This document shows, one piece after another, positions 1-64,000 of a stretch of 64,000 nucleotides of DNA. Within the stretch, counting starts at the first letter, position 1; each line of letters starts with the position of its first letter. The stretch is from Verrucomicrobiales bacterium (GTDB taxonomy: Bacteria; Verrucomicrobiota; Verrucomicrobiia; Verrucomicrobiales; DEV007), in NCBI GenBank assembly GCA_016795505.1, contig JAEUHH010000058.1:1-64000 (forward strand), given 5' to 3'. The translations under genes and the position numbers were made by a program. The notes beneath the pieces were generated by a model. The model saw only the letters and a list, made by a program, of their open reading frames with translations, was not told the DNA's origin and ran no database searches.

Positions 1-4
1 TGAT

Positions 5-42
5 CCGGTGGTGTCGTCGCTACGCTCCTCAACCACCGGCTA
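5..42. repeat. REP-like palindromic element (copy near window start)
   Basis: An imperfect inverted repeat with CCGGTGGT on the left and ACCACCGG on the right around a CGCTACGCTC core. It closely resembles the 32-bp elements at 34464-34495 and 35049-35080 that flank the REP-associated transposase gene. That similarity is seen in the sequence; mobilisation by the transposase is inferred. Confidence 0.6.
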
Positions 43-206
43 ATAGCTGTGATGCCTGCGGCATCTATTTCGCTCGAAACACCCGTTTGGACCGAAGAGC
101 CGTCTTAATCCCGTGGCATTCGGGTCTGATCGGAATCGAAACGAGTACGATTGATTCCGGTAACCGGTGCGAGATCCGATCCTCGCTATTGGACCGCCGC
201 GCAGAG

Positions 207-292
207 ATCCCGGAGGGATCTTCCGTGAATAGCCCGGAGTGAAACTCCGGGTAGGCCAGGCAGGGAAAAGGCAACCCCGGATGGGGTTGTCC
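207..292. repeat. Partial copy of the 293-bp dispersed element
   Basis: The stretch beginning TCCCGGAGGGA and running through TAGCCCGGAGTGAAACTCCG, then GGCAACCCCGGATGGGGTTG, also occurs at about 5175-5258 with only a few differences. Only the right-hand portion is recognisable; the matching left inverted end is not visible between here and base 1, so the copy is partial or starts outside the window. Confidence 0.65.
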
Positions 293-361
293 AATCGGGG
301 GGGAGGAAAGGGTGCCGGCGGCGTGGTGACCGCATGGGGCCGCCCACTCCGGGAGGGTCGG

Positions 362-3300
362 TCAGTTCACGCCCAGCGCTTCGGCGAGATCGCTGCGTCC
401 GTTGGCGTCGGTGTCGGTGAGACCGGTGGCGGCGGCGATGGCGTCGAGTCCATCTGAGCGGCCGTTGGCATCGGCATCGGCCTGGCCGTTGGCGGCGCTG
501 AGGGGAGTCGTGTCGAGGCCGTCGGGCAGGCCGTCGCCATCGCTGTCAGCCGCGGTGGGGTTGGTGCGGGCGGCTTTTTCGGCGCCGTCGGTGAGACCAT
601 CGCCATCGGTGTCGGCGACGAGGGGATGGGTGCCCTGCCGATATTCATCGAGGGCATTGGACCCGTCGGCGTCGGGATCGGCGGTGGCGGTGCGGGTGAA
701 ATCGCCGAAAAAGGCGCGCTCCCACCAGTCGGGCAGTCCGTCGCGGTCGGTATCGCGGGGGGCGCGGCCCGGGGTCGTCTCGCGATGGGCGGCGGTGAGG
801 TAATCTTCGACCTGGCGGATCTCATCGGCGGAGAGATCGCGGGCGTAAAGGAGCAGGTCGCTGAGGTAGCCCGCGTAGCCGCTGCCGCTGCTGGACCAGC
901 CGCCAAGGTAGCGGGGTGGGCGCAGGGCGGTGCTTTTCAACAGGGCGGTGGAGCCGGTGCTGCGGGGTACGGTATTGACGGCGAGGTGGGGAAGGCGCTG
1001 GATGACGCGCAGGCCGCCGAGGAAGCCACCGCTGGTGATGGGCGCGGCGGCGGCGGTGGCGGGATACCAGTGCTGGCGGATCTCAAAGGGCTGCATGGCG
1101 CCGGAGCCGACGGACAGACCAAAGCCGGCGGCATCGACGCGGCCGTAGTCGAGCCGCCCGACGCCGCCGAAGCCGGGGCTGCCGGAATTGCCCTTCCAGG
1201 TGGTGGTCTCGAAGCGGTAGTAGTCCTCGTGGGCGATGTCGCGGCCGAGATAGGTGGTGTCGTAGTCGTCAAAATTCACGGCGCGGGTGTTCCAGTTCTT
1301 CCACGCGGCGTTCTGTCCGGTGAGGCGCTTGAGGAAGGCGTCGGCGAAGGCGCTGGGCTCCTGGGAGGTGCGTTTGCCGGCGGGCGCGGGGGAGATGCGT
1401 TGGCCGGTGGTGTTGTCGTAGCGCAGGGAGGGCTGAACGGCGGTGGGCAGGCCGGGCTTGAGCAACGAGGGCAGGGCAGGCATGGAGTAGCGCCGGAAGG
1501 GATCGTTGTCGAAGTAGAGCTTTTTCCAGATGGAGTAGTAGGCGGGGGTGGGCCGGGCGGGGGGATCGTAAACGGTGACGGGGGCGCCGGGCTCGATGGC
1601 GGAGGCGAGAAGGTAGCGCTGGCCGGAGGCACCGGCGCTGAGGGCATTCCCGGCGATGCTGGGGGTCCGGGTGGCGGTGGGGGCGGTGGGAGCGGCGAGG
1701 AAGTAGGCGCTGAAGGTGTCGTTCGGCAGGCCGACGGCGGCGAGGTCGAGTTTCTGGCTTCCGTTGAAGGTAAGCCAGGGGCGGCCCGCGACGATGGCGC
1801 GGCCGGGTCCGGCATTCAGGGCGGCAGTGGCGACGGGTGCCGGGGTGCCTCCCCCGACGGAGGTCCAGCCGGTGGCCCGCTGGGTGGTGGAGTCGAGGGT
1901 GAGGCCGAGGTCGGGCCGGAAATGGGCGGCGAGACCGCTCTGGGGCAGGGTGAGGTGAGGCGTGGCGTGGGCGGCAAAGGGCGCGGCGTAGAATTGGTCG
2001 CGTCCGCTGATTTGCTCCCGCGGTACTTTGGCGAAAGCCAGACCCTGGACGAGTCCGGGGCTGTCGCCGAGGCGGACAAAAGCCCGTGCCACGCCGGCGG
2101 CATCGCTGCGCACGGTGATGACCGGGCCGGTGTCGCCGCTGCCGCCGGGTCCGCTGGAGAAGGTGGCGGTGCCGTGGGTGGCAACGAAGGTGATGGGGGC
2201 ATTCGCGACGGGCGTCCGCCCGCGCATGACGACGACGGCCACGGCCTGACGCAGCCAGTCGGACACGGGGCCGACCTGGCGATTGGAGGTGGTGTCGGCG
2301 GTCAGGGTGACGGCGCGGCGGTTGTAGAACTCCAGAGGATCGGTGCCGGCGCGGATTTCCGCACCGTCGGTCAGGCCGTCGCGATCGCTGTCGCGGAGGG
2401 TGGGCAGGGTCTGGTAAACGTGGGTTTCCTCCCAGTCAGAGATGAGGTCGCCATCGGTGTCGAGCGGGCTCAGGCCGATGACGCGGTAAAGCCGGGTGAC
2501 AGGAGCGGCGGATCCGGTGGAAGGCCGGTAGAGGGTGTCGCGCACTTCGGCGGTGGTGCCGGTGCCGGGCAGGCTGGTGTGGAGCGCCAGCCAGCGGCCG
2601 TCTGAGGCGCGCCAGGTCTCCACCCGGTAGCGGCAGCCGGCGGTGGTGTCGAAGGCGACCCAGGCCTCGCGGGCGCCGCTGGTGGGATGGGTGCGGAAGA
2701 GGACGCGGGGCTGGGCGGGCTGGTCGTGGGTGTGGGGATCGCCGCCGAGGAGGTATTCCTGAAAGTGGGTGTAGCCGTCGAGATCGGCGTCGTCAGTGGG
2801 GATCAGGTCGCCGCCGCGGGCCGCCTCCCAGCCGTCGGCGATGCGGTCGCGGTCGGCATCGATGATGGCGGCGATGGCGGTTCCCGCCGCCACAGCATTC
2901 GGCACGGGCGAAAAGCGGAACCGGACCGGGGGCAGCGAGGCGGGCCGCTGGAAGTAAAACGGCTGAGAGCCGCCCAGCAAAAAGGAGGAGGGAGCGACCG
3001 CGACCGGTGGGTTGGTGGCGGTCATCCATTTTTTGGCGATCGTGTGGTAGTAGTAGCCGATCCAGTTCTGCCGCGCGGGCGACCAGACGATGACTTTGTC
3101 AGCGCTGGCTTCATTCGGCCCGCCGACCATGCCGGTGGTCGCGACACCGCTCCAGATGCCGCCTTGGGCGACGGTTTGATAGACGGGCAGGACCCGACCA
3201 TCGAGCCGGAAGAGCGGGGTGGGCTGGGTGGCTCCGGGTTCGACGGTGAACTCGACCGTCCGGGCAGAAAGGGTGCCTTGAATGACCCAGCGGCGGGCCG

Positions 3301-3946
3301 CGGCCGCATCGGCACGTCGGTAGGCGAGGGGCTGGCGAATGTCGCTGAGCGGCGTCGGGCCGGCATCGGCGCCGGCTTGGGTTTCGGCTTCCCACTGGCG
3401 GACGGTGCCGTCGTCGCGGGCCCAGAACAGCCGGGTGCCGGCGGTGAACTGGTCGGCATCGTCGATGAGGGCCGCGCCCGCTGCGTCGGAGGCGGTCCCG
3501 GCGAGGGCATTCACCGTAAAAAAAGGAATGAGTTGGAGCCGGGAGCCGACCGTCAGGAGCGAAGCCGACGCCTCGCCGGAAAAAATCGCCCCCCCGAAGT
3601 CGGTGCGGTAATTCCAAAACGGTGCGGTGACCGAGGGACTCAGGAAAAACGGCCGTCCGCCGAGATCCGGCGTGAGGGGGAGTGCCCAGGCATCGGCCCA
3701 GCCGGAGGTCGAACCTCCCCAGGCGAGGGTGAGATCACCCCCGGTGGCCGCGATTGCCTGAATGTGGCCATTGGCAGCGGGCGGGGCGTGAAAGAGTGGG
3801 GCGAGGCTGATCTGGGCGCCGGGCTCGATGAGCACTTCGGAAAAGCCGACCACCGGAGACGGAGCCTCCTGGCCGACGAGTCCACCGGGTTGCAATGCCC
3901 AAGCGATGAGCCCGAGTGCGAGCCCTCCTGTCCCCTTTCCGATCAT
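362..3946 (-). CDS. Secreted calcium-repeat / LamG-like surface protein
   Basis: A protein of 1194 residues that starts with a hydrophobic signal peptide (MIGKGTGGLALGLIAWAL), so the ATG at 3946 is preferred over a longer frame with no signal. The middle holds thrombospondin type 3-like Asp-rich calcium repeats of the form DTDGDxxxDxxE, then a stretch resembling a Big_1-type Ig domain (PVANAPITFVATHGTATF). Next comes a concanavalin/LamG-like region ending in YLSDLLLYARDLSADEIRQV, and the C-terminus has more Asp-rich repeats (DADGSNALDEY, DTDGDGLTDGAE). The architecture fits a large extracellular or surface-attached protein stabilised by calcium. No enzyme motif is seen, so ligand and role are unknown. 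It stands alone, divergent from the FAH-family gene. Confidence 0.8.
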   Translation of the reverse strand: MIGKGTGGLALGLIAWALQPGGLVGQEAPSPVVGFSEVLIEPGAQISLAPLFHAPPAANGHIQAIAATGGDLTLAWGGSTSGWADAWALPLTPDLGGRPFFLSPSVTAPFWNYRTDFGGAIFSGEASASLLTVGSRLQLIPFFTVNALAGTASDAAGAALIDDADQFTAGTRLFWARDDGTVRQWEAETQAGADAGPTPLSDIRQPLAYRRADAAAARRWVIQGTLSARTVEFTVEPGATQPTPLFRLDGRVLPVYQTVAQGGIWSGVATTGMVGGPNEASADKVIVWSPARQNWIGYYYHTIAKKWMTATNPPVAVAPSSFLLGGSQPFYFQRPASLPPVRFRFSPVPNAVAAGTAIAAIIDADRDRIADGWEAARGGDLIPTDDADLDGYTHFQEYLLGGDPHTHDQPAQPRVLFRTHPTSGAREAWVAFDTTAGCRYRVETWRASDGRWLALHTSLPGTGTTAEVRDTLYRPSTGSAAPVTRLYRVIGLSPLDTDGDLISDWEETHVYQTLPTLRDSDRDGLTDGAEIRAGTDPLEFYNRRAVTLTADTTSNRQVGPVSDWLRQAVAVVVMRGRTPVANAPITFVATHGTATFSSGPGGSGDTGPVITVRSDAAGVARAFVRLGDSPGLVQGLAFAKVPREQISGRDQFYAAPFAAHATPHLTLPQSGLAAHFRPDLGLTLDSTTQRATGWTSVGGGTPAPVATAALNAGPGRAIVAGRPWLTFNGSQKLDLAAVGLPNDTFSAYFLAAPTAPTATRTPSIAGNALSAGASGQRYLLASAIEPGAPVTVYDPPARPTPAYYSIWKKLYFDNDPFRRYSMPALPSLLKPGLPTAVQPSLRYDNTTGQRISPAPAGKRTSQEPSAFADAFLKRLTGQNAAWKNWNTRAVNFDDYDTTYLGRDIAHEDYYRFETTTWKGNSGSPGFGGVGRLDYGRVDAAGFGLSVGSGAMQPFEIRQHWYPATAAAAPITSGGFLGGLRVIQRLPHLAVNTVPRSTGSTALLKSTALRPPRYLGGWSSSGSGYAGYLSDLLLYARDLSADEIRQVEDYLTAAHRETTPGRAPRDTDRDGLPDWWERAFFGDFTRTATADPDADGSNALDEYRQGTHPLVADTDGDGLTDGAEKAARTNPTAADSDGDGLPDGLDTTPLSAANGQADADANGRSDGLDAIAAATGLTDTDANGRSDLAEALGVN

Positions 3947-4067
3947 ACGGTGGCAATTTGCCCCGAAAGTCGGGGTCGTGACAGGGCGATTTTTCCTGAG
4001 GTGCCGGGTGATCGGCCGGGGTTTCCGTGTCGCCAAGCCGGGCGGTTTGGGGCAAGGTGGCAGGAAT

Positions 4068-4949
4068 ATGCGACTGGCCACTCTCCGCAACGAATACGGC
4101 GACGAAGCGCTCCACTACTATCACGACCGCCATTTCCTGCCGGTGTCGGATGTGGCGGCGGTGTTTGGCGCGTTTTTCCCGACCGATCTGCAAACGGTGC
4201 TGGAGGAGGGGGCGCTGCCGGACATGATCGAGTGGTGGGACCGGGAGGCGGATGAGCGGCTGCCGCGTCTGCCGGAGTTTTCCCTGCACGAGTCGCGGGC
4301 GGTTTTTGGGCCTCTCTATCGCCGGCCGCGGAAGATCTGGGGCATCGGCCTGAACTACCGCGACCATGCCGCCGATCTCGACGAGACGCCGCCCAGCGCG
4401 GAGCCGGCGAGTTTCATGAAGCCCGATACGGCCCTGATCGGCCCGGGCGACGCGATCCGGCTGCCGGATCTCTCGGAGCGGGTGACGGGCGAGGCGGAAC
4501 TGGCCATCATCATCGGCCGGGAGTGCCGGAATGTGCCGCGAGAGGACTGGCTCTCGGTCGTGGCCGGTTTTACCACCGTGCTCGACATGACGGCGGAGGA
4601 CATCCTGCGGCGGAATCCGCGCAATCTGACCCAGGCGAAGAGTTTTGACACGTTCTTCAGCTTCGGCCCGGTCTTTCTGACGCCGGACGAGATACCGAAT
4701 CGGGATGTGAGTGCCCTGACGGTGCAGACGGTGCTCAACGGCGAGGTGCGGGCGGAGAATACGGTTGCCAACATGACCTTTCCTCCCGATTTCCTCGTCG
4801 CCTATCACAGCCGGATCATGACGTTGCTGCCAGGCGACATCATCTCGACAGGGACGCCCGGTGCCACGGTGCTGGCGGCGGGTGATCTGCTGGAATGCCG
4901 CATTCTCGGTGCGCCGTTTTTGCCGTTGGTGAATCCGGTGGAGGGGTGA
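4068..4949 (+). CDS. Fumarylacetoacetate hydrolase family protein
   Basis: 293 residues from the ATG at 4068; an AGGA just upstream supports this start, and upstream extensions are low-complexity. The family core is clear: WGIGLNYRDHAADLDE, then FMKPDTALIGPGDAI, GEAELAIIIGRECR, FTTVLDMTAEDIL, KSFDTFFSFGPV and the closing GDIISTGTPGATV. The conserved Glu in GEAEL and an acidic/His set fit the divalent-metal site of the FAH fold. Members cleave acyl-pyruvates or fumarylacetoacetate-like compounds, or act as decarboxylase/isomerases in aromatic catabolism. No neighbouring catabolic genes fix the substrate, so only the family is named. Cytoplasmic. Confidence 0.88.
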   Translation: MRLATLRNEYGDEALHYYHDRHFLPVSDVAAVFGAFFPTDLQTVLEEGALPDMIEWWDREADERLPRLPEFSLHESRAVFGPLYRRPRKIWGIGLNYRDHAADLDETPPSAEPASFMKPDTALIGPGDAIRLPDLSERVTGEAELAIIIGRECRNVPREDWLSVVAGFTTVLDMTAEDILRRNPRNLTQAKSFDTFFSFGPVFLTPDEIPNRDVSALTVQTVLNGEVRAENTVANMTFPPDFLVAYHSRIMTLLPGDIISTGTPGATVLAAGDLLECRILGAPFLPLVNPVEG

Positions 4950-5354
4950 TTTGCGGTTTGCGGTGGCTTTGCCGCATGGGACAACCCCATCCGGGGTTGC
5001 CGGGAATCGCGTCGGATACCAGGGGTCTGCGACCCCTGGCTATTCATGGAGAACCGCTCCGCGGTTCGGCATGGGTTCGATTTTGGGCGATGGGGTCGAT
5101 GCGCTTCGGGCTGAATCCCGAGCCACTTTGTTGGCTTGGCGCAGATGGATGCCGGGGTGATCTCCGGGGAATCGTCCCGGAGGGACGTTCCGTGAATAGC
5201 CCGGAGTGAAACTCCGGGCTAATCGCCCCTCCAAACGGCAACCCCGGATGGGGTTGTCCGATGCGGGGTGACCGCTGTCCCGCATTTTTCCCAATTCTCT
5301 GGCCAACTGCTCCGGCGTTTCCGGTTGAAGGGTCAATGGGCCAGGCGGCGGTTT
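4950..5354. other. Intergenic stretch occupied by a repeat element
   Basis: No gene is supported between the FAH-family gene and the convergent epoxide hydrolase gene. Most of the space is the 293-bp element at 4973-5265 with near-perfect 30-bp inverted ends. Short frames here encode repeat-derived peptides such as EFHSGLFTE and were rejected. Confidence 0.8.
4973..5265. mobile_element. 293-bp MITE-like element with 30-bp inverted ends
   Basis: The left end 4973-5002 and right end 5236-5265 are inverted copies matching at 29 of 30 positions (CGCAT, one mismatch zone, then ACAACCCCATCCGGGGTTGC). Inside are further inverted pairs, including CAGGGGTCTGCGACCCCTG and GAACCGCTCCGCGGTTC, plus GCCCGGAGTGAAACTCCGGG. 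No transposase is encoded. The right half recurs at 207-292. The structure is seen directly; that the element moves, and with which transposase, is inferred. No target-site duplication was identified with confidence. Confidence 0.6.
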
Positions 5355-6620
5355 TCAGCGAACCAGCCGGAAGAAGGTCCGCACGTCTTCGAGGAGCAAC
5401 TCTGGTTGCTCAAGGGCGGCGAAATGACCGCCGCGCGGCATGTCGGTCCAGTGGATCATCTGTTCGCCGCGGGCGCGGGCGACCCAGGCGCGGGGTGGGA
5501 CGTTGATCTCCTTGGGAAACAAGGCGAAACCCATCGGTGCCGGCTTTCCCTCGCGGCTGTTGGTGGTGAAGGGCGTCATCGACGCCGGACGCTCCTGATT
5601 GTGCTGGGATTCGTAGTAGATCCTCACCGAACTGGGCATGCTGTCAGTGATCCAGTAGATCATCACGTTGGTCAGCAGGTCGTCGCGGGAATAGCTGTTG
5701 TCCAGATCACCGTCGTGATCGCTCCAAGCCCAGAATTTGTCCACGATCCACGCGCACAGGCCGGCGGGCGAGTCGTTCAGCCCGTAGGCCAGGGTCTGCG
5801 GCCGGGTGCCTTGGATGGCGCCGTAGGCGCGGTGATCGGCGAGTTCCTTCTGCCGACTCTCCATCCGCGCGATCTCCGCCGGCGTCACGTCGCGCCGGGG
5901 ATCGTCGGTCGGAGCGCTGGCGCCGGGGAAATTGCTGTGCGCGCCGATGCAGTGCGCGGCGTCGCCGGAGGCCAGCCAGGACACGATGTTGCCGCCCCAG
6001 TCGCCGCCCTGGGCCCCGTAGCGGTCGTAACCGAGTCGCGCCATCAGTTTGGCGATCGTCTCGGCCATGCGCTGGCTGCTCCAGCCCCGCTCGGTCGGCT
6101 GGCTGGAAAAGCCAAAGCCGGGGAGGGATGGGCACACCACGTGGAAGGCGTCCTCGGCGCGGCCGCCATGAGCCACGGGATCGGTGAGGGGGCCGATCAG
6201 GCGGTGGAATTCCCACACGCTGCCCGGCCAGCCATGGACGAGCACCAGCGGCAGGGCATCGGGGTGGGGCGAACGCACGTGGAAGTAGTGCAGGTCCACG
6301 CCGTCGATGCGGGTGCGGAATTGGGGTATCGCATTCAGGGCCGCCTCCTGCCGACGCCAGTCGTAGCCATCGGCCCAGTAGGCGGTGAGGGACTTCAGGT
6401 AGGCCATCGGCACCCCGTAGTCCCAGCCGGCACCGTCGATCTCCGAGGCGGGCCAGCGGGTGCGGGCGAGGCGCTCGCGCAGATCAGTCAGCACGGTGTC
6501 GGGAACGGCGACGCGGAAGGGCTCGACCGAAGCGGTTTCCTGGGCGGGCAGGGTGCCGACGGCCAATGCGAAGGCCAGAGGGATCAGGGCCAAGTGATTG
6601 GGTAGATGGGGTGGTCTCAT
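5355..6620 (-). CDS. Secreted epoxide hydrolase (EHN / alpha-beta hydrolase)
   Basis: 421 residues. The ATG at 6620 opens a signal peptide (HLALIPLAFALAVGTLPAQ, about residues 7-27). Residues 30-120 match the epoxide hydrolase N-terminal domain (FRVAVPDTVLTDLRERLART). The alpha/beta hydrolase core follows, with the oxyanion motif HGWPGS at 129-134, the nucleophile Asp207 in GAQGGDWGG, and the catalytic His near the C-terminus in MPRGGHFAALEQPE. The family opens epoxides to diols through an alkyl-enzyme ester. Export to the periplasm is implied by the signal. The natural substrate is unknown, and no operon partner is evident; the next minus-strand gene lies 32 bp upstream. Confidence 0.88.
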   Translation of the reverse strand: MRPPHLPNHLALIPLAFALAVGTLPAQETASVEPFRVAVPDTVLTDLRERLARTRWPASEIDGAGWDYGVPMAYLKSLTAYWADGYDWRRQEAALNAIPQFRTRIDGVDLHYFHVRSPHPDALPLVLVHGWPGSVWEFHRLIGPLTDPVAHGGRAEDAFHVVCPSLPGFGFSSQPTERGWSSQRMAETIAKLMARLGYDRYGAQGGDWGGNIVSWLASGDAAHCIGAHSNFPGASAPTDDPRRDVTPAEIARMESRQKELADHRAYGAIQGTRPQTLAYGLNDSPAGLCAWIVDKFWAWSDHDGDLDNSYSRDDLLTNVMIYWITDSMPSSVRIYYESQHNQERPASMTPFTTNSREGKPAPMGFALFPKEINVPPRAWVARARGEQMIHWTDMPRGGHFAALEQPELLLEDVRTFFRLVR

Positions 6621-6652
6621 GACTCCCTTTTTATCAAAGGAAGCGGACGCTG

Positions 6653-7159
6653 TCACGCCTCCCGCGAGGGTGGTGCGGGTCTTCGGGCGGCCTTGCGCTT
6701 GGCTCGCTGGTCGGCAGTGGAGGCCTCGTAGAGGTCGATCCACCGGTCGGCGGTCATGTGCCGGAAGACATCGGCGACGACGTCCAGCGGCACGTCGGTG
6801 AGTTTTTTGAATCGCACGCAACACTTGCCCATGTCGAGCTTCCGCCCCGTGGCGGTCCATGCCTCGCGGAAGCGTTCGGTCTCGGGATTGTCGCCATAGA
6901 GACACATCAGGTAGAGGGAAAAGTGCCCTTTCTGCGAGGCCAGGCCCGCGAAGGGCAGCGGCTGCCGGGGATCGCAGTGGTAACCGGCCGGATAGAGGCG
7001 GTGCGGCACGACGTAGCCGATCATGCCATACTGCATGACTTCCTCGAATCCGTCGTCGAGGTGCGGCAGGATCGCCTCACGCAAGGCGGCAACGACCGCG
7101 CCGCGGTCTTCCGGGAGCTCGGCGAGGTATTCGGAGACGGTGGCGGCGGCGCTTTGCAT
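6653..7159 (-). CDS. DUF1801 domain protein
   Basis: 168 residues from the ATG at 7159. The sequence resembles DUF1801 / YdhG-like proteins: TVSEYLAELPEDRGAVVAALREAI near the N-terminus, then EVMQYGMIGYVVP, followed by KGHFSLYLMCLYGD and the Lys-rich MGKCCVRFKKLTDVPLDVVADVFR. No signal peptide or membrane segment; a Lys/Arg-rich tail (RAKRKAARR) ends the protein. The biochemical function of the family is not established. It lies just upstream of the epoxide hydrolase gene on the same strand, but the link may be only positional. Confidence 0.78.
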   Translation of the reverse strand: MQSAAATVSEYLAELPEDRGAVVAALREAILPHLDDGFEEVMQYGMIGYVVPHRLYPAGYHCDPRQPLPFAGLASQKGHFSLYLMCLYGDNPETERFREAWTATGRKLDMGKCCVRFKKLTDVPLDVVADVFRHMTADRWIDLYEASTADQRAKRKAARRPAPPSREA

Positions 7160-7196
7160 GGGAGGGCGGCTTGTTGGGAATGCTTTGAATATCAGA

Positions 7197-8081
7197 TCAA
7201 TTCGTGACCCTGCCCACCCCAAATTCGCGATCCTCCTGGCGGCGGAAACCCGTGAGTCGGAGCGAACCGTCCGCGAGGACGTCGAGCAGGGAGTAGCCGC
7301 TGTTTTCGGCACCGCTACCCTCGACCATGGCCACAAGGCTGGTGTAGTGGATGCCGGCGATCTGTTGATAGTCGTTGCGATGGGCGTGACCCTGAAAAAC
7401 CGCGAGGACCTTGCCCGACTTCTCCAGACGTGCGCGCACGTCGGCGGCATTCTTCACGTCATGGGCTGCATCGCCATCGAGCCTCTGGTGGGTCAGGACG
7501 ATGACGGGTCCGGAGGCCTTGGCGAGTTCGCTGTCCAGCCAGGCCAACTCGGCGGGTGGCAGGTTGGCGTCGCGCCAGTTGAAATTCTTTCGTTCGTAAG
7601 CCACGCCATCGGAGCGGAAGCAGGCGTCGAGCAGGAGAAAGGTGATGCCCCCGGCCTCGACAGAGGCATGTCCACCGGTGGCGCGGGTGTGTCGGGCGAA
7701 TTCGGCCTTGGTCAGCGTGCCGACGCAGTGGTTGCCCAACACGTAGTGCCGCGGCATGTCCAGACGGGCAAAGTGGGACTCCATGGTCTGGAGCCACTCG
7801 ATTTCCTGCTCCACGGAATCGGCCTGGTCGATGAAATCGCCGAGCTCCACCACCAGAGCGGGTCTTTCCCGGTTCATCGTCGCCACCGCCTCATCGAGCT
7901 TGGCGAGGGCTTCGCGATAAAAGCGGGTCTTCGTCGGTTCCTTGTCCGCGTAGTGGAGATCGGTCATCAAACCGACCCGCAGCAGCGGCCGTGCACCGGA
8001 ATCGGCCGCCATCGCGGGACCGTCGGCCAGACCAGCGAGGCAGAGCGTGCCCTGCTGGAGAAAGGCGCGGCGCGATTTCAT
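7197..8081 (-). CDS. Exported calcineurin-like metallophosphoesterase
   Basis: 294 residues with a twin-Arg-like leader (KSRRAFLQQGTLCLAGLA). Metallophosphoesterase motifs appear in order: DLHYAD (D-x-H), ELGDFID (GDxxD), GNHC (GNH), THQ and GHAHRND (GHxH), so the two-metal site is complete. The protein probably hydrolyses phosphodiesters or phosphomonoesters outside the cytoplasm; the substrate is unknown. Its start codon overlaps the stop of the upstream gene by four bases (ATGA), so the two are translationally coupled. Confidence 0.86.
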   Translation of the reverse strand: MKSRRAFLQQGTLCLAGLADGPAMAADSGARPLLRVGLMTDLHYADKEPTKTRFYREALAKLDEAVATMNRERPALVVELGDFIDQADSVEQEIEWLQTMESHFARLDMPRHYVLGNHCVGTLTKAEFARHTRATGGHASVEAGGITFLLLDACFRSDGVAYERKNFNWRDANLPPAELAWLDSELAKASGPVIVLTHQRLDGDAAHDVKNAADVRARLEKSGKVLAVFQGHAHRNDYQQIAGIHYTSLVAMVEGSGAENSGYSLLDVLADGSLRLTGFRRQEDREFGVGRVTN

Positions 8082-9766
8082 GGGGCGAGGAGTCGGTCGA
8101 TGACACCGGTGAGAATCGCGGTCGCCGGTCTGTCGAGGGCCGGCTCGGCGGGCGAGGGGCAGCGGTCATCGCCCCGCAGCAGGAAAGGGGTTACCGCATA
8201 GATGGGCAGGATGGCCAGCCGGCGATCGGGTGTCATCGCGCCCACGAGATGGGTCTCTGAACCGGTTTCGAGGGTGATCAATGGGACCAGCGGGGCATCG
8301 TTGGTGGGCTTGAAAACCCAGGGGCACAGCGGCTTTTGCCAACCAGCCGGGGTGTCAGGAGAGTTGGCCATGGCCCACTCGGACTCGCCAGGCAGATGGG
8401 TCCGCAGCGTGGCCTTGAAAAAGCGCTCCGTCGGCACGGGCAGGGTGGCCTTCTCGGTGCGCGTCAGGGCGGCGGCAAAGGGACGGAACGTCGATTTCGG
8501 CAGAACGCCGGTGCCGGCGACCCACAGGACGCGTCCGCCGTCGGCCACGTAGCCTGCCAGTCCGGCATCGAAGGTTTCGGCACTCAACCAGTGATAGTTG
8601 CGAAAGGAGGTGGCCACGATAATGAGCAAAGGCACCCGGTCGGGAGCGGGGAAGCCATCCGTGATGAGGCGGCGGACGTCGAGCGTGGCATGAGGCCGGC
8701 CCAACTGCGCCAGTGTGCGGACGGTGGCAGTGCTCTGGACGCGGCTGGAGAAGCCGAGCATGGCGTCGTTCATGTCCCAGGTGGGCTCCAGCACCACGCC
8801 GACGACGCCCGGTTCGGGCTTTGCCGGCAGTTCCCGCAGAATGGTGGCGTACAAGGCGTCCTCCGCGAGCGAACGGTCCCGCAGCAGGGTGGCGACGGCT
8901 TCCTGGGCGGCGGTTTCGATGGCGGGGGTGAGTTCGATCGGGGAATCGGTTTTGGCCAGTCGTTGCGCGACAGCGATGTCACGGAGGGTTCGCACCACAG
9001 CCCAGGCCCCGAGTTCCCCCATGTTCTCCCAGAGCAGGGCACGGTCCTTCGGATCGCCGGAATCGATCGATGTGGCGGCACCGTGCAGGATCTTCACGCC
9101 GCGGGAGCTGCAAAACTGCGCCCCTTCCTGGCCATAGAGCAGGATGTCGAGGATCTGCCGCGGGACGTCGCGTCCGTCATCGGGAAGGGCCAGCCGGTCG
9201 ATTGCCCGGGCGAAGGCCTCGGCTCCGCCCGCCGGGTCGCGCGCGGAGCCGGACAGATCGAGCAGCGGTGCGACCTGGGAAAAGTCACCCCGATTCGGCA
9301 GCTTCACCTTCCACGGTCCCCAGCCGTAGGTCGCCGTGTGGACGAGCGGATCATGATTGCACGCCGCCATGTCGGCCACGACGTGCGAATGGGCCGCGAT
9401 CCAGAGCGCGATGTGGTCGGGATTCCCCTCGCGCAGTGCCTCGACCAGCCGGGCAAAGCCGGCTACCCGCCCGTGGTCGTGGTGCAGGTCGTAGCGCACC
9501 TTCACGCCCGCGTCGAGCAGCGCGGCGATGGCGGATTCACCCACATCAGCGGGTAGGAAAGGCTCGAAGCTGTCGGGGTAGTGGCTGTGCTTCTCCACGG
9601 CGAGCCGGGTGCGCTCCGGGGTGAAAACGGCGCGCAGATCCTCTGGCAGGCGCTCGATCACCGCCCGCATCACATCGTCGTGGCCCGAGCCCCACGCGCC
9701 GGAGATGCGGGGAAGTGCGAGAGATGCAGCGAGGATCGCGACTACGATGGCGGACGACCGGGGCAT
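8078..9766 (-). CDS. Exported protein with phospholipase C / S1-P1 nuclease-like N-terminus
   Basis: 562 residues from the ATG at 9766, which gives a signal peptide (SSAIVVAILAASLALPRISGAWG). After the likely cleavage site comes WGSGHDDVMRAVIERLP. Later come KHSHYPDSF, DLHHDHGR and IAAHSHVVADMAACNHD. The Trp near the mature N-terminus and spaced His/Asp residues recall the tri-zinc site of bacterial phospholipase C / S1-P1 nuclease folds; this is an inference from motif spacing. The C-terminal half contains a class I glutamine-amidotransferase-like pattern (PLLIIVATSFRNYHWLSAETFDAGLAGYVADGGRVLWVAGTGV) without a clear catalytic triad. Coupled by ATGA overlap to the phosphoesterase gene. Confidence 0.6.
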   Translation of the reverse strand: MPRSSAIVVAILAASLALPRISGAWGSGHDDVMRAVIERLPEDLRAVFTPERTRLAVEKHSHYPDSFEPFLPADVGESAIAALLDAGVKVRYDLHHDHGRVAGFARLVEALREGNPDHIALWIAAHSHVVADMAACNHDPLVHTATYGWGPWKVKLPNRGDFSQVAPLLDLSGSARDPAGGAEAFARAIDRLALPDDGRDVPRQILDILLYGQEGAQFCSSRGVKILHGAATSIDSGDPKDRALLWENMGELGAWAVVRTLRDIAVAQRLAKTDSPIELTPAIETAAQEAVATLLRDRSLAEDALYATILRELPAKPEPGVVGVVLEPTWDMNDAMLGFSSRVQSTATVRTLAQLGRPHATLDVRRLITDGFPAPDRVPLLIIVATSFRNYHWLSAETFDAGLAGYVADGGRVLWVAGTGVLPKSTFRPFAAALTRTEKATLPVPTERFFKATLRTHLPGESEWAMANSPDTPAGWQKPLCPWVFKPTNDAPLVPLITLETGSETHLVGAMTPDRRLAILPIYAVTPFLLRGDDRCPSPAEPALDRPATAILTGVIDRLLAP

Positions 9767-9797
9767 GGCGGCGGAAGGCGAGACAGCGCGGGCCAGT

Positions 9798-11438
9798 TCA
9801 ATGCGGCAGGTTGCAACCCGGCCCGACATTCTGGAAGAAGTCGTTGCCCTTGTCGTCGATCAGGATGAAGGCGGGGAAGTCGACGACCTCGATCTTCCAG
9901 ATGGCTTCCATGCCGAGTTCCGGGTATTCCACCACTTCCAGGCTCTTGATACTCTCCTGCGCGAGGATGGCGGCGGGACCGCCGATGCTGCCGAGGTAAA
10001 AGCCACCGTGGCGCTTGCAGGCGTCGGTGACCTGCTGGCCGCGGTTGCCCTTTGCCAGCATCACCAGGCTGCCGCCGTGGCTCTGGAACAGATCGACGTA
10101 GCTGTCCATCCGGCCCGCGGTGGTCGGGCCGAAGCTCCCGCTCGCCATGCCGACGGGCGTCTTGGCCGGGCCGGCGTAATAGACCGGGTAATCTTTGAAA
10201 TAAGCCGGCAATTCGCCGCCGGCGTCGAGCCGCTCCTTCAGCTTGGCGTGGGCGATGTCGCGGGCGACGATGATGGGGCCGTTGAGCAGCAGTCGCGTGG
10301 TCACGGGATACTGGCTCAGCTCCCGCCGGATCTCGGCCATCGGCTTGTTCAGGTCGATCCGCACCGCGCCGGTGTCCTTGCGGTGGCGCAGCTCCTCGGG
10401 AATGTAGGACAGCGGATTCGTCTCCAGTTGCTCGATGAAGACGCCGTCGCGGGTGATCTTTCCCTTCGCCTGGCGGTCCGCCGAGCAGGACACCCCGATG
10501 CCCACCGGCAGTGAGGCGCCGTGGCGGGGCAGGCGGATGACGCGCACGTCCAGAGCGAAGTATTTCCCGCCGAACTGGGCGCCGATGCCGCATTCCCGGG
10601 CTGCCTGGAGCATCTGCGCCTCGACCTCGAGGTCGCGGAAAGCCCGGCCGTGTTCGTTGCCGGTCGTCGGCAGGTGGTCGTAGTACTTCGTCGAAGCAAG
10701 TTTCACCTGTTTCATGGTGTCCTCCGCCGACGTGCCGCCGATGACAAAGGTCAGGTGGTAGGGCGGGCAGGCTGCCGTGCCGAGGGTGAGCATCTTCTCG
10801 GTCAGGAAGGGCACCAGGGTCTTGGGATTGAGGATGGCGCGGGTCTCCTGATAGAGGAAGGATTTATTGGCCGAGCCGCCGCCCTTGGCGATGAACAGAA
10901 AGCGGTAGTCATCGCCGCCGGTGGCGTAGAGGTCGATCTGGGCGGGAAGATTGGTCCCGGTGTTCTTCTCGGTGAACATGTCGAGCGCCGCATTCTGCGA
11001 GTAGCGCAGGTTGTTCTCCGTGTAGGCGAGATAGACGCCATGGGAGAGCGCCGCCTCGTCGCCGCCACCGGTCCAGACGCGCTGGCCCTTCTTGCCCATC
11101 ACGATGGCCGTGCCGGTGTCCTGGCAAAACGGCAGCAGGCCGGCGCTGGCCACGTCGGCATTCTTCAGCAGCGTCAGCGCGACCATGCGATCGTTTTCGC
11201 TGGCTTCGGGGTCGTCGAGGATGGCGGCGACCTGGCGCAGGTGCTTCGGCCGGAGGAAGAAATTGATGTCGTGAAAGGCCTGGTTGGCCAACAGGGTCAG
11301 CGCCTCGGGTGCCACCACGAGCATCTCGGAGTCGCGGAAGCGCTCCACCGCGACGTGCTCGCGGGTGAGGAGGCGGTAGTCGGTGTCGTCGTCGCCGAGT
11401 TCGAAGATCGGCTGGTAGTGGAAGGGCGGGGTGGGCAT
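9798..11438 (-). CDS. fumA: Class I iron-sulfur fumarate hydratase
   Basis: 546 residues, close to the 548 of Escherichia coli FumA, with end-to-end resemblance. The ATG at 11438 gives [12 protein letters not shown], which aligns with the E. coli start; an ATG at 11459 is possible but less likely. Cluster cysteines are present: Cys105 in PFCQDTGT, one in GTAACPPYH and one in GVSCSADR. Other family blocks are [36 protein letters not shown] and [13 protein letters not shown]. The enzyme interconverts fumarate and malate in the TCA cycle in the cytoplasm and uses an oxygen-sensitive 4Fe-4S cluster. Confidence 0.96.
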
Positions 11439-11522
11439 GGTGATGGAATGATCCACCATTGTGAAACGGGATGCCCCGTCCAGCAACCGGTGATCCTGCC
11501 CGCGCGCCGAGTGGCGGCCCGA

Positions 11523-12407
11523 TCAATCCATCTCGGCCACGATCTCTTTCAGGAATTTCCGCAGACCCGGGCCGACATCTTCCCGGCGCAGTGCGAATTC
11601 GATGTTCGTCTTCAGGAAATCGAGCTTGTTCCCGATATCGTAGCGCTTTCCGTCGAATCTCAGGCCGTGCATCCCGCGGTCGGCCAGCATCCGGGCCATG
11701 GCGTCGGTGAGCTGGATCTCGCCGTTTTTCCCCGGCTGGGTGTCAGCCAGGTAGTCGAAAATCTCGGGGGTGAACACGTAGCGGCCGGCGATGGCCAGGT
11801 TTGACGGCGCCTCCTCGCGGCGGGGCTTTTCCACCAATTGATCGAGCCGCAGGATGCCCGGCTCGATCTCCTCGCCGCCGCCGATGCCGTAGCGCTCCAC
11901 CTTGTCGAGCGGCACGGACTCCAGCGCCACGACGGAGGAGCCGAAGCGCTCGCAGATCTCGATGAGCTGGCGCGTGATGGGGCGCCCGAGGTCGTCATTG
12001 GTGCCGAGCAGCGTGTCGCCGAGCAACAGGGCAAAAGGCTCGTTGCCCACGAAGCTGCGGCCATAGCGCACGGCGTCGCCGAGGCCGTTCAGTTCCTTCT
12101 GCCAGACGAAGTGGATGTGTGCCATGTCGGAGATCTCCTGGATCTGGGCCAGTAACTCGGTCTTGTTTTTCTCCCGGAGTTCGCTCTCGAGTTCGAAATT
12201 CCGGTCGAAATGCTCCTCGATCGCCCGCTTCGACTTGCCGATGACCATGAGGATGTCGGTGATGCCGCTCTCGACGCATTCCTTGACGACATACTGGATC
12301 ACCGGCGTGTCGACGATGGGCAGCATCTCTTTCGGCTGCGATTTCGTGGCCGGCAGGAAGCGGGTGCCGAATCCGGCGGCGGGGATAATGGCTTTGCGAA
12401 CGGTCAT
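11523..12407 (-). CDS. galU: UTP-glucose-1-phosphate uridylyltransferase
   Basis: 294 residues from the ATG at 12407. The nucleotidyltransferase signature is at the N-terminus (AAGFGTRFLPATKSQPKEMLP), followed by VIQYVVKECVESGI, QKELNGLGDAV, FALLLGDTL and VEKP. GKRYDIGNKLDFLKTNIEFAL near the end is typical of GalU. The enzyme makes UDP-glucose from UTP and glucose-1-phosphate for glycan and lipopolysaccharide synthesis in the cytoplasm. A short-repeat cluster (12466-12535) lies upstream, between it and the reverse transcriptase gene. Confidence 0.96.
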   Translation of the reverse strand: MTVRKAIIPAAGFGTRFLPATKSQPKEMLPIVDTPVIQYVVKECVESGITDILMVIGKSKRAIEEHFDRNFELESELREKNKTELLAQIQEISDMAHIHFVWQKELNGLGDAVRYGRSFVGNEPFALLLGDTLLGTNDDLGRPITRQLIEICERFGSSVVALESVPLDKVERYGIGGGEEIEPGILRLDQLVEKPRREEAPSNLAIAGRYVFTPEIFDYLADTQPGKNGEIQLTDAMARMLADRGMHGLRFDGKRYDIGNKLDFLKTNIEFALRREDVGPGLRKFLKEIVAEMD

Positions 12408-12465
12408 GGGAAAAGGCGGCGAAGATAGGAGCGCCCGCCGCCCACCGCAAGCCGGGGCTTCAGGG

Positions 12466-12535
12466 CCGATGAAAGAGGGTCTGATCGGCGATGGAACAGG
12501 GTCTGATCGGTGATCTAACCCTGTTGCATCGGAAT
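12466..12535. repeat. Short ACAGGGT repeat, locus A (three units)
   Basis: Three successive units of about 22 bp: CCGATGAAAGAGGGTCTGAT, then CGATGGAACAGGGTCTGATC, then an inverted unit TGATCTAACCCTGTTGCATC. The core is ACAGGGT or its complement ACCCTGT, and the ends are CCGAT/ATCGG. Lies between the reverse transcriptase stop and the galU start. Confidence 0.75.
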
Positions 12536-12543
12536 CCGGGCGC

Positions 12544-13896
12544 TCAGAGAAGGCCGCCGGAGGTGGGCGGGCTCCCCATTTCGTGAAAGCCGGATCCCTC
12601 GCGGACCCGGTCATAGCGCTGCCGCAGTTTGGCGCCCTTTTCCGGATTCAATTGTGCAAGCGCCGAGATCCGCCCCAGCAGGCGCTCGGGGAAAAGAGCA
12701 TCGTCCTCCGGCAGGCCGCGCGTCTCCCAGCGGTGCAGGGCGGCTTTCAGCGCATCGTAGGTCTCGCGCACGGTGTTGGTCTTTTCATTGACGACCACTC
12801 CCGCGATTCGCTGGCGTGCGCAGGCGGGCATGACGCGAATCTTGCGAAAGTTCACCTCGAAGCCCTCGTCCAGCACGATCGCCGTCGCCCGGTCGAGAAA
12901 GCGTGTGGCGCCGCGCCAGAGGTCCCGCCCGCCGCTGAAGGCGAGATCGTCCGCATACCGCGTGTATTGGGCGCCGGCTGCCGCCGCGAGGCCCGCCAGC
13001 CGCCGGTCGAGGCGAAAGGCCACCGCATTCGACAATGCCGGTGAGGTCGGCGCTCCCTGCGGCAGATGCGGCCGCAGCAGGCGATCTGCCAGGGCGCGTG
13101 GCAGCCCGGCGGATCTCACCACCGCGCGCGGCGCGGAGTGACAGCACAGGCCCGCGAGCAGCCGCGCCACTGGCGACGGATAGCCGGCTGTCTCGAACAG
13201 CGCCGCCACCCGGCCAAATCGGATCGACGGAAAGAAGTCCGCGAGATCGAGCCGCAGCACGCAATCCGTCGCCGTGTGTGGATGGGCAAAGGAGCGGATC
13301 GAGCGGCCGCGCCGGAAACCGTGGGCTGCTTCGTGGAGCGGCAGATGGTCCAGCAGATCGCGCAGGATCTTTCGCTGGAGGCTCTTGAGCAGTGGTTTTG
13401 GCGAAGCCAGCAGGCGCGGAGGCGCCCCATGGCGGCGGGGGATCCACCGATGGACATAGTGGGCGAGTTTTCCGGCCGGATCGTGGTCGCCCCGCTCGGT
13501 TTGCGCGAGCCAATGCAACTCGGCGGGCCGCAATCCGCCGAGCCACAGGCACAGATCGCCTTCTGTGGCGAGGATCGGCAACCCCTCCCACCGGGGAGTC
13601 ATTTCGCGGACGCGGGTCTGGTGCCGCCAGTGTCGCGCCGAGCGCGCGCCGTGGGCCTGAAACCATGGATCGGCGGCGATGATTTTCGCCAGATCTGCCT
13701 CCGGCATGGTGGCGATCTCTTTGATGCCGGACAAGCGACGGAGGAGTGGTTTCCGGTCGCTGATGGAGCCCGGCAGGCCGCTTTCGAGGGCGGCTTCCAG
13801 TGATTGCGCCTCCGGGAGCAGGCGGAGTTGCAGCCAGCCTGCCAATTGCTCCGCCGCCGCGGCGATCATGCATTCAGGCAGCGGCTCCGGGGGCAT
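12544..13896 (-). CDS. Retron-like reverse transcriptase
   Basis: 450 residues. RT blocks in order: APPRLLASPKPLLKSLQRKIL (about 158-178), HGFRRGRSI (192-200) with FAHPH close behind (203-207), LDLADFFPSI with metal-binding Asp217 (216-225), PQGAPTSPALSN (279-290), YADD (314-317), VNFRKIRVM and RQRIAGVVVN (361-370). The C-terminus LLGRISALAQLNPEKGAKLR (406-425) resembles retron-type RTs. Where retrons usually have VTG this protein has IAG. There is no maturase (X) or HNH domain, which argues against a group II intron. Residues 1-105 form an N-terminal extension of unknown role. The ATG at 13896 is used; one at 13869 is possible. A structured region lies directly upstream on the same strand. 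Confidence 0.85.
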   Translation of the reverse strand: MPPEPLPECMIAAAAEQLAGWLQLRLLPEAQSLEAALESGLPGSISDRKPLLRRLSGIKEIATMPEADLAKIIAADPWFQAHGARSARHWRHQTRVREMTPRWEGLPILATEGDLCLWLGGLRPAELHWLAQTERGDHDPAGKLAHYVHRWIPRRHGAPPRLLASPKPLLKSLQRKILRDLLDHLPLHEAAHGFRRGRSIRSFAHPHTATDCVLRLDLADFFPSIRFGRVAALFETAGYPSPVARLLAGLCCHSAPRAVVRSAGLPRALADRLLRPHLPQGAPTSPALSNAVAFRLDRRLAGLAAAAGAQYTRYADDLAFSGGRDLWRGATRFLDRATAIVLDEGFEVNFRKIRVMPACARQRIAGVVVNEKTNTVRETYDALKAALHRWETRGLPEDDALFPERLLGRISALAQLNPEKGAKLRQRYDRVREGSGFHEMGSPPTSGGLL

Positions 13897-14104
13897 GGTG
13901 CATCGGGAAAAAGTCAGAGAGCCGCCGCCCCAACGTGTCCCTGTCCGGCGCGGCCGGGCGGGCGGCAGGCCTGTCGCCCTTTGGGCCGCGCGCGGCGGTG
14001 GGTCGGAGTGTCGTATCCCCGGGGATGCCCCGGAAAGGTGACGCCGCCTGCGCTCCCTGACGGGTTCGCAGACGGAGATTCACCAGCTTGGAGCGGCGGC
14101 TCAT
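13874..14104 (-). CDS. Possible small basic protein upstream of the RT (doubtful)
   Basis: An open frame of 76 codons begins with MSRRSKLVNLRLRTRQG and ends DTLGRRLSDFFPMHHAPG, overlapping the RT start by 23 bases. It is Arg/Pro-rich and lacks a recognised domain. It covers the same bases as the candidate structured RNA, so the two readings compete: it may be an accessory protein, or a chance frame in GC-rich DNA. Confidence 0.2.
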   Translation of the reverse strand: MSRRSKLVNLRLRTRQGAQAASPFRGIPGDTTLRPTAARGPKGDRPAARPAAPDRDTLGRRLSDFFPMHHAPGAAA

Positions 14105-14285
14105 GCGGGCAGTGTATCATGTCTGTGGAGATGAAAGTGGCGAAATGCGATCGGCGTGAGATACCCGGCTTTTCGCAAAAATGGGGTGGGTCCGGCGGCG
14201 CGCTTGCGTGACGCGGCAAAGGGGCTTTCGGGGTGGCGAATCGCTCTGCGAGGGGGCAAAATTGGGGGTTGTTCTTTTTCGCTGC
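13897..14285. other. Intergenic region between divergent RT and DUF1592 genes
   Basis: 389 bases with no confidently called gene. The half next to the RT (13919-14102) is rich in inverted repeats, described separately as a candidate RNA. The half next to the DUF1592 gene (14103-14285) presumably carries both promoters; CATGATACACT on the minus strand just before 14104 resembles a -10 region, but no convincing pair of promoter boxes stands out. Confidence 0.5.
13919..14102 (-). ncRNA. Candidate retron-type structured RNA upstream of the RT
   Basis: Read on the RT strand, GAGCCGCCGCTCC (14102-14090) and GGGGCGGCGGCTC (13931-13919) can pair over 13 bp with one G-U wobble, enclosing about 158 nt. 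This resembles the a1/a2 repeats that close retron msr-msd RNAs, and it ends 22 bases before the RT start codon. Inside are stable hairpins: CCGGGGCATCCCCGG, the near-palindrome GGGCGACAGGCCTGCCGCCC, and CCGGCCGCGCCGG. An AGC follows the 5' repeat. The pairings are visible in the sequence; the retron role is inference. High GC makes such matches easier by chance. Confidence 0.35.
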
Positions 14286-16727
14286 ATGATTTCCGTCCTT
14301 CGCTCTCGATCCGCCTTCGCCATCGCGTGCTCTCTGTCTATCGGTGTTGCCACTGCCGAGGAGCCCTTCGAGGCGTTTCTGAAAACCCATTGCATCAAGT
14401 GCCACGGGCCTGAGGAGGATAAAGGGGATCTGCGCATCGACGAACTGTCGCGGGATTTCAATCTGGGGGCGGATGCGCACCTGTGGGCGGAGGTGATCGA
14501 GCAGGTCAATTCGGGCGGGATGCCGCCGAAGAAGGAGAAAAAGCCGACGCAGGAGGAGATCGCCGCCTTTGTCTCGAATCTGGACGCCCGGGTAAAGGAG
14601 GGCCGAGCGGCGCGGATGGCGGCACGTCCGCCGGTGACCCATTACCGGCTAAGCCGGAAGGAATACCAAAACACGGTCTATGACCTGCTCGGGGTGCGCT
14701 ACGATCCGGCCAAGCCGGGTGAGCTGAACGAGGATACGCTGTGGCACGGCTTTGAGCGAATCGGCTCGGAGTTGTCGCTCTCTCCGTCGCATGTGGATCG
14801 GTATTACCGTGCCGCGGAACTGGTGCTCGACCGCGCCTTTCCTGCCGAGTCCGGCGAGGCTCGCACAGTCCGCAAGACAGCCGCGGATTTGCGCTACGGA
14901 GGTGGCAAGGACCAACAGGCGGCACTGGACCGCTTCGGCATCAAGCGGCCGCTCCGGTATCTCCTCTTTCCCGGAACCGTGCAGCAGGCGCTGGCGCCTC
15001 ACTGGTTTGGGAAGATGGGGCCGGAACACAGCGGGCTCTACAAAGTCCGCATCCAGGCCAGCGGGATCCGTCCTCCCGGCGGGCAGACGGCGCACTTGAG
15101 CATCGGAAAACGCACCGGCGAGGAGACGGTGGATGGCTTGATTGAGTTCGACCTCACGGCCCCCGAGGACCAGCCGCAGGTCTATGAGTTCGAGGTGTTT
15201 CTGGAGATGCCCACGTCGCTGGAGTTCTGCGTGGTGGCCACGGATGTGGTGGATCGCAGACAAGGCGCGGCTTTCCGCGGTGCGCTCGGCAGCCGGGGCG
15301 GATACCTTTTCACCCACAGCAGCGAGACTGTGCTGCTGAATCCGAATGCGCCGCAGATGTTCGACGACAAGGGGAACGGGCTTTTCTCCACCGTGATTCT
15401 CGACTGGATCGAGTGGGAGGGGCCGCTGGTGTCCGAGGCGGAAAAGGCGCGGCGCCAAGAGGTCGTGCCGCCGGACGACGCGACGCCCGAGGTCGTGGCG
15501 GAGCATTTGCAGCGTTTCGCCGAGCGTGCCTGGCGGCGACCGGTGCAGCGGGAGGAACTGGAGCAGTATCTGCAATCCTACCGCGACGAACGCGAGGCGG
15601 GCGAGACGCTGGCCGATGCGTATCGCGTGGCTTTGGCGGGGGTGCTGACCTCCCGGCACTTCATCTATCTGGTCGAGGGCGATCCGGTGGCGCGCGAGCA
15701 GCTAACCGATTGGGAATTGGCCTCGCGTCTCTCGTTTTTCCTCTGGAGCTCGATGCCCGACGACGCGCTCTTTGCGGCGGCCAAAGCGGGGGCGCTGAAG
15801 GGCGATGGGCTCGGGAAGGAAGTGGACCGCCTGCTCGCGGACGGCAAAGCCGCGCGTTTCATCGACGATTTTTCGCGGCAATGGCTGCAACTGCACCGCG
15901 TCGGCATGTTCCCGCCCGACAAGAAGCTCTATCCCGTCTACGATGCCTGGCTGGAAACGAGCATGAGCGCCGAGCCGGTGGAGTTTTTCCGCGAGATGTT
16001 CGCCAAAAACCTGCCCATCGACAGCTTCATCGATTCCGATTGGACCATGGCGAATGCCCGTCTCAGCGATTTCTACGGACTGCCGGAGCCGAAGGCCGAG
16101 GGATTCCAGCGTGTTGCGTTGAAACCCGAACATCGGCGCGGCGGCCTGCTGGCGATGGGAGCGGTGCTCGGTCTGACCTCGGACGGCACGCGCCATCGTC
16201 CGGTGCATCGCGGCGTCTGGCTCAGCGAAGTGATCCTCGGCAAGACGCCGCCGCCGCCGCCCGCAAATGTGCCCGCGATCGAACCCAACCCGCCGCAGAG
16301 TCCGAAGGCAACGCTCCGCGACAAGCTGGAGGCCCATGCAAACGACGCCAACTGTGCCGCCTGCCATGCGAAGATCGACCCTCTCGGGCTCGCGTGGGAC
16401 AACTATGACGCCATCGGCCAGTGGCGCACCCATGAAAAGGTCGCGGCAGGCACCGGCGAAGACCCCCCGGTCAATCCCGCCGGCGAATTGCCCGACGGGC
16501 GGGCTTTCAAGGATGCCAACGATTTCAAGCGACTGCTCCTCGAGGACCGCGATACGGTCGCGAGGGCGTTCATCGAGCATCTCTGCACCTACGCCCTGCG
16601 CCGCGTCCTCACGATCGATGATGAGGAGGGCCTCAATGTCATCCAGGCTGAGGCGAAGAAGAGCGACTACCGCATCAAGGACATCGTCCGGGCCGTGGCG
16701 ATGTCTGAGCTGGTGCGGAAACGGTGA
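14286..16727 (+). CDS. DUF1592/DUF1588/DUF1585 planctomycete-type cytochrome protein
   Basis: 813 residues from the ATG at 14286, which opens a signal peptide ([19 protein letters not shown]). A first haem-binding CIKCH lies at 36-40 in a planctomycete-cytochrome-type domain. A DUF1587-like stretch follows ([18 protein letters not shown]), then DUF1592 ([19 protein letters not shown]) and a DUF1588-like part ([20 protein letters not shown]). A second CAACH is at 690-694 ([17 protein letters not shown]) and a DUF1585-like C-terminus follows. Such proteins are exported and typically paired with a DUF1552 protein, which follows at 17445. The redox partner and substrate are unknown; a role in extracellular polymer use is often suspected but not shown here. 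Confidence 0.88.
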
Positions 16728-17108
16728 TCAGCCTGCCTTGGGGACAATTTGAAATTCACTCCGCGACCTGAAGAAGCAAATGTCGAAATCCATGAAAAAA
16801 TTGGTCTGTCCCAGTACCAGCGGCACCGCGTCCGTCTGGCACCAGGCGAAGGCCAGGAGGGCTCCTTCGATGTCGGCAAAGTCAGCGGACAGCAATATCG
16901 GCATCGCAGCACCTTCGGTGATTCCTCTCACACGAATCGTGGCTTTGTTGGGTTGCCACTGGAAGCCCAGGCTGTCTCCCAGGCTCCACGGCAGGACGTT
17001 GACGTCCGCTCCGCTGTCGACCAGCGCGGAAGCCTCCTGCGACAAGCCATTGGCCTGGAGCGTCAGCGGCAGCATCGGACGCTGCCGGTGGTCGTATGCG
17101 AAACGCAC
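16728..17108 (-). CDS. Retropepsin-like aspartyl protease domain protein
   Basis: 126 residues with a GTG start at 17108. The motif ALVDSGADVNVLP (Asp31-Ser-Gly) matches the catalytic D-S/T-G of clan AA aspartic proteases. VPLVLGQTNFFMDFDI near the C-terminus resembles the hydrophobic-Gly block of retropepsin folds. One domain only, so an active enzyme would be a homodimer. No signal peptide. It lies 7 bases downstream of a small gene on the same strand and is wedged, antisense, between the DUF1592 and DUF1552 genes. Substrate unknown. Confidence 0.7.
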   Translation of the reverse strand: MRFAYDHRQRPMLPLTLQANGLSQEASALVDSGADVNVLPWSLGDSLGFQWQPNKATIRVRGITEGAAMPILLSADFADIEGALLAFAWCQTDAVPLVLGQTNFFMDFDICFFRSRSEFQIVPKAG

Positions 17109-17115
17109 GGCGACG

Positions 17116-17325
17116 TCAGGGTTGGCGCGCTGCGTCGAGCAGCTTTTTAAGTTCGTCCGCCGCGCCTGCTTCGACCTGCGGCGTTGGCAGATGATAGGTC
17201 ATTCCGTGCTGCAGCGGATCGACATCGTCGCCATCGTCGATTTCGCCGGCCAGAAAGCGGATCAATTTGAGCTTATCCGCTGCTGGCAGCAGCTTTGCCG
17301 AAGGCATGAGTTCACTCAGGGTCAT
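17116..17325 (-). CDS. Small partner of the retropepsin-like gene
   Basis: 69 residues from the ATG at 17325: MTLSELMPSAKLLPAADKLK, then an acidic EIDDGDDVDP and QVEAGAADELKKLLDAARQP. The N-terminus recalls small antitoxin-like proteins that begin with a helix containing LxxADKLxLI, but no named family is certain. It precedes the retropepsin-like gene by 7 bases, so the two are probably cotranscribed as a two-gene cassette. Confidence 0.6.
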   Translation of the reverse strand: MTLSELMPSAKLLPAADKLKLIRFLAGEIDDGDDVDPLQHGMTYHLPTPQVEAGAADELKKLLDAARQP

Positions 17326-17444
17326 GTCCGAATAATACACCCGATCCGCCGGGCCAAAACCCCAAAATTGCTCCTGCCGCTGTAGGTGCAGGCATTCTTT
17401 CCGCCAACCTGTCCCCAAATCTTTAACAACAAAGACAAGAAACG

Positions 17445-18818
17445 ATGCATATCCAATCCCAATCCTGGCTCATCGACCGTCGCCACGCCCTCCGGGCCCT
17501 GGGCAGTTTCATCTCGCTGCCCATGCTGGAATGCATGGTGCCCCTGCGGGCTTCCGAAAAGGTCACGGCTTCGCCGAAGCGCAGCGCCTTCATCTACCTC
17601 GCGAACGGGGTTCATTCGTTGAATTACCAGATCCTCAAGCCGGGCCGGGACTATGAGTTCTCCCGTTCGCTCAAGCCGCTGGAGAAACACCGCGAGGTCA
17701 TCACGCCGATCAGCGGGCTGCATCACCCGGGGGCGCTGGGGCATCATCACAACTGCATCTCGGTCTGGCTGACCGGCGGAAAGCTCGGGCCCTCCGACCG
17801 CAACACGATCTCCGTGGACCAGAAGATGGCCGAAGTCACCGCGCCGCACACCCGGTATCCATCGATGGAAGTCGCACTCACCCAGGGATCGCTCGCCTGG
17901 ACGGCGGATGGCGTGCAGTTGCCGGCGCTGCGGCGTTGCAGCGAGATCTTCGCGTCTCTGTTCGAGGAGCCGAAAGGCGGAAAGGAGGCCCAGCGTCGCG
18001 CCCTGCGTCGCAAGGGCAGCGTGCTCGATGCCAATCTCGCCGAAGTGCGCCGACTCGAGGAAAAAATGGGCGTGGAAGACAAGGGGCGCCTCGAACAATA
18101 CCTCACCTCCGTGCGCGAGGCGGAAATCCGCACCACCCGGGCCGATGCCTGGCTCGACACGCCGCTGCCGGTCATCTCCGACAGCGATCGATCCCGCACC
18201 GCCCGCGATGTGCCGCAGACCCAGGCGGGTGAGTATTTCCGCACCGTCTATGACCTCATGGTGCTGGCTTTCCAGACCGATGTGACGCGCGTGGCCACCT
18301 TCAGCCTCGGCGGCGAGGGCGACGCCTTCTCCATTCCCGAGATCGGCATCACGGAGTCGCGTCACCAGCTCAGCCATCACGGCGGCGATGCCGGCTACAT
18401 GGAAAAGCTGACGAACTACGATACCTTCGCCATCGAGCAGTTCAGCTACTTCCTCACCCGCCTCTCCGAGACGAAGGATCTCAACGGCAGCCCGCTCCTG
18501 GGGACGACGATGGCCCTTTTCGGCAGCGGCATGTGCTACGGCCACAGCCACGGCAATGCGAATCTCCCGCTCGTCCTCGCCGGCGGTTCCGAACTCGGCC
18601 TGAAGCATGGCAGCCACCTCGACTTCAACCAGGAGGCCAAAGGATTCGGAGGCTACACGCTCGCCCCGGATGGTGCGCTCACCACCGAGCATTACCAGCT
18701 CTGCAGCCGCCCCGCGAACACCGATGCCCACATGAGCAATCTGCTCCTCCTCATGGCCCAGCGCATGGGTGTGGAGACGGAGCAGTTTGGCGATAGCAAC
18801 AAGGTCGTCGCCCTATGA
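17445..18818 (+). CDS. DUF1552 domain protein, Tat-exported
   Basis: 457 residues. The leader [18 protein letters not shown] fits a twin-arginine signal. The family body follows: [55 protein letters not shown] and [34 protein letters not shown]1552 proteins accompany DUF1592-type cytochromes in Planctomycetes and Verrucomicrobia; the fold is related to sulfatase/alkaline-phosphatase-like DUF1501 proteins, and the activity is unknown. Its stop codon overlaps the start of the next gene (ATGA), indicating translational coupling to the paralogue pair downstream. Confidence 0.87.
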
Positions 18819-20143
18819 AACTGCGGGTCCTGGGTTCCGGGTTCCGGGTTCGCGTCCCGATGCTGATTTTGGTTGGTTGGTGCGTCTTCAATGCCGCCGC
18901 TGCTGACAACGAGTCAGGAAAGAAGGGCAAAGAATCGAAAGCCGAACCCTTCCGCCCCGTCCCGGGCGCGTTCCCACCGTTTGAGCAGGCGCATGCCTAC
19001 CGCGGCGAACTCGTCTTCGTCGATCATGCCAATCGTCGCGGCAGCATCCGGGTGGCGGGAACGGGAAAATTCTATCGCAACGACCCGCATCCCTTCGCGA
19101 TGCTCCCGTATGGCATGGTGCGGCAACACGGCGCGCCGGCGGACCTGCGGGATGTCCCGCTCGGCACCGTGATGCACGTCCGGGCCTTCCTCCCGCCGGA
19201 TCCGAAGACCTCCGCCGTTCCCGTATTGCCCGTAGACAGCAAGGCAAAGGACGCCGGCCACTATCGCGGCACGGGCATCTTTCCCGCCGAGAACCACGTG
19301 TTGCTGCTGGAAGACGAGCCCAGCCACTGCCTGCGCGAAGGACTCGTCTGGAAACTGAAGCAAGTGGACATCAACGGCGGCGCCGGGGTGATCACGGCCA
19401 CCTGCGAACCGAAGCAGGGAGTCGGCGATGCCAAAACGACCGCGGAAGATCTCACCTTCGATGCAGGCACCCGCATCTGGCGTGGCCGCGAACGCCTCGA
19501 AGTCGCGAACGTGATCGCCGAGGGCTTGTGGCCCGAGACTGGGAAGAAAGATCTCGGCGGGCAGCCCGTCCTGCTCGGCATCACGTGGAAGCCCGCCCCG
19601 GGGGACGGGCTGAGCGGCGCCTTTACCCGCTTTCACATCTCGGACATCTGGCTGGACGATGCCGCCATCGAGCAAGCGTCCCGCTTTCAGACCGAGGCGC
19701 ACAAAGTCTTCATCCGCAGCCGCTGGATGCCGGCGCGGGTGGACGCCGTCGAGTATGGGGCATACGGTCGTGCCACCGTCACCGCGACCCTCTTTGGGGG
19801 CTTGGATGCCTCCCTCTACGCCGACTTCCAAAAAGGCGCCCAGGCCCAGATGAATGGCTCCGAGAATACTCTGAAACATGCCGGCGGCCACTATGGCCCC
19901 GGCCACATCGCTTCCAATGGCAGGATCATCGACGTCACCCGTGCCACCGGCGAGATTCCCCTCGGCAGCAGCGGCATCCAGATCAAGTTCGAGACCGATC
20001 TCATCATCGAAGGCATCCGGCCGACGAGAATCGTCCGTGTCCGCCCGGAAAGCTGGCCCAAGATGCAGATCCCCCGTGAGGAATATGTCAATGACAGCCT
20101 CGACGAACGCTTCCCGACCCCGGCCATCTTCCCGAAATACTGA
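18815..20143 (+). CDS. Exported protein of unknown family, paralogue 1
   Basis: 442 residues. An N-terminal hydrophobic stretch ([18 protein letters not shown]) looks like a signal peptide. I do not recognise a named domain. Shared blocks with the next gene include [21 protein letters not shown], [53 protein letters not shown] and the C-terminal [10 protein letters not shown]. The start overlaps the stop of the DUF1552 gene by four bases, so it belongs to that operon and may work with the cytochrome/DUF1552 pair at the cell surface. Confidence 0.75.
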
Positions 20144-20150
20144 TCCATCT

Positions 20151-21497
20151 ATGAAACGTCTGTTTGTGTCCTGTTCGTCGCTGATTGCGTTGGTCTTCCG
20201 CCCGGTGGCTTTGCCACTTTGGCTGGTCGTCGTCTGTTCCATCGCCGTGCGGGCAGATGGTGCCAATGAAGGGCCAGAGACCAAGAAGCAGGACCCGGAA
20301 GCGGACGTGTTCCGTCCCGAGCCCGGCAAATTTCCGCCGCTGGAGAAAGCGCATGCCTACCGCGGCGAACTCGTCTTCGTGGATCACGCGACGCGACGCG
20401 GCAGCATTCGCGTCCAGGGATCGGGCATGTTCTTCCGCAACGACCCGCATCCGTTCGCCATGCTGCCCTACGGACTCGTGCGCTATCACGGCGCGCCGGC
20501 CGATCTGCGGGATGTTCCGCTCGGCACCGTGATGCACGTCCGCGCCTTCCTGCCGCCCGACCCGACCACCTCTTCCGTGCCGGTGCTGCCGATCGACAGC
20601 AAGACGAAGGATGCGAATCACAACCGGGGTGCCGGCATTGCTCCCGCCGAGAACCACGTCCTCCTCCTCGAGGACGAGCCCAGTCATTGCCGCCGCGAGG
20701 GCAAGGTTTGGAAACTCAAGGAAATCGACATCAAGGCCCGGGCGGGCATGATCATCGCCCGCTGCGAGCCGAAGCAGGGCGGCGATGGAAAAGCGGCCGA
20801 GGAAACGATGACCTTCGACGCCGCCACCCGGATCTGGCGCGGACGCGAGTGGCTGAAGGTCGACGACCTCATCGCCGAGGGGGCGTGGCCTGCTGAGGGC
20901 AAGAAGGCGCTGGGGGATCAGGCCGTCCTGCTCGGCATCACGTGGAAACCGACGCCGGACGGCGTTTTCACGCGGTTCCATATCTCCGACATCTGGCTTG
21001 ATGATGCTGCGATGGAGCATGCCGCCGCCCAACAGACGGAGACGCACCGGGCCTTCATCCGCAGCCGCTGGATGCCCGCGATGATCGATGCCGTCGAGTA
21101 CGGGAAATTTGGCCGCGCCACCGTCACCGCGACCTTGTTCGGCGGGATGGACGAGTCGCTCTACGCCGATTTTGCCAAAGACGCCACAGCGATGATGAAT
21201 GCGGTCGCCGATACGCTGAAGCACACCCACGGAGCGTATGGTCCCGGCCACATGGCTTCGCGCGGGACCATTCTCGAAGTGACCAAGACGCCCGGCGAAC
21301 CGCCGCTCGGCAGCAGCGGCATCCAGATCCGCTTCGAGACGGATCTCATCATCGAAGGCATCCGCCCCGGCCGGACCGTCCGTGTCCGCCCCGGTGCCTG
21401 GCCGGCCGTGCAGGTGCCGCGCGAGGAGTATCTCAACGACAGCTCCTCGGGCATGGAAGAGCGTTTCCCGACGCCTGCTATCTTCCCGAAATACTGA
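20151..21497 (+). CDS. Exported protein of unknown family, paralogue 2
   Basis: 448 residues from the ATG at 20151, seven bases after the first paralogue stops. It has its own signal peptide (LPLWLVVVCSIAVRADG). It is clearly homologous to the preceding gene over nearly its whole length, with the same block order and the same ending [10 protein letters not shown], so this is a tandem duplication that has diverged. His, Asp and Asn residues in [13 protein letters not shown] and [10 protein letters not shown] are kept in both copies and may matter for function. Role unknown. Confidence 0.75.
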   Translation: MKRLFVSCSSLIALVFRPVALPLWLVVVCSIAVRADGANEGPETKKQDPEADVFRPEPGKFPPLEKAHAYRGELVFVDHATRRGSIRVQGSGMFFRNDPHPFAMLPYGLVRYHGAPADLRDVPLGTVMHVRAFLPPDPTTSSVPVLPIDSKTKDANHNRGAGIAPAENHVLLLEDEPSHCRREGKVWKLKEIDIKARAGMIIARCEPKQGGDGKAAEETMTFDAATRIWRGREWLKVDDLIAEGAWPAEGKKALGDQAVLLGITWKPTPDGVFTRFHISDIWLDDAAMEHAAAQQTETHRAFIRSRWMPAMIDAVEYGKFGRATVTATLFGGMDESLYADFAKDATAMMNAVADTLKHTHGAYGPGHMASRGTILEVTKTPGEPPLGSSGIQIRFETDLIIEGIRPGRTVRVRPGAWPAVQVPREEYLNDSSSGMEERFPTPAIFPKY

Positions 21498-21514
21498 GAA
21501 AGCCGGATCGACCA

Positions 21515-21565
21515 TTCCGATCAGACCCTGTTGCATCGGCGATCAGACCCTGTTGCATTGAAATC
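21515..21565. repeat. Short ACAGGGT repeat, locus B (two direct units)
   Basis: TTCCGATCAGACCCTGTTGC is followed at once by a second unit, GCGATCAGACCCTGTTGCAT. Both units are in the same orientation. Lies just downstream of the second paralogue and before the efflux-pump genes. Confidence 0.75.
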
Positions 21566-21678
21566 CGCCCCGGCGGATCAGGCCCGATATCGCAAATCCG
21601 TGATGGCGATTGCCGGAAAGCGGTGCCATCTGTCCTTTTGCGCCCTTTTCCGCGAATCCCAGCCGCCCCCGAGAACGC

Positions 21679-22821
21679 ATGACCAGAACTACTCGCCTCA
21701 ATCGTGCCGCGCGAATGCGGAGAGGTGCGTCGATGGGCCTGTCGGTGGCTGTGCTGCTGGTGCTGGCGACTTTCCCCGCCGGCGCGGCCGAGGAGCGCCC
21801 GGCTCCGGTCGAGACGGTCGTCGCGCAGAAGTCGGCCAGCGCGCTCCAGACGCTGCCGCTGACCGGCACCGTCACGGCGCGTCGTCAGGCCCGGCTTTCG
21901 TCCCGCACCACGGGGCTGATCGCATCGGTGAAGGTCGATGCCGGCAGCCGGGTGAAGCCGGGGGACGTGCTGATGGAGTTGGACACCGCTCTCGCCCAGA
22001 TCGGGCTGGACCTGATCCGCGCCCAGATCGCCCAGGCCCGCATCGAATTGGAGGAAAGCCAGCGGCGGGAGCAGGAAGTGCGGGATCTGGTGAAGTCGGG
22101 CGGCTTTGCCAAATCGGAGGCCGAGACCCGCAAGGCGGCGGTGCGGATCGGCGAGGCCGCACTGGCCCAGTTGCTCGTCCGGGAGCGTGAGCAGGCCGAG
22201 ACCATCGCCCGGCACCGGTTGATCGCGCCCTTCGGCGGGGTGATTGCCCGCAAGCTGGCCGAGGATGGCGAGTGGGTCACCACGGGCACGCCGGTGCTGG
22301 AGTTGGTGGAAACCGAGAGTCCGCGCTTCGACATCCAGGTGCCCCAGGAGTTTCTCACCCGGGTCGAGCAGATCGAGCGGGTGACGCTGGCTTTGGACGC
22401 CTTTCCCGGCCGGTCCCTCGCCGCGCGCATCGGGGCGATGGTGCCGGTGAAGGATGCCGTGTCACGGACGTTTCTGCTGCGGCTGGAATTGGAGGATCCC
22501 AAAGCGCTCGCCGCACCGGGCATGTCGGGCGCGGCGGAGATCGTGTTCCGGCCGGCCCGGGCCGATTCGGTGCGGGTGCCGCGCGATGCTCTGATGCGGT
22601 TCCCGGATGGCAAGGTGAAGGTCTGGCTCGTCACCCTGTCCGATGGGCTGTCCATCGCCACGTCACGCGAGGTCGTGATCGGCGAGACGTTTGGCGATAC
22701 GGTCGAGGTCGTCGAGGGATTGGCCGGAGGCGAGACCGTCGTCTTGAAGGGAAATGAAAGCCTGCGGGAGAGCCAGATCGTTTTGCCCAAGGCCGCCCCG
22801 GCCCCGGAGCCAGCCCCCTGA
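21679..22821 (+). CDS. RND efflux periplasmic adaptor (HlyD/AcrA type)
   Basis: 380 residues from the ATG at 21679, with a signal peptide (MGLSVAVLLVLATFPAGAAEE). The barrel-sandwich lipoyl motif is seen as RTTGLIASVKVDAGSRVKPGDVLMELD. It is followed by a helical hairpin (about 95-160) and the second lipoyl half (TIARHRLIAPFGGVIARKLAEDGEWV), then a beta-barrel with DAFPGRSLAARIGAMVPV. The protein bridges the inner-membrane pump and an outer-membrane channel. Its stop is 6 bases before the RND pump gene, so the two form an operon; no outer-membrane factor gene is next to them. Confidence 0.92.
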   Translation: MTRTTRLNRAARMRRGASMGLSVAVLLVLATFPAGAAEERPAPVETVVAQKSASALQTLPLTGTVTARRQARLSSRTTGLIASVKVDAGSRVKPGDVLMELDTALAQIGLDLIRAQIAQARIELEESQRREQEVRDLVKSGGFAKSEAETRKAAVRIGEAALAQLLVREREQAETIARHRLIAPFGGVIARKLAEDGEWVTTGTPVLELVETESPRFDIQVPQEFLTRVEQIERVTLALDAFPGRSLAARIGAMVPVKDAVSRTFLLRLELEDPKALAAPGMSGAAEIVFRPARADSVRVPRDALMRFPDGKVKVWLVTLSDGLSIATSREVVIGETFGDTVEVVEGLAGGETVVLKGNESLRESQIVLPKAAPAPEPAP

Positions 22822-22827
22822 TCCGGC

Positions 22828-25800
22828 ATGATCGATCACATCCTCAAGAATGGCATCCTGGTCACCGTGGTCGTGACGATGATCCTGCTTTTGGGCATCG
22901 TGGCCGCCACCCGGGTGCCGGTGCAGATGATCCCGGACCTCGACACGCGCGTCATCTCCATCGACACCCGCTGGCCCGGCGCGACGCCCCAGGATATTGA
23001 GAAAGAAATCCTCGTCGAACAGGAGGAGCATCTCCGCGGTCTGCCCAACCTGAAGCGCCTCACCTCGCTGGCATCGACCGGCCGGGCCGAGGTGGAGCTG
23101 GAGTTCCCCTTCGGCATCGATCCGAACGAGGCCATGCTGGAGGTGAACAACGCCCTCAGCCAGGTGCCTTCCTACCCGGAGAATGTGGACGAGCCGGTGC
23201 TGAGCACGGACTCCTTTTCGTACAATCCCTTCATGTCCTTCCGCATCGTGCCCCTGCCGGGCAATCCGAAGGGAGTGGAGATGAACATGCTGCTCGACTT
23301 TGTCGATGACAACGTGCGACCGGCGCTGGAGCGGGTCGAAGGCGTGTCGCAGGTGCGGCTCGGCGGCGGGGCAGAGCGGCAGATCCGCATCCATGTCGAT
23401 GCCGCCCGGCTGGCCGAGCGGAATCTCTCCCTCCGCGAGGTGCGCGAGGCCATCCGTGCCCGGAATGTGGACGTGTCGGCCGGCGACATCGACAGCGGCA
23501 AGCGCCGCTACCTGATGCGCACGGTGGGACGTTTCCAGTCGCTCGAAGAACTCGGCGACCTGATCCTGGTGCGCCGTGGCGATGCCGTGACGCGGCTGCG
23601 CGACGTGGCGCGGATCGAGCTGGAGCATGCCGAACTGCGCAACCTCTCCTACTCCGATGGCGAGGCCAATATCCGCGTCAGCCTGGTCCGCCAGACGGGC
23701 TCGAACGTGATCTCGATCAAGGAGGCCGTGCTGCCGGTGGTCGAGCAGTTGAACCATGATCTCCTGGCGCCCGCGGGACTCCGCATGGACCTGAGCAACG
23801 ATGACGTGCGCTATGTGGAGCAGTCGGTGGCCAACGTGGTGCAGAACATCATCATCGGTGCCGTCCTCGCGGCCTTCGTCCTGTTCCTTTTCCTCCGGTC
23901 GGGCTCGACGACGCTCATCGGCATGTCGGGCATGCCGGTCTGCATCGTGGCCGGCTTCATCGGACTGCTCTGGCTCGACCGCACCATCAACGTCATTTCG
24001 CTGGCAGGCATCGCATTTGCCATCGGCATGACCATCGACAACACCATCGTGGTGCTGGAAAGCATCGAGATCGAGCGGAGGAAGGGAAAGAGCCGCTTCG
24101 AAGCCGCTCGCGACGGCGTCATGGCGGTGTGGGCCGCAGTGCTGTCCGGCACCATGACCACGGTCCTCGTCTTTCTGCCGCTGCTGCTCGTGAAGGAGGA
24201 GGCCGGCCAGCTTTTCTCCGACATCGGCATCGCCATCTCCGCCTCCATCCTCGTCTCCATGGTTGTCGCCGTGACGGTGGTGCCGGTGGCCTATGTGAAT
24301 CTGCCCCGGCGCTGGCAGCGGAGGGAACTGCGCGAACTGCGCCCTCCGCGACTGCTCCGGCCGATCCACTGGCTCCTGGCCAAGGCCTGGCGGCGGCAGG
24401 CCTGTCTCGCCCTGACGCTGGCGGGCACCGTCGCGGCCTTCGTTTTTCTCACGCCGCCGGCCGAGTACCTGCCTGAGGGCGAGGAGGCAAAGGCCTTCAC
24501 CACCATGATCGCCCCGCCCGGCTACAGTCTCCAGGAAATGGACCGCATCACCCGCGAGATCCAGGCCGAGATGCTGCCCGCCCTGCACGGCGATCCCGCC
24601 GACTACGACGCCGGTCGTTCGAAGATCCCGGCGCTCGACCGCATCACCTTCATCGTCGAGCCGGAGTCGCTCCGCGTCATCACGGTGACGACCGATCCGA
24701 AGCACATCGATCCCTTCATGGCTCTGATGAATGATCGCTTCCGGGCCTATCCGGGGATGCGGTCCTTTTCCACCCGCGGGTCGATCATCTCCAGCAACGA
24801 TGGGGGCACCCGGGCGGTGGCGTTGGATATCAGCGGTCGCGAGCTGCCTGAGATCTATCAGGCCGCGCTCGAGGTTTACCGCCTTGCCGGCGATCGCATC
24901 GAGGATGCCCAGATCAATTCGGTACCCTCGTCACTCACGCTCGGCCAGCCGCTGCTGGAGATCCAGCCGCGCTGGGAGCGGCTCGAGGAGCTGGGGTTCC
25001 GCGCCGGGGACTTTGGCTTTGCCGCGGCCGCCCTGAGCGACGGGGCGTTTGTCGATGAATTCTACTTCAACGACGACAAGGTGGACATGTTCCTGTTTAG
25101 CGAAGCCGCCGACCGTCAGGAGCTGTCCCGGCTGGAGAGCCTGCCCATCTATACGCCGCAGGGCACGGTGATGCCGCTCGGTTCCCTGGCGAGCATCACC
25201 GAGACGGTGGACACCGCCGAGATCCGGCGAGTCGATGGCCGGCGCACCGTGACGCTCTACATCATCCCGCCCCGCTCCGTGGCGCTGGAGACCGCCGTCG
25301 CCACGATCCGTGAGGAGGTGGTTCGCCCCCTGCTGGCTGGGGGTAAGTTGCCGCCGGGCGTCGGCATCGACCTCACCGGCGCCAGCGACCAACTCGAAGC
25401 GACGCGGCATTCCCTGGGGCAGAATCTCTGGATCGCCGTGGCGTTGTGCTACCTGCAGCTCGTCATCATCTACCGGCATTGGGGTTTTCCGCTCCTCATC
25501 CTCGTCACCGTGCCGCTTGGCATCAGCGGCGGCATCGTCGGGCTTTGGTTGCTCAATTTCGTGGGCGCCCGGCTGCCTGCCCTGGGTCTGGCCCCCATCC
25601 AGCAGCCCTTCGACATGATCACCATGCTGGGATTCCTCATTCTCCTCGGCACGGCGGTGAACAATCCCATCCTCATCGTCGAGCGGGCGGTGCAGAATGT
25701 CCAAGCCCTCGGTCTGACCGTGCTCGATGCCGTCCGCGAGGCTGTCGCTTCCCGGCTGCGTCCCATCCTGATGACCACCATGACCACCCTGATGGGACTC

Positions 25801-25959
25801 GCGCCGCTCGTCTTCCTCCCCGGAGCCGGCACCGAACTGTATCGTGGCCTCGGCGCGATCGTCCTCTTCGGGCTCGGCTTCACCGCGCTCGTCACCCTGA
25901 CCTTCCTCCCGGCCTTGCTCGTGTTGGTGCTGAATGTCCGGGCGCGGATTTGGAAGTGA
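22828..25959 (+). CDS. RND-family efflux transporter (AcrB type)
   Basis: 1043 residues with the usual duplicated layout: an N-terminal helix (ILVTVVVTMILLLGIVAATRVP), a large periplasmic part, a transmembrane block from about 340 to 490, a second periplasmic loop and a second transmembrane block to the end. In helix 4 the usual Asp-Asp pair reads GMTIDNTIVVLE, so one Asp and an Asn. In helix 10 the AcrB Lys position falls in GTAVNNPILIVE, with no Lys. The proton relay therefore differs from AcrB but matches a variant seen in other RND pumps. Exports small molecules using the proton gradient; substrate unknown. Confidence 0.92.
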   Translation: MIDHILKNGILVTVVVTMILLLGIVAATRVPVQMIPDLDTRVISIDTRWPGATPQDIEKEILVEQEEHLRGLPNLKRLTSLASTGRAEVELEFPFGIDPNEAMLEVNNALSQVPSYPENVDEPVLSTDSFSYNPFMSFRIVPLPGNPKGVEMNMLLDFVDDNVRPALERVEGVSQVRLGGGAERQIRIHVDAARLAERNLSLREVREAIRARNVDVSAGDIDSGKRRYLMRTVGRFQSLEELGDLILVRRGDAVTRLRDVARIELEHAELRNLSYSDGEANIRVSLVRQTGSNVISIKEAVLPVVEQLNHDLLAPAGLRMDLSNDDVRYVEQSVANVVQNIIIGAVLAAFVLFLFLRSGSTTLIGMSGMPVCIVAGFIGLLWLDRTINVISLAGIAFAIGMTIDNTIVVLESIEIERRKGKSRFEAARDGVMAVWAAVLSGTMTTVLVFLPLLLVKEEAGQLFSDIGIAISASILVSMVVAVTVVPVAYVNLPRRWQRRELRELRPPRLLRPIHWLLAKAWRRQACLALTLAGTVAAFVFLTPPAEYLPEGEEAKAFTTMIAPPGYSLQEMDRITREIQAEMLPALHGDPADYDAGRSKIPALDRITFIVEPESLRVITVTTDPKHIDPFMALMNDRFRAYPGMRSFSTRGSIISSNDGGTRAVALDISGRELPEIYQAALEVYRLAGDRIEDAQINSVPSSLTLGQPLLEIQPRWERLEELGFRAGDFGFAAAALSDGAFVDEFYFNDDKVDMFLFSEAADRQELSRLESLPIYTPQGTVMPLGSLASITETVDTAEIRRVDGRRTVTLYIIPPRSVALETAVATIREEVVRPLLAGGKLPPGVGIDLTGASDQLEATRHSLGQNLWIAVALCYLQLVIIYRHWGFPLLILVTVPLGISGGIVGLWLLNFVGARLPALGLAPIQQPFDMITMLGFLILLGTAVNNPILIVERAVQNVQALGLTVLDAVREAVASRLRPILMTTMTTLMGLAPLVFLPGAGTELYRGLGAIVLFGLGFTALVTLTFLPALLVLVLNVRARIWK

Positions 25960-25995
25960 TGGTCGTCGGACCAATTTCGCCAAAAAAGGCTCACA

Positions 25996-26027
25996 TCTCA
26001 GCTTGAGAGATTGAGAATCAGTCTCAA
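25996..26027. promoter_or_regulatory. Tandem inverted repeats before the TonB receptor gene (Fur-like)
   Basis: Two adjacent inverted repeats occupy the 50 bases before the receptor start: TCTCAGCTTGAGA at 25996-26008 and TTGAGAATCAGTCTCAA at 26011-26027. The second fits the 7-1-7 Fur arrangement loosely (TGAGAAT-C-AGTCTCA). Iron-dependent repression would suit the gene, but binding is inferred; the AraC-type regulator at 31050 is another candidate. Confidence 0.45.
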
Positions 26028-26042
26028 AATGGCTCTCGAATT

Positions 26043-28178
26043 ATGAAACCGAGATCCAAATTCCTCCACTCGTCATTTCTGTGTATCGGACTAGGCTTGA
26101 ATGCGTTACCGACTTTGGTTCGGGCTCAGGATGTCTCTGAGCCCTCGGCCGCCGTGTCCGCCCCGATTGCCGATGGCGCGCTCCCCGCCACTGTGGTGGA
26201 AGGCGACGCGCCCCCGCTGAATTCCTACGCGCCGACCGTTTCCGAGACATCGCTGCGCCTGCCGGCCGAGATTATGGAAGTGCCGGTATCGGTGCAGGTC
26301 ATCCCGCGGGTGGTCATCGACGATCAGGCCGTTTTCCGAGCGGCCGACGCGACCCGCAATGTCTCCAATGTGATGCGCAAGCCCGCCTACCTCGGCGTGA
26401 CGGACTCCTACACCATCCGCGGCTTCAATTCCGACATCGGCCTGTGGAATGGCCTGCGGCGGGACATGTATTACTCTTTCACCGATGTCTCGGCGCTGGA
26501 GAGCGTGGAAGTGCTCAAAGGACCGGCCTCGGCCACCTACGGCTTTTTCGAGCCCGGTGGCGTGGTCAGCTATGTGACCAAGCGCCCCACGGCCGAGCCC
26601 ATCGCCCGGTTTGAGAGCACGCTCGGCAGCGAGTCCTTTTTCCGGCCCTCGCTCGATCTTGGTGGACCACTGACCGCCGACGGCTTGGTGCGCTACCGTT
26701 GGAATACTGCCTACGAAACGTCCGAAAGCTTCCGCGACCACCTGAGCAATGAACTGATCGCCACCACCCTGGCGGTTGATTGGGATCTGTCGGAGACGAC
26801 CACTCTGTTCACCGAGTTCTCCTTCCTCCGGTCGGACAGCGTTCCGGACCGGGGCTTTGACAACTCACTCGGCCCGGTGACGCTCACTCTGCCCCGCGAA
26901 CGATTCCTCGGAGATCCCCGCGACTCCTACCTCTTCGAGCAATACGACTCCGCCATCTGGATCGAGTCTGAGATAGGCGAGACGGGCAGGTTTCGCCTCG
27001 GCTTCCACACCAATTTCGTTGAGGATTTCCGCGACATCGTGCAGCAGGGGAGCCTTGGCGCCGATGGACGTACCTTGGAGCGGTTTCACTCCGTGGTTAG
27101 TGGTACCACGGAGTTTTACGAGGTCTTTGGCGACTACCGATTCGCCCTCGAGACCGGTCCGGTGGAGCATGAATTGATGATCGGCGGCGAACTGAGCCGG
27201 CGGAAGTTTCCCTACCTCTTCCGCGAGGGCAGCGATCCCTTCCTCCCGCTCGACATCTTCGATCCCGTTTACGGCAGTCCCTCCCGACCACTGCCGCCGG
27301 TGGCCTACAATTGGGATGACGAACTCGACAACCTAGGGCTTTACCTCCAGGACTTCATTCGTCTCAACGACCAGTGGTCCGTCCTTGCCGGCGCGCGCTA
27401 CGATCTCATCGACTACTCCAGCGCCGATGCCGCCACCGGGGACTCGTCTTCCTTTCGGGAGCACGCTGTCAGTCCGCGGGCCGGCATCACCTATCGCCCT
27501 GTCGAGGAGGTAGCCTTCTTTGGCAATTTCGGCATGAGCTTCCGCCCCAATACCTGGGCGGTCACCCAGGGCGGTGGCATCGTCGATCCCGAGACGGGTG
27601 AGCAGTTTGAGGGCGGCGTGAAGACACAATGGCTCGACGGTCGGATCACTGCCGGCATCACCGGATTTCACATCGTGAAAGAAAACGTCGCCATTCCTGA
27701 TCCGGCCGATCCCACTGGGTTCTTCTATATCGCCAGCGGTGAGCAGCGCAGCCGGGGGGCGGAAGTTGATTTCTCCGCCGAGATCATCGACGGCCTCCAG
27801 GTCCTGGCCAGTTTCGGCTATGTGGATGCCGAGATCACGCGCGACACCTTCATTCCCGTCGGCGATCGCCTCGTCAATGCTCCCGAGCATACCGCCAGCC
27901 TCTGGGCGAAGTGGGAGTTTCAGCATGGCCCCCTAAAGGGACTCGGGCTGGGCGCCGGCGTCTTCCATTTTGGCGATCGTGAGGCGGCCATGCCGAACAC
28001 CTACGAGATCCCCGGCTACACGCGGTTCGATGCGCTGCTCTACTACCAGATGGAGGATTGGAAAGTCGCCCTCAACGTGAAAAATGTCTTCGACGAGACC
28101 TACTTTGATTCGCAGGACAACCTGCTCTACCCCGGCGCGCCGACCCAGTTCTTCCTGACTGTCGGCCGGGAGTTTTGA
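26043..28178 (+). CDS. TonB-dependent siderophore receptor
   Basis: 711 residues. Signal peptide at the N-terminus (SSFLCIGLGLNALPTLVRAQ). The plug domain shows MEVPVSVQVIPRVVIDDQ, the block DSYTIRGFNSDIGLWNGLRR and the SVEVLKGPASATYGFFEPGG motif typical of FhuA/FpvA-type receptors, followed by VVSYVTKRP. The rest is beta-barrel, ending VKNVFDETYFDSQDNLLYPGA and a terminal Phe (FFLTVGREF). It takes ferric siderophore across the outer membrane with energy from TonB. No TonB, ExbB or siderophore biosynthesis gene is in the window. The PepSY gene follows 28 bases later. Confidence 0.93.
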   Translation: MKPRSKFLHSSFLCIGLGLNALPTLVRAQDVSEPSAAVSAPIADGALPATVVEGDAPPLNSYAPTVSETSLRLPAEIMEVPVSVQVIPRVVIDDQAVFRAADATRNVSNVMRKPAYLGVTDSYTIRGFNSDIGLWNGLRRDMYYSFTDVSALESVEVLKGPASATYGFFEPGGVVSYVTKRPTAEPIARFESTLGSESFFRPSLDLGGPLTADGLVRYRWNTAYETSESFRDHLSNELIATTLAVDWDLSETTTLFTEFSFLRSDSVPDRGFDNSLGPVTLTLPRERFLGDPRDSYLFEQYDSAIWIESEIGETGRFRLGFHTNFVEDFRDIVQQGSLGADGRTLERFHSVVSGTTEFYEVFGDYRFALETGPVEHELMIGGELSRRKFPYLFREGSDPFLPLDIFDPVYGSPSRPLPPVAYNWDDELDNLGLYLQDFIRLNDQWSVLAGARYDLIDYSSADAATGDSSSFREHAVSPRAGITYRPVEEVAFFGNFGMSFRPNTWAVTQGGGIVDPETGEQFEGGVKTQWLDGRITAGITGFHIVKENVAIPDPADPTGFFYIASGEQRSRGAEVDFSAEIIDGLQVLASFGYVDAEITRDTFIPVGDRLVNAPEHTASLWAKWEFQHGPLKGLGLGAGVFHFGDREAAMPNTYEIPGYTRFDALLYYQMEDWKVALNVKNVFDETYFDSQDNLLYPGAPTQFFLTVGREF

Positions 28179-28206
28179 GGGATTCGACGCCAAAATCCGG
28201 TTTGTC

Positions 28207-29436
28207 GTGGGAGCCACACACCATAGACCGCGGCGCCTCCTGCTGCTGATCCATCGCTACACCGGCCTGGCCATCGCGACTTTCATCGTGGTGGCTGGCC
28301 TGACGGGGACGCTTCTGGCCTTTTATCACGATCTCGACGCTGCGCTCAATCCCCGGCTCTATCGCGTCGACCCTCCAGCGGCCGGGGCGGTCACGCTCGA
28401 TCCCTTTGAAGTGCGGGAGCGACTGGCCGCCGCCCTGCCGGACGAGATGATCAATTGGCTGCCCCTGAAAACCGAGCCTGGTGAAGCCCTGGTGGTGTGG
28501 ATCGAACCGTCGGACCCGTCACAGGACGACGAACTCTTCGTCAATCCCTACAACGGGGAAATCCTCGGGTCCCGTCGCTGGGGGGATCTCGGTCAGGGAG
28601 TGCGAACGAATCTTCTGCCCTTTATCTATCGGCTCCACTATGCGCTGGCTCTGGGAGATACCGGCGCCATCCTCTTTGGTGTCGTCGCATTGCTCTGGGC
28701 GGTGGACTGCTTCGTCGGGGCGTGGCTGACGTTTCCGGTTGGACGATCAAGCCCGCGGCGACCCGCCCTGCTGCTGGACTGGGCGAGACGATGGCGGGTA
28801 TCGTGGCTGATCAAAGGAGGCAGTCTGTTTCGCTCCCTGTTCACCTTTCATCGCGCCGCCGGCCTGTGGATCTGGGCGATGCTGTTCGTTTTTGCCTGGT
28901 CTGGAGTGGGGTTCAACCTTCAGCCGGTCTTCAAGCCGATCATGGCGGCCGCCTTTGGATACACCGACCCCTGGGATGGCCTGGCCGCTCTGACGGAGCC
29001 GAAGGCCCGTCCCGCGCTCGACTGGAGGGCCGCCCACGCCGTAGCCACCAGGGCAATGGCTGCCGAGGCCGAACAGCGCGGATTCGAGATCCGGGGCGAG
29101 GATTTCATCCAATACCTGCCCGAGAACGGCCTCTACCGCTTTTCCGTGCACAGTTCACTGGATCTGAGTCGGGACAAAGCATCCACCAGGATTTGGATCG
29201 ACGGCGACACGGGAAGTTTCATTGCCTTCGATGCTGACACCGGTGTCTCGACGGGCAATACCCTCGCCAGTTGGCTGTTTGCGCTGCACATGGGTGCCGT
29301 GGGTGGCGTGGCTTACCGGGTGGTTGTGGCTGTGTTGGGCCTCGTCATCACCGGCCTCGCCCTTTCCGGCGTCTACCTCTGGTGGCGCCGACGGAAAAGC
29401 CACCCACGCGGGGAGGATTCCGATCAAACAGGGTAG
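28207..29436 (+). CDS. PepSY-associated membrane protein (iron-regulated type)
   Basis: 409 residues with a GTG start at 28207; no earlier in-frame ATG exists. Four membrane segments flank PepSY-type periplasmic parts: RLLLLIHRYTGLAIATFIVVAGLTGTLLAF at the start, GAILFGVVALLWAVDCFVGAWL, FHRAAGLWIWAMLFVFAWSG and VVVAVLGLVITGLALSGVYLWW. Conserved His in IHRYTG, RLHYAL, FHRAAG and ALHMG suggest haem ligation as in siderophore-reductase-like PepSY proteins. It may reduce ferric siderophores in the periplasm after import by the upstream receptor. The last codons (SDQTG and stop) lie inside repeat locus C. Confidence 0.85.
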   Translation: MGATHHRPRRLLLLIHRYTGLAIATFIVVAGLTGTLLAFYHDLDAALNPRLYRVDPPAAGAVTLDPFEVRERLAAALPDEMINWLPLKTEPGEALVVWIEPSDPSQDDELFVNPYNGEILGSRRWGDLGQGVRTNLLPFIYRLHYALALGDTGAILFGVVALLWAVDCFVGAWLTFPVGRSSPRRPALLLDWARRWRVSWLIKGGSLFRSLFTFHRAAGLWIWAMLFVFAWSGVGFNLQPVFKPIMAAAFGYTDPWDGLAALTEPKARPALDWRAAHAVATRAMAAEAEQRGFEIRGEDFIQYLPENGLYRFSVHSSLDLSRDKASTRIWIDGDTGSFIAFDADTGVSTGNTLASWLFALHMGAVGGVAYRVVVAVLGLVITGLALSGVYLWWRRRKSHPRGEDSDQTG

Positions 29437-29467
29437 GGTCTCCGATCAAACAGGGTTTCATCGGAAA
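29418..29467. repeat. Short ACAGGGT repeat, locus C (two direct units)
   Basis: TTCCGATCAAACAGGGTAGG is followed by TCCGATCAAACAGGGTTTCA and then TCGGAAAA. The first unit supplies the final codons and the TAG stop of the PepSY gene, so the repeat extends into coding sequence. Confidence 0.75.
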
Positions 29468-29597
29468 ATCAGGCCGTCTCACCCGATTGGGAAACATCGT
29501 GGTCGGGCGGGTTTTGTCCGGCATGAATCTGTCTCCTTCGCGGCGAACCAATCCGATGGGTCCGTGCAGAAACCCGGGCTACTTTCAGACCGACCGT

Positions 29598-29978
29598 TCA
29601 AAACTCACCGGCATTTTCGGCGCTTGGCGGAGGTGTCTGCTGGAGCCGGTAGTCCGTCGGTCCCATCCCGTAGAGTTTGCGAAAGGCATCGGCAAAGCGG
29701 CTCGGATTCCGGTAGCCGACCGATTCGGCGATGGCGGCGATGGTATCGGCGGTCCCGGCCAAGCGGGCCGCAGCGATCCGCAGGCGCTGTTGGCGGATCC
29801 AGGCGCCGGGACGCAGGCCGAACCGGGCGACGAAGCCGGTCTTGAGCCGGTATTCGGTCAGGCCAAAACGCTGGCAGATCTCCGGCGTCTGGGGCGGAGC
29901 GGCGAGATCCTGCCGCAGCCAGTCTGCGATCTCCTGGATCGTGGTGTCGATGGCTTCCGGATGGTCGTTTGGTTTCAC
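29598..29978 (-). CDS. AraC-type HTH regulator, DNA-binding domain only
   Basis: 126 residues. The double helix-turn-helix of the AraC family is seen in PQTPEICQRFGLTEYRLKTGFVARFGLRPGAWIRQQRLRIAAARLAGTADTIAAIAESVGYRNPSRFADAFRKLYGMGPTDYR. No effector domain is attached. Its ATG overlaps the stop of the upstream gene (29975) by four bases, so the two are coupled. Probably regulates iron-uptake genes nearby. Confidence 0.82.
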   Translation of the reverse strand: MKPNDHPEAIDTTIQEIADWLRQDLAAPPQTPEICQRFGLTEYRLKTGFVARFGLRPGAWIRQQRLRIAAARLAGTADTIAAIAESVGYRNPSRFADAFRKLYGMGPTDYRLQQTPPPSAENAGEF

Positions 29979-30676
29979 GGCAGAGATGGCTGATCGAATT
30001 CAGAGCCGAGGAAATGCCGGGTTCGGTCCACGTAGGCCACGGCACGGCGGTGGCGATCGGTCAGGCGGCAAGTGTTGCCGTCGCGATCGCAGTCGATGTG
30101 CGCGAATTGGGTCGAAAAGCGCAGCCCGGGCCCCGCGATGGTGAACGCGCCGCCGCCGTGGGCGATGGTGACGACCGAAGAGGCCCAACCGGGCAGAGCG
30201 GGCATCCACTGGTCGAGCCAGGCCCCGGCCCCGCGTTCGCGCAGGGTCTCCGGCTGTGCCGGACCAGCGTGGTATTCCGCCGCGATCCGCCGGATGAGCC
30301 GATCACTCGCGGCATCGGTCCGCGGCTGCACCGCGAGGGAGAAGGGCGAGGCCACACCGAAGGCGATCTCGATGGCAGGCGGCGCGCCGGGCCCGGCCAG
30401 CAGCGCGATGGCCCCGATCGCGGCCGGCTGGATGGCCAGGCCGCTCACCGGGTCGGCCGCCCATCCCGGTCCGGCCTGGTGGGCCGAGTCCTGCTCAAAA
30501 AAGAGGCCGAACTCCGTCTCCAGGCACACCGACAGGCCCGGTCCACGCACGATCAGGGTCGGTCGATCCCAATGCAGCCACTGATTGAACAGGGCCAGCG
30601 GTCGCGGATCGAGCCAGACGGATCCGAGCGGCGGAGCGGATGGCAGGCGGCGGTTGAGGAGGGACGGCAGGTGCAT
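29975..30676 (-). CDS. Unknown protein, possibly haem-utilisation related
   Basis: 233 residues from the ATG at 30676; no signal peptide or membrane segment. I do not recognise the family with confidence. The C-terminal part, SSVVTIAHGGGAFTIAGPGL and then CRLTDRHRRAVAYVDRTRHF, faintly resembles the HutX/ChuX haem-utilisation fold (VTTIVLTPGG ... IAFVERPF). Its position between a TonB receptor/PepSY pair and AraC-type regulators, and its coupling to the HTH gene by a four-base overlap, suggests an intracellular iron or haem task. It could equally supply the ligand-sensing half of a split AraC regulator. Confidence 0.55.
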   Translation of the reverse strand: MHLPSLLNRRLPSAPPLGSVWLDPRPLALFNQWLHWDRPTLIVRGPGLSVCLETEFGLFFEQDSAHQAGPGWAADPVSGLAIQPAAIGAIALLAGPGAPPAIEIAFGVASPFSLAVQPRTDAASDRLIRRIAAEYHAGPAQPETLRERGAGAWLDQWMPALPGWASSVVTIAHGGGAFTIAGPGLRFSTQFAHIDCDRDGNTCRLTDRHRRAVAYVDRTRHFLGSEFDQPSLP

Positions 30677-30834
30677 GCCGGCAGAGATGCACCCGCCACG
30701 GCGGGGGCGCTGGCTGTGGCTTGCGGTCGATTGGCGCGTCGTTGCGATGCCGGGGTCGGGGCCACAATCCAGCGTCAATCGGCCACAATTCCGCGCCAGC
30801 GAGGGCGGCGCAGCGGGCGGACGATGGCCATGCC

Positions 30835-30993
30835 ATGAAATTCAACAACCTCGACAACCGCCTGCCCAGCCGGGTGACCCTCTCCGACGACCGCCGTCGC
30901 CGCTTGGAAGAAATCCGCCAACGCGTCGTCGCCGGCCGACGGAGAAACCGAAAGCGGCAGCCCGATCCGCTGGGCGTCGCCGCGGCGAGCTGA
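30835..30993 (+). CDS. Small basic protein of unknown function (doubtful)
   Basis: 52 residues beginning MKFNNLDNRLPSRVTLSDDR, then an Arg-rich helix (RRRRLEEIRQRVVAGRRRNR). It starts upstream of the AraC-type gene and ends 56 bases before it. The AT-richer start and the protein-like amphipathic helix argue for a real gene; no ribosome binding site is obvious and no family is recognised. It is not a HemP homologue. Confidence 0.3.
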   Translation: MKFNNLDNRLPSRVTLSDDRRRRLEEIRQRVVAGRRRNRKRQPDPLGVAAAS

Positions 30994-31012
30994 TCTTTTC
31001 GCAAAAATTACT

Positions 31013-31027
31013 TGCGACAGCGTCTCA
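31013..31027. promoter_or_regulatory. Inverted repeat before the AraC-type gene
   Basis: TGCGACAGCGTCTCA resembles TGAGAATCAGTCTCA in front of the TonB receptor gene (half-site GTCTCA kept) and lies 22 bases before the regulator start, next to AT-rich CAGTATCATTATTTA. Shared control of both genes, by Fur or by the regulator itself, is inferred. Confidence 0.3.
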
Positions 31028-31049
31028 GTATCATTATTTAGGGGCTGAA

Positions 31050-31928
31050 ATGACTCCCCTACTTGGCGAGATCCATCGAACGGCGGTCTGGGCGCAGGAT
31101 TGGCGTTCGGGTGAAAAGCGCACCGGCGTGGTCGCCTTGTCCCTACCGCCCGGCAAGGTGCTGGCTTTGCTCCAACTGGGCGGAGCAGTCGAATGCCACA
31201 CCACCGGAGCCAAAAGCGGTGCAGGAGGAAAACGGGCCGGTGGAGTCGGGCTGACCTTTTTTGGCTCGGGAGATGCCGGGCTGCGTCTGCGGATCGACCC
31301 GGCTTTCGACGGATTGCTGATCGGTTTCGACGGCGAGGCGTTGCGCCGGTGTCTCGGCGAGGTGCGCCCGGCTTTGGATGGGGAACTGCGTGCCTTGATC
31401 GATGCCACGGGGGCTGCCGCGGTCGTCCGCCGGGAGCCTGTGGCCTGGTCCGTGCCCGCCTGGGTGGCCGAATGTCGTCAGCCGCCGGTCGTTCCCGCTG
31501 CGCGGCCGATCTGGTTCGATGGCAAGATCCGGGAGTTCGTCGCCCTGTCATGCTTCGACGAGCGCTCGGCGGGCGGGGAGTTTTTCTGCACCCGCCAGAA
31601 GCAACTGGCCCGTACCCGTGTCCAGCGAGTGAAGCAGCATCTGGCCGGGCATCTCGACGAAACGCTCGATCTCAACGCCCTCGCGCGGCTGGTGGGTTGC
31701 AGCGCTCCCTACCTGAGCCGGAGCTTCTCCGAGTCCACCGGGACGACCATCAGCCAGTATCTGCGCCGGCTACGGATCGAGCGGGCCGCGACGCTGCTGG
31801 CTTCGGGGCGCTTCAATGTCAGCGAGGCGGCGGTGGAGGTCGGCTATCAGAGTCTGAGCCACTTCAGCAAGGCGTTCCTCAAGGAAAAGGGCTGCCTGCC
31901 CTCGAAGTTCGACCGCCAGGCCGCGTGA
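31050..31928 (+). CDS. AraC-family regulator, PchR-like
   Basis: 292 residues from the ATG at 31050, preceded by AGGGGCTGAA. The N-terminal 190 residues form a sensor part without a named motif (FFGSGDAGLRLRIDPAFDG). The C-terminus has the AraC double HTH: LDLNALARLVGCSAPYLSRSFSESTG and then ERAATLLASGRFNVSEAAVEVGYQSLSHFSKAFLKEKG. PchR-type members sense imported siderophore and activate receptor genes, which fits the receptor at 26043. Likely cytoplasmic and self-regulated via the inverted repeat just upstream. Confidence 0.85.
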   Translation: MTPLLGEIHRTAVWAQDWRSGEKRTGVVALSLPPGKVLALLQLGGAVECHTTGAKSGAGGKRAGGVGLTFFGSGDAGLRLRIDPAFDGLLIGFDGEALRRCLGEVRPALDGELRALIDATGAAAVVRREPVAWSVPAWVAECRQPPVVPAARPIWFDGKIREFVALSCFDERSAGGEFFCTRQKQLARTRVQRVKQHLAGHLDETLDLNALARLVGCSAPYLSRSFSESTGTTISQYLRRLRIERAATLLASGRFNVSEAAVEVGYQSLSHFSKAFLKEKGCLPSKFDRQAA

Positions 31929-31939
31929 TCGGGGGACGA

Positions 31940-31990
31940 TTTCCGATGAGACAGGGTCTGATCGCCGATCAAACAGGGTCTGATCGGAAA
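31940..31990. repeat. Short ACAGGGT repeat, locus D (two direct units)
   Basis: TTTCCGATGAGACAGGGTCT, then GCCGATCAAACAGGGTCTGA and TCGGAAA. It sits between the convergent AraC-type gene and the lipoprotein gene and ends 4 bases before the lipoprotein stop codon. Confidence 0.75.
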
Positions 31991-31993
31991 CCG

Positions 31994-32812
31994 TCACGCC
32001 GGCGGCTGGCCAGCGGGGGGGTGGCGGCGCTTGCGCCACGCGGGGATCGCGATGGCGGCGGTGACGAGGAGCAGGAAGCCGCCGAAGACCCAGAGCATCC
32101 ATCCGCCGGGGCGCCGGATTTCGGCCGTCATCGCCACGGGACCTTTCACGGCCTGGCTCAGCGGGATGCGCCAGGTCACGGTATTCGCCGCGCGATCGAT
32201 GGTCGAGGAGTTGGCGCCGATCACTTCGGTGGGAAAATGGGTGATGTAGGTGAGGTGATGCTTGGAAAGCAGGGCGTCGGCCATGAGGTTGCCGAAGGAT
32301 CTTCCCAAAGTCGCGGCGAGGTCGGGGCTTTGCGATTCATTGCCGGTGGGTGCGGCGTTTCCGTCTGCTGCCGTAGCGCTTTCGGCTGGCGGGGAGAGAT
32401 GGACGGTGCGCTCGACGGAGAGGCGGCTGTCGGGCAGGCGCACGATCTCGAAGTCGCCAAAGATGGCGCCGATCTCGCCCTGGGCGCTGGCGAGGGCTGG
32501 CTTCAACTGGCGGATGTCGCGGAAGGCGGCCCGGAAGGTCCAGCCGCGTCGGTTGCCCTCGGTGAAGGGCTGGAAATACTCCAGCTCGACGCCTTCGGTG
32601 GCCTCGAACAGCTCACGCAGCTCTTTTTCCACCGCATCCGGCTCGGTGCCGGTGCCGCCGTCGGTCGGCTGGCCGAGCGGTGACTCGATCGTGATGGTGG
32701 CGTCGATGCGGCCGGAGCCGTTGGCTTGGATCCAGAGTTCCTCGCGGTAGTCGATGCACGAGGCGAGGGTCAGCGCGAGGAGCAGGGCCAGGAGGGTCCG
32801 GGTGGCATGCAT
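31994..32812 (-). CDS. Membrane-anchored lipoprotein, LppM-like
   Basis: 272 residues. The N-terminus is a lipoprotein signal with lipobox LASC (Cys19). The sequence after it (DYREELWIQANGSGRIDATI) matches the start of LppM-like domains, where a short strand with NxxGSG follows the acylated Cys. A C-terminal membrane helix (WMLWVFGGFLLLVTAAIAIPAW) with a basic tail anchors the other end. Function unknown; periplasmic. Confidence 0.75.
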   Translation of the reverse strand: MHATRTLLALLLALTLASCIDYREELWIQANGSGRIDATITIESPLGQPTDGGTGTEPDAVEKELRELFEATEGVELEYFQPFTEGNRRGWTFRAAFRDIRQLKPALASAQGEIGAIFGDFEIVRLPDSRLSVERTVHLSPPAESATAADGNAAPTGNESQSPDLAATLGRSFGNLMADALLSKHHLTYITHFPTEVIGANSSTIDRAANTVTWRIPLSQAVKGPVAMTAEIRRPGGWMLWVFGGFLLLVTAAIAIPAWRKRRHPPAGQPPA

Positions 32813-32842
32813 GATGGTAGATAGCGGATCGGACGCCGGGTG

Positions 32843-33094
32843 TCAAAGACCGGACAGGTCGATCTCGCCATCGGCCCACGCCACGATGCGGCAGCGGCTC
32901 ATCTCAAATGGAGAGAATGCGACGGTGACGGGGATGCCGTCGGCGGTCTCGTCGCGGGACGGGGGAAAGGGACCCTCCTTGGAGACGACGGCGTAGGCGC
33001 GGTGGCCGTTGGTCATCTCGACCTGGTAGAGCAGGCCGGGCTCGTAGGTGGCGCGGATGGTGCCGCGGCCGAGGATGGGTGGTCTCTCGGGCAT
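32843..33094 (-). CDS. Diverged translation initiation factor IF-1-like protein
   Basis: 83 residues from the ATG at 33094. The S1-like beta-barrel pattern of IF-1 is visible: GRGTIRATYEPGLLYQVEMT, NGHRAYAVVSKEG, then an insertion, and VTVAFSPFEMSRCRIVAW, corresponding to the GxVxxxxxxxxFxVxLxNGH, ISG and VxVExSPYDLxxGRI blocks of IF-1. It differs from canonical IF-1 at many positions and probably is a second, specialised copy; the standard infA is expected elsewhere. Lies 16 bases downstream of the lipoprotein gene on the same strand. Confidence 0.7.
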   Translation of the reverse strand: MPERPPILGRGTIRATYEPGLLYQVEMTNGHRAYAVVSKEGPFPPSRDETADGIPVTVAFSPFEMSRCRIVAWADGEIDLSGL

Positions 33095-33110
33095 GGGTCG
33101 GGGGCGGGCC

Positions 33111-34295
33111 TCAATTGCCGGCATCGGGCAGGGTGATGTTGGTCACCTGCATGCGCAGCCGGAGGTACTTGATGCGGGTCTGGTCGGCGCTGGGCACCAG
33201 AAAGCTGGCCGGGCTCCAGCGGAGCGGGCCGATGGAGCCGGAAAAGGCGGTCTCCAGCGGGGTCATCTGCTCGCTCCACATCCCCAGGCGTTTGCGGAAG
33301 AGATCGACGGCCTCCGTCTCCATTTTTCGGGGGGGCGAGGGGCCGAATTGGCCGCTGATGATGGCTTCATTGATGGCAAAGCCGAAGGGATTTCCCACCA
33401 TCACGGTCACGCGGGTGCCGGCGCCTTCGGGTGCCATGGAGGTGACTTTCATCAGCAGCGGACCGTAGTCGGTCTTCACCAGGCCGGCGCCGTCGCTGTC
33501 GGCATTGACGACGGAGTATTCGCCCTCGCCTTCCTGGTTGGCGAGATTGGCCCGGGTCACGACCATGGCCAGCCGGATGAGCTGGAGTTTGTCCGGGCTG
33601 TCGGCGGCGCGGAGCGGCAGGACGACGCGGGTCCAGGCGTTCGGCTCGATGGATTCGATGAGGTTCTCGTCGAAGGGCGTCATCGTCTTTTGCCATTCAT
33701 CGAGTCGCTTGCTGTAGTCGCCGTAGGCTTCGCCGGGCTGCAGCTTCGGGGCGGTGGAGCCGAAGTCGCCCTTGAGCCGGAATTCCTGGAGTTCCAAGCC
33801 CATGGGATTGCCGATGTTCAGCTCGATGTGGTGACCGCCGCCGACGGGGTCACGCTCGATCTTTTCGATGCGGACGAGGAAGGTGCCGTGCTCGGTCTGG
33901 AGGGTGCGGTGGCCGGGCTCGGCGGGGGCGAGGTAGGCGACGGCCTCGCTCTCCTCCTTCAGCCGCATCACGTTGCTCACGCTCTGTTCGATGCGCTGGA
34001 AACGGGCGTTCTGCTCTTCGGCGATGGTGGATGTCTGGGCGATGGCTTCGGCGCTTTTTTGCTCCACGGCCTCGACGCGGTGCTTCAGGTCGCCGTCGTC
34101 CGACTCGGCTGCGGCCATGGCGGCATCGGCTCGCTTGGAGAGCACTTTGAGCTGGGATTCCAACTCATTGATGCGGTGTTCGAGGACCCGGGCGCTGGGG
34201 CCCTGGTCGCAACCGGCCAGGGTGGCCAAAATCAGGGCTGCAGCACAGGCCACGCAGGTGGCTCGGGCGAAGCGGGAGTCGGGGCGCGAAGACAT
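33111..34295 (-). CDS. Coiled-coil lipoprotein with duplicated domain
   Basis: 394 residues. Lipobox LAGC (Cys29), then a coiled coil of about 90 residues (VLEHRINELESQLKVLSKRA onward to RFQRIEQSVSNVMRL). Two repeats follow: one starts GTFLVRIEKIERDPVGGGHH with ELNIGNPMGLELQEF, and the second starts GPLLMKVTSMAPEGAGTRVT with VMVGNPFGFAINEAI. The repeats resemble the DUF3251 (YajI-type) domain, but that assignment is tentative. Outer-membrane or periplasmic location is expected; role unknown. Confidence 0.75.
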   Translation of the reverse strand: MSSRPDSRFARATCVACAAALILATLAGCDQGPSARVLEHRINELESQLKVLSKRADAAMAAAESDDGDLKHRVEAVEQKSAEAIAQTSTIAEEQNARFQRIEQSVSNVMRLKEESEAVAYLAPAEPGHRTLQTEHGTFLVRIEKIERDPVGGGHHIELNIGNPMGLELQEFRLKGDFGSTAPKLQPGEAYGDYSKRLDEWQKTMTPFDENLIESIEPNAWTRVVLPLRAADSPDKLQLIRLAMVVTRANLANQEGEGEYSVVNADSDGAGLVKTDYGPLLMKVTSMAPEGAGTRVTVMVGNPFGFAINEAIISGQFGPSPPRKMETEAVDLFRKRLGMWSEQMTPLETAFSGSIGPLRWSPASFLVPSADQTRIKYLRLRMQVTNITLPDAGN

Positions 34296-34463
34296 CGTCC
34301 CGGAGGATAGCGGTTCCCGGGGCGGGGCTCAATGAAAAGCAGGAGAAAAGCGACCGGCGGGGCTGGTCTGAAAAAATGGGAATTCAGGGGTTCCGACGCG
34401 ACTGGCGACGCATCTGTCACTGGCTGAGGGGATGACTTGTGGCCCCGGAGGGGCCAAAGATGG

Positions 34464-34495
34464 TAGCCGGTGGTGGAGCGCAGCGGAACCACCGG
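34464..34495. repeat. REP-like element, left side of transposase gene
   Basis: TAGCCGGTGGTGGAGCGCAG and the following CGGAACCACCGG match the reverse complement of 35049-35080 at 31 of 32 positions. Two GC-rich palindromes lie next to it: GGCCCCGGAGGGGCC at 34441-34455 and CCCCGGAGGGGCGGG around 34521-34535. Confidence 0.75.
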
Positions 34496-34547
34496 AGACC
34501 CCCGCCAAATAATCACCGGCCCCGGAGGGGCGGGAGAAGCGTGATCA

Positions 34548-34994
34548 TCACCAGAGCCACTTTGCGTCAAATTCCACCATGCCGCGCTCCAGGAATTCCA
34601 GATACTCCTCTTGAAACGTCAGGGTGCGATGACGCTCTTCCTGTCCCAGGACATACGCTCGCGCACTTTCGATCCCGGATGCGGCCAAAGTGAATGCGCC
34701 ATAGCCCTCCTGCCACGCGAATCCAGGCCAGCCAAGGTCCCGGCGGACCCAACCCGAGGAGTCGCTCTTCAGTTCTCGCATGACTTCTGCAAGGCAATGG
34801 GTTGCTTTCAATCCTGCCAGCACGGGGACATGATCACCGGTCCCGCCGATGGCGTGGGCGACTCCTCCCATCCCGCGCATCGTGCCGCCGAGGTATTCGT
34901 GAACACGGGATCTGGATTCGGGGCTCAGCCAGGGTTCGCGGTGTTTGGTGGAAAATACCAGATGGTAGTGCAGCGAAACGTGGGTCGAGGGCAT
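34548..34994 (-). CDS. REP-associated tyrosine transposase (IS200-like), degenerate active site
   Basis: 148 residues of Y1/IS200-like type: SLHYHLVFSTKHREPWL at the start, HEYLGGTMRGMGGVAHAIGG, then FAWQEGYGAFTLAASGIE and HRTLTFQEEYLEFL. The HUH motif, normally DHVHLL, reads GDHVPVL here: His55 is kept but the second His is Pro57 (codon CCC where CAC would be expected). That single change would remove a metal ligand, so the copy is probably inactive. Inverted REP-like elements flank the gene on both sides, as expected for this family. Confidence 0.82.
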   Translation of the reverse strand: MPSTHVSLHYHLVFSTKHREPWLSPESRSRVHEYLGGTMRGMGGVAHAIGGTGDHVPVLAGLKATHCLAEVMRELKSDSSGWVRRDLGWPGFAWQEGYGAFTLAASGIESARAYVLGQEERHRTLTFQEEYLEFLERGMVEFDAKWLW

Positions 34995-35048
34995 TCTGGA
35001 CGCTTCTCGCGCCCCTGCCGGGGCGCAACTCTTTCTCTGCTATGCTGA

Positions 35049-35080
35049 CCGGTGGTTCCGCTACGCTCCACCACCGGCTA
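35049..35080. repeat. REP-like element, right side of transposase gene
   Basis: CCGGTGGTTCCGCTACGCTC and the following CACCACCGGCTA form the inverted partner of 34464-34495 (31 of 32 positions). A short palindrome CGTCCCTCCGGGACG at 35089-35103 follows. Another copy of the family lies at bases 5-42 of the window. Confidence 0.75.
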
Positions 35081-35232
35081 CCCTCTTTCGTCCCTCCGGG
35101 ACGATTCTGGCTCTGATGTGCGCGCGAGGGATGTCTTTCAGATCCTTGCCAATCCACCAGAGATGAAGCAGCCCGCCGGCTTACCTGACAAGTCTGTCCC
35201 GGCACTCGCGAAATGGGCGCAGTGTCGACATT

Positions 35233-36810
35233 TCACGGGAACTCATACGCCGCCACGTTGGTGGCGGTGCGGAAGTAGAGCCGTTTGCCGACGATGGCCG
35301 GCGAGGCGCAGTAGAGGGCGCCGACCTTGGAGCGGCCGAGCGTGTGGTAGTCCGTGGGATCGGTGCCGATCATGGCGAGGAAGCCGCCGCGGTTTTCGTA
35401 AACGAACAGCTTTCCATCCGCCAGCAGGGGCGAGGAAATGCTGGACGATGACTGGCGCTCCCAGGCGATGTCGCCGGTGGCGAGGCTGACGCAGAGATGG
35501 CGATCGCTGCCGAGGTGATAGACGTGGCCTTCATGCACGATGGGCGATGCGCCGTAGCGGCGGGCGAGGAAATCGCGGGACCACAATTTTTCCGGGCCGC
35601 TGCCCTGCGGCTTCAGCCGGTAGGCGACGAGGTTGTTTTTCTCCGCGCTGCTGACCACTACGGCGATGTCGCCCGATACCGAGGGGGTGCTGTCGCCGCC
35701 GCCGTCGGTGGTCCACAGGGTGGCTCCGGTCACGCCATCGACACCGATGAATGCCTTCGAGCCGTTGCACAGGATCACGGGACGCTCGCCGTCGTTCCAG
35801 AGGGCCGGCGAGGGATTGGAGCCGTTGGCGTCCTTGTTTTGCCACAGCTCCTTGCCGGTGGCGACATCGTAGGCGGTCAGGGCATTCTGCTGGAGGTAGA
35901 CTTTGTCCCCGGCGACGAGGGGGGACGAGGCGGGGCCTTTTTTGACCAGCGGCGCGCGCCAGACTTCCTTGCCGGTGGAGGCATCGATGGCGTAGAGGTG
36001 CTCGCTGAGGGCGGCAAAGACGCGGCCCCCGGCCACGGCGGGCGTGCTGGACGAGCCTCGGCCGCTGGGAAAGCCGGGCACCTCGAAACGCCACGCGGTC
36101 TGGCCCGTCTCGGCGTCGAAACAGAGCACCACGTCGTTGGCCAGCTTTTTGGTCGTGGGCACGGCATCGATGATCTTTTTCGCTATCTCGGGATCGAAGC
36201 CCTGGGCATTCACCCAGGCTTCCATTTCAGCCTGGCTGGCGAATTCCTTGTCGCCGCCCTCGCGCAGTTTGGCATAGACGGCGATGGGCACGGCGGCCTT
36301 GCCCTGTTTGAACCGGCCGATGATCCAGCCGCCCAGGCTGAGCTGGGTTTTCTCGTCCACGTGAGTCTTCACCCATTCCTCGGCCCAGGTATCGAGCGCG
36401 GCGCCCCGCAGGCGGCGGCTCAGGTTCTCGCGTTCCTGCTCCATTTTGGCCACGATCTCGGCTCCGAGGGCTTCGGTGCCCCGGTAGTCGAGGTTGCTCA
36501 ATGCGCGACCATCGATCCGGCGGATCTCGGTGGGTTCGTCGCGATGCCAGACCACGGAGACGTAGACTTTGCCCCCGGCGACGGCGACACTGCCATGGCC
36601 GCCATCGTGATCGCTGGGGATGGCTTCACTCTCCCACAGTTTTTTCAGCGGCATCTCCTCGGTGAGTAGGTCCGGCAGGTCGGCTCCCGGGGCGGCGATG
36701 CCATTGCGGCTGGGGCCGCGCCACTGGGGCCAGTCGGCGCGGAGGAGTTCGGTCGAGCCAATGAGGCAGGCGAGGGTGAGCGTGAGGAGAGGGCTTGAGG
36801 CGGATTTCAT
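35233..36810 (-). CDS. Exported PQQ-type beta-propeller protein (BamB-like repeats)
   Basis: 525 residues with signal peptide (SPLLTLTLACLIGSTELLRA) and mature start DWPQWRGPSRNGIA, typical of Verrucomicrobia and Planctomycetes propellers. Repeats of the type VAGGKVYV, CFDAETGQTAWRFEV, AIDASTGKEVWRAP and AYDVATGKELWQN show the PQQ/BamB blade pattern. No quinoprotein dehydrogenase catalytic residues are recognisable, so this is more likely a scaffold or a binding protein than an oxidase. A helical insertion (about 110-215) interrupts the propeller. Periplasmic; partner unknown. Confidence 0.82.
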   Translation of the reverse strand: MKSASSPLLTLTLACLIGSTELLRADWPQWRGPSRNGIAAPGADLPDLLTEEMPLKKLWESEAIPSDHDGGHGSVAVAGGKVYVSVVWHRDEPTEIRRIDGRALSNLDYRGTEALGAEIVAKMEQERENLSRRLRGAALDTWAEEWVKTHVDEKTQLSLGGWIIGRFKQGKAAVPIAVYAKLREGGDKEFASQAEMEAWVNAQGFDPEIAKKIIDAVPTTKKLANDVVLCFDAETGQTAWRFEVPGFPSGRGSSSTPAVAGGRVFAALSEHLYAIDASTGKEVWRAPLVKKGPASSPLVAGDKVYLQQNALTAYDVATGKELWQNKDANGSNPSPALWNDGERPVILCNGSKAFIGVDGVTGATLWTTDGGGDSTPSVSGDIAVVVSSAEKNNLVAYRLKPQGSGPEKLWSRDFLARRYGASPIVHEGHVYHLGSDRHLCVSLATGDIAWERQSSSSISSPLLADGKLFVYENRGGFLAMIGTDPTDYHTLGRSKVGALYCASPAIVGKRLYFRTATNVAAYEFP

Positions 36811-36922
36811 GGGTGTGGCGAGGGAAAAGGAGCGGGAAAAGTGCTCCGGAGAGTACCACGGAAGCCCCGCCGGGCAAATCCGATGCCGTGGCGCGATGGG
36901 GCGGGGGGAAGAAGCGCGAAAA

Positions 36923-37672
36923 TCAGCGCTCGGTCTCGGGCTTTTCCGGATAGGGCAGGCCCCAGCCTCCGTCGTCGAAGGTTCTGGGCGCGGCGAGCAG
37001 GGCTTTTCCCCAATAATAGAGCGTGAAAGTCCGGGTGGCTTTGGGGAAAGCGTAGATGAGGAGCATGCGCAACGGGGCGGGGGCGGCGGGAATGGCGTCG
37101 CCCTCGGCGAGCACCTGGCCGGGGCCTTTGATCAGGGTGAGGTGGGGATCGCTGCCGTAGCTGACCAAAGTCACCCCGTCGACGATCTCGATGTCATCGG
37201 GGTCGAAGTCGGCGGTATGGCCTTCGACGGTCAGATCGACTGCGACGAGCCGGGCCGGAATGCCGGCCGCGGGGTCGGGAGCGAGTGTGCTGTAGCCCTG
37301 GTAGGGCCAGGCGGCATTCACAGTGACGGTGGCGCCGTTCAGACCGGCGGCCTGGCGCTGGCGCAGTCCGTCCATGATCTGGCCGAGGGCGACCTGCTGC
37401 TGCTGGGCGGCGGCTTGTTTCTCTGCTTCGCTGGGCAGTCGGATGCCGGGGGTCGAGGGGCTGAGTGCGCCGGTGGTGATCTCGCCGGTCGGCGGCAGCA
37501 CCAAGGATGGCGCTGGTGGGGCGGGAGGCTCGGTGGGCTCGGCGGTCGGAGTCTGGGATGGCGGCGGTGTGGGCTCGGCTTTGTCGCCGCAGGCTCCCAG
37601 ACAGACGAGGGCAAAGCCGGCGGCGAGGGCGGCGCAGGGGAGGGTGAGCAATCGGGTGGTGGGGGCGATCAT
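36923..37672 (-). CDS. Lipoprotein with Pro-rich linker
   Basis: 249 residues from the ATG at 37672. Lipobox LGAC (Cys28) is followed by a Pro/Thr/Glu-rich spacer (about 31-60), an Ala/Gln helix (EKQAAAQQQQVALGQIMDGL) and a C-terminal globular part with YAFPKATRTFTLYYWG. I do not recognise the family. It ends with PEKPETER. Function unknown; anchored in an outer or inner membrane leaflet. Confidence 0.7.
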   Translation of the reverse strand: MIAPTTRLLTLPCAALAAGFALVCLGACGDKAEPTPPPSQTPTAEPTEPPAPPAPSLVLPPTGEITTGALSPSTPGIRLPSEAEKQAAAQQQQVALGQIMDGLRQRQAAGLNGATVTVNAAWPYQGYSTLAPDPAAGIPARLVAVDLTVEGHTADFDPDDIEIVDGVTLVSYGSDPHLTLIKGPGQVLAEGDAIPAAPAPLRMLLIYAFPKATRTFTLYYWGKALLAAPRTFDDGGWGLPYPEKPETER

Positions 37673-37705
37673 GCGCGGAAGGCGGTGGGAGGGGCGAGCC
37701 ACGGC

Positions 37706-37756
37706 TTTCCGTAGTAACAGGGTGTGATCGCCGAGGCAACCCTGTTGCATCGGAAA
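37706..37756. repeat. Short ACAGGGT repeat, locus E (inverted pair)
   Basis: TTTCCGTAGTAACAGGGTGT faces AACCCTGTTGCATCGGAAAA across a short spacer, so the single strand can fold into a hairpin (AACAGGG with CCCTGTT, TTCC with GGAA). It lies upstream of the lipoprotein gene and about 160 bases before the CcoS-like gene. Confidence 0.75.
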
Positions 37757-37914
37757 ATGCGGAGCCGAGCAAGGCCGGATGGCGTGATCCGGCCAAGAAG
37801 CGCGCACACTGGGACAAGGCATGCGAGGCGGAGCAGGTGGGCGATGGCTAGATTGGCGATGTCTTCTCCAAGACATCCCGTCGTCTCGCCTTGTCCCGTC
37901 CGTTTTCGCCAGCC

Positions 37915-38169
37915 ATGGAAGTATTGCTCCTGACCACGCTGTTCAGCGTCGCCTTTGCCGTGTTGTTCCTCGCCTTGTTTCTGCGGGATCGGCAGGTGCG
38001 GCGATTCGGGAGTGTGGAGCGCGATGCGCTGATGCCGCTCGACGACGGCGATCCGCTCCCGAGCCGACAGGCAAAAGCCGAATCGCGCGGCTGTGGCTGT
38101 GGCGGTCATCGGAAGCAGCCGGGGAAGAAGGAAAAAATTTGCTGTCAGGGGTGCCCCTGTCAGAACTGA
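37915..38169 (+). CDS. CcoS-like small membrane protein with Cys-rich tail
   Basis: 84 residues from the ATG at 37915. One membrane helix (VLLLTTLFSVAFAVLFLALFL) is followed by VERDALMPLDDGDPLPS, like the short acidic tail of CcoS, a factor needed for cbb3 oxidase maturation. Unlike standard CcoS it continues into a Cys-rich end (CGCGG, then CCQGCPCQN), with seven Cys in total that could bind copper or another metal. First gene of the cbb3 cluster, 37 bases before ccoNO. Confidence 0.65.
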   Translation: MEVLLLTTLFSVAFAVLFLALFLRDRQVRRFGSVERDALMPLDDGDPLPSRQAKAESRGCGCGGHRKQPGKKEKICCQGCPCQN

Positions 38170-38206
38170 CCACGTAATCGCCAAATAGCCATACAACGAA
38201 ATATCA

Positions 38207-40729
38207 ATGGAAACTGCAGCCACAGTCCACCAACCGGCCCGCGGGCACACCCGGACGATCGAGTTCGATGACCGCATCGTGAAGGCCTTCATGATTGCCT
38301 CCATTTTCTGGGGGATCATCGGGATGACGGTCGGCGCCCTCGTCGCCTTCCAACTGAACTTCTGGCAGATGAACGGGAAGTTCCTGGAAACCCTCACCGG
38401 CGGCAAGTTCGTGGCCGACGGGGTTGAGTTCCTCACCTTTGGCCGGCTGCGGCCGCTCCATACGAATGCGGTGATTTTCGCGTTCGTGGGCAACATGATG
38501 TTCGCCGGGGTCTACTATTCCACCCAGCGGCTCTGCAAGGCGCGGATGTTTTCCGATCTGCTGAGCAAGATCCACTTCTGGGGCTGGCAGCTCATCATCG
38601 TGTCGGCGGCGGTCACGCTGCCGGCGGGTCTCACCCGCGGTCAGGAGTATGCGGAGCTGATCTGGCCGATCAATATCGCGGTGGCCCTGATCTGGGTGGT
38701 GTTCGCGATCAACTTCTTCGGCACGCTGCACAAGCGCAACGAGCCGTCGCTCTATGTGGCGCTGTGGTTCTACATCTCGACGCTCATCACCATCGCGATC
38801 CTCTACATCGTCAATCACCTCTCGGTGCCGACGAGCCTGACCCACAGCTACACGATCTTCGGTGGGGTGCAGAACGGGCTGGTGCAGTGGTGGTATGGGC
38901 ATAATGCGGTGGCCTTCTTCCTGACGACGCCGATCCTCGGAATCATGTATTACTTCCTGCCGAAAGCGGCGGGTCGGCCGGTCTATTCCTACCGGCTGTC
39001 GATCGTGCATTTCTGGTCGCTGGTCTTCCTCTATATCTGGGCGGGGCCGCACCATTTGCTGAACACGGCGCTGCCGAAGTGGCTGCAACTGCTCGGGATG
39101 TTCTTCAGCCTCATGCTTTGGGCGCCGAGTTGGGGTGGGATGCTCAATGGCCTGCTCACCCTGCGGGGCGCGTGGGACAAGCTCCGCACCGACCCGGTGA
39201 TCAAGTTCTTCGTCGCCGCGGTGACTTTCTACGGCATGTCCACTTTCGAGGGGCCGCTGCTGTCGATCCGGGCGGTCAATGCCCTGTCGCATAACACGGA
39301 CTGGACCATCGGCCATGTCCACAGCGGTGCGCTCGGCTGGAACGGCTTCATGGCGGCGGGGATGTTCTACTGGCTGGCTCCGCGCCTCTGGCGGACGAAG
39401 TTGTGGTCCACCAGTCTGGCAAACTACCACTTCTGGATCGGTCTGACCGGCATCCTGATCTACGTGGCGGCGATGTGGTTCTCCGGGATCATGCAGCAGC
39501 TGATGCTGAACACGCCCGACGAGTCCGGCACGGCGCTGAAGTACGAGTTCATCGAGACGGTGGACAAAATCGCGCCCTTCATGCTCTTCCGCGCCATCGG
39601 CGGCACGCTCTATCTGGTTGGCATGTTCCTGATGGCCTTCAATATCTGGAAAACGGCCAAGTCCGGCTCCTTCGCCAACGAGAGCCGCGAGATCGCCGTG
39701 ATCGAGCGCGAGGCCAAGGACGGCATGCGCTGGGGCGAGGTGTTCCGCAACGATCCGATCGCCTACACCTTCTGGGGACTGCTGTTCGGCATCCTGTGGT
39801 TCTTCCTGCCGCCCTACGCGGATCTGATGTGCCTCATCCTCTGCGGCGTGATGGCCGTGCTGGCGGTGCGCGCCTTCCGCCGCAGCAGCAAGTCCTGGTC
39901 CCAGTGGTATGACCGTCTGTCGGAAAACTACATGCCCTTCACCGTGCTGGTGCTGGTGGCCGTGGTCATCGGCGGTGCGATCCAGATCATCCCCACCATC
40001 ACGGTGAACAGCGCCGAGAATGTCGAGGATCGTCGTCAGGTGCTCTACACGCCGCTGGAGCTGGCCGGACGCGACATCTACGTCAGCGAGGGCTGCTACA
40101 ACTGCCACACCCAGATGGTGCGCACCCTGGTGCCCGATGTGATGCGCTACGGCGACTACTCCCGGCTGGGCGAGAGCATCTACGACCATCCCTACCAGTG
40201 GGGATCGAAGCGCACCGGCCCCGATCTGGCCCGCGAGGGCAAGAACCGGCCCGACGCCAAATGGCACTATGAGCACATGATGAATCCGCGGATGAATCCC
40301 GGCTCCCGCATGCCGGCCTATCCCTGGCTTTTCTCGAAGAAGACCAATGTCGACGCGCTCCCCGGCAAGATCGCGGTGCAGCGGACCGTCGGCGTGCCCT
40401 ACGAGCCGATGACTCCCGATGAGATCATCGATTCCGCCAAGAAACAGGCCCAGGACCTCGCCAAGGGACTCGTCGATCAGGGCGTCAACATCACCCTCGA
40501 AGACGGCAGCGAGCCGAAGAACAAGGAGGAGGCCCTCGGCTATCTCGCCGAGCGCCAGATCATCGCGCTCATCGCCTATCTGAAAAAGCTGGGCACCTAC
40601 GAGGATCTCGCGCCGAAACCGACGCCGCCCACGATCAATCCGATCCAGCCGAAGATCCCCGACGATTTCCGGAAATACACCCGCGGAGACGAGGAGCCCC
40701 GTCCCGTCACCGCCACGGTGGAACCCTGA
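38207..40729 (+). CDS. ccoNO: cbb3 cytochrome oxidase subunits I and II fused
   Basis: 840 residues joining CcoN and CcoO in one chain. The CcoN part (about 1-500) has the haem and copper ligands: LRPLHTNAVIFAF, WWYGHNAVAFF, SIVHFWSLVFLYIWAGPHHLL and IGHVHSGALGWNG, giving the low-spin haem, CuB and b3 sites plus the conserved Tyr. A linker with two more helices leads to the CcoO part, with a membrane anchor (YMPFTVLVLVAVVIGGAIQII) and one c-type haem site CYNCH at 630-634. It reduces oxygen to water with high affinity in the inner membrane. Fused ccoNO is known in other phyla. Confidence 0.96.
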   Translation: METAATVHQPARGHTRTIEFDDRIVKAFMIASIFWGIIGMTVGALVAFQLNFWQMNGKFLETLTGGKFVADGVEFLTFGRLRPLHTNAVIFAFVGNMMFAGVYYSTQRLCKARMFSDLLSKIHFWGWQLIIVSAAVTLPAGLTRGQEYAELIWPINIAVALIWVVFAINFFGTLHKRNEPSLYVALWFYISTLITIAILYIVNHLSVPTSLTHSYTIFGGVQNGLVQWWYGHNAVAFFLTTPILGIMYYFLPKAAGRPVYSYRLSIVHFWSLVFLYIWAGPHHLLNTALPKWLQLLGMFFSLMLWAPSWGGMLNGLLTLRGAWDKLRTDPVIKFFVAAVTFYGMSTFEGPLLSIRAVNALSHNTDWTIGHVHSGALGWNGFMAAGMFYWLAPRLWRTKLWSTSLANYHFWIGLTGILIYVAAMWFSGIMQQLMLNTPDESGTALKYEFIETVDKIAPFMLFRAIGGTLYLVGMFLMAFNIWKTAKSGSFANESREIAVIEREAKDGMRWGEVFRNDPIAYTFWGLLFGILWFFLPPYADLMCLILCGVMAVLAVRAFRRSSKSWSQWYDRLSENYMPFTVLVLVAVVIGGAIQIIPTITVNSAENVEDRRQVLYTPLELAGRDIYVSEGCYNCHTQMVRTLVPDVMRYGDYSRLGESIYDHPYQWGSKRTGPDLAREGKNRPDAKWHYEHMMNPRMNPGSRMPAYPWLFSKKTNVDALPGKIAVQRTVGVPYEPMTPDEIIDSAKKQAQDLAKGLVDQGVNITLEDGSEPKNKEEALGYLAERQIIALIAYLKKLGTYEDLAPKPTPPTINPIQPKIPDDFRKYTRGDEEPRPVTATVEP

Positions 40730-40765
40730 TCGCACCCCCAGTCCCATTTCACAACAAAGCCAGCC

Positions 40766-40948
40766 ATGTTTCGACGCGTCGTCCTGGAAGAGTGGCACCA
40801 GTGGGTGCCCTATGTCTCCACTGGCATCCTGCTCACCATCTACCTTGCGATGGTGGGCTGGGCGCTGCTGATGAAACGGAACCGCGCCGATCACATGGCC
40901 ACCATGCCTCTCGAAAACAACGACGAACCTTCCAACCAGAGCCACTGA
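40766..40948 (+). CDS. ccoQ: CcoQ-like small subunit of cbb3 oxidase
   Basis: 60 residues: MFRRVVLEEWHQWVPYVSTG opens the protein, then one membrane helix (ILLTIYLAMVGWALLM) and a polar tail (NNDEPSNQSH). Size, single helix and place between ccoNO and ccoP match CcoQ, which stabilises the oxidase complex. Its stop is one base before the ccoP start. Confidence 0.85.
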   Translation: MFRRVVLEEWHQWVPYVSTGILLTIYLAMVGWALLMKRNRADHMATMPLENNDEPSNQSH

Positions 40949-40949
40949 C

Positions 40950-41621
40950 ATGTCCGACCACGACCAACAAGGGAAACCGGCCGCCAACCTGCCCAGCGGA
41001 GTGACGCTGCGCGAGCACGTTTACGACGGCATCCAGGAGTTCGACCAGAAGCTGCCGAACTGGTGGCTGTTCACCCTGTATATCATGATCGTCTGGTTCG
41101 TGATCTACTGGGTGCTCTACTACCAGGTCGGTTGGTTCCAGAGCGACGAGGAGCGCATCGACGCGCAGATCGCCGTGATTGACTCTGAGCGCGAGAGACA
41201 GCTCACCGAGCAACTCGCCAGCTTGAACGATGAAAGCCTCTGGGAGATGAGCCGCGACTCCGCGCGGGTCGAAGCCGGCAAGGAAATCTTCCTCGGCAAG
41301 TGTGTCGCCTGCCATGGGCCGGATCTCACCGGATATCTGGGCGGCGTCAAGCTGCCGGGTATGCCGCTGAACGACAAGGAATGGAAGCATGGCGGCAATC
41401 CGATGGATATTTTCAACATCGTCACCAATGGCTCGCCCCAGATCGAGACCGGGATGATCGCCTGGAAGACCCAGATGAGCCCGGCCGACATCGCGAAGGT
41501 GGTGGCCTTCGTGCTCAGCCATCACAAGGAGGGCGAGCCTTGGACTAAGGCTGCTCCCACGGCCGCTCCCGCCGGGGCTCCGGCTCCTGCTGCGACCCCA
41601 CCGGCTCCCGCCAAGTCGTGA
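40950..41621 (+). CDS. ccoP: CcoP-type subunit with a single haem c
   Basis: 223 residues. The CcoP membrane signature appears early: YDGIQEFDQKLPNWWLFTLYIMIVWFVIYW. Only one haem c site is present, CVACH at 118-122, with the likely axial Met in MAWKTQM-type context (GMIAWKTQM). Classical CcoP has two haem c domains, so this subunit lacks one. The C-terminus is a Pro/Ala linker (APTAAPAGAPAPAATPPAPA) without further domain. It passes electrons to CcoO in the membrane complex. Confidence 0.9.
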   Translation: MSDHDQQGKPAANLPSGVTLREHVYDGIQEFDQKLPNWWLFTLYIMIVWFVIYWVLYYQVGWFQSDEERIDAQIAVIDSERERQLTEQLASLNDESLWEMSRDSARVEAGKEIFLGKCVACHGPDLTGYLGGVKLPGMPLNDKEWKHGGNPMDIFNIVTNGSPQIETGMIAWKTQMSPADIAKVVAFVLSHHKEGEPWTKAAPTAAPAGAPAPAATPPAPAKS

Positions 41622-41667
41622 GGCGGGCGGGTGGTGCCCAGCCTTGTTATCGTCTCCCTACCCAGTC

Positions 41668-43101
41668 ATGTCCACCCAGCCGCCAGCGCAAAGAAAGCCG
41701 AATCTCGACTCCGTCACCACGATCAATCAGGATGGCTCGCGCTATTTCCTGCATCCGGCCGATGTCCAGGGCCGCTTTACCCGGTGGCGGCGGATGGTGG
41801 GGGCTTTGTTGCTGGTGATCTATGTGGCGCTGCCGTGGATCCCGATCAATGGCTTTCCCGCGGTGTTTTTCGACCTCGCCGAGCGGCGTTTTCATTTCTT
41901 TGGGCTCACCTTTGTCACCGAGGATCTCTGGATCGCGTTCTTTCTTTTCACCGGGCTGGGTTTCAGCCTGTTTTACATCACCGCTCTTGCCGGTCGGCTG
42001 TGGTGCGGGTGGACCTGTCCCTACACGGTCTTTCTGGAGCATATCTACCGCCGCATCGAGCGGATCATCGATGGTGACGCGCCCTCGCGCCGCCGGCTCG
42101 ATGCCGCGCCGTGGACAGGTGGAAAGATCGCGAGGCGGGTGATCAAACACGCGCTGTTCCTGCTCGTCTCGGCTGGGATAGCCCATATCTTTTTGTCCTA
42201 TTTCGTCTCCATCGAGCGGCTCTATGGCTACATGCGCCAGTCGCCGCTGGATCATGCCAAGGCCTTCGGCGTGGTCACCTTTCTGACCTTCGCCCTCTAC
42301 GGGTCGTTCGCGTGGTTTCGCGAGCAGTTCTGCATCATCCTCTGCCCCTATGGCCGCATCCAGAGCGCCCTGACCGATGACAATACCATGGTCATCGGAT
42401 ACGACTATCAGCGCGGCGAGCCGCGGGGCAAAGCCAGCGATCCGAACGCCGGTGCCTGCGTCAATTGCAGCCGCTGCGTGCAGGTCTGCCCGACCGGCAT
42501 CGATATCCGCAACGGCCTCCAGCTCGAGTGCATCGGTTGCGCCGCCTGTGTCGATGCCTGCGACGAGGTGATGGATCGCCTGAAACGCCCCCGCGGCCTG
42601 GTGCGCTACGATTCGCTGAATGGACTGGACGGCAAGCGGACCAGGATCATCCGGCCGCGCGTCATCCTCTACACCGGCTTCCTCCTGCTCGGACTGGCGA
42701 TGATGCTCACCTTCATGAGCCGCCTGCACAGCTCCAGTGCGGAGGTGACGCGGCTCACCGGACAGCCCTACTACGTGACCGACGATGCGGTGCGCAACCA
42801 GTACGAGCTGCGCATGGTGACGAAACGCAACGTCGAGACCACCTTCACCGTGCGTGTCGTCGATGCGCCGCCCGGGCTGCAACTCAGCGGGCTGGAGGAG
42901 TCCATCGTCATCCCGCCACAGAGCGAGGTCACCCGCCCCTTCTTTGCCCTGATGCCGAAGGACGACTACAAGGGCAAATTCATCCTCAAACTCCAGATCG
43001 ACGTGTCGCCCGGCGACTACCACGTCGAGGACAGCGTCGATTTCCTCGGGCCGAGTGCCTACCTCTTCAACGAAGAACGGGAAAAGGCCAAGGCGCCGTA
43101 A
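41668..43101 (+). CDS. ccoG: Cytochrome oxidase accessory ferredoxin CcoG
   Basis: 477 residues from the ATG at 41668. Several membrane helices flank the iron-sulfur part. Cys pairs occur in WCGWTCPYTVFLEH and CIILCPYGRIQ; two 4Fe-4S motifs follow, CVNCSRCVQVCPTGI and CIGCAACVDACDE. The C-terminal periplasmic domain is Ig-like (ELRMVTKRNVETTFTVRVV), as in CcoG/RdxA/FixG. The protein helps supply copper in reduced form for cbb3 assembly. It follows ccoP by 46 bases in the same run. Confidence 0.95.
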   Translation: MSTQPPAQRKPNLDSVTTINQDGSRYFLHPADVQGRFTRWRRMVGALLLVIYVALPWIPINGFPAVFFDLAERRFHFFGLTFVTEDLWIAFFLFTGLGFSLFYITALAGRLWCGWTCPYTVFLEHIYRRIERIIDGDAPSRRRLDAAPWTGGKIARRVIKHALFLLVSAGIAHIFLSYFVSIERLYGYMRQSPLDHAKAFGVVTFLTFALYGSFAWFREQFCIILCPYGRIQSALTDDNTMVIGYDYQRGEPRGKASDPNAGACVNCSRCVQVCPTGIDIRNGLQLECIGCAACVDACDEVMDRLKRPRGLVRYDSLNGLDGKRTRIIRPRVILYTGFLLLGLAMMLTFMSRLHSSSAEVTRLTGQPYYVTDDAVRNQYELRMVTKRNVETTFTVRVVDAPPGLQLSGLEESIVIPPQSEVTRPFFALMPKDDYKGKFILKLQIDVSPGDYHVEDSVDFLGPSAYLFNEEREKAKAP

Positions 43102-43114
43102 CGGCGGCTGTCCG

Positions 43115-43160
43115 ATTCCGATCCAACCCTGTTTCATCGTCAATCCAACCCTGTTGCTCC
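43115..43160. repeat. Short ACAGGGT repeat, locus F (two direct units)
   Basis: TTCCGATCCAACCCTGTTTC and then TCAATCCAACCCTGTTGCTC, in the same orientation. The second unit ends directly at the ATG of the following small gene at 43161, so the repeat occupies its ribosome-binding region; no GGAG-type site is present. Confidence 0.75.
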
Positions 43161-43316
43161 ATGAAAGCCTACCTCCGTGAACGTCCCTGGATCTGGGTGG
43201 TGGTGGCGTTTGTCCTGCTGTTTTCGGCATGGACGACGCTGTTCACCATCGCCCTGAAAAATCAGCCTGAAAAAGTGCCGCTGGTCGAGATGGGTGACCG
43301 GTCTGTGAAATCCTGA
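43161..43316 (+). CDS. Single-helix mini-protein in the FixH/CcoH position
   Basis: 51 residues: MKAYLRERPWIWVVVAFVLL, completing one helix (WVVVAFVLLFSAWTTLFTIAL), then KNQPEKVPLVEMGDRSVKS. It lies between ccoG and the SafE-type gene, where fixH/ccoH is often found, and the helix followed by KNQPEKVP resembles the start of FixH. The usual periplasmic FixH domain is missing, so this could be a minimal or truncated equivalent. The start is placed at the only ATG. Confidence 0.6.
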   Translation: MKAYLRERPWIWVVVAFVLLFSAWTTLFTIALKNQPEKVPLVEMGDRSVKS

Positions 43317-43330
43317 CAGTTTTCCGCCGC

Positions 43331-44020
43331 ATGAACGACGCTGCCAGTCTGTGGGGAGCCTTTGTCGCCGGTCTGGTGACGAGCGCGCACTGCGCGGGCA
43401 TGTGCGGGCTGCTCACCTGCGGCCTGGGCATCGCGGGCGGTCCCCAGGCGACCGTCCAGGTGACCGGTTACCATGCCGGCCGGCTGGCTGCCTACACGGT
43501 GATCGGCTCGGTCGCCGGGGCGATCGGCTGGCTGCCGGCCACGCGGATGCTGGGTGGTGGTGGGGCGGTGCCGTGGTTTTTGATTCTGTTTCTCGTCTTC
43601 ATCGGGCTCGGCTTTGAGCGCTATCTGCCGGCGGTCCCTGGCGCCTCGAGGCTCGTGGGACCGTTACGCCGGCGTTTTGCCCGGCTGTCGGGCACGCGCA
43701 AGGGCATCGCCGTGGGCACGCTGACGCCGCTGCTGCCGTGCGGTCCCCTGTGGGGCATGATCGCGATGGGTTTTGTGAGCGGCTCGCCGGTGCGGGGGGC
43801 GGAATTGTTGCTCGTCTTCGGGCTCGGCACGGTGCCGCTGCTCTGGGCGATGCAAAGCGGCGCGGCTTGGTGGCAGCGGCGGCTCTCGCCCCTGACGATC
43901 CGCCGGGTGCAGCGCGGCGTGGCGCTGACGGCGGCCCTGGCACTGGCGTGGCGCTTCCGCGGGGCGCTGCCCTTCGTCGACGGGCCGGAGGGGTGCGGGT
44001 GCGGGGTGGCGGGATTGTGA
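43331..44020 (+). CDS. Sulfite exporter TauE/SafE family protein (cbb3-associated)
   Basis: 229 residues, polytopic. The first segment has the family signature GAFVAGLVTSAHCAGMCGLLTCGL with two Cys, and a second is AVGTLTPLLPCGPLWGMIAMGF with a Pro-Cys-Gly, both typical of the DsbD_2/SafE group next to cbb3 genes. The protein ends in CGCGVAGL. Members have been linked to copper handling or thiol transfer during oxidase assembly; transport of sulfite itself is not shown for this subgroup. Follows the FixH-position mini-gene by 14 bases. Confidence 0.85.
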   Translation: MNDAASLWGAFVAGLVTSAHCAGMCGLLTCGLGIAGGPQATVQVTGYHAGRLAAYTVIGSVAGAIGWLPATRMLGGGGAVPWFLILFLVFIGLGFERYLPAVPGASRLVGPLRRRFARLSGTRKGIAVGTLTPLLPCGPLWGMIAMGFVSGSPVRGAELLLVFGLGTVPLLWAMQSGAAWWQRRLSPLTIRRVQRGVALTAALALAWRFRGALPFVDGPEGCGCGVAGL

Positions 44021-44084
44021 CAGGCTGACGCGGGCGTGGCGAATCGCGGTTGGCAATTCTTTCCGGTGGTCTCATATTGAACCG

Positions 44085-44303
44085 ATGAATGCAACGCTGC
44101 CTCTGCGCGACATGTCGGTCGATGAGAAACTGCGCCTGATCGAAACGGTTTGGGAGGATCTCGAGCGGCATGGCAACGAGATCCCCATGCCTCCCTGGCA
44201 TGAGGAGGCTCTGGCGGAGGCGGAGCGCCGGGCGGCAGTTGGGAAAAATGGATCCATCGGCTGGGAGGAAGCGAAGCGACTATTGCGCGATCGATTCGCA
44301 TGA
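44085..44303 (+). CDS. Putative addiction-module antitoxin
   Basis: 72 residues: LRDMSVDEKLRLIETVWEDL near the start and PPWHEEALAEAERRAAVGKN in the middle are hallmarks of the short helical antitoxin family found with RelE/ParE toxins (Unstab_antitox). The next gene, a ParE-like toxin, overlaps its end by four bases (ATGA). It neutralises the toxin by direct binding and probably represses the pair. Confidence 0.88.
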   Translation: MNATLPLRDMSVDEKLRLIETVWEDLERHGNEIPMPPWHEEALAEAERRAAVGKNGSIGWEEAKRLLRDRFA

Positions 44304-44608
44304 CCATCGAGATCCGTGAGACCGCGGTTGATGATCTGGCTGATGCCCGATGGTTTTACGAAAGCCAGGGTGGCCGGGCCTTGGGCGAGTATTTGATGAA
44401 TTCGTTGATTTCCGACATCGACTCTTTGTCCCTGCATGCGGGGATTCATCCGAAGAAAGGCCGTTATTTCAGGATGCTTTCGCGCCGGTTTCCCCATGCC
44501 ATTTATTACACTCTGGAGGGAGATCGGGTGGAAGTGTGGAGAGTGCTGGATTGCCGACGAGATCCAAAGAGGACGGATCGGGAGTTGGATGGAGGGATGT
44601 CTGACTGA
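44300..44608 (+). CDS. RelE/ParE-family toxin
   Basis: 102 residues: TIEIRETAVDDLADARWFYE, then LISDIDSLSLHAGIHPKKGR, FPHAIYYTLEGDRVEVWRVL and CRRDPKR. This is the ParE/RelE pattern, with the late strand holding conserved Arg and Tyr. Which target it has, ribosome-bound mRNA or gyrase, cannot be told from sequence. It overlaps the antitoxin gene and lies 15 bases before ccoI, so the pair breaks up the cbb3 assembly cluster. Confidence 0.88.
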   Translation: MTIEIRETAVDDLADARWFYESQGGRALGEYLMNSLISDIDSLSLHAGIHPKKGRYFRMLSRRFPHAIYYTLEGDRVEVWRVLDCRRDPKRTDRELDGGMSD

Positions 44609-44623
44609 CCGAAACGAAACTTC

Positions 44624-47035
44624 GTGACCGCGTCCACCGATTCCACCTGCCGCCACTGTGGCACCGCCTATCCGCCCCCGGCTCCGCCGGCGGTGGATGG
44701 GGGCTTTTGCTGTGCGGGCTGCGAGTTCGTCCACGGGCTGATCGGCAGCGAGGGGCTGGACCAGTTTTACGATCTGCGGGGCCGGCAGACGCTGCAGCCG
44801 GTGAAGTCGCTGGCATTTCAGAAGCGCGATTACGATTGGTTGGCGGAGCAGGTGCGGGCGGCGGAGGCGGTGTGCGTGCCCTGCGGCGAGCCGGCGCGGC
44901 TGACGCTCGATCTGCAGGGGATCTCGTGTGCGGCCTGTGTGTGGCTGATCGAGCGGGTTTTCCGCCGGCACGCGGGTGGGCTGCGGATCGTGGTGGATGC
45001 GCAACTGGGGCAGTTGCGAATGTGGTGGGATCCGGGCGCCTTTGATGCGGTGGCCTTTGCAGAGGACTTGCAGCAGTTCGGCTACGCGGTGGGACCGGCC
45101 TCGGACGATGCGGCGCGCCAGGCGGCCCGGTCCGAGACCCGCAGTCTGCTCACCCGGGTGGGTATCGCGGGCGGGCTGGCGATGAACACGATGGCTTTCA
45201 CTTTGCCGCGCTACCTGGGCATGGGAGAGGATTTTTTCCTGGCGAGGCTGTTCGAGCTGATCACGCTGGCCTCGGCGAGTCTGACGATGCTGGTGGGCGG
45301 GGGCTATTTCATCCGTCGGGCCTGGCGGGCGCTGGCGATCGGTGCGCTACACATGGATCTGCCGATCGCGCTGGGTCTGGTGGCGGCTTTTCTGGGATCG
45401 CTGGTCGGGTGGCTGTTCCGGATCGAAGCGCTGATGTATTTCGATTTCGTGGCGACCTTTGCCTTCCTCATGTTGGGCGGGCGCTGGCTGCAGCAGGCGG
45501 CGGTGGAGCGGAATCGGGCGGCCTTGCTCACGGACAACGATCGTCGTCGCGAGGTGGGCCGATTGGCGGCGGGTGGGTCGGTGGAGATGGTGCCGGTGGC
45601 AGAACTGAAGACCGGCGACCGTTTTCTGGCGAAGCCGGGTGAGACGCTGCCGGTGGCGGCGCGGCTGCCGGGGCCGGAGGGGGCGGAGTTCAGCCTGGAA
45701 TGGATCAATGGCGAGCCCGAGCCGCGGGCTCTGGGTCCCGGGGCCGATGTGCCGGCGGGTTCGGTGAATGTGGGGCGCGCGCCTGTGGCAGTGGAGGCGC
45801 GGGAGCCGTTTGCTGAATCGCTGTTGACCCGGCTGCTGGAGGTGAGCGAGCGGGCCGGTCATGCGGATGAAATGGCGGGCTCGGAGACGGGCCGGGATTT
45901 CTCGCGCATCCTGCGGGTTTACCTGGTGGCGGTGCTGGTGGCGGCGCTGGCGGGTGGTGGATGGTGGCTGGCGGCGGGTGCGGGCTGGCCCGCGGCGCTC
46001 CAGGTGCTGATTTCGGTGTTGGTGGTGTCGTGCCCCTGCGCCCTGGGCGTGGCGCTGCCGATGTTGGACGATTTGGTGGTCGCGCGGCTGCGGAGGAGCG
46101 GGCTTTTTGTCCAACATGGCAGCCTGTGGCCGCGGCTGAAGCAAGTGCGGCAGATCGTGTTCGACAAAACGGGGACGCTGACCCGCGAGGCGCCGCGGCT
46201 GAACAATCCCGGGGCGCTGGCGGCCCTTTCCGGCAACGATCGGGCGACGCTGGCCGGTCTGGTGCGCGACAGCCGGCATCCGGTGGGACGGGCGATCCGC
46301 GAGGCGCTCGGCGGGACGGCGGGAGCGGGCGAACTGGCCGGAATCGAGGAGACTGTCGCGCAAGGGGTGTCATGGCGGGATGCGACCACGGGGGCGGTGT
46401 GGAGCTTTGGCAAACCGGGCTGGAAAGCGATGCCGGATTCCCCGGCGGATCGGGGGGCCAGCGTGGTCTTTGCCCGCGATGACGAGGCGCTGGCGGCCTT
46501 TCATTTCGAGGAGGCGCTGCGCGATGACGCGGTCGCCGAAGTGGGCGAACTCCGGGCGCGGGGCTATCGGCTCGCCATCCTGAGCGGCGACGCGCCGGAA
46601 CGGGTCCGGGAAATCGCGGGGCGGCTCGGTCTCGATCCCTCGCTGGCCATCGGCGGGGCGAGCCCGCAGGCCAAAGCCGACTGGGTGCGGGCTCATGAGC
46701 CCGATCACTCGCTCTACATCGGCGACGGGGCGAATGACACGCTGGCTTTCGAGGCGGCCGCCTGTCGGGGAACGCCGGCGATCGGCAGCGGCGTGCTGGA
46801 GCGGCAGAGCGACTTTTACTTTCTCGGCCAGGGACTCCAGGCGATCAGGCAACTCCTCCTGGTGGCCCGGCGGCGGCGTACGGTTGGAGCGCGCATCCTC
46901 GGGGTGGCGATCGCCTACAATATTTTTGCCGTGACGCTGGCATTGGCCGGCTGGATGAACCCGCTACTCGCCGCCGTGCTGATGCCGTTCAGCTCCGTGG
47001 TCACGCTGGGCATCGCGGCGACGGTGAAGCGCTGA
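44624..47035 (+). CDS. ccoI: Copper-transporting P-type ATPase CcoI
   Basis: 803 residues with a GTG start at 44624. An N-terminal Cys cluster (CRHCG, CCAGC) precedes a metal-binding domain with SCAACVW. Core motifs: SCPCALG in the ion-binding helix, DKTGTLT with the phosphorylated Asp, RHPVGRAI (HP locus) and GDGANDT. The dephosphorylation loop, usually TGE, reads INGEPEP, so NGE. These fit the FixI/CcoI group that sends copper to cbb3 oxidase. Inner membrane. It is separated from the rest of the cco genes by the toxin-antitoxin pair. Confidence 0.93.
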   Translation: MTASTDSTCRHCGTAYPPPAPPAVDGGFCCAGCEFVHGLIGSEGLDQFYDLRGRQTLQPVKSLAFQKRDYDWLAEQVRAAEAVCVPCGEPARLTLDLQGISCAACVWLIERVFRRHAGGLRIVVDAQLGQLRMWWDPGAFDAVAFAEDLQQFGYAVGPASDDAARQAARSETRSLLTRVGIAGGLAMNTMAFTLPRYLGMGEDFFLARLFELITLASASLTMLVGGGYFIRRAWRALAIGALHMDLPIALGLVAAFLGSLVGWLFRIEALMYFDFVATFAFLMLGGRWLQQAAVERNRAALLTDNDRRREVGRLAAGGSVEMVPVAELKTGDRFLAKPGETLPVAARLPGPEGAEFSLEWINGEPEPRALGPGADVPAGSVNVGRAPVAVEAREPFAESLLTRLLEVSERAGHADEMAGSETGRDFSRILRVYLVAVLVAALAGGGWWLAAGAGWPAALQVLISVLVVSCPCALGVALPMLDDLVVARLRRSGLFVQHGSLWPRLKQVRQIVFDKTGTLTREAPRLNNPGALAALSGNDRATLAGLVRDSRHPVGRAIREALGGTAGAGELAGIEETVAQGVSWRDATTGAVWSFGKPGWKAMPDSPADRGASVVFARDDEALAAFHFEEALRDDAVAEVGELRARGYRLAILSGDAPERVREIAGRLGLDPSLAIGGASPQAKADWVRAHEPDHSLYIGDGANDTLAFEAAACRGTPAIGSGVLERQSDFYFLGQGLQAIRQLLLVARRRRTVGARILGVAIAYNIFAVTLALAGWMNPLLAAVLMPFSSVVTLGIAATVKR

Positions 47036-47095
47036 GGCGGCCACGCATGGCCGGATTTTGGTTCGTCGCAGTGGCGGCGGCCCGGGAGTTGGTGT

Positions 47096-47926
47096 ATGGG
47101 CGGGAGGATGACGGACATTCCCCAGACCATCGGACTCATCGCCGGAAACGGACTCTATCCAGAGACTTTCGCCGCAGCGGCGCGCCGGGCGGGCGTGACC
47201 CGGCTGGCGGCGGCGGCCTTTGTCGATGAGACCGACCCGAAGCTGGAGGGGCTGGTCGATGCGCTGGAGTGGATGCGCGTGGGCCAGCTCGGGAAAATGA
47301 TCAAGTTTTTCAAGGCCCAGGGCGTCACCCGGGCGGTCATGGTGGGCCAGATCGCGCCGAAAAACCTGTTCGACCTCCGGCCGGATCTGAGAACACTGAA
47401 GATGCTCGCCACCGTGAAAGTGCGGAATGCCGAGTCGCTCTTTGGCGCCATCGCCGGGGAGCTGGAGCGCGATGGCATCCTGCTGCTGCCCGCGACGACC
47501 TTCCTCGACGACCTGCTGCCAGGACCGGGCCATGTGTGCGGTCCCGCGCTGAAAGAGCGGCAGATCGAGGATGCCGACTACGGCTTTCGCATAGCCAAAG
47601 AAGTCAGCCGACTCGACATCGGGCAAACCGTGGTGGTGAAAAAAGGCACCGTCCTGGCCGTGGAGGCCTTCGAGGGCACCAACGAGGCGATCAAGCGGGG
47701 TGGGGCGCTGGGCAAGGGCGAGGCGATGATGGTGAAGGTATCAAAGCCGCGCCAGGATCTGCGTTTCGACGTGCCCGTGGTCGGTCCGGCCACCATCGAG
47801 ACTGCCGCCGCGAGCGGCGTGAACGCGATCGTGATCGAGGCGGGCATGACGCTGCTGCTGGGCAAGGACGAGGTGGTGCGGCTCTGCGGTGAGCGGGGCG
47901 TGTCGGTGTATGCGAAGGCGGAGTAG
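47096..47926 (+). CDS. lpxI: UDP-2,3-diacylglucosamine pyrophosphatase LpxI
   Basis: 276 residues if the ATG at 47096 is used; a GGGAG eight bases upstream supports it, whereas the ATG at 47108 has no properly spaced site. The LpxI (DUF1009) family is recognised by IGLIAGNGLYPETFAAAARR, GQLGKMIKFFKAQGV, VMVGQI, GKGTVLAVEAFEGTNEAIKR-type text (KKGTVLAVEAFEGTNEAIKR) and KVSKPRQDLRFDVPVVG. It removes UMP from UDP-2,3-diacylglucosamine to give lipid X in lipid A synthesis. Followed by the oxidoreductase gene and lpxB. Confidence 0.93.
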   Translation: MGGRMTDIPQTIGLIAGNGLYPETFAAAARRAGVTRLAAAAFVDETDPKLEGLVDALEWMRVGQLGKMIKFFKAQGVTRAVMVGQIAPKNLFDLRPDLRTLKMLATVKVRNAESLFGAIAGELERDGILLLPATTFLDDLLPGPGHVCGPALKERQIEDADYGFRIAKEVSRLDIGQTVVVKKGTVLAVEAFEGTNEAIKRGGALGKGEAMMVKVSKPRQDLRFDVPVVGPATIETAAASGVNAIVIEAGMTLLLGKDEVVRLCGERGVSVYAKAE

Positions 47927-48055
47927 GGCGGGGGTGGTTGGGTTTTTGAGGGCAGGGTTTTCGCCACCGGCTCCATGAAATGCCGGACGACGGGTGGTTT
48001 GACACCCCGGTCTGCCGGTTGACGAAGCGCCCTTTGCGGCGATAGCTGGGACCAC

Positions 48056-48985
48056 ATGAACGACAGCGGAAAAGTCAGAGCCGGCGTGTGTGGCGTGGGA
48101 GCGATCGGTCGCAACCACGCACGGATCTATTCCGAACTGGAGCAGGCCGAGTTGACGGCGATCTACGACGCCGACACGGAGCGTGCCCGGGCGATCGCGG
48201 ATGAGTTCGGTGGCACCGTGGCGGGTTCCATCGGCGAGTTCATCGCCCTCGTGGACGCGGCTTCGGTCTCGACACCCACGGTGACGCACCGGGAGATCGG
48301 CACCGCCCTGCTGGAGGCGGGCAAACACGTGCTGGTGGAAAAGCCCATCGCCGATTCCCTCGACGACGCCAAGGCCCTGATCGACCTCGCCGCCGCGCAG
48401 GGCTGCGTGTTGCAGGTGGGGCACATCGAGCGGTTCAATCCGGTCATGGCCCAGCTCGAGGCGCGTCTGACCGATCCGAAATTCCTCGAAGTCCACCGCC
48501 TGTCCCCATTCCCCAACCGCAGCATGGACATCGGCGTCGTGCTCGACCTCATGATCCACGACCTGGAAATCATCCTCCACCTCGTCGACTCGCCCATCGC
48601 CCACATCGACGCCGTCGGCATTCCCGTGCTGACGCGGCGGGAGGACATCGCCAATGCGCGCATCCGTTTTGCCAACGGAGCGGTCGCCAATGTAACCGCG
48701 AGCCGGATCTCGCCGGAGAAAATGCGTAAAATCCGTGTCTTTCAATCCGATGCCTATCTGTCGCTCGACTACCAGGACCAGAGCGGCTGGATCTACCGGA
48801 GGAACGGGCTCGAAATCGCGCGGGAGGAGGTGCAGGTGGAAAAGGACGAGCCGCTGAAGCGCGAGCTGGCTTCCTTCATCGACTGTGCCGCCCGTGGCGC
48901 CGCGCCGAAGGTCTCCGGCGAGCACGGGGCCCGCGCCCTCGACGTGGCGCTGGAAATCACGCGGCTCATCGAGTCGGCGGCATGA
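48056..48985 (+). CDS. Gfo/Idh/MocA oxidoreductase, GnnA-like
   Basis: 309 residues. N-terminal Rossmann motif GVCGVGAIGRNHARIY, then HVLVEKPIA, the dehydrogenase Lys motif. Middle blocks VGHIERFNPVMAQ, DIGVVLDLMIHDLEIILHLV and AVGIPVLTRREDIANARIRF, with TASRISPEKMRKIRVFQSDAY, resemble GnnA, the UDP-GlcNAc 3-dehydrogenase that starts conversion to UDP-GlcNAc3N for amide-linked lipid A. Place between lpxI and lpxB supports a lipid A role; no GnnB aminotransferase gene is in the window. Substrate therefore inferred. Cytoplasmic. Confidence 0.85.
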   Translation: MNDSGKVRAGVCGVGAIGRNHARIYSELEQAELTAIYDADTERARAIADEFGGTVAGSIGEFIALVDAASVSTPTVTHREIGTALLEAGKHVLVEKPIADSLDDAKALIDLAAAQGCVLQVGHIERFNPVMAQLEARLTDPKFLEVHRLSPFPNRSMDIGVVLDLMIHDLEIILHLVDSPIAHIDAVGIPVLTRREDIANARIRFANGAVANVTASRISPEKMRKIRVFQSDAYLSLDYQDQSGWIYRRNGLEIAREEVQVEKDEPLKRELASFIDCAARGAAPKVSGEHGARALDVALEITRLIESAA

Positions 48986-49012
48986 GGGCCGGCGGCGATC
49001 TGCGTGGTGGCG

Positions 49013-49063
49013 TTTCCGATCAGACAGGGTATGATCGGAGATGGAACCCTGTTCCATCGGAAA
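49013..49063. repeat. Short ACAGGGT repeat, locus G (inverted pair)
   Basis: TTTCCGATCAGACAGGGTAT faces GGAACCCTGTTCCATCGGAA. The arms pair over about 18 positions with three mismatches, giving a strong hairpin in the transcript. Located between the GnnA-like gene and lpxB, ending 7 bases before the lpxB start. Confidence 0.78.
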
Positions 49064-49070
49064 CTAAGCC

Positions 49071-50213
49071 ATGAAACATCTCTTTCTGATAGCCGGCGAA
49101 GTGAGCGGCGACACCCACGGCGCGGCGCTGATGCGCGCCCTGCCCGCGTCGGCCCGCCTGTCCGGCCTGGGTGGTCCGCAGATGGCGTCGGTGTCGGATG
49201 AGATTGACAACTGGCTCGATCAGGCCGCTGTGCTGGGCCTGTGGGAGGTGCTGAAGAAGTATGGTTACTTCAAGGCCCGGATGGAGGCCACGGTGGCCCG
49301 CATCCTGGAGACCCGGCCGGACGGGGTGGTGATGATCGACTATCCGGGCTTCAACCTGAGGCTGGCGAAGCGGCTGAGACTCGCCGGCTACACTGGAAAA
49401 TTGATCTATTACATCTCTCCCCAGGTCTGGGCTTGGAAGAAGGGCCGCATCCGGATCATGGCGACGTTGCTGGACCGGATGATCTGTATTTTCCCGTTCG
49501 AGAAGCCCCTCTACGAGCACTCCGGCCTGCCGACGGTGTTCGCCGGTCATCCGTTGGTCGATTCGCTGGCCCAGGTGCGGATACCGGGGGTGGTGCGGGA
49601 TCCGGATCTGGTCGCGCTGCTGCCGGGCAGCCGGGAACGGGAGGTGGAGGCGCTGTTCCCCGCCATGGCGGAGGCGGCGGTGCGGTTGAAGCAGGTGCGT
49701 CCGAATCTGCGCTTCGTGGCTTCGGCGGTGAATGAGCGGCTGGCCGCGCGAATGCGGGCGATCGCCGATGTGGCGCGGCTGCATCCCGCGAGTCTGCGGA
49801 TCGGGGTGGGCGACGTGCATGAGGTGATGCAGCGCGCCGCCGTCGGGGTGGTGGCCTCGGGCACGGCGACACTGGAGGCGGCGTATTTCGGCCTGCCCTA
49901 TTGCCTGGTCTACCGTGTGGCCTGGCTCACCTACGTCGTGGGCCGGATGGTGGTGGAGGTGGAGCATCTCGGCATCGTCAACGTGATCGCCGGGCGCGAG
50001 GTGGTGAAGGAATTGCTTCAGGGCGATGCGACGCCCGATCGGATCGCCGCGGAACTGGGCCGGTTGCTCGACGATCCGGCCGCGCGGGAGGCCCTGAGGG
50101 CCGAAATGGCGGCTGTGATCGCCACGCTGGGCGAGGGTGGGGCGCATGCCCGGGCGGCCGGGGCGGTGATGGAGGCGCTGGGAGCGTCCGGGGATGGTGG
50201 ATCGGCCGAATGA
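49071..50213 (+). CDS. lpxB: Lipid-A-disaccharide synthase
   Basis: 380 residues. LpxB is clear from LIAGEVSGDTHGAALMRAL, VVMIDYPGFNLRLAKRLR, YYISPQVWAWKKGRI, ICIFPFEKPLYEHSG, VFAGHPLVDSL, LLPGSREREV and ASGTATLEAAYFGLPYCLVYR. It joins UDP-diacylglucosamine and lipid X to tetraacyldisaccharide-1-phosphate at the inner membrane. Second lpx enzyme of this block after LpxI, with repeat locus G just upstream, which may influence its translation. Confidence 0.97.
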   Translation: MKHLFLIAGEVSGDTHGAALMRALPASARLSGLGGPQMASVSDEIDNWLDQAAVLGLWEVLKKYGYFKARMEATVARILETRPDGVVMIDYPGFNLRLAKRLRLAGYTGKLIYYISPQVWAWKKGRIRIMATLLDRMICIFPFEKPLYEHSGLPTVFAGHPLVDSLAQVRIPGVVRDPDLVALLPGSREREVEALFPAMAEAAVRLKQVRPNLRFVASAVNERLAARMRAIADVARLHPASLRIGVGDVHEVMQRAAVGVVASGTATLEAAYFGLPYCLVYRVAWLTYVVGRMVVEVEHLGIVNVIAGREVVKELLQGDATPDRIAAELGRLLDDPAAREALRAEMAAVIATLGEGGAHARAAGAVMEALGASGDGGSAE

Positions 50214-50234
50214 TGGTAGGGTGGGGCCGAATCG

Positions 50235-51278
50235 ATGGATCAAGGAAAAGTCATCCGTTTTTGTCTGGTGGCGCTGCCGGTCGGCCTGTTGCTGATCGGG
50301 GCGGCATCGGTCTTTGTGACCGAGTTCGTGCTGGCCGATGCCACGGTGCCCGATGAGGCCGCGACCAAGCAGGCCAAGGCGGCCCGTCTGACGCGCCGGG
50401 ATGTGGCGCGCGAGGATCTGGAGAAATACGTGAATGTCCTCGCCGGTGACATCGGCGAGCGACACCTCGGCGAGCCGAAGTCACTGCGGGCGGCAGCCTA
50501 CTGGATCGAGTCGACGCTGGGTCCGAACAACATCGGCTACCCGGTGTCCCGCGAGCGCTATCAAGTCGGTGGCGAGGAGGTGTGGAATGTGGTGGCCGAA
50601 CTGCCGGGAGGCCGGCTCGCGAAGGAGATGGTCGTGGTGGGGGCGCACTACGACACGGTGCCCGGCTGTCCGGGAGCGAACGATAACGGCACGGGCGTGG
50701 CGGCGCTGCTGAGCCTGGCCCACTCGTTTGCCGGAGAGACGCCGGACCGGACGATCCGGTTCGTGGCTTTCGTCAATGAGGAGCCGCCCCATTTTCACAC
50801 CGAATCGATGGGCAGCCTGGTGCATGCCCGCCATCTGGCGAAAACGGGCGCGCGGGTGTCGGCGATGATCAGCCTGGAGACGATCGGTTTTTACTCAGAC
50901 GAGCCGGGATCCCAGCGCACGCCGCCCGGTCTGTCGGTCGGGCCGTTTCCCACGGTGGGGAATTTCGTGGCGCTGGTCGGCAATCCTGAGTCGGAGCCGC
51001 TGGTGCGGGCGGTTGGCGCGGCCTGGGAATTGGCGGGCGTGTCGGTGAGGGCGCTGCCGATCGCCCTGCCGGAGTCGGTCGAGGGCGTGGGTTGGTCGGA
51101 CCACTGGTCGTTCTGGCAGGCTGGCTACCCTGCGGTGATGGTGACTGACACAGCGCCATTCCGCTACGCGCACTATCACCGGCCGACAGACACGCCGGAC
51201 CGGATCGATTTTGCGCGCTACACCGATGTGGTGAAGGGCCTGCGGACGGTAATCGAGTCCCTCGCGAAGGCTCCCTGA
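50235..51278 (+). CDS. Membrane-anchored M28 family peptidase
   Basis: 347 residues. One N-terminal anchor or uncleaved signal (LVALPVGLLLIGAASVFVTEF). Zinc ligands and catalytic residues of M28 are seen as GAHYDTVPGCPGANDNGTGV (His, Asp), VNEEPPHF (Glu-Glu), ISLETIGFY and HYHRPTDTPDRIDF (final His). Aminopeptidase-type two-zinc hydrolase acting in the periplasm or outside. It follows lpxB by 21 bases, likely by chance. Confidence 0.9.
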   Translation: MDQGKVIRFCLVALPVGLLLIGAASVFVTEFVLADATVPDEAATKQAKAARLTRRDVAREDLEKYVNVLAGDIGERHLGEPKSLRAAAYWIESTLGPNNIGYPVSRERYQVGGEEVWNVVAELPGGRLAKEMVVVGAHYDTVPGCPGANDNGTGVAALLSLAHSFAGETPDRTIRFVAFVNEEPPHFHTESMGSLVHARHLAKTGARVSAMISLETIGFYSDEPGSQRTPPGLSVGPFPTVGNFVALVGNPESEPLVRAVGAAWELAGVSVRALPIALPESVEGVGWSDHWSFWQAGYPAVMVTDTAPFRYAHYHRPTDTPDRIDFARYTDVVKGLRTVIESLAKAP

Positions 51279-51305
51279 GGCGTGCCGCTGAAAGGGCCAG
51301 TCACC

Positions 51306-52778
51306 TCACAGGTCGATCATGTAAAAACGCTGCATCGAGACCTGTTCGGCCTCGGGGATGGTGATCCAGCGTTCCTTGTAGGGCTCGCCCCAACTGTCGG
51401 AAAAGGCGATCTCGTTGGTGGCTTCGTTGTAGCCGATGACGATGACGACGTGGTTGGTGTTCGAGTCGCCGGGAAGCTGGGTGGAGGCGGCTTCGGCTTT
51501 CACCTTGGAGGCGTAGGCGGCGAAGTCTTCGGTGGCGGTTTTTCGCGCGGCGAGGCGGGTGTTGGCGAGATCGTTGAATTCCTTGGTGCTTTGCAGCGCC
51601 CAGACAAACGGGATGCCGCTGTCGATGGCTTTTTTCACGTCGCGCATTTTCAGTTCGCCGGTCCACTTGTCGAATTTCCGGCCCTTGCGCTTGATGTCCT
51701 GGCCGATGTTTTCCAGCAGGAGATCGACCGAGGTGCCGCCACCGATCTGGGTCTCGCCGGCCATGGCGAGCAGATACATGTCGGCGGGGATGCCGAGGTA
51801 GCGCATGCAGCGCTCGATGGTGGCGGGGACGCAGTAGCCCTTCGGTCCCTGGTCGACCATGGGCAGGTTGGCGAGGATGACGTCGCCATTTTCGCGCTTT
51901 TCGATGCCGCTTTTGGTCCGCGCGCGAATGGTGGCTTCCGGGACGCGGGTGGTGCGGCCCTTTTTGTCGGCGAAGTCGACGGTCTGGACCATGAGGCCGA
52001 CGTACTCGTCATCGACGGATGACAGGAGCAGCGAATGGCCGTTCCAATCCCAGCGATCGACCCGCGTGCGGGTCTCGCCCTCGCCGAATCGCTGGCTCTG
52101 GGGCTCCCCGAGCAGCCCGGTGAGGGCGGTCCCGATGATCTCGGTGTCGTTCGCCATGATCAGACGGAAGCCCTCGATGCCTCCCGGCACGGGCTTGCCT
52201 TTGATGAAATGCTGCTCCCCGCCGCCCGCCGCGCCGAAGGAGTCGCCCTTGTTCGCGAAGACGATGGAGATGCCGGAGACTTTGCCATCCTCGCCGTAGA
52301 GGGCGGCGGAGTAGGGTCGGGCCCCGAGGAACCGGTAGGCAGCATCCGGATAGGCGCGAAAACTTTCGGCAAAGGTGGTCTCCGACTCGCGGGGCCAGCC
52401 GAGCCGCTCGGCGACGGCCTTGGCATCGCTCTCCCAGAGGGGCGTGTCCGAGAACAGGGGTTGGCCGATGGCGGCATTCAGGGTCTCGGCCTTGACGCTG
52501 CTGGTCGCGGCCGTGGGAGCCGGGGAGGCCGCCGGCTTCCACGTTTTCAGGTATTCCTGATCCGGGGCGGACAGGGACGCGACCGGCAGGGTGAATTCGC
52601 GCCCGTCGGCCAGGGCAATGGTGACTTGGGCGCCGTCCAGCTTCAGGACACGGGCCTGGAGCGATTTCCCGGCGGTGTTCGTGAAGGTGCGGAGGGGTTC
52701 CTCGGCGCGGCCGGATACGGCGACAGCCAGGGCGAGCAGGAGCAGCGGGAGGAGTCGGCGGGGGAGTGGGGTTTTCAT
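51306..52778 (-). CDS. Exported SHD1-domain plus C39-like cysteine protease
   Basis: 490 residues, signal peptide at the start (LLPLLLLALAVAVSGRAEE). Residues about 28-80 match an SHD1-like domain (RTFTNTAGKSLQARVLKLDG, VTIALADGREFTLPVASLS). The C-terminal 200 residues form a C39-like papain-fold domain: PMVDQGPKGYCVPATIERCM gives the nucleophile Cys, NHVVIVIGYNEAT the His and FSDSWGEPYKERW the Asp/Asn. The central part is of unknown type. Likely cleaves or binds extracellular peptides. Confidence 0.82.
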   Translation of the reverse strand: MKTPLPRRLLPLLLLALAVAVSGRAEEPLRTFTNTAGKSLQARVLKLDGAQVTIALADGREFTLPVASLSAPDQEYLKTWKPAASPAPTAATSSVKAETLNAAIGQPLFSDTPLWESDAKAVAERLGWPRESETTFAESFRAYPDAAYRFLGARPYSAALYGEDGKVSGISIVFANKGDSFGAAGGGEQHFIKGKPVPGGIEGFRLIMANDTEIIGTALTGLLGEPQSQRFGEGETRTRVDRWDWNGHSLLLSSVDDEYVGLMVQTVDFADKKGRTTRVPEATIRARTKSGIEKRENGDVILANLPMVDQGPKGYCVPATIERCMRYLGIPADMYLLAMAGETQIGGGTSVDLLLENIGQDIKRKGRKFDKWTGELKMRDVKKAIDSGIPFVWALQSTKEFNDLANTRLAARKTATEDFAAYASKVKAEAASTQLPGDSNTNHVVIVIGYNEATNEIAFSDSWGEPYKERWITIPEAEQVSMQRFYMIDL

Positions 52779-52956
52779 GTGGATCGGGCGGAAAGACTGG
52801 GGGCTGGCCGGACTGCGAAGAGGATAAGGGGGGAAGATCGCGGAGGCAATCCGCCGGGATGCAGAAAATCGTTTGCCGAGGGAAAGATTGTGTCCTACTA
52901 TCCGCCTCGCTCGCTCCCCGGCTGGGGAAATCGGGCGGTTTGCTTTGGTGCGAAAT

Positions 52957-53032
52957 GGGGCATTAGCTCAGCTGGTAGAGCGCTTCAATGGCATTGAAGA
53001 GGTCAGCGGTTCGACTCCGCTATGCTCCACCA
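52957..53032 (+). tRNA. tRNA-Ala (anticodon GGC), CCA encoded
   Basis: A full cloverleaf of 76 bases. Acceptor stem GGGGCAT pairs with ATGCTCC (one G-T). D-arm GCTC/GAGC. Anticodon stem CTTCA/TGAAG encloses loop ATGGCAT, so the anticodon is GGC at 52990-52992. T-arm AGCGG/CCGCT around TTCGACT. ACCA follows in the DNA. It reads GCC and GCU alanine codons. Confidence 0.97.
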
Positions 53033-53258
53033 AAGCGGAAAAGCCAGGCGCCTGACGGGGCACGGGGCCTGTTGAGGCGGCGGAATCGGGAATCGCCGCC
53101 GCAGTGGCCCGCGAGGAGTCGATCCGTGATGGGAAAAAACTGAGTGCTCCACTGTCCGCGGAGGGTTAGCCCATGGGTGGTGATTTCCAATTTGACTCAT
53201 CTGCCCTGATTGGTGAAACTGAGCCGGTAGGCTGGCCAACCCGGCCTCCTGATTTGCC

Positions 53259-53732
53259 ATGAACAGGGAATCCCTCTCCATCCTGCCGTTGGTCATCTTG
53301 CTCTGTGGTTGCTGGCAGAAACCCCAACCGACTACCACTGGCAGTGGTGCCGGCGAGTCCGCCGTTCCGTCATCGGTGCCGGCTCAGTCGGCCCAGTCTG
53401 CCGATTCGAATCGAGAACGGGCCAGCGACAACGATCCGGTCCGGTTGAGGGCGGAATTGCAAAAATTGTCGGCCGCTTTGACCCAGCAGGAGAAACTGGC
53501 TGAGGCCTACCGGCAGCATTACTGGGCGAGCTTGCCGGGACGGTTCGTCGGATCAATCAAGATCGACGGGCGCATCTATGAGAACGCGCGAATCGAGCAG
53601 GTGACCCAGGCGGCCGTGACGATTCGGCATCGCGATGGGATGGGGACCTTTCCGGTGGCGTCGTTTCCGCTGTATTTTCAGAAGCAACTGCTCCTGAGTC
53701 CGCCGGACGACATCACGATGCCCGTCCGCTGA
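53259..53732 (+). CDS. Small lipoprotein of unknown function
   Basis: 157 residues. Lipobox LCGC (Cys18), a Ser/Ala-rich spacer to about 50, a coiled-coil-like helix (VRLRAELQKLSAALTQQEKLAEAY), then a beta-rich end (GSIKIDGRIYENARIEQVTQAAVTIRHRDGMGTFPVASFP). The end resembles SHD1-like small domains, with a strand pattern similar to the N-terminus of the nearby protease. Function unknown; periplasmic. Confidence 0.75.
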   Translation: MNRESLSILPLVILLCGCWQKPQPTTTGSGAGESAVPSSVPAQSAQSADSNRERASDNDPVRLRAELQKLSAALTQQEKLAEAYRQHYWASLPGRFVGSIKIDGRIYENARIEQVTQAAVTIRHRDGMGTFPVASFPLYFQKQLLLSPPDDITMPVR

Positions 53733-53783
53733 GGCTATCTGGGTGTTTCCCTTCAGGCTCGCCGATGACGGCGGAAGTCCCGC

Positions 53784-56354
53784 TCAGCCCCGGGTCAGCC
53801 GCACGATGACGCGTCGGTCCTCGGTGAAATGCGAGGCGGCGACGGCCTGGATCGCGGCCTGATCGAGGGCGCTGATGGCGGCGGGAGTTTGCCGGAAATG
53901 GTCCCAGCCGAGTCCGAGCAATTCGTCGACCGCAGCCTGTCCGGCCAGTTGCTGGGCGCTCTGGCGTCCCATGATCTCGCGACCCAAAAAAGAACTTTTG
54001 GCGCGCCGGAATTCCTCGGCCTCCAGCCCGTCGCGACGGAGCAGGTCGATCTCGTCAAGCAGTTCCGCCTGGACGCGGTCGAGTTGGTCGGGTGCGGTGG
54101 CGACGTAGAAAACGAAGATGCCCGTATCGAGACCGAGCAACTGGGTGGCGCCCACCGAGTAGGCGAGGCCCAATTCCTCACGGATCCGGATGAAAACGCG
54201 CGATGCCATGTCGCTGCAGGCTTCGTCGAGCAGATCGAGGGCGGGCCGCTCCGGATGGGCGAGGCCGGCGGTGCGGTAGCCGATCAGGAGTACGGCCTGC
54301 TCTTTTTCGTGGGTCAACTCGACCGGCTCCAGTGGGACGGCGGGCAGTGAGTCGGCGGTCCGGCCGCTGGCGAAGGTCTGCTCTCCGGCAGGGAGGGCAC
54401 CTTCGAATCGACGGCGCACGAGGTCCTCAGCCTGCTCCGGGTCGATGTCTCCGAAGACGGCGATGACCCCGTTTTTTCCCGCCACGTAGCGGTCCAACTG
54501 GTCCACCAAATGGCCCCGGTGCAGGGAGCGGACGGTATCGATGGAGCCGAGTGAGCGGAGGCCATAGGGATGGTCGTGACCAAAAACCGACTGCCGCAGG
54601 GCCTGCATGGCCACGTTGAAGGGGCGGTCGTCCTCGGCCTTGATGGAGGCGATCTGGAAGCGCTTTTCCCGCTCGACGGTGTCTTCCAGCAGGGACGGAG
54701 CCAGCAGGGCGTCGCTGACGAGCTCAATGGCCAGATCGAGATCGGGCCGCATCACGCCGGCGCTGACGTGGAAGGTATTCCGGCCGCTGGAGGCATTGAG
54801 GCTGCCGCCGACCGATTCGACGAGCCGGGAAACTTCCTCGCTGGATCGATGGTGGGTGTCCTTGGTCAGCAGGCGGCAGAGCAGGGGATTGATGCCGGCG
54901 GTCTCCGGTGAGGCCGACAGCATGCCGCCGCGGAAGGTGGCGTAGGTGGTCACCAGTGGTACCCTGTCGTCTCGGAGCAGCAACAGGGTCAGATCGTTTT
55001 TCAACACCACCCGGCGCACCCCGTCGGCGAGATCGCGGCGGCTGGCGGTGGGCGCCTTGTTCTGCGGGGTGGCGTTGGGGGGATTGATCGACACGACGGT
55101 CATGGCGTCGTCGAGCAGATAACGGCGCAGGGCCTCGGTGACGTCACCGCGGGACACGCGCTGGGTGGCCTCGACGTAGTCGCGGGTGAAATCGAGGTTG
55201 CGGGTGAGAATCCAGTTCGATCCGAGGTCCGAAGCCTGACCATTCATGGTCACCAGGGTGCGGAACTGGGAGGACAGGGATAGGTGCTTCGCGGTCTCCA
55301 ACTCTCCGTCGTCCGGCCCATCGGTGGCGAGCCGGCGCAGGCCGTCGAGGGCGGCTCCGATCGCTTCGTCCCGGTGGGCGGGCTCGGTATCGACGCTGAG
55401 AATAAACAGTCCGGCATGGGCCGGCGTGTAGGCATAGGTTGAAATGCTGTGGGCGAGACCGCGGCGCTCCCGGACCTCGCGGTAGAGCCGGGAACTGCGG
55501 CCCCCGCCGGCGATGGACGCCAGCAGGTCGAGCACCGGCATGTCCGGGTGGGACACATCGGGAATGTGCCAGCCGATCTCCGTCCGGCTCAGTTCAGTGG
55601 GAAATTCCTGATGTACCACGCGGCGTCCGAGCTGGCGGGGCTCTGCCGGGATCACTTCGTGGTGGCGTCGTTTGCGGCGGCTCAGGTGGCCGAGGTGCCC
55701 GCCGACGAGGTCGTGCACGCGGTCGGCATCGACATCGCCGACGATGACGAGGAACACATTGTCCGGCGAGTACTGGCGATGGTAGTAGGCGGCGAGGTCG
55801 TCGCGGCGGAGTTGATTGAACAGATCGAGGTGACCGATGATGGGGTGGCGGCACGGATTTTCGGCAAAAGCCGTGCGGAACAGCAGTTTGCTGAGCACCT
55901 GGTCGGGATTGTCGTCTCCCATGGCGAACTCCCGGCGGATCACCTCGGCCTCTTTTTCAAATTCCTCTTCCGGCAACTGGGAATCGGCGATGACGTCGCA
56001 CAGGACATCGAGGCAGGTCTCGAAGCCGTCGGCCGGCGTGTCGATCCAATAGACGGTGCGGTCGAATGAGGTGTAGGCATTCACGTAGCCGCCGGCGCCC
56101 TGCACGGACTGGGCGATTTCGTTGGCGGATCGCCGCGAGGTGCCCTTGAAGAGCATGTGCTCGAGAAAATGCGACAGCCCCGCGCCCAACCACTCGCCCT
56201 CGTGGATGCTGCCGGTGCGCACCCAGGCCTGCAGGCTGACGACGGGCGAGGAATGGTCCTCGCGGACGATGAGTTCGAGCCCGTTCGGCAGGGTCCGGAC
56301 GCCCGCGGTATTCCTCGGAAATTCGATGAGAGAGCGGGCCACGACGGGGCTCAA
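53784..56354 (-). CDS. M16 family zinc metallopeptidase, two-lobed
   Basis: 856 residues. The active HxxEH motif is in the first lobe: SHFLEHMLFKGT (His62, Glu65, His66), with a later Glu in EVIRREFAMGDDNPDQ. The second half (from about 440) repeats the fold without the motif, as in pitrilysin-type proteins made of an active and an inactive domain. A TTG start at 56354 overlaps the stop of the Minf_1886 gene (TTGA), pointing to coupling. No signal peptide. It probably degrades small peptides. Confidence 0.9.
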   Translation of the reverse strand: MSPVVARSLIEFPRNTAGVRTLPNGLELIVREDHSSPVVSLQAWVRTGSIHEGEWLGAGLSHFLEHMLFKGTSRRSANEIAQSVQGAGGYVNAYTSFDRTVYWIDTPADGFETCLDVLCDVIADSQLPEEEFEKEAEVIRREFAMGDDNPDQVLSKLLFRTAFAENPCRHPIIGHLDLFNQLRRDDLAAYYHRQYSPDNVFLVIVGDVDADRVHDLVGGHLGHLSRRKRRHHEVIPAEPRQLGRRVVHQEFPTELSRTEIGWHIPDVSHPDMPVLDLLASIAGGGRSSRLYREVRERRGLAHSISTYAYTPAHAGLFILSVDTEPAHRDEAIGAALDGLRRLATDGPDDGELETAKHLSLSSQFRTLVTMNGQASDLGSNWILTRNLDFTRDYVEATQRVSRGDVTEALRRYLLDDAMTVVSINPPNATPQNKAPTASRRDLADGVRRVVLKNDLTLLLLRDDRVPLVTTYATFRGGMLSASPETAGINPLLCRLLTKDTHHRSSEEVSRLVESVGGSLNASSGRNTFHVSAGVMRPDLDLAIELVSDALLAPSLLEDTVEREKRFQIASIKAEDDRPFNVAMQALRQSVFGHDHPYGLRSLGSIDTVRSLHRGHLVDQLDRYVAGKNGVIAVFGDIDPEQAEDLVRRRFEGALPAGEQTFASGRTADSLPAVPLEPVELTHEKEQAVLLIGYRTAGLAHPERPALDLLDEACSDMASRVFIRIREELGLAYSVGATQLLGLDTGIFVFYVATAPDQLDRVQAELLDEIDLLRRDGLEAEEFRRAKSSFLGREIMGRQSAQQLAGQAAVDELLGLGWDHFRQTPAAISALDQAAIQAVAASHFTEDRRVIVRLTRG

Positions 56355-56839
56355 TTCAGAGTGTTCTGGGATGCCTCGCCGGCTGCCGGCTGCGGGGTGA
56401 GACTCCGCGCGGGGGTGGCGACGGCGCTTTCATGCAGGCTTTCGCCAGCAGTGAGGCGCTGGGGCCGGAAAGGCTCGCGGAAGGCATCGTCGAAGTCGAA
56501 GACGTCACTGAAGTCCTGCGGACAGTCCTCGTCGGATTTTCCGAAGGCGCCGACTTCGATCAGTTGGAAGACCATGGTGCCGATGTCCTCGCAGCGGGTG
56601 ACCCCCCAGCTTTCGAGCACGGTGGCCGAGAGGGGGCCGAACTCCTTGAGGGCGTAATCGCGCAGCCCGTGGAGCAGTTCGGGGCCGCTGACGTGGCGAT
56701 GCTCCTCGGATTCACCATCGCGGAGCTTTTTGACTGTGAAGTCGAGAGCATCGCGCAGGAAATGGTAGGCATCGGCGTCGAACCGGTCGTCTTTCCGGCG
56801 GATCGCTCGCACGGCTTCGGTGAAGGGCACTTTTTGCAT
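56351..56839 (-). CDS. Minf_1886 family conserved protein
   Basis: 162 residues. KVPFTEAVRAIRRKDDRFDADAYHFLRDAL and HVSGPELLHGLRDYALKEFGPLSATVLESWGVTRCEDIGTMVFQLIE match the conserved protein family of Verrucomicrobia and Planctomycetes (Minf_1886). The end, from about residue 125, is variable. Function unknown. Cotranscribed with the M16 peptidase gene downstream. Confidence 0.85.
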   Translation of the reverse strand: MQKVPFTEAVRAIRRKDDRFDADAYHFLRDALDFTVKKLRDGESEEHRHVSGPELLHGLRDYALKEFGPLSATVLESWGVTRCEDIGTMVFQLIEVGAFGKSDEDCPQDFSDVFDFDDAFREPFRPQRLTAGESLHESAVATPARSLTPQPAAGEASQNTLN

Positions 56840-56853
56840 CTGCGGGACCTCTA

Positions 56854-57060
56854 TCAGCCATGGGAGGGCTGGCCGTCAAGTCTGCAAAACGGCGAAATGT
56901 CGCCGGTGTCCCCGAACCGGGCTTTTGCCTCGTCCGGCAGGCTCTCCTGTCCGGCCCGGTGGATCCGATACCAGCGCCAGGCCGCCGCGCCTGCTACCAG
57001 ACAGAGCAGCAGGACCAGCACGAGTCGCTCGGAGGCGTTGAGTCTCGGGGAGGCGGCCAT
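56854..57060 (-). CDS. Small single-helix membrane protein
   Basis: 68 residues from the ATG at 57060. One membrane helix (LVLVLLLCLVAGAAAWRWY) followed by a polar tail RIHRAGQESLPDEAKARFGD. Unknown role. Lies between the SLC13 transporter gene (33 bases away) and the Minf_1886 gene on the same strand; could be part of that run. Confidence 0.55.
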   Translation of the reverse strand: MAASPRLNASERLVLVLLLCLVAGAAAWRWYRIHRAGQESLPDEAKARFGDTGDISPFCRLDGQPSHG

Positions 57061-57093
57061 GGTGAGGGGAGGAAAAGGGGGAAAGGCCTCCAC

Positions 57094-58728
57094 TCAACCG
57101 CCGGTGGGTGGCGTCGGAGGCGACTCTGGCGTGATCCAAGATGGAGGAGCCCCTGGATCGATGCCGAACGCCCAGATGCCGATGGTGTAGAACAGAATCG
57201 TGACGAAGGCGATGCCGATCAGATTGATCGCCAGCCCCACTTTGGCCATGTCGGCGATGCGGATGCGGCCGCTGCCGAACACGATGGCATTTGGTGGCGT
57301 CGCCACGGGCAGCATGAAGGCGCACGATGCCGATAGAGTCGCGGGAATCATGAGCATGAGCGGGTGGATGTTCATCGCGGTCGCGATCGAGGCGAGAATG
57401 GGCAGGGCCATCTCGGTGGTGGCGGCATTTGACGTGAGTTCCGTCAGAAAAGTCATGATCCCGCACACGCCGGCAATCACCGCGAGGGGAGGGGCGCCCT
57501 CCAGAATGGCGAAGCGCTCGCCGACATAGGCGGCCAGACCGCTGACCTGAAAGCCTTTTGCCAGGGCGAAGCCGCCGCCGAACAGCAGCACGATGTCCCA
57601 GGGGATGGAGCGGAAAACCGACGTCGTCAGCAGCCGCTCGCCACCACCCGCCTGCCGTGTGCCGGAGGGAATGAGAAACAGGAGCAAAGCCATCGCGATT
57701 GCCACCGTGCCGTCGTCGAGCAGCGATTTTCCATCCGGCCCGGTGGCTGATTCCGGGAGGAGCCGTGACCAGCCGGGCAGCGACCAGGCGCCCAGTTGCA
57801 GATCCTCGCGAAAAACCCACAGGATTGCGGTCGTGATGAACACCGCGAGCACCCGGCGTTCGGCCGGGCTGACAGGGCCGAGCGCCTGATATTCCGTCTC
57901 GATGGCGGCCGGGGAAAGCACCAGATCCCGGGGACAAGGAAAAAACACCCGCGTCAGGAGGAACCAGATCGGCAACAGCATCCCCAGCATTACCGGCACA
58001 CCGAGGAGCATCCATTGTCCGAAGCCGATCGTGGCCGAATCTGGCGCATGGGGAAAGGAAATCTCGTAGATCCGGACAAATGAGAGATTCGGCGGGGTGC
58101 CGACGAGGGTCGCCATGCCGCCGCAACTGGAGCCATAGGCGATGCCGAGCAACAGGCTGACCGACAGGGGGCGGGTCCTTTCCCGGCCGAAGCGCCGCTC
58201 CTCCTCGGCCACGATGGCCAGCCCGATGGCCAGCATCATGATGGCAGTGGCGGTGTTCGAGATCCACATCGACAGCAGAGCCGAGGCCAGCATGAAGCTG
58301 AGCACCAGTCGCGGAGGGCTCCCCCCGAGCAGGCGGATGATGCTCAGGGCAATGCGTTTGTGGAGCTGCCAGCGCTCCATCGCCAGCGCGATCATGAATC
58401 CGCCGACATAGAGAAAAATCGTCTCATTGATGTAAATCGGCGCGGTGTCCTTTCCTTTCAGGATGCCCAGCAGAGGAAACAGCACCAGCGGCAACAGGGA
58501 AGTCGCTGCCAGGGGGATCGCATCCGTGATCCACCAGATCGCCATGAGCGCGGCCACCGCTGCCGTCCGCGACACCGCCGGATGGTCCGGGCTCAATTCC
58601 GGTCCCGCTAGAAAGGCGACGAAGGCGGCCAGTCCCAGCCACAAGCCGATTTGCTTCGTGCGCGAGGGTGTTTCCGCCGGATTCTCTTCGCCGGCAGTGG
58701 GCGTTGCGTGGGAGGGGATTTCGGACAT
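57094..58728 (-). CDS. SLC13/DASS-family anion:Na+ symporter
   Basis: 544 residues from the ATG at 58728. About 12 membrane segments. The duplicated Ser-Asn-Thr type ion-site motifs are SMWISNTATAIMMLAIG and ELTSNAATTEMALPI; GTPPNLSFVRIYE and VATPPNAIVFGSG form the paired TPPN signature. The family carries dicarboxylates, citrate, phosphate or sulfate with sodium; substrate not certain. Inner membrane. Confidence 0.92.
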   Translation of the reverse strand: MSEIPSHATPTAGEENPAETPSRTKQIGLWLGLAAFVAFLAGPELSPDHPAVSRTAAVAALMAIWWITDAIPLAATSLLPLVLFPLLGILKGKDTAPIYINETIFLYVGGFMIALAMERWQLHKRIALSIIRLLGGSPPRLVLSFMLASALLSMWISNTATAIMMLAIGLAIVAEEERRFGRERTRPLSVSLLLGIAYGSSCGGMATLVGTPPNLSFVRIYEISFPHAPDSATIGFGQWMLLGVPVMLGMLLPIWFLLTRVFFPCPRDLVLSPAAIETEYQALGPVSPAERRVLAVFITTAILWVFREDLQLGAWSLPGWSRLLPESATGPDGKSLLDDGTVAIAMALLLFLIPSGTRQAGGGERLLTTSVFRSIPWDIVLLFGGGFALAKGFQVSGLAAYVGERFAILEGAPPLAVIAGVCGIMTFLTELTSNAATTEMALPILASIATAMNIHPLMLMIPATLSASCAFMLPVATPPNAIVFGSGRIRIADMAKVGLAINLIGIAFVTILFYTIGIWAFGIDPGAPPSWITPESPPTPPTGG

Positions 58729-58804
58729 GGAGAGGAGCACATCACGAATCGACGTGTCCGGCAAGCCTGGATCGCCTTCCTGGTTTGCTGGCCCGCTGCG
58801 TCGG

Positions 58805-59599
58805 TCAGGAGGAGCGGATCTCCTTTTCCGGATTCCGCCCGATGAACGGATATTGCTCTATATCCAGCACGCTGCCGCTGATGGGACCCGCTTCATCGCT
58901 GAGGAAATAGACCGCCGCCGCCGCGATCTCCGCCGGGTCGAAAATCCGGCCGCTGGGAGCGTAGAAAGTCCCCAACAGGCGCGGCCAGTCTTCCGGCAGA
59001 CCATGCTCCTGCTTTCGGCGTCGCTCGTTTTCGGTCAGGATCCAGCCCGGATTGATCTGATTCACCCGGATGCCCCGCTCCCGGTGCAGCGTGTCCCCCA
59101 GATTCCGGGTCAGCGTCATCAGGGCGCCCTTGGATAGGGAGTAAGGGAGCAGATTCGGCTCGCCACAGTAGGCATTGACCGACCCGATGTTCAAAACGGA
59201 GCCGCGGGAGCGCTCCAGATGATCCAAGGCGGCTTGAATCAGGAAAAAGGGTGCCCGGACATTGGCCGCGAACAGGCGGTCGAAGAAATCCGGCGTCGTA
59301 TCCTCAATCCGGCCGGATGCCACCATCGCCGCGTTGTTGACCAGCCCATCCAGGCGGCAAAACCGCTCCACCGTGGCCTCGACGAGGCGCCTCGGGGCGT
59401 CGGGAGCAGTCAAATCGGCGATCAGCAGGGCGCTGCGGTCGCCCTCCGGATCCAATTCACGCCGGGTGGCCTCGCCCAAGTCCGCTTCCAAGCCGTGGAT
59501 CATCACCCGGGCGCCTTCCTCAAGGCAGCGACGCGCGATGGCCCTTCCGATTCCGGTGGTGGAGCCGGTGACGATGATGGATTTCCCTGACAGCCTCAT
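58805..59599 (-). CDS. SDR-family oxidoreductase
   Basis: 264 residues from the ATG at 59599. Classical SDR: cofactor motif TGSTTGIGRAIA, VNNAAMV (NNAG type), catalytic Ser in NIGSVNAYCG and YSLSK (Tyr and Lys), then INPGWILTE. NAD(P)-linked oxidation or reduction of an alcohol or ketone substrate, which is not known. Opens divergent from the Verru_Chthon gene across a 312-base gap. Confidence 0.9.
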   Translation of the reverse strand: MRLSGKSIIVTGSTTGIGRAIARRCLEEGARVMIHGLEADLGEATRRELDPEGDRSALLIADLTAPDAPRRLVEATVERFCRLDGLVNNAAMVASGRIEDTTPDFFDRLFAANVRAPFFLIQAALDHLERSRGSVLNIGSVNAYCGEPNLLPYSLSKGALMTLTRNLGDTLHRERGIRVNQINPGWILTENERRRKQEHGLPEDWPRLLGTFYAPSGRIFDPAEIAAAAVYFLSDEAGPISGSVLDIEQYPFIGRNPEKEIRSS

Positions 59600-59911
59600 G
59601 AAGGCAACCAGTGCCCAATTTTCCGCCATTCACAAGCCGAGAGAGACCTGATCCGGGGGGAATGTCGCCACGCCACCGTTCGCCAAGGGCGGCCAGGCGG
59701 GCTGGGTGAACCCCGATTCGGCCGACTCCCCGAAAAAAATTCGCGGAAAAGCGAAAATTTACCTTGTAATGACAGGGCGATTTCCGCTAAAACGGCATTG
59801 GAAGAAAAAAATCGCTTGTCATGCCATTGTATTGACACCTATTTACATTGTAAATCCATCCGGAGAACCCCGTTTCCAGAAGACAACCCGTTCCCACCCC
59901 TCCTTCTGATC
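59600..59911. other. Divergent promoter region before the Verru_Chthon gene
   Basis: No gene seen. The first half is GC-rich; from about 59735 the DNA becomes AT-rich (AAAAAAATTCGCGGAAAAGC). A perfect inverted repeat ATTTACATTGTAAAT lies at 59841-59855. TTGTCA at 59816-59821 and TATTTA at 59840-59845, 18 bases apart, could be a promoter directed into the Verru_Chthon gene, with the inverted repeat covering its -10 as an operator would. Confidence 0.5.
59841..59855. promoter_or_regulatory. 15-bp palindromic operator-like site
   Basis: ATTTACA-T-TGTAAAT is a perfect 7-1-7 palindrome in otherwise GC-rich DNA, 57 bases before the Verru_Chthon start and overlapping the best promoter candidate. 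A regulator binding site is likely; which protein binds cannot be read from the sequence. Confidence 0.45.
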
Positions 59912-62900
59912 ATGAAAACGCACCCGAAAGTCCCAGGCGCCTCCCCCACGTTGGAAAGCCGTCGCGGCGTGGCGCTCATCACCGTGCTGACGATCATCTC
60001 GCTGTGCACGATCCTCGTCCTGACCTTCTTCCAACTGGCCCAGAACGAAATGATTGCCTCGGACAGCTACAACAGCGGTCTAGAGGCGCAACAGGTCGCC
60101 GAGCAGGCGGTGAATCTGGTGATCAAGCAGATCCGGGAGGCGACGTCAGACGGAGAAATGGCGTGGGCATCTCAACCAGGGGTGATCCGAACTTGGGGGA
60201 AGAGGGGAGATTTTGGAAAAGGCTACAAACTCTATTCGGATGAACAAATGGTAGAAACGGACGAGAGATCTTTGGTGGAGGGAGATTACAATGAATTTGA
60301 AAATTGGGATGCCCTCCCGGCGCAGTTCGTGGATCTCAATGAGCCCGTCATTCGGGGGACCAAGGTTTACTATCCCATCGTTGATCCCAGTGCACGCACC
60401 AATCCAAAGTGGCGGCAAAGTCTGGGTGAAGACAGTGATGGGGTGGAGGGATTTATGGTCCTGCCCGAGGATTCAGGGAATCGGCTTCTGGCCGAAGTCA
60501 AAAGAGGAACCGCGGGAGGTGTGGTGCCAAGTGGTCCCATGTCTGCGTCCGTGAAAGAGGCAACCGGTGGGGCCTTCAATACCCTTCCGATGCCGGTGAA
60601 GTGGATCTACCAGCTTAAAGATGGAACCTTGGGGGTTTTAGATAATGCCGGTCGCTTCAAGGCGACGTCTGGAGGAAATGAACCGAGCGCGGCTAATCCG
60701 ATGGTGGCTCGATTCGCATTCTGGGCCGATGATGAGACCAGCAAGCTGAACCCAAATGTTCATGCGGGGGGGGCTACTTGGACCACGCCGATGGCGTCAG
60801 GCCGCATTGATCGGGATCTGGGCCGCTATCAACCGCTTCAACACGAGTGGCAGCGCTATCCCGGGCACCCGGCGACCACTCACTTGGCGCCGGTGATTGC
60901 ACCAGGAATCCCTGATATCACCCTGAGCAGGGATAATATGGAAATGATTTTCAATCTGGTGCCAAGGGTGGTTGGAGGTGGGTCGGTATCCGGGACAAAA
61001 AAGGCAAACTTTAATGACCCAGGAGAGCGCAATGGCCTGATTGCAGACACGGACCGTCTCTATGCAACGCTGGATGAATTTTTCCTTGAGCCAGGGCATA
61101 AGTCGAGCAGCCCAAACCGGAGTGCTACTCTAAGAGATGCCAACGAGTTTCCAGATGCATCGAAGGGTGGCCGAGGTGGGAGTGCGATCGACTGGGAGGT
61201 GATGCAGGAACACGCTGAGCGAACGAAATTCTTCTTGTCGGTCGTTAGTCGAGCTCCGGAGACCACTATGTTCAACACTCCTCGCGTAAGTCTGTGGCCC
61301 ACCCATTGGGACGGGGCTGCAGGGCATTCGGATCAGGAGCACTGGACCCCGTTCGATCGGCTGATTCGTTTTTGCGGAGAAATGGGTGGTGTTGAATATC
61401 ATTTTCAACGATATGACTCCGACAGTTCAATAAATGATGTCCGGAACATCACGAGAAATATCGATCTGCTAAAATATTTGGACAATATGTTAGCTGAAGA
61501 TATTCCTGGCTTTCAGGGCAGCTTCGAATCGAAATATGGAAGGCACGAGTGCAGGCAGATTATCACGCAAATTTTCGACTATATTCGAGCAGTGAATCTG
61601 CACGATGATAGCCTGTATGGTGAAGATTGGAAAAGGGCTTTTAGTGGTCCGGGATTCAACAAGGACACTCATATTACCTACACTAACGGCAGGATTTCAG
61701 ATGCGAATGAGCGTCATATCCACAAAGGACATGGGCAGGTCACTCCTATCAAAATCGGAGGCGACGACCCGGAGAATCAGGTGGCTGGTCTCTGGAGCGA
61801 AGAAACCAAGGGTTTTGGTCGCTTCTACACACTGATGGATATCGGTGTAGTAATCATCAATTGCGCAGATGGTGGGGGGGTTTGGGATGACCGGGAAGAG
61901 GCGTTCAAAAGCCCGTATGTCGGAGTGGCTCGATATTCGAATCCAGGTACGACAAAGTATAATGTCGGATGGGTTGAGCCGGCGTCCACGCGATGGACTT
62001 ACTCGAATGTTCCCCCGCTCATGGGCGGGGGGTTGACAAGTCAATATATGGCCAATCTGGCAGGAAAGCAGGGCCTTGAGGGTGAGGACCTTCGGGCTTA
62101 CGCTCAATTGGAAACGAACTGGAACTGGCAGTTGGCATGGCTGGATCCGGATTATGCAAAAGAAATGCCCAGGGGAAAATTCAGAACTCCGTCGAATCCC
62201 GATATCTGCCATTTGAAACCGGATGAGCAATGCTTGCAGGCGGCGATCGTTTGGAACATGTTCTCGCCCTCGCTAGGTTGGGTTCCCATCAATCCTGACT
62301 TCTTCCTGGATATTAAAGTCGATGGGATGAACTTCGAGGACCCCGGAACGCAAGTGGGTACTAGTTTGGTTGGCAAGGGGCCCGTTGACTTTGGGTGGTC
62401 GCCAAGCCTAAATGGAAAGGGAGTAGATTTAATGGGTGCGCTGGACAATAATAGCATCAGCAATACCGCTTGGGTTCCAGCTAATGTCCAAGTATCGAGT
62501 ATTTGGCATGATCGACACTATGGAGGAACAAAACCTGCTACTTACTTTCTGGTTGGCCACCTAGGTTTGGGTGAGGGAATCAGGCATCTCAATAACGAAT
62601 TTAATCAAAATGCAGGACTTTCCCATAATGGGCGCTATTCTCCAATTGACTTTGGCTTTGGTGACGCCTCGCAAAAAGGCGATAAAGAGTATAATCGATA
62701 CTATTATATGACCCGACCGTTCCGCAATAAAGGTAAGACGGTAAGGATGTCAAAAGGAATAGTCAAAATGAACATCTGGTCAAGTGGGCAGGAGGTCGCG
62801 GGTCGTACGCTTGGGAGTGCGCCGCAGTCCGGTTCTCAATTGGTTCAACAAATAGACATACCATTTGACGAGTTTGAAGTTTTGGTGCCCAAGTTGGCGG

Positions 62901-64000
62901 GAGGGACTGCCGCTTACATCAATGAATTCAACGCCCTTGAAAGGGGAAAAATTGGTCCAATGGAGTACTGGTCTTTATCCCGCGATGGAGCGAATCCCGT
63001 TATAGCTACGAGGGGTCGGTTGTCAAAGGCAAATGGTCACCACGCGCTCTTTCATGAAGGTGATGTTGTTCGGTCAGTGGGGGTGAGACATGGGGATGTT
63101 CGGCTTGCCGCTGTCCAACCCAAGGTTCTCGCTTCCGCATCTGTTGGAGGGAGGCTTAGTGATGGCGGAGGGGATCCAGAAAATCCTCGGGAGTCGGTGT
63201 TTATGCCCCATTATCTTTATAATCAACAGAGTGCTCGCATGGCGCATGGATTCATGTATACGACTGGAGGCCGATTTGCCGGAGCTGCAAGTGGCGACCG
63301 TTCCCGTTGGTTGGTTCGATTTCGAAATGCGGATCCAGCGCGCGCCGTGTATCATTCAGACCGGATTCCCTACTTGATGACGCACGATCTCTCTGTCAAT
63401 GTGCAAAGATACGGTGATTTTGACTCTGGCTTTGGAAATGTTGTGGATGGATCCTATATTAACAAGCCAGATGAAGGGAATACGCATTCGCTGTTTCGGA
63501 GAACGGATCCGAATGCGTTGGTTTTTGGGAATTTTGAAATGGCGAGGGACTACGGGGATTTTCCATATTTCGTACGTGATTGGATCCATGAAGCGGGAAC
63601 ACCATCATACTTCTCTCCAAATCGCATTATGTCCTCGCCGGGGCAGTTAGGATCTCTTCCGGTTGGAACCACAATGGAATATACCTACAGTGAAAGCGGG
63701 CGTAACCGAACATTCCTGGGGCATCCTTGGCGAACTTTGTTGTTTCGTCCAAATGTGGAAGGCGGAGTGCCTGGTCCGGTTACGGAGGGGAGCGCAAATC
63801 CGCAGTCAGTCAATTACAGTTCGCATCCAGGGGCGGGCACTCAAACCGATGTGGCTGACCATTTGCTAATGGATATGTTTTGGATGCCGGTCGTCGAACC
63901 TTACGCGATTAGTGAACCGCTGAGCACGGCGGGCAAAGTAAATCTAAACTATCAAATATTACCTTTCCGCCACATACACAGAAGCACGGCTGTAAGAGGG
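59912..64000 (+). CDS. Verru_Chthon cassette protein A (partial, runs off window)
   Basis: Open for 1363 codons from the ATG at 59912 to the last base, with no stop. The N-terminus is prepilin-like: ESRRGVALITVLTIISLCTILVLTFFQL, then AQQVAEQAVNLVIKQIREAT and MAWASQPGVIRTWG, which is typical of Verru_Chthon cassette protein A. YKLYSDEQMV and PVKWIYQLKDGTLGVLD also fit. Cassettes of this kind (A-D, with pseudopilin-like partners) occur in many copies in Verrucomicrobia; partners B-D should lie to the right. The first 80 codons or so are GC-rich, then codon use shifts to AT-rich choices (AGA, TTA, ATA). Secretion-linked or cell-surface role; function not known. Confidence 0.88.
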   Translation, partial: MKTHPKVPGASPTLESRRGVALITVLTIISLCTILVLTFFQLAQNEMIASDSYNSGLEAQQVAEQAVNLVIKQIREATSDGEMAWASQPGVIRTWGKRGDFGKGYKLYSDEQMVETDERSLVEGDYNEFENWDALPAQFVDLNEPVIRGTKVYYPIVDPSARTNPKWRQSLGEDSDGVEGFMVLPEDSGNRLLAEVKRGTAGGVVPSGPMSASVKEATGGAFNTLPMPVKWIYQLKDGTLGVLDNAGRFKATSGGNEPSAANPMVARFAFWADDETSKLNPNVHAGGATWTTPMASGRIDRDLGRYQPLQHEWQRYPGHPATTHLAPVIAPGIPDITLSRDNMEMIFNLVPRVVGGGSVSGTKKANFNDPGERNGLIADTDRLYATLDEFFLEPGHKSSSPNRSATLRDANEFPDASKGGRGGSAIDWEVMQEHAERTKFFLSVVSRAPETTMFNTPRVSLWPTHWDGAAGHSDQEHWTPFDRLIRFCGEMGGVEYHFQRYDSDSSINDVRNITRNIDLLKYLDNMLAEDIPGFQGSFESKYGRHECRQIITQIFDYIRAVNLHDDSLYGEDWKRAFSGPGFNKDTHITYTNGRISDANERHIHKGHGQVTPIKIGGDDPENQVAGLWSEETKGFGRFYTLMDIGVVIINCADGGGVWDDREEAFKSPYVGVARYSNPGTTKYNVGWVEPASTRWTYSNVPPLMGGGLTSQYMANLAGKQGLEGEDLRAYAQLETNWNWQLAWLDPDYAKEMPRGKFRTPSNPDICHLKPDEQCLQAAIVWNMFSPSLGWVPINPDFFLDIKVDGMNFEDPGTQVGTSLVGKGPVDFGWSPSLNGKGVDLMGALDNNSISNTAWVPANVQVSSIWHDRHYGGTKPATYFLVGHLGLGEGIRHLNNEFNQNAGLSHNGRYSPIDFGFGDASQKGDKEYNRYYYMTRPFRNKGKTVRMSKGIVKMNIWSSGQEVAGRTLGSAPQSGSQLVQQIDIPFDEFEVLVPKLAGGTAAYINEFNALERGKIGPMEYWSLSRDGANPVIATRGRLSKANGHHALFHEGDVVRSVGVRHGDVRLAAVQPKVLASASVGGRLSDGGGDPENPRESVFMPHYLYNQQSARMAHGFMYTTGGRFAGAASGDRSRWLVRFRNADPARAVYHSDRIPYLMTHDLSVNVQRYGDFDSGFGNVVDGSYINKPDEGNTHSLFRRTDPNALVFGNFEMARDYGDFPYFVRDWIHEAGTPSYFSPNRIMSSPGQLGSLPVGTTMEYTYSESGRNRTFLGHPWRTLLFRPNVEGGVPGPVTEGSANPQSVNYSSHPGAGTQTDVADHLLMDMFWMPVVEPYAISEPLSTAGKVNLNYQILPFRHIHRSTAVRG

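Follow-up and report, generated by a model that had tools for sequence, protein, structure and literature searches.

Does a reverse transcriptase (RT) that departs from the usual retron motifs and lies beside no recognisable effector gene belong to a working retron, and if so, what could that retron do? The locus that raises this question lies on the minus strand of the window, the whole 64,000-nucleotide stretch of a Verrucomicrobiales contig (JAEUHH010000058.1) that was analysed; its features are collected in Table 1. The RT is a single open frame that contains all four retron-type blocks named in a first-pass annotation of the sequence (HGFRRGRSI, LDLADFFPSI, YADD and LNPEKGAKLR), and IAG does occupy the usual position of VTG, as that annotation had pointed out. 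From the motif set usual in validated retrons, the window RT lacks both NAXXH (region X) and VTG (region Y). These departures are shared by its relatives: in 19 of 19 aligned members of the clade described below, the N of NAXXH is replaced by F or Y ([FY][AVL]xxH) and the V of VTG by L, I or A. Region Y, which is marked by VTG, has been tied to msr recognition in the literature, and the change of both motifs in every clade member counts against a working retron. The changes are compatible with a retron, because a survey of retron-lineage RTs, which did not seek msr-msd RNAs, found VTG in only 47% and NAXXH in only 59% of them (PMC4244168). Since the altered motifs leave a retron possible, the RNA was the missing test.

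Table 1. Features of the retron locus, in window coordinates
Feature	Position	Strand	Basis
Retron-type RT, 450 aa (coordinates with stop codon)	12544..13896	-	PADLOC scores, PDB sequence matches, tree
N-terminal 5-helix domain of RT, ~residues 1-95	13612..13896	-	AlphaFold2 mean pLDDT 83, pTM 0.74; weakly conserved in the clade
Region X motif FAHPH, residues 203-207, replacing NAXXH	13276..13290	-	
YADD, catalytic, residues 314-317	12946..12957	-	
Region Y motif IAG, residues 364-366, replacing VTG	12799..12807	-	
ncRNA (msr-msd-like), 184 nt	13919..14102	-	Covariation; R1 match 13921-14100, 90.4 bits
a1 arm of closing stem, GAGCCGCCGCTCCAA	14088..14102	-	
Candidate priming (branch) guanosine, in AAGC right after a1	14087..14087	-	AG in clade RNAs; published retron site
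Hairpin 1, variable, msr	14037..14084	-	Helix 2: both-side changes in 4/4 pairs
Hairpin 2, nearly invariant 8-bp stem and 3-nt loop; probably the hairpin recognised by the RT	14017..14035	-	Helix 3
Hairpin 3, long; probable reverse-transcribed msd hairpin	13948..13991	-	Helices 4 and 5
a2 arm of closing stem, TTGGGGCGGCGGCTC	13919..13933	-	

The window RT belongs to the retron lineage. Among PADLOC models it scores highest on RT_other (417 bits) and RT_outgroup (395), followed by RT_XIII (315); its best NCBIfam matches are retron families, with scores below their cut-offs; and its 14 matches by sequence in the PDB are without exception retron RTs. In its AlphaFold2 model (mean pLDDT 88.7, with four plasmid rows left out of the input) the RT is closest in fold to Ec86 (Z 26.1) and Eco2 (Z 24.8); the scores for group II and DRT enzymes are lower, about 14 to 18. 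A tree of 56 RTs was built with group II introns as the root. There the 19 window-like RTs fall inside the retrons as a single clade (support 100), whose sisters are type XIII and a small group of related RTs (support 91); RT phylogeny, which the first-pass annotation had named as a check, therefore places the window RT within retrons and away from group II introns. A group II intron, DRT or DGR identity was considered and rejected: the NCBIfam group II and Drt2 models score 29 and 28 bits, far under their cut-offs, and the tree disagrees.

Clade members come mainly from the window's own order, where the RT or a near relative is found in 28 of 240 genomes; the others are from a Nevskia genome and from plasmid records of Burkholderia, Dietzia and Tsukamurella. 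The source genome (6.5 Mb, 120 contigs) holds one copy of the retron. The RT lineage is already known to databases and is filed as PADLOC 'outgroup' or 'other', without a typed effector. These families, RT_other/RT_outgroup (PDLC02949, PDLC03740), score best for the whole clade as well as for the window RT, and the PADLOC profile covers much of the N-terminal extension; they are RT models only.

The RNA lies directly upstream of the RT on the same strand. The 13-bp inverted repeat that had been noticed there is present (GAGCCGCCGCTCC, 14090-14102, with GGGGCGGCGGCTC, 13919-13931), and an AA/TT extension lengthens it to the 15 bp of the a1 and a2 arms. This closing stem is far beyond chance, because relatives keep the pairing with different bases, for instance GGATTCTCCAA/TTGGAGAATCC in L001 and CACTGGAGCCAA/TTGGCTCCAGTG in L087. 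For the 184-nt RNA the folding energy is -116.6 kcal/mol, whereas dinucleotide-shuffled sequences average -87.5 (z = -6.5; 0 of 200 shuffles). From 5' to 3' its parts are a1, AG(C), hairpin 1, hairpin 2 with the core CGGGGNNNCCCCG, a linker, hairpin 3 and a2. Every clade RNA that was read has AG where a1 ends. Published retrons have their priming G within a1 or immediately after it, in the context TAGC, CAGC, GAGC or CAGA (PMC6868368); the guanosine at the inner end of a1 in the window is thus a candidate for the priming site. With a1/a2 repeats, msr hairpins and an msd hairpin beside the RT, the predicted anatomy is that of a retron msr-msd.

Covariation in orthologues, a check that the first-pass annotation had proposed, bears this structure out. 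Upstream regions of 20 clade loci, with the AG site and the a2 arm as guides for trimming, were aligned by sequence only, and the RNAalifold consensus contains 35 pairs, 26 of which have compensatory changes. Pairing reaches 90.7% of cells, against 72.3% when shuffled, the covariation score is 0.482 (0.162 in shuffles), and none of 500 shuffles matches any observed measure; when one arm is slid by 1 to 3 columns, pairing falls to 37-50%. The 20 regions were picked with knowledge of the closing repeats and of hairpin 2, in which 100% of cells are paired, and this favours those helices; hairpin 3 played no part in the choice, and alone it has both-side changes in 11 of its 12 pairs. An Rfam search returned no family, the sole sub-threshold match being to P35 (E 2.1) on the opposite strand. 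Nor was the RNA family found described in the literature searched, although a published prediction may exist (for example, in Mestre 2020 or in the retron census of Khan 2025). A sigma-70 promoter search for the retron locus found none. Next to a2 on its 3' side, ahead of the RT start, a terminator-like stem with a T run lies at 13913-13934 on the minus strand; it could mark the 3' end of the RNA, or be there by chance.

A covariance model of the clade RNA, R1, ties this RNA to the RT. It matches upstream of clade RTs at full length, including loci outside its building set such as L090 (99 bits) and L110 from Dietzia (31.8 bits). Searching whole genomes for the RNA only, we obtained 10 matches in 96 relatives, 5 in 338 genomes of the phylum and 6 in 236 genomes of the class, which together make 16 distinct RNA loci. 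Fourteen of the 16 lie directly upstream of a clade RT, intact or broken; the other two are L125, with only a weak remnant of an RT C-terminus, and L126, which has no RT. In two genomes (G715 and G651) the RNA was found before any RT was known there, and an RT, one intact and one broken, was then confirmed directly downstream. Viral carriers of the clade RNA were also considered and rejected, R1 having no match in any of 53 viral contigs that carry other retron-like RTs. Decayed copies were seen at seven loci (L081, L088, L090, L102, L226, L125 and L126), their RTs carrying stops, gaps or losses, and the RNA is often still recognisable where the RT has decayed.

On this evidence the locus is very probably a working retron that makes msDNA, because the RNA is conserved and tightly linked to the RT, and the RT is placed among retrons. 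A covarying msr-msd beside nearly all clade RTs argues for working retrons; along with the altered motifs, the decayed copies L081, L088, L090 and L226 and the two RNAs without an intact RT count against this reading. The locus would be transcribed leftward as one RNA, with the 184-nt msr-msd first, then 22 nt and then the RT message. By analogy with Eco1 biochemistry, the RT would bind hairpin 2 through its C-terminal region Y, and the a1/a2 stem would position the 2'-OH of G14087 as primer, as in established retron biochemistry. The RT would then copy from beside a2 back through hairpin 3 and stop before hairpin 2. The product would be a branched DNA, linked to RNA and no longer than about 80 nt. 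R1 can find more such retrons, the candidate priming site and the hairpins are now named as testable elements, and the locus supplies a new pair of RT and RNA for making DNA inside cells.

What the product is for is a separate question. The ORFs lying up to 5.5 kb from 26 clade loci include no common neighbour gene, and only the RT recurs, in keeping with the earlier remark that no recognised effector gene is adjacent. The few recurring neighbours reflect synteny of close relatives, frames antisense to the RT, or common unrelated families; in the window the retron sits among genes for a galU-like nucleotidyltransferase and a fumarase and genes of the DUF1592 and DUF1552 families, the last two hinting at the Planctomycetota/Verrucomicrobiota group. 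Because no neighbour gene is common to the 26 loci, the locus is a solitary retron of RT and RNA, and no linked effector gene or domain of the kinds described for the typed tripartite defence retrons (types I-XIII) was found. In congeners, the two genes that flank the retron are found on separate contigs, and therefore the position of the retron is not conserved. The DNA product would most likely serve phage defence, as in characterised retrons, here with no linked effector; because no effector was found, this role is drawn from family membership, and we consider it only somewhat favoured. The effector's job might fall to the 5-helix N-terminal domain of the RT or to a host protein encoded elsewhere. 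The locus also offers a natural setting in which to learn how a retron works with no linked toxin.

The N-terminal extension noticed in the first reading is real and common to the clade. It is predicted to be a small helical domain with no recognised enzyme fold, and a Pfam search of the extension returned no family and no effector domain. As a candidate fold, the best PDB match (Z 6.6) was to the helical part of OtDUB, which is uninformative for a helical bundle, and it was set aside. One rival explanation is that this domain is itself the effector, or the dock of one, restrained by the RT-msDNA complex and released on infection. It is present in all intact clade members and has changed more quickly than the RT core (identity to L072 is 45% in the N-terminal stretch and 65% overall), no other gene is linked, and RT-effector fusions are known among retrons (the Toprim, TIR and protease types in PADLOC). 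However, besides lacking an enzyme fold or Pfam family, the domain has no invariant polar residues, and the RTs of type XIII and of myxobacterial retrons likewise have N-terminal extensions with no assigned function. An effector role for the domain is accordingly a tentative proposal that we hold to be doubtful. We are equally hesitant about the broader proposal of a separate retron type of one protein and one RNA, in which a clade lacking NAXXH and VTG, with its own RNA family, would use the N-terminal helical domain in place of a separate toxin.

A second explanation accepts that msDNA is made and denies it any part in defence, the locus being a small, horizontally moving retroelement or one with a housekeeping role. 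The scattered distribution within the order fits this, as do neighbours that differ even between close relatives, the frequent decay and the lack of an effector. Patchy spread and decay are, however, equally typical of defence genes, and the RT and RNA have been kept together across several phyla; we judge a role outside defence unlikely, though worth keeping in mind.

Comparison with known systems bears on a third explanation, in which the upstream structure is some other RNA, for instance a leader with a regulatory role or a template RNA of the DRT kind with another mode of priming. This could draw on the altered NAXXH and VTG and on the literature searched, in which we found no experiment on the clade. 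However, the RNA matches a retron msr-msd part by part, in its a1/a2 arms, the AG(C) after a1, the 8-bp hairpin with a 3-nt loop and the long 3' hairpin, and the RT is closer to retrons than to DRT enzymes; we regard this explanation as improbable. The working-retron reading, by comparison, finds several likenesses among characterised retrons. The best solved fold match is Eco1 (Ec86), whose region Y binds to a stem of 8 bp capped by a 3-base loop (PMC6868368), a geometry that hairpin 2 shares; Eco1 differs in having a linked effector and canonical NAXXH and VTG but no N-terminal domain. The myxobacterial Mx162, Mx65, Sa163 and Ne144 have, by published description, an extended RT N-terminus like that of the window RT and priming sites of the AGC type (CAGC, GAGC; PMC6868368), whereas the 162-nt DNA of Mx162 is about twice the length expected for the window retron. 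The sister clade, type XIII (PADLOC RT_XIII), also has a long N-terminal region, and several of its members carry long upstream inverted repeats of their own; repeats of 12-20 bp spanning about 215-230 nt were seen in related genomes, at the type XIII-like RTs L095, L096, L100 and L101. Unlike the window clade, type XIII RTs keep VTG and mostly NAXXH. The window RT is not a member of type XIII: RT_other scores above RT_XIII, the clades are separate, and R1 has no match at type XIII loci.

The weakest explanation, that the 76-codon frame at 13874-14104, which the first-pass annotation had offered as a possible effector, is a real gene whose coding mimics RNA conservation, can practically be dismissed: the frame is open and an ATG just before a1 opens it in the window and in L072, but mismatches by codon position (15/20/13) have no third-position excess, against 108/98/236 in the RT, most relatives have no comparable frame, and RNA lengths vary regardless of frame.

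Two further observations concern the surroundings of the retron. A dispersed repeat, AACAGGGTCTGATCG, occurs in the window at 12473-12509, 21518-21554 and 31950-31986, and a pair of copies sits in the gap that separates the RT gene's end from the galU-like gene. The repeat is often paired, 22 bp apart, and has 161 exact copies in the source genome and at most one copy in three congeners. In addition, two similar adjacent plus-strand genes (18815-20143 and 19878-21497) share a 21-residue protein stretch, belong to no Pfam family and are a tandem duplication.
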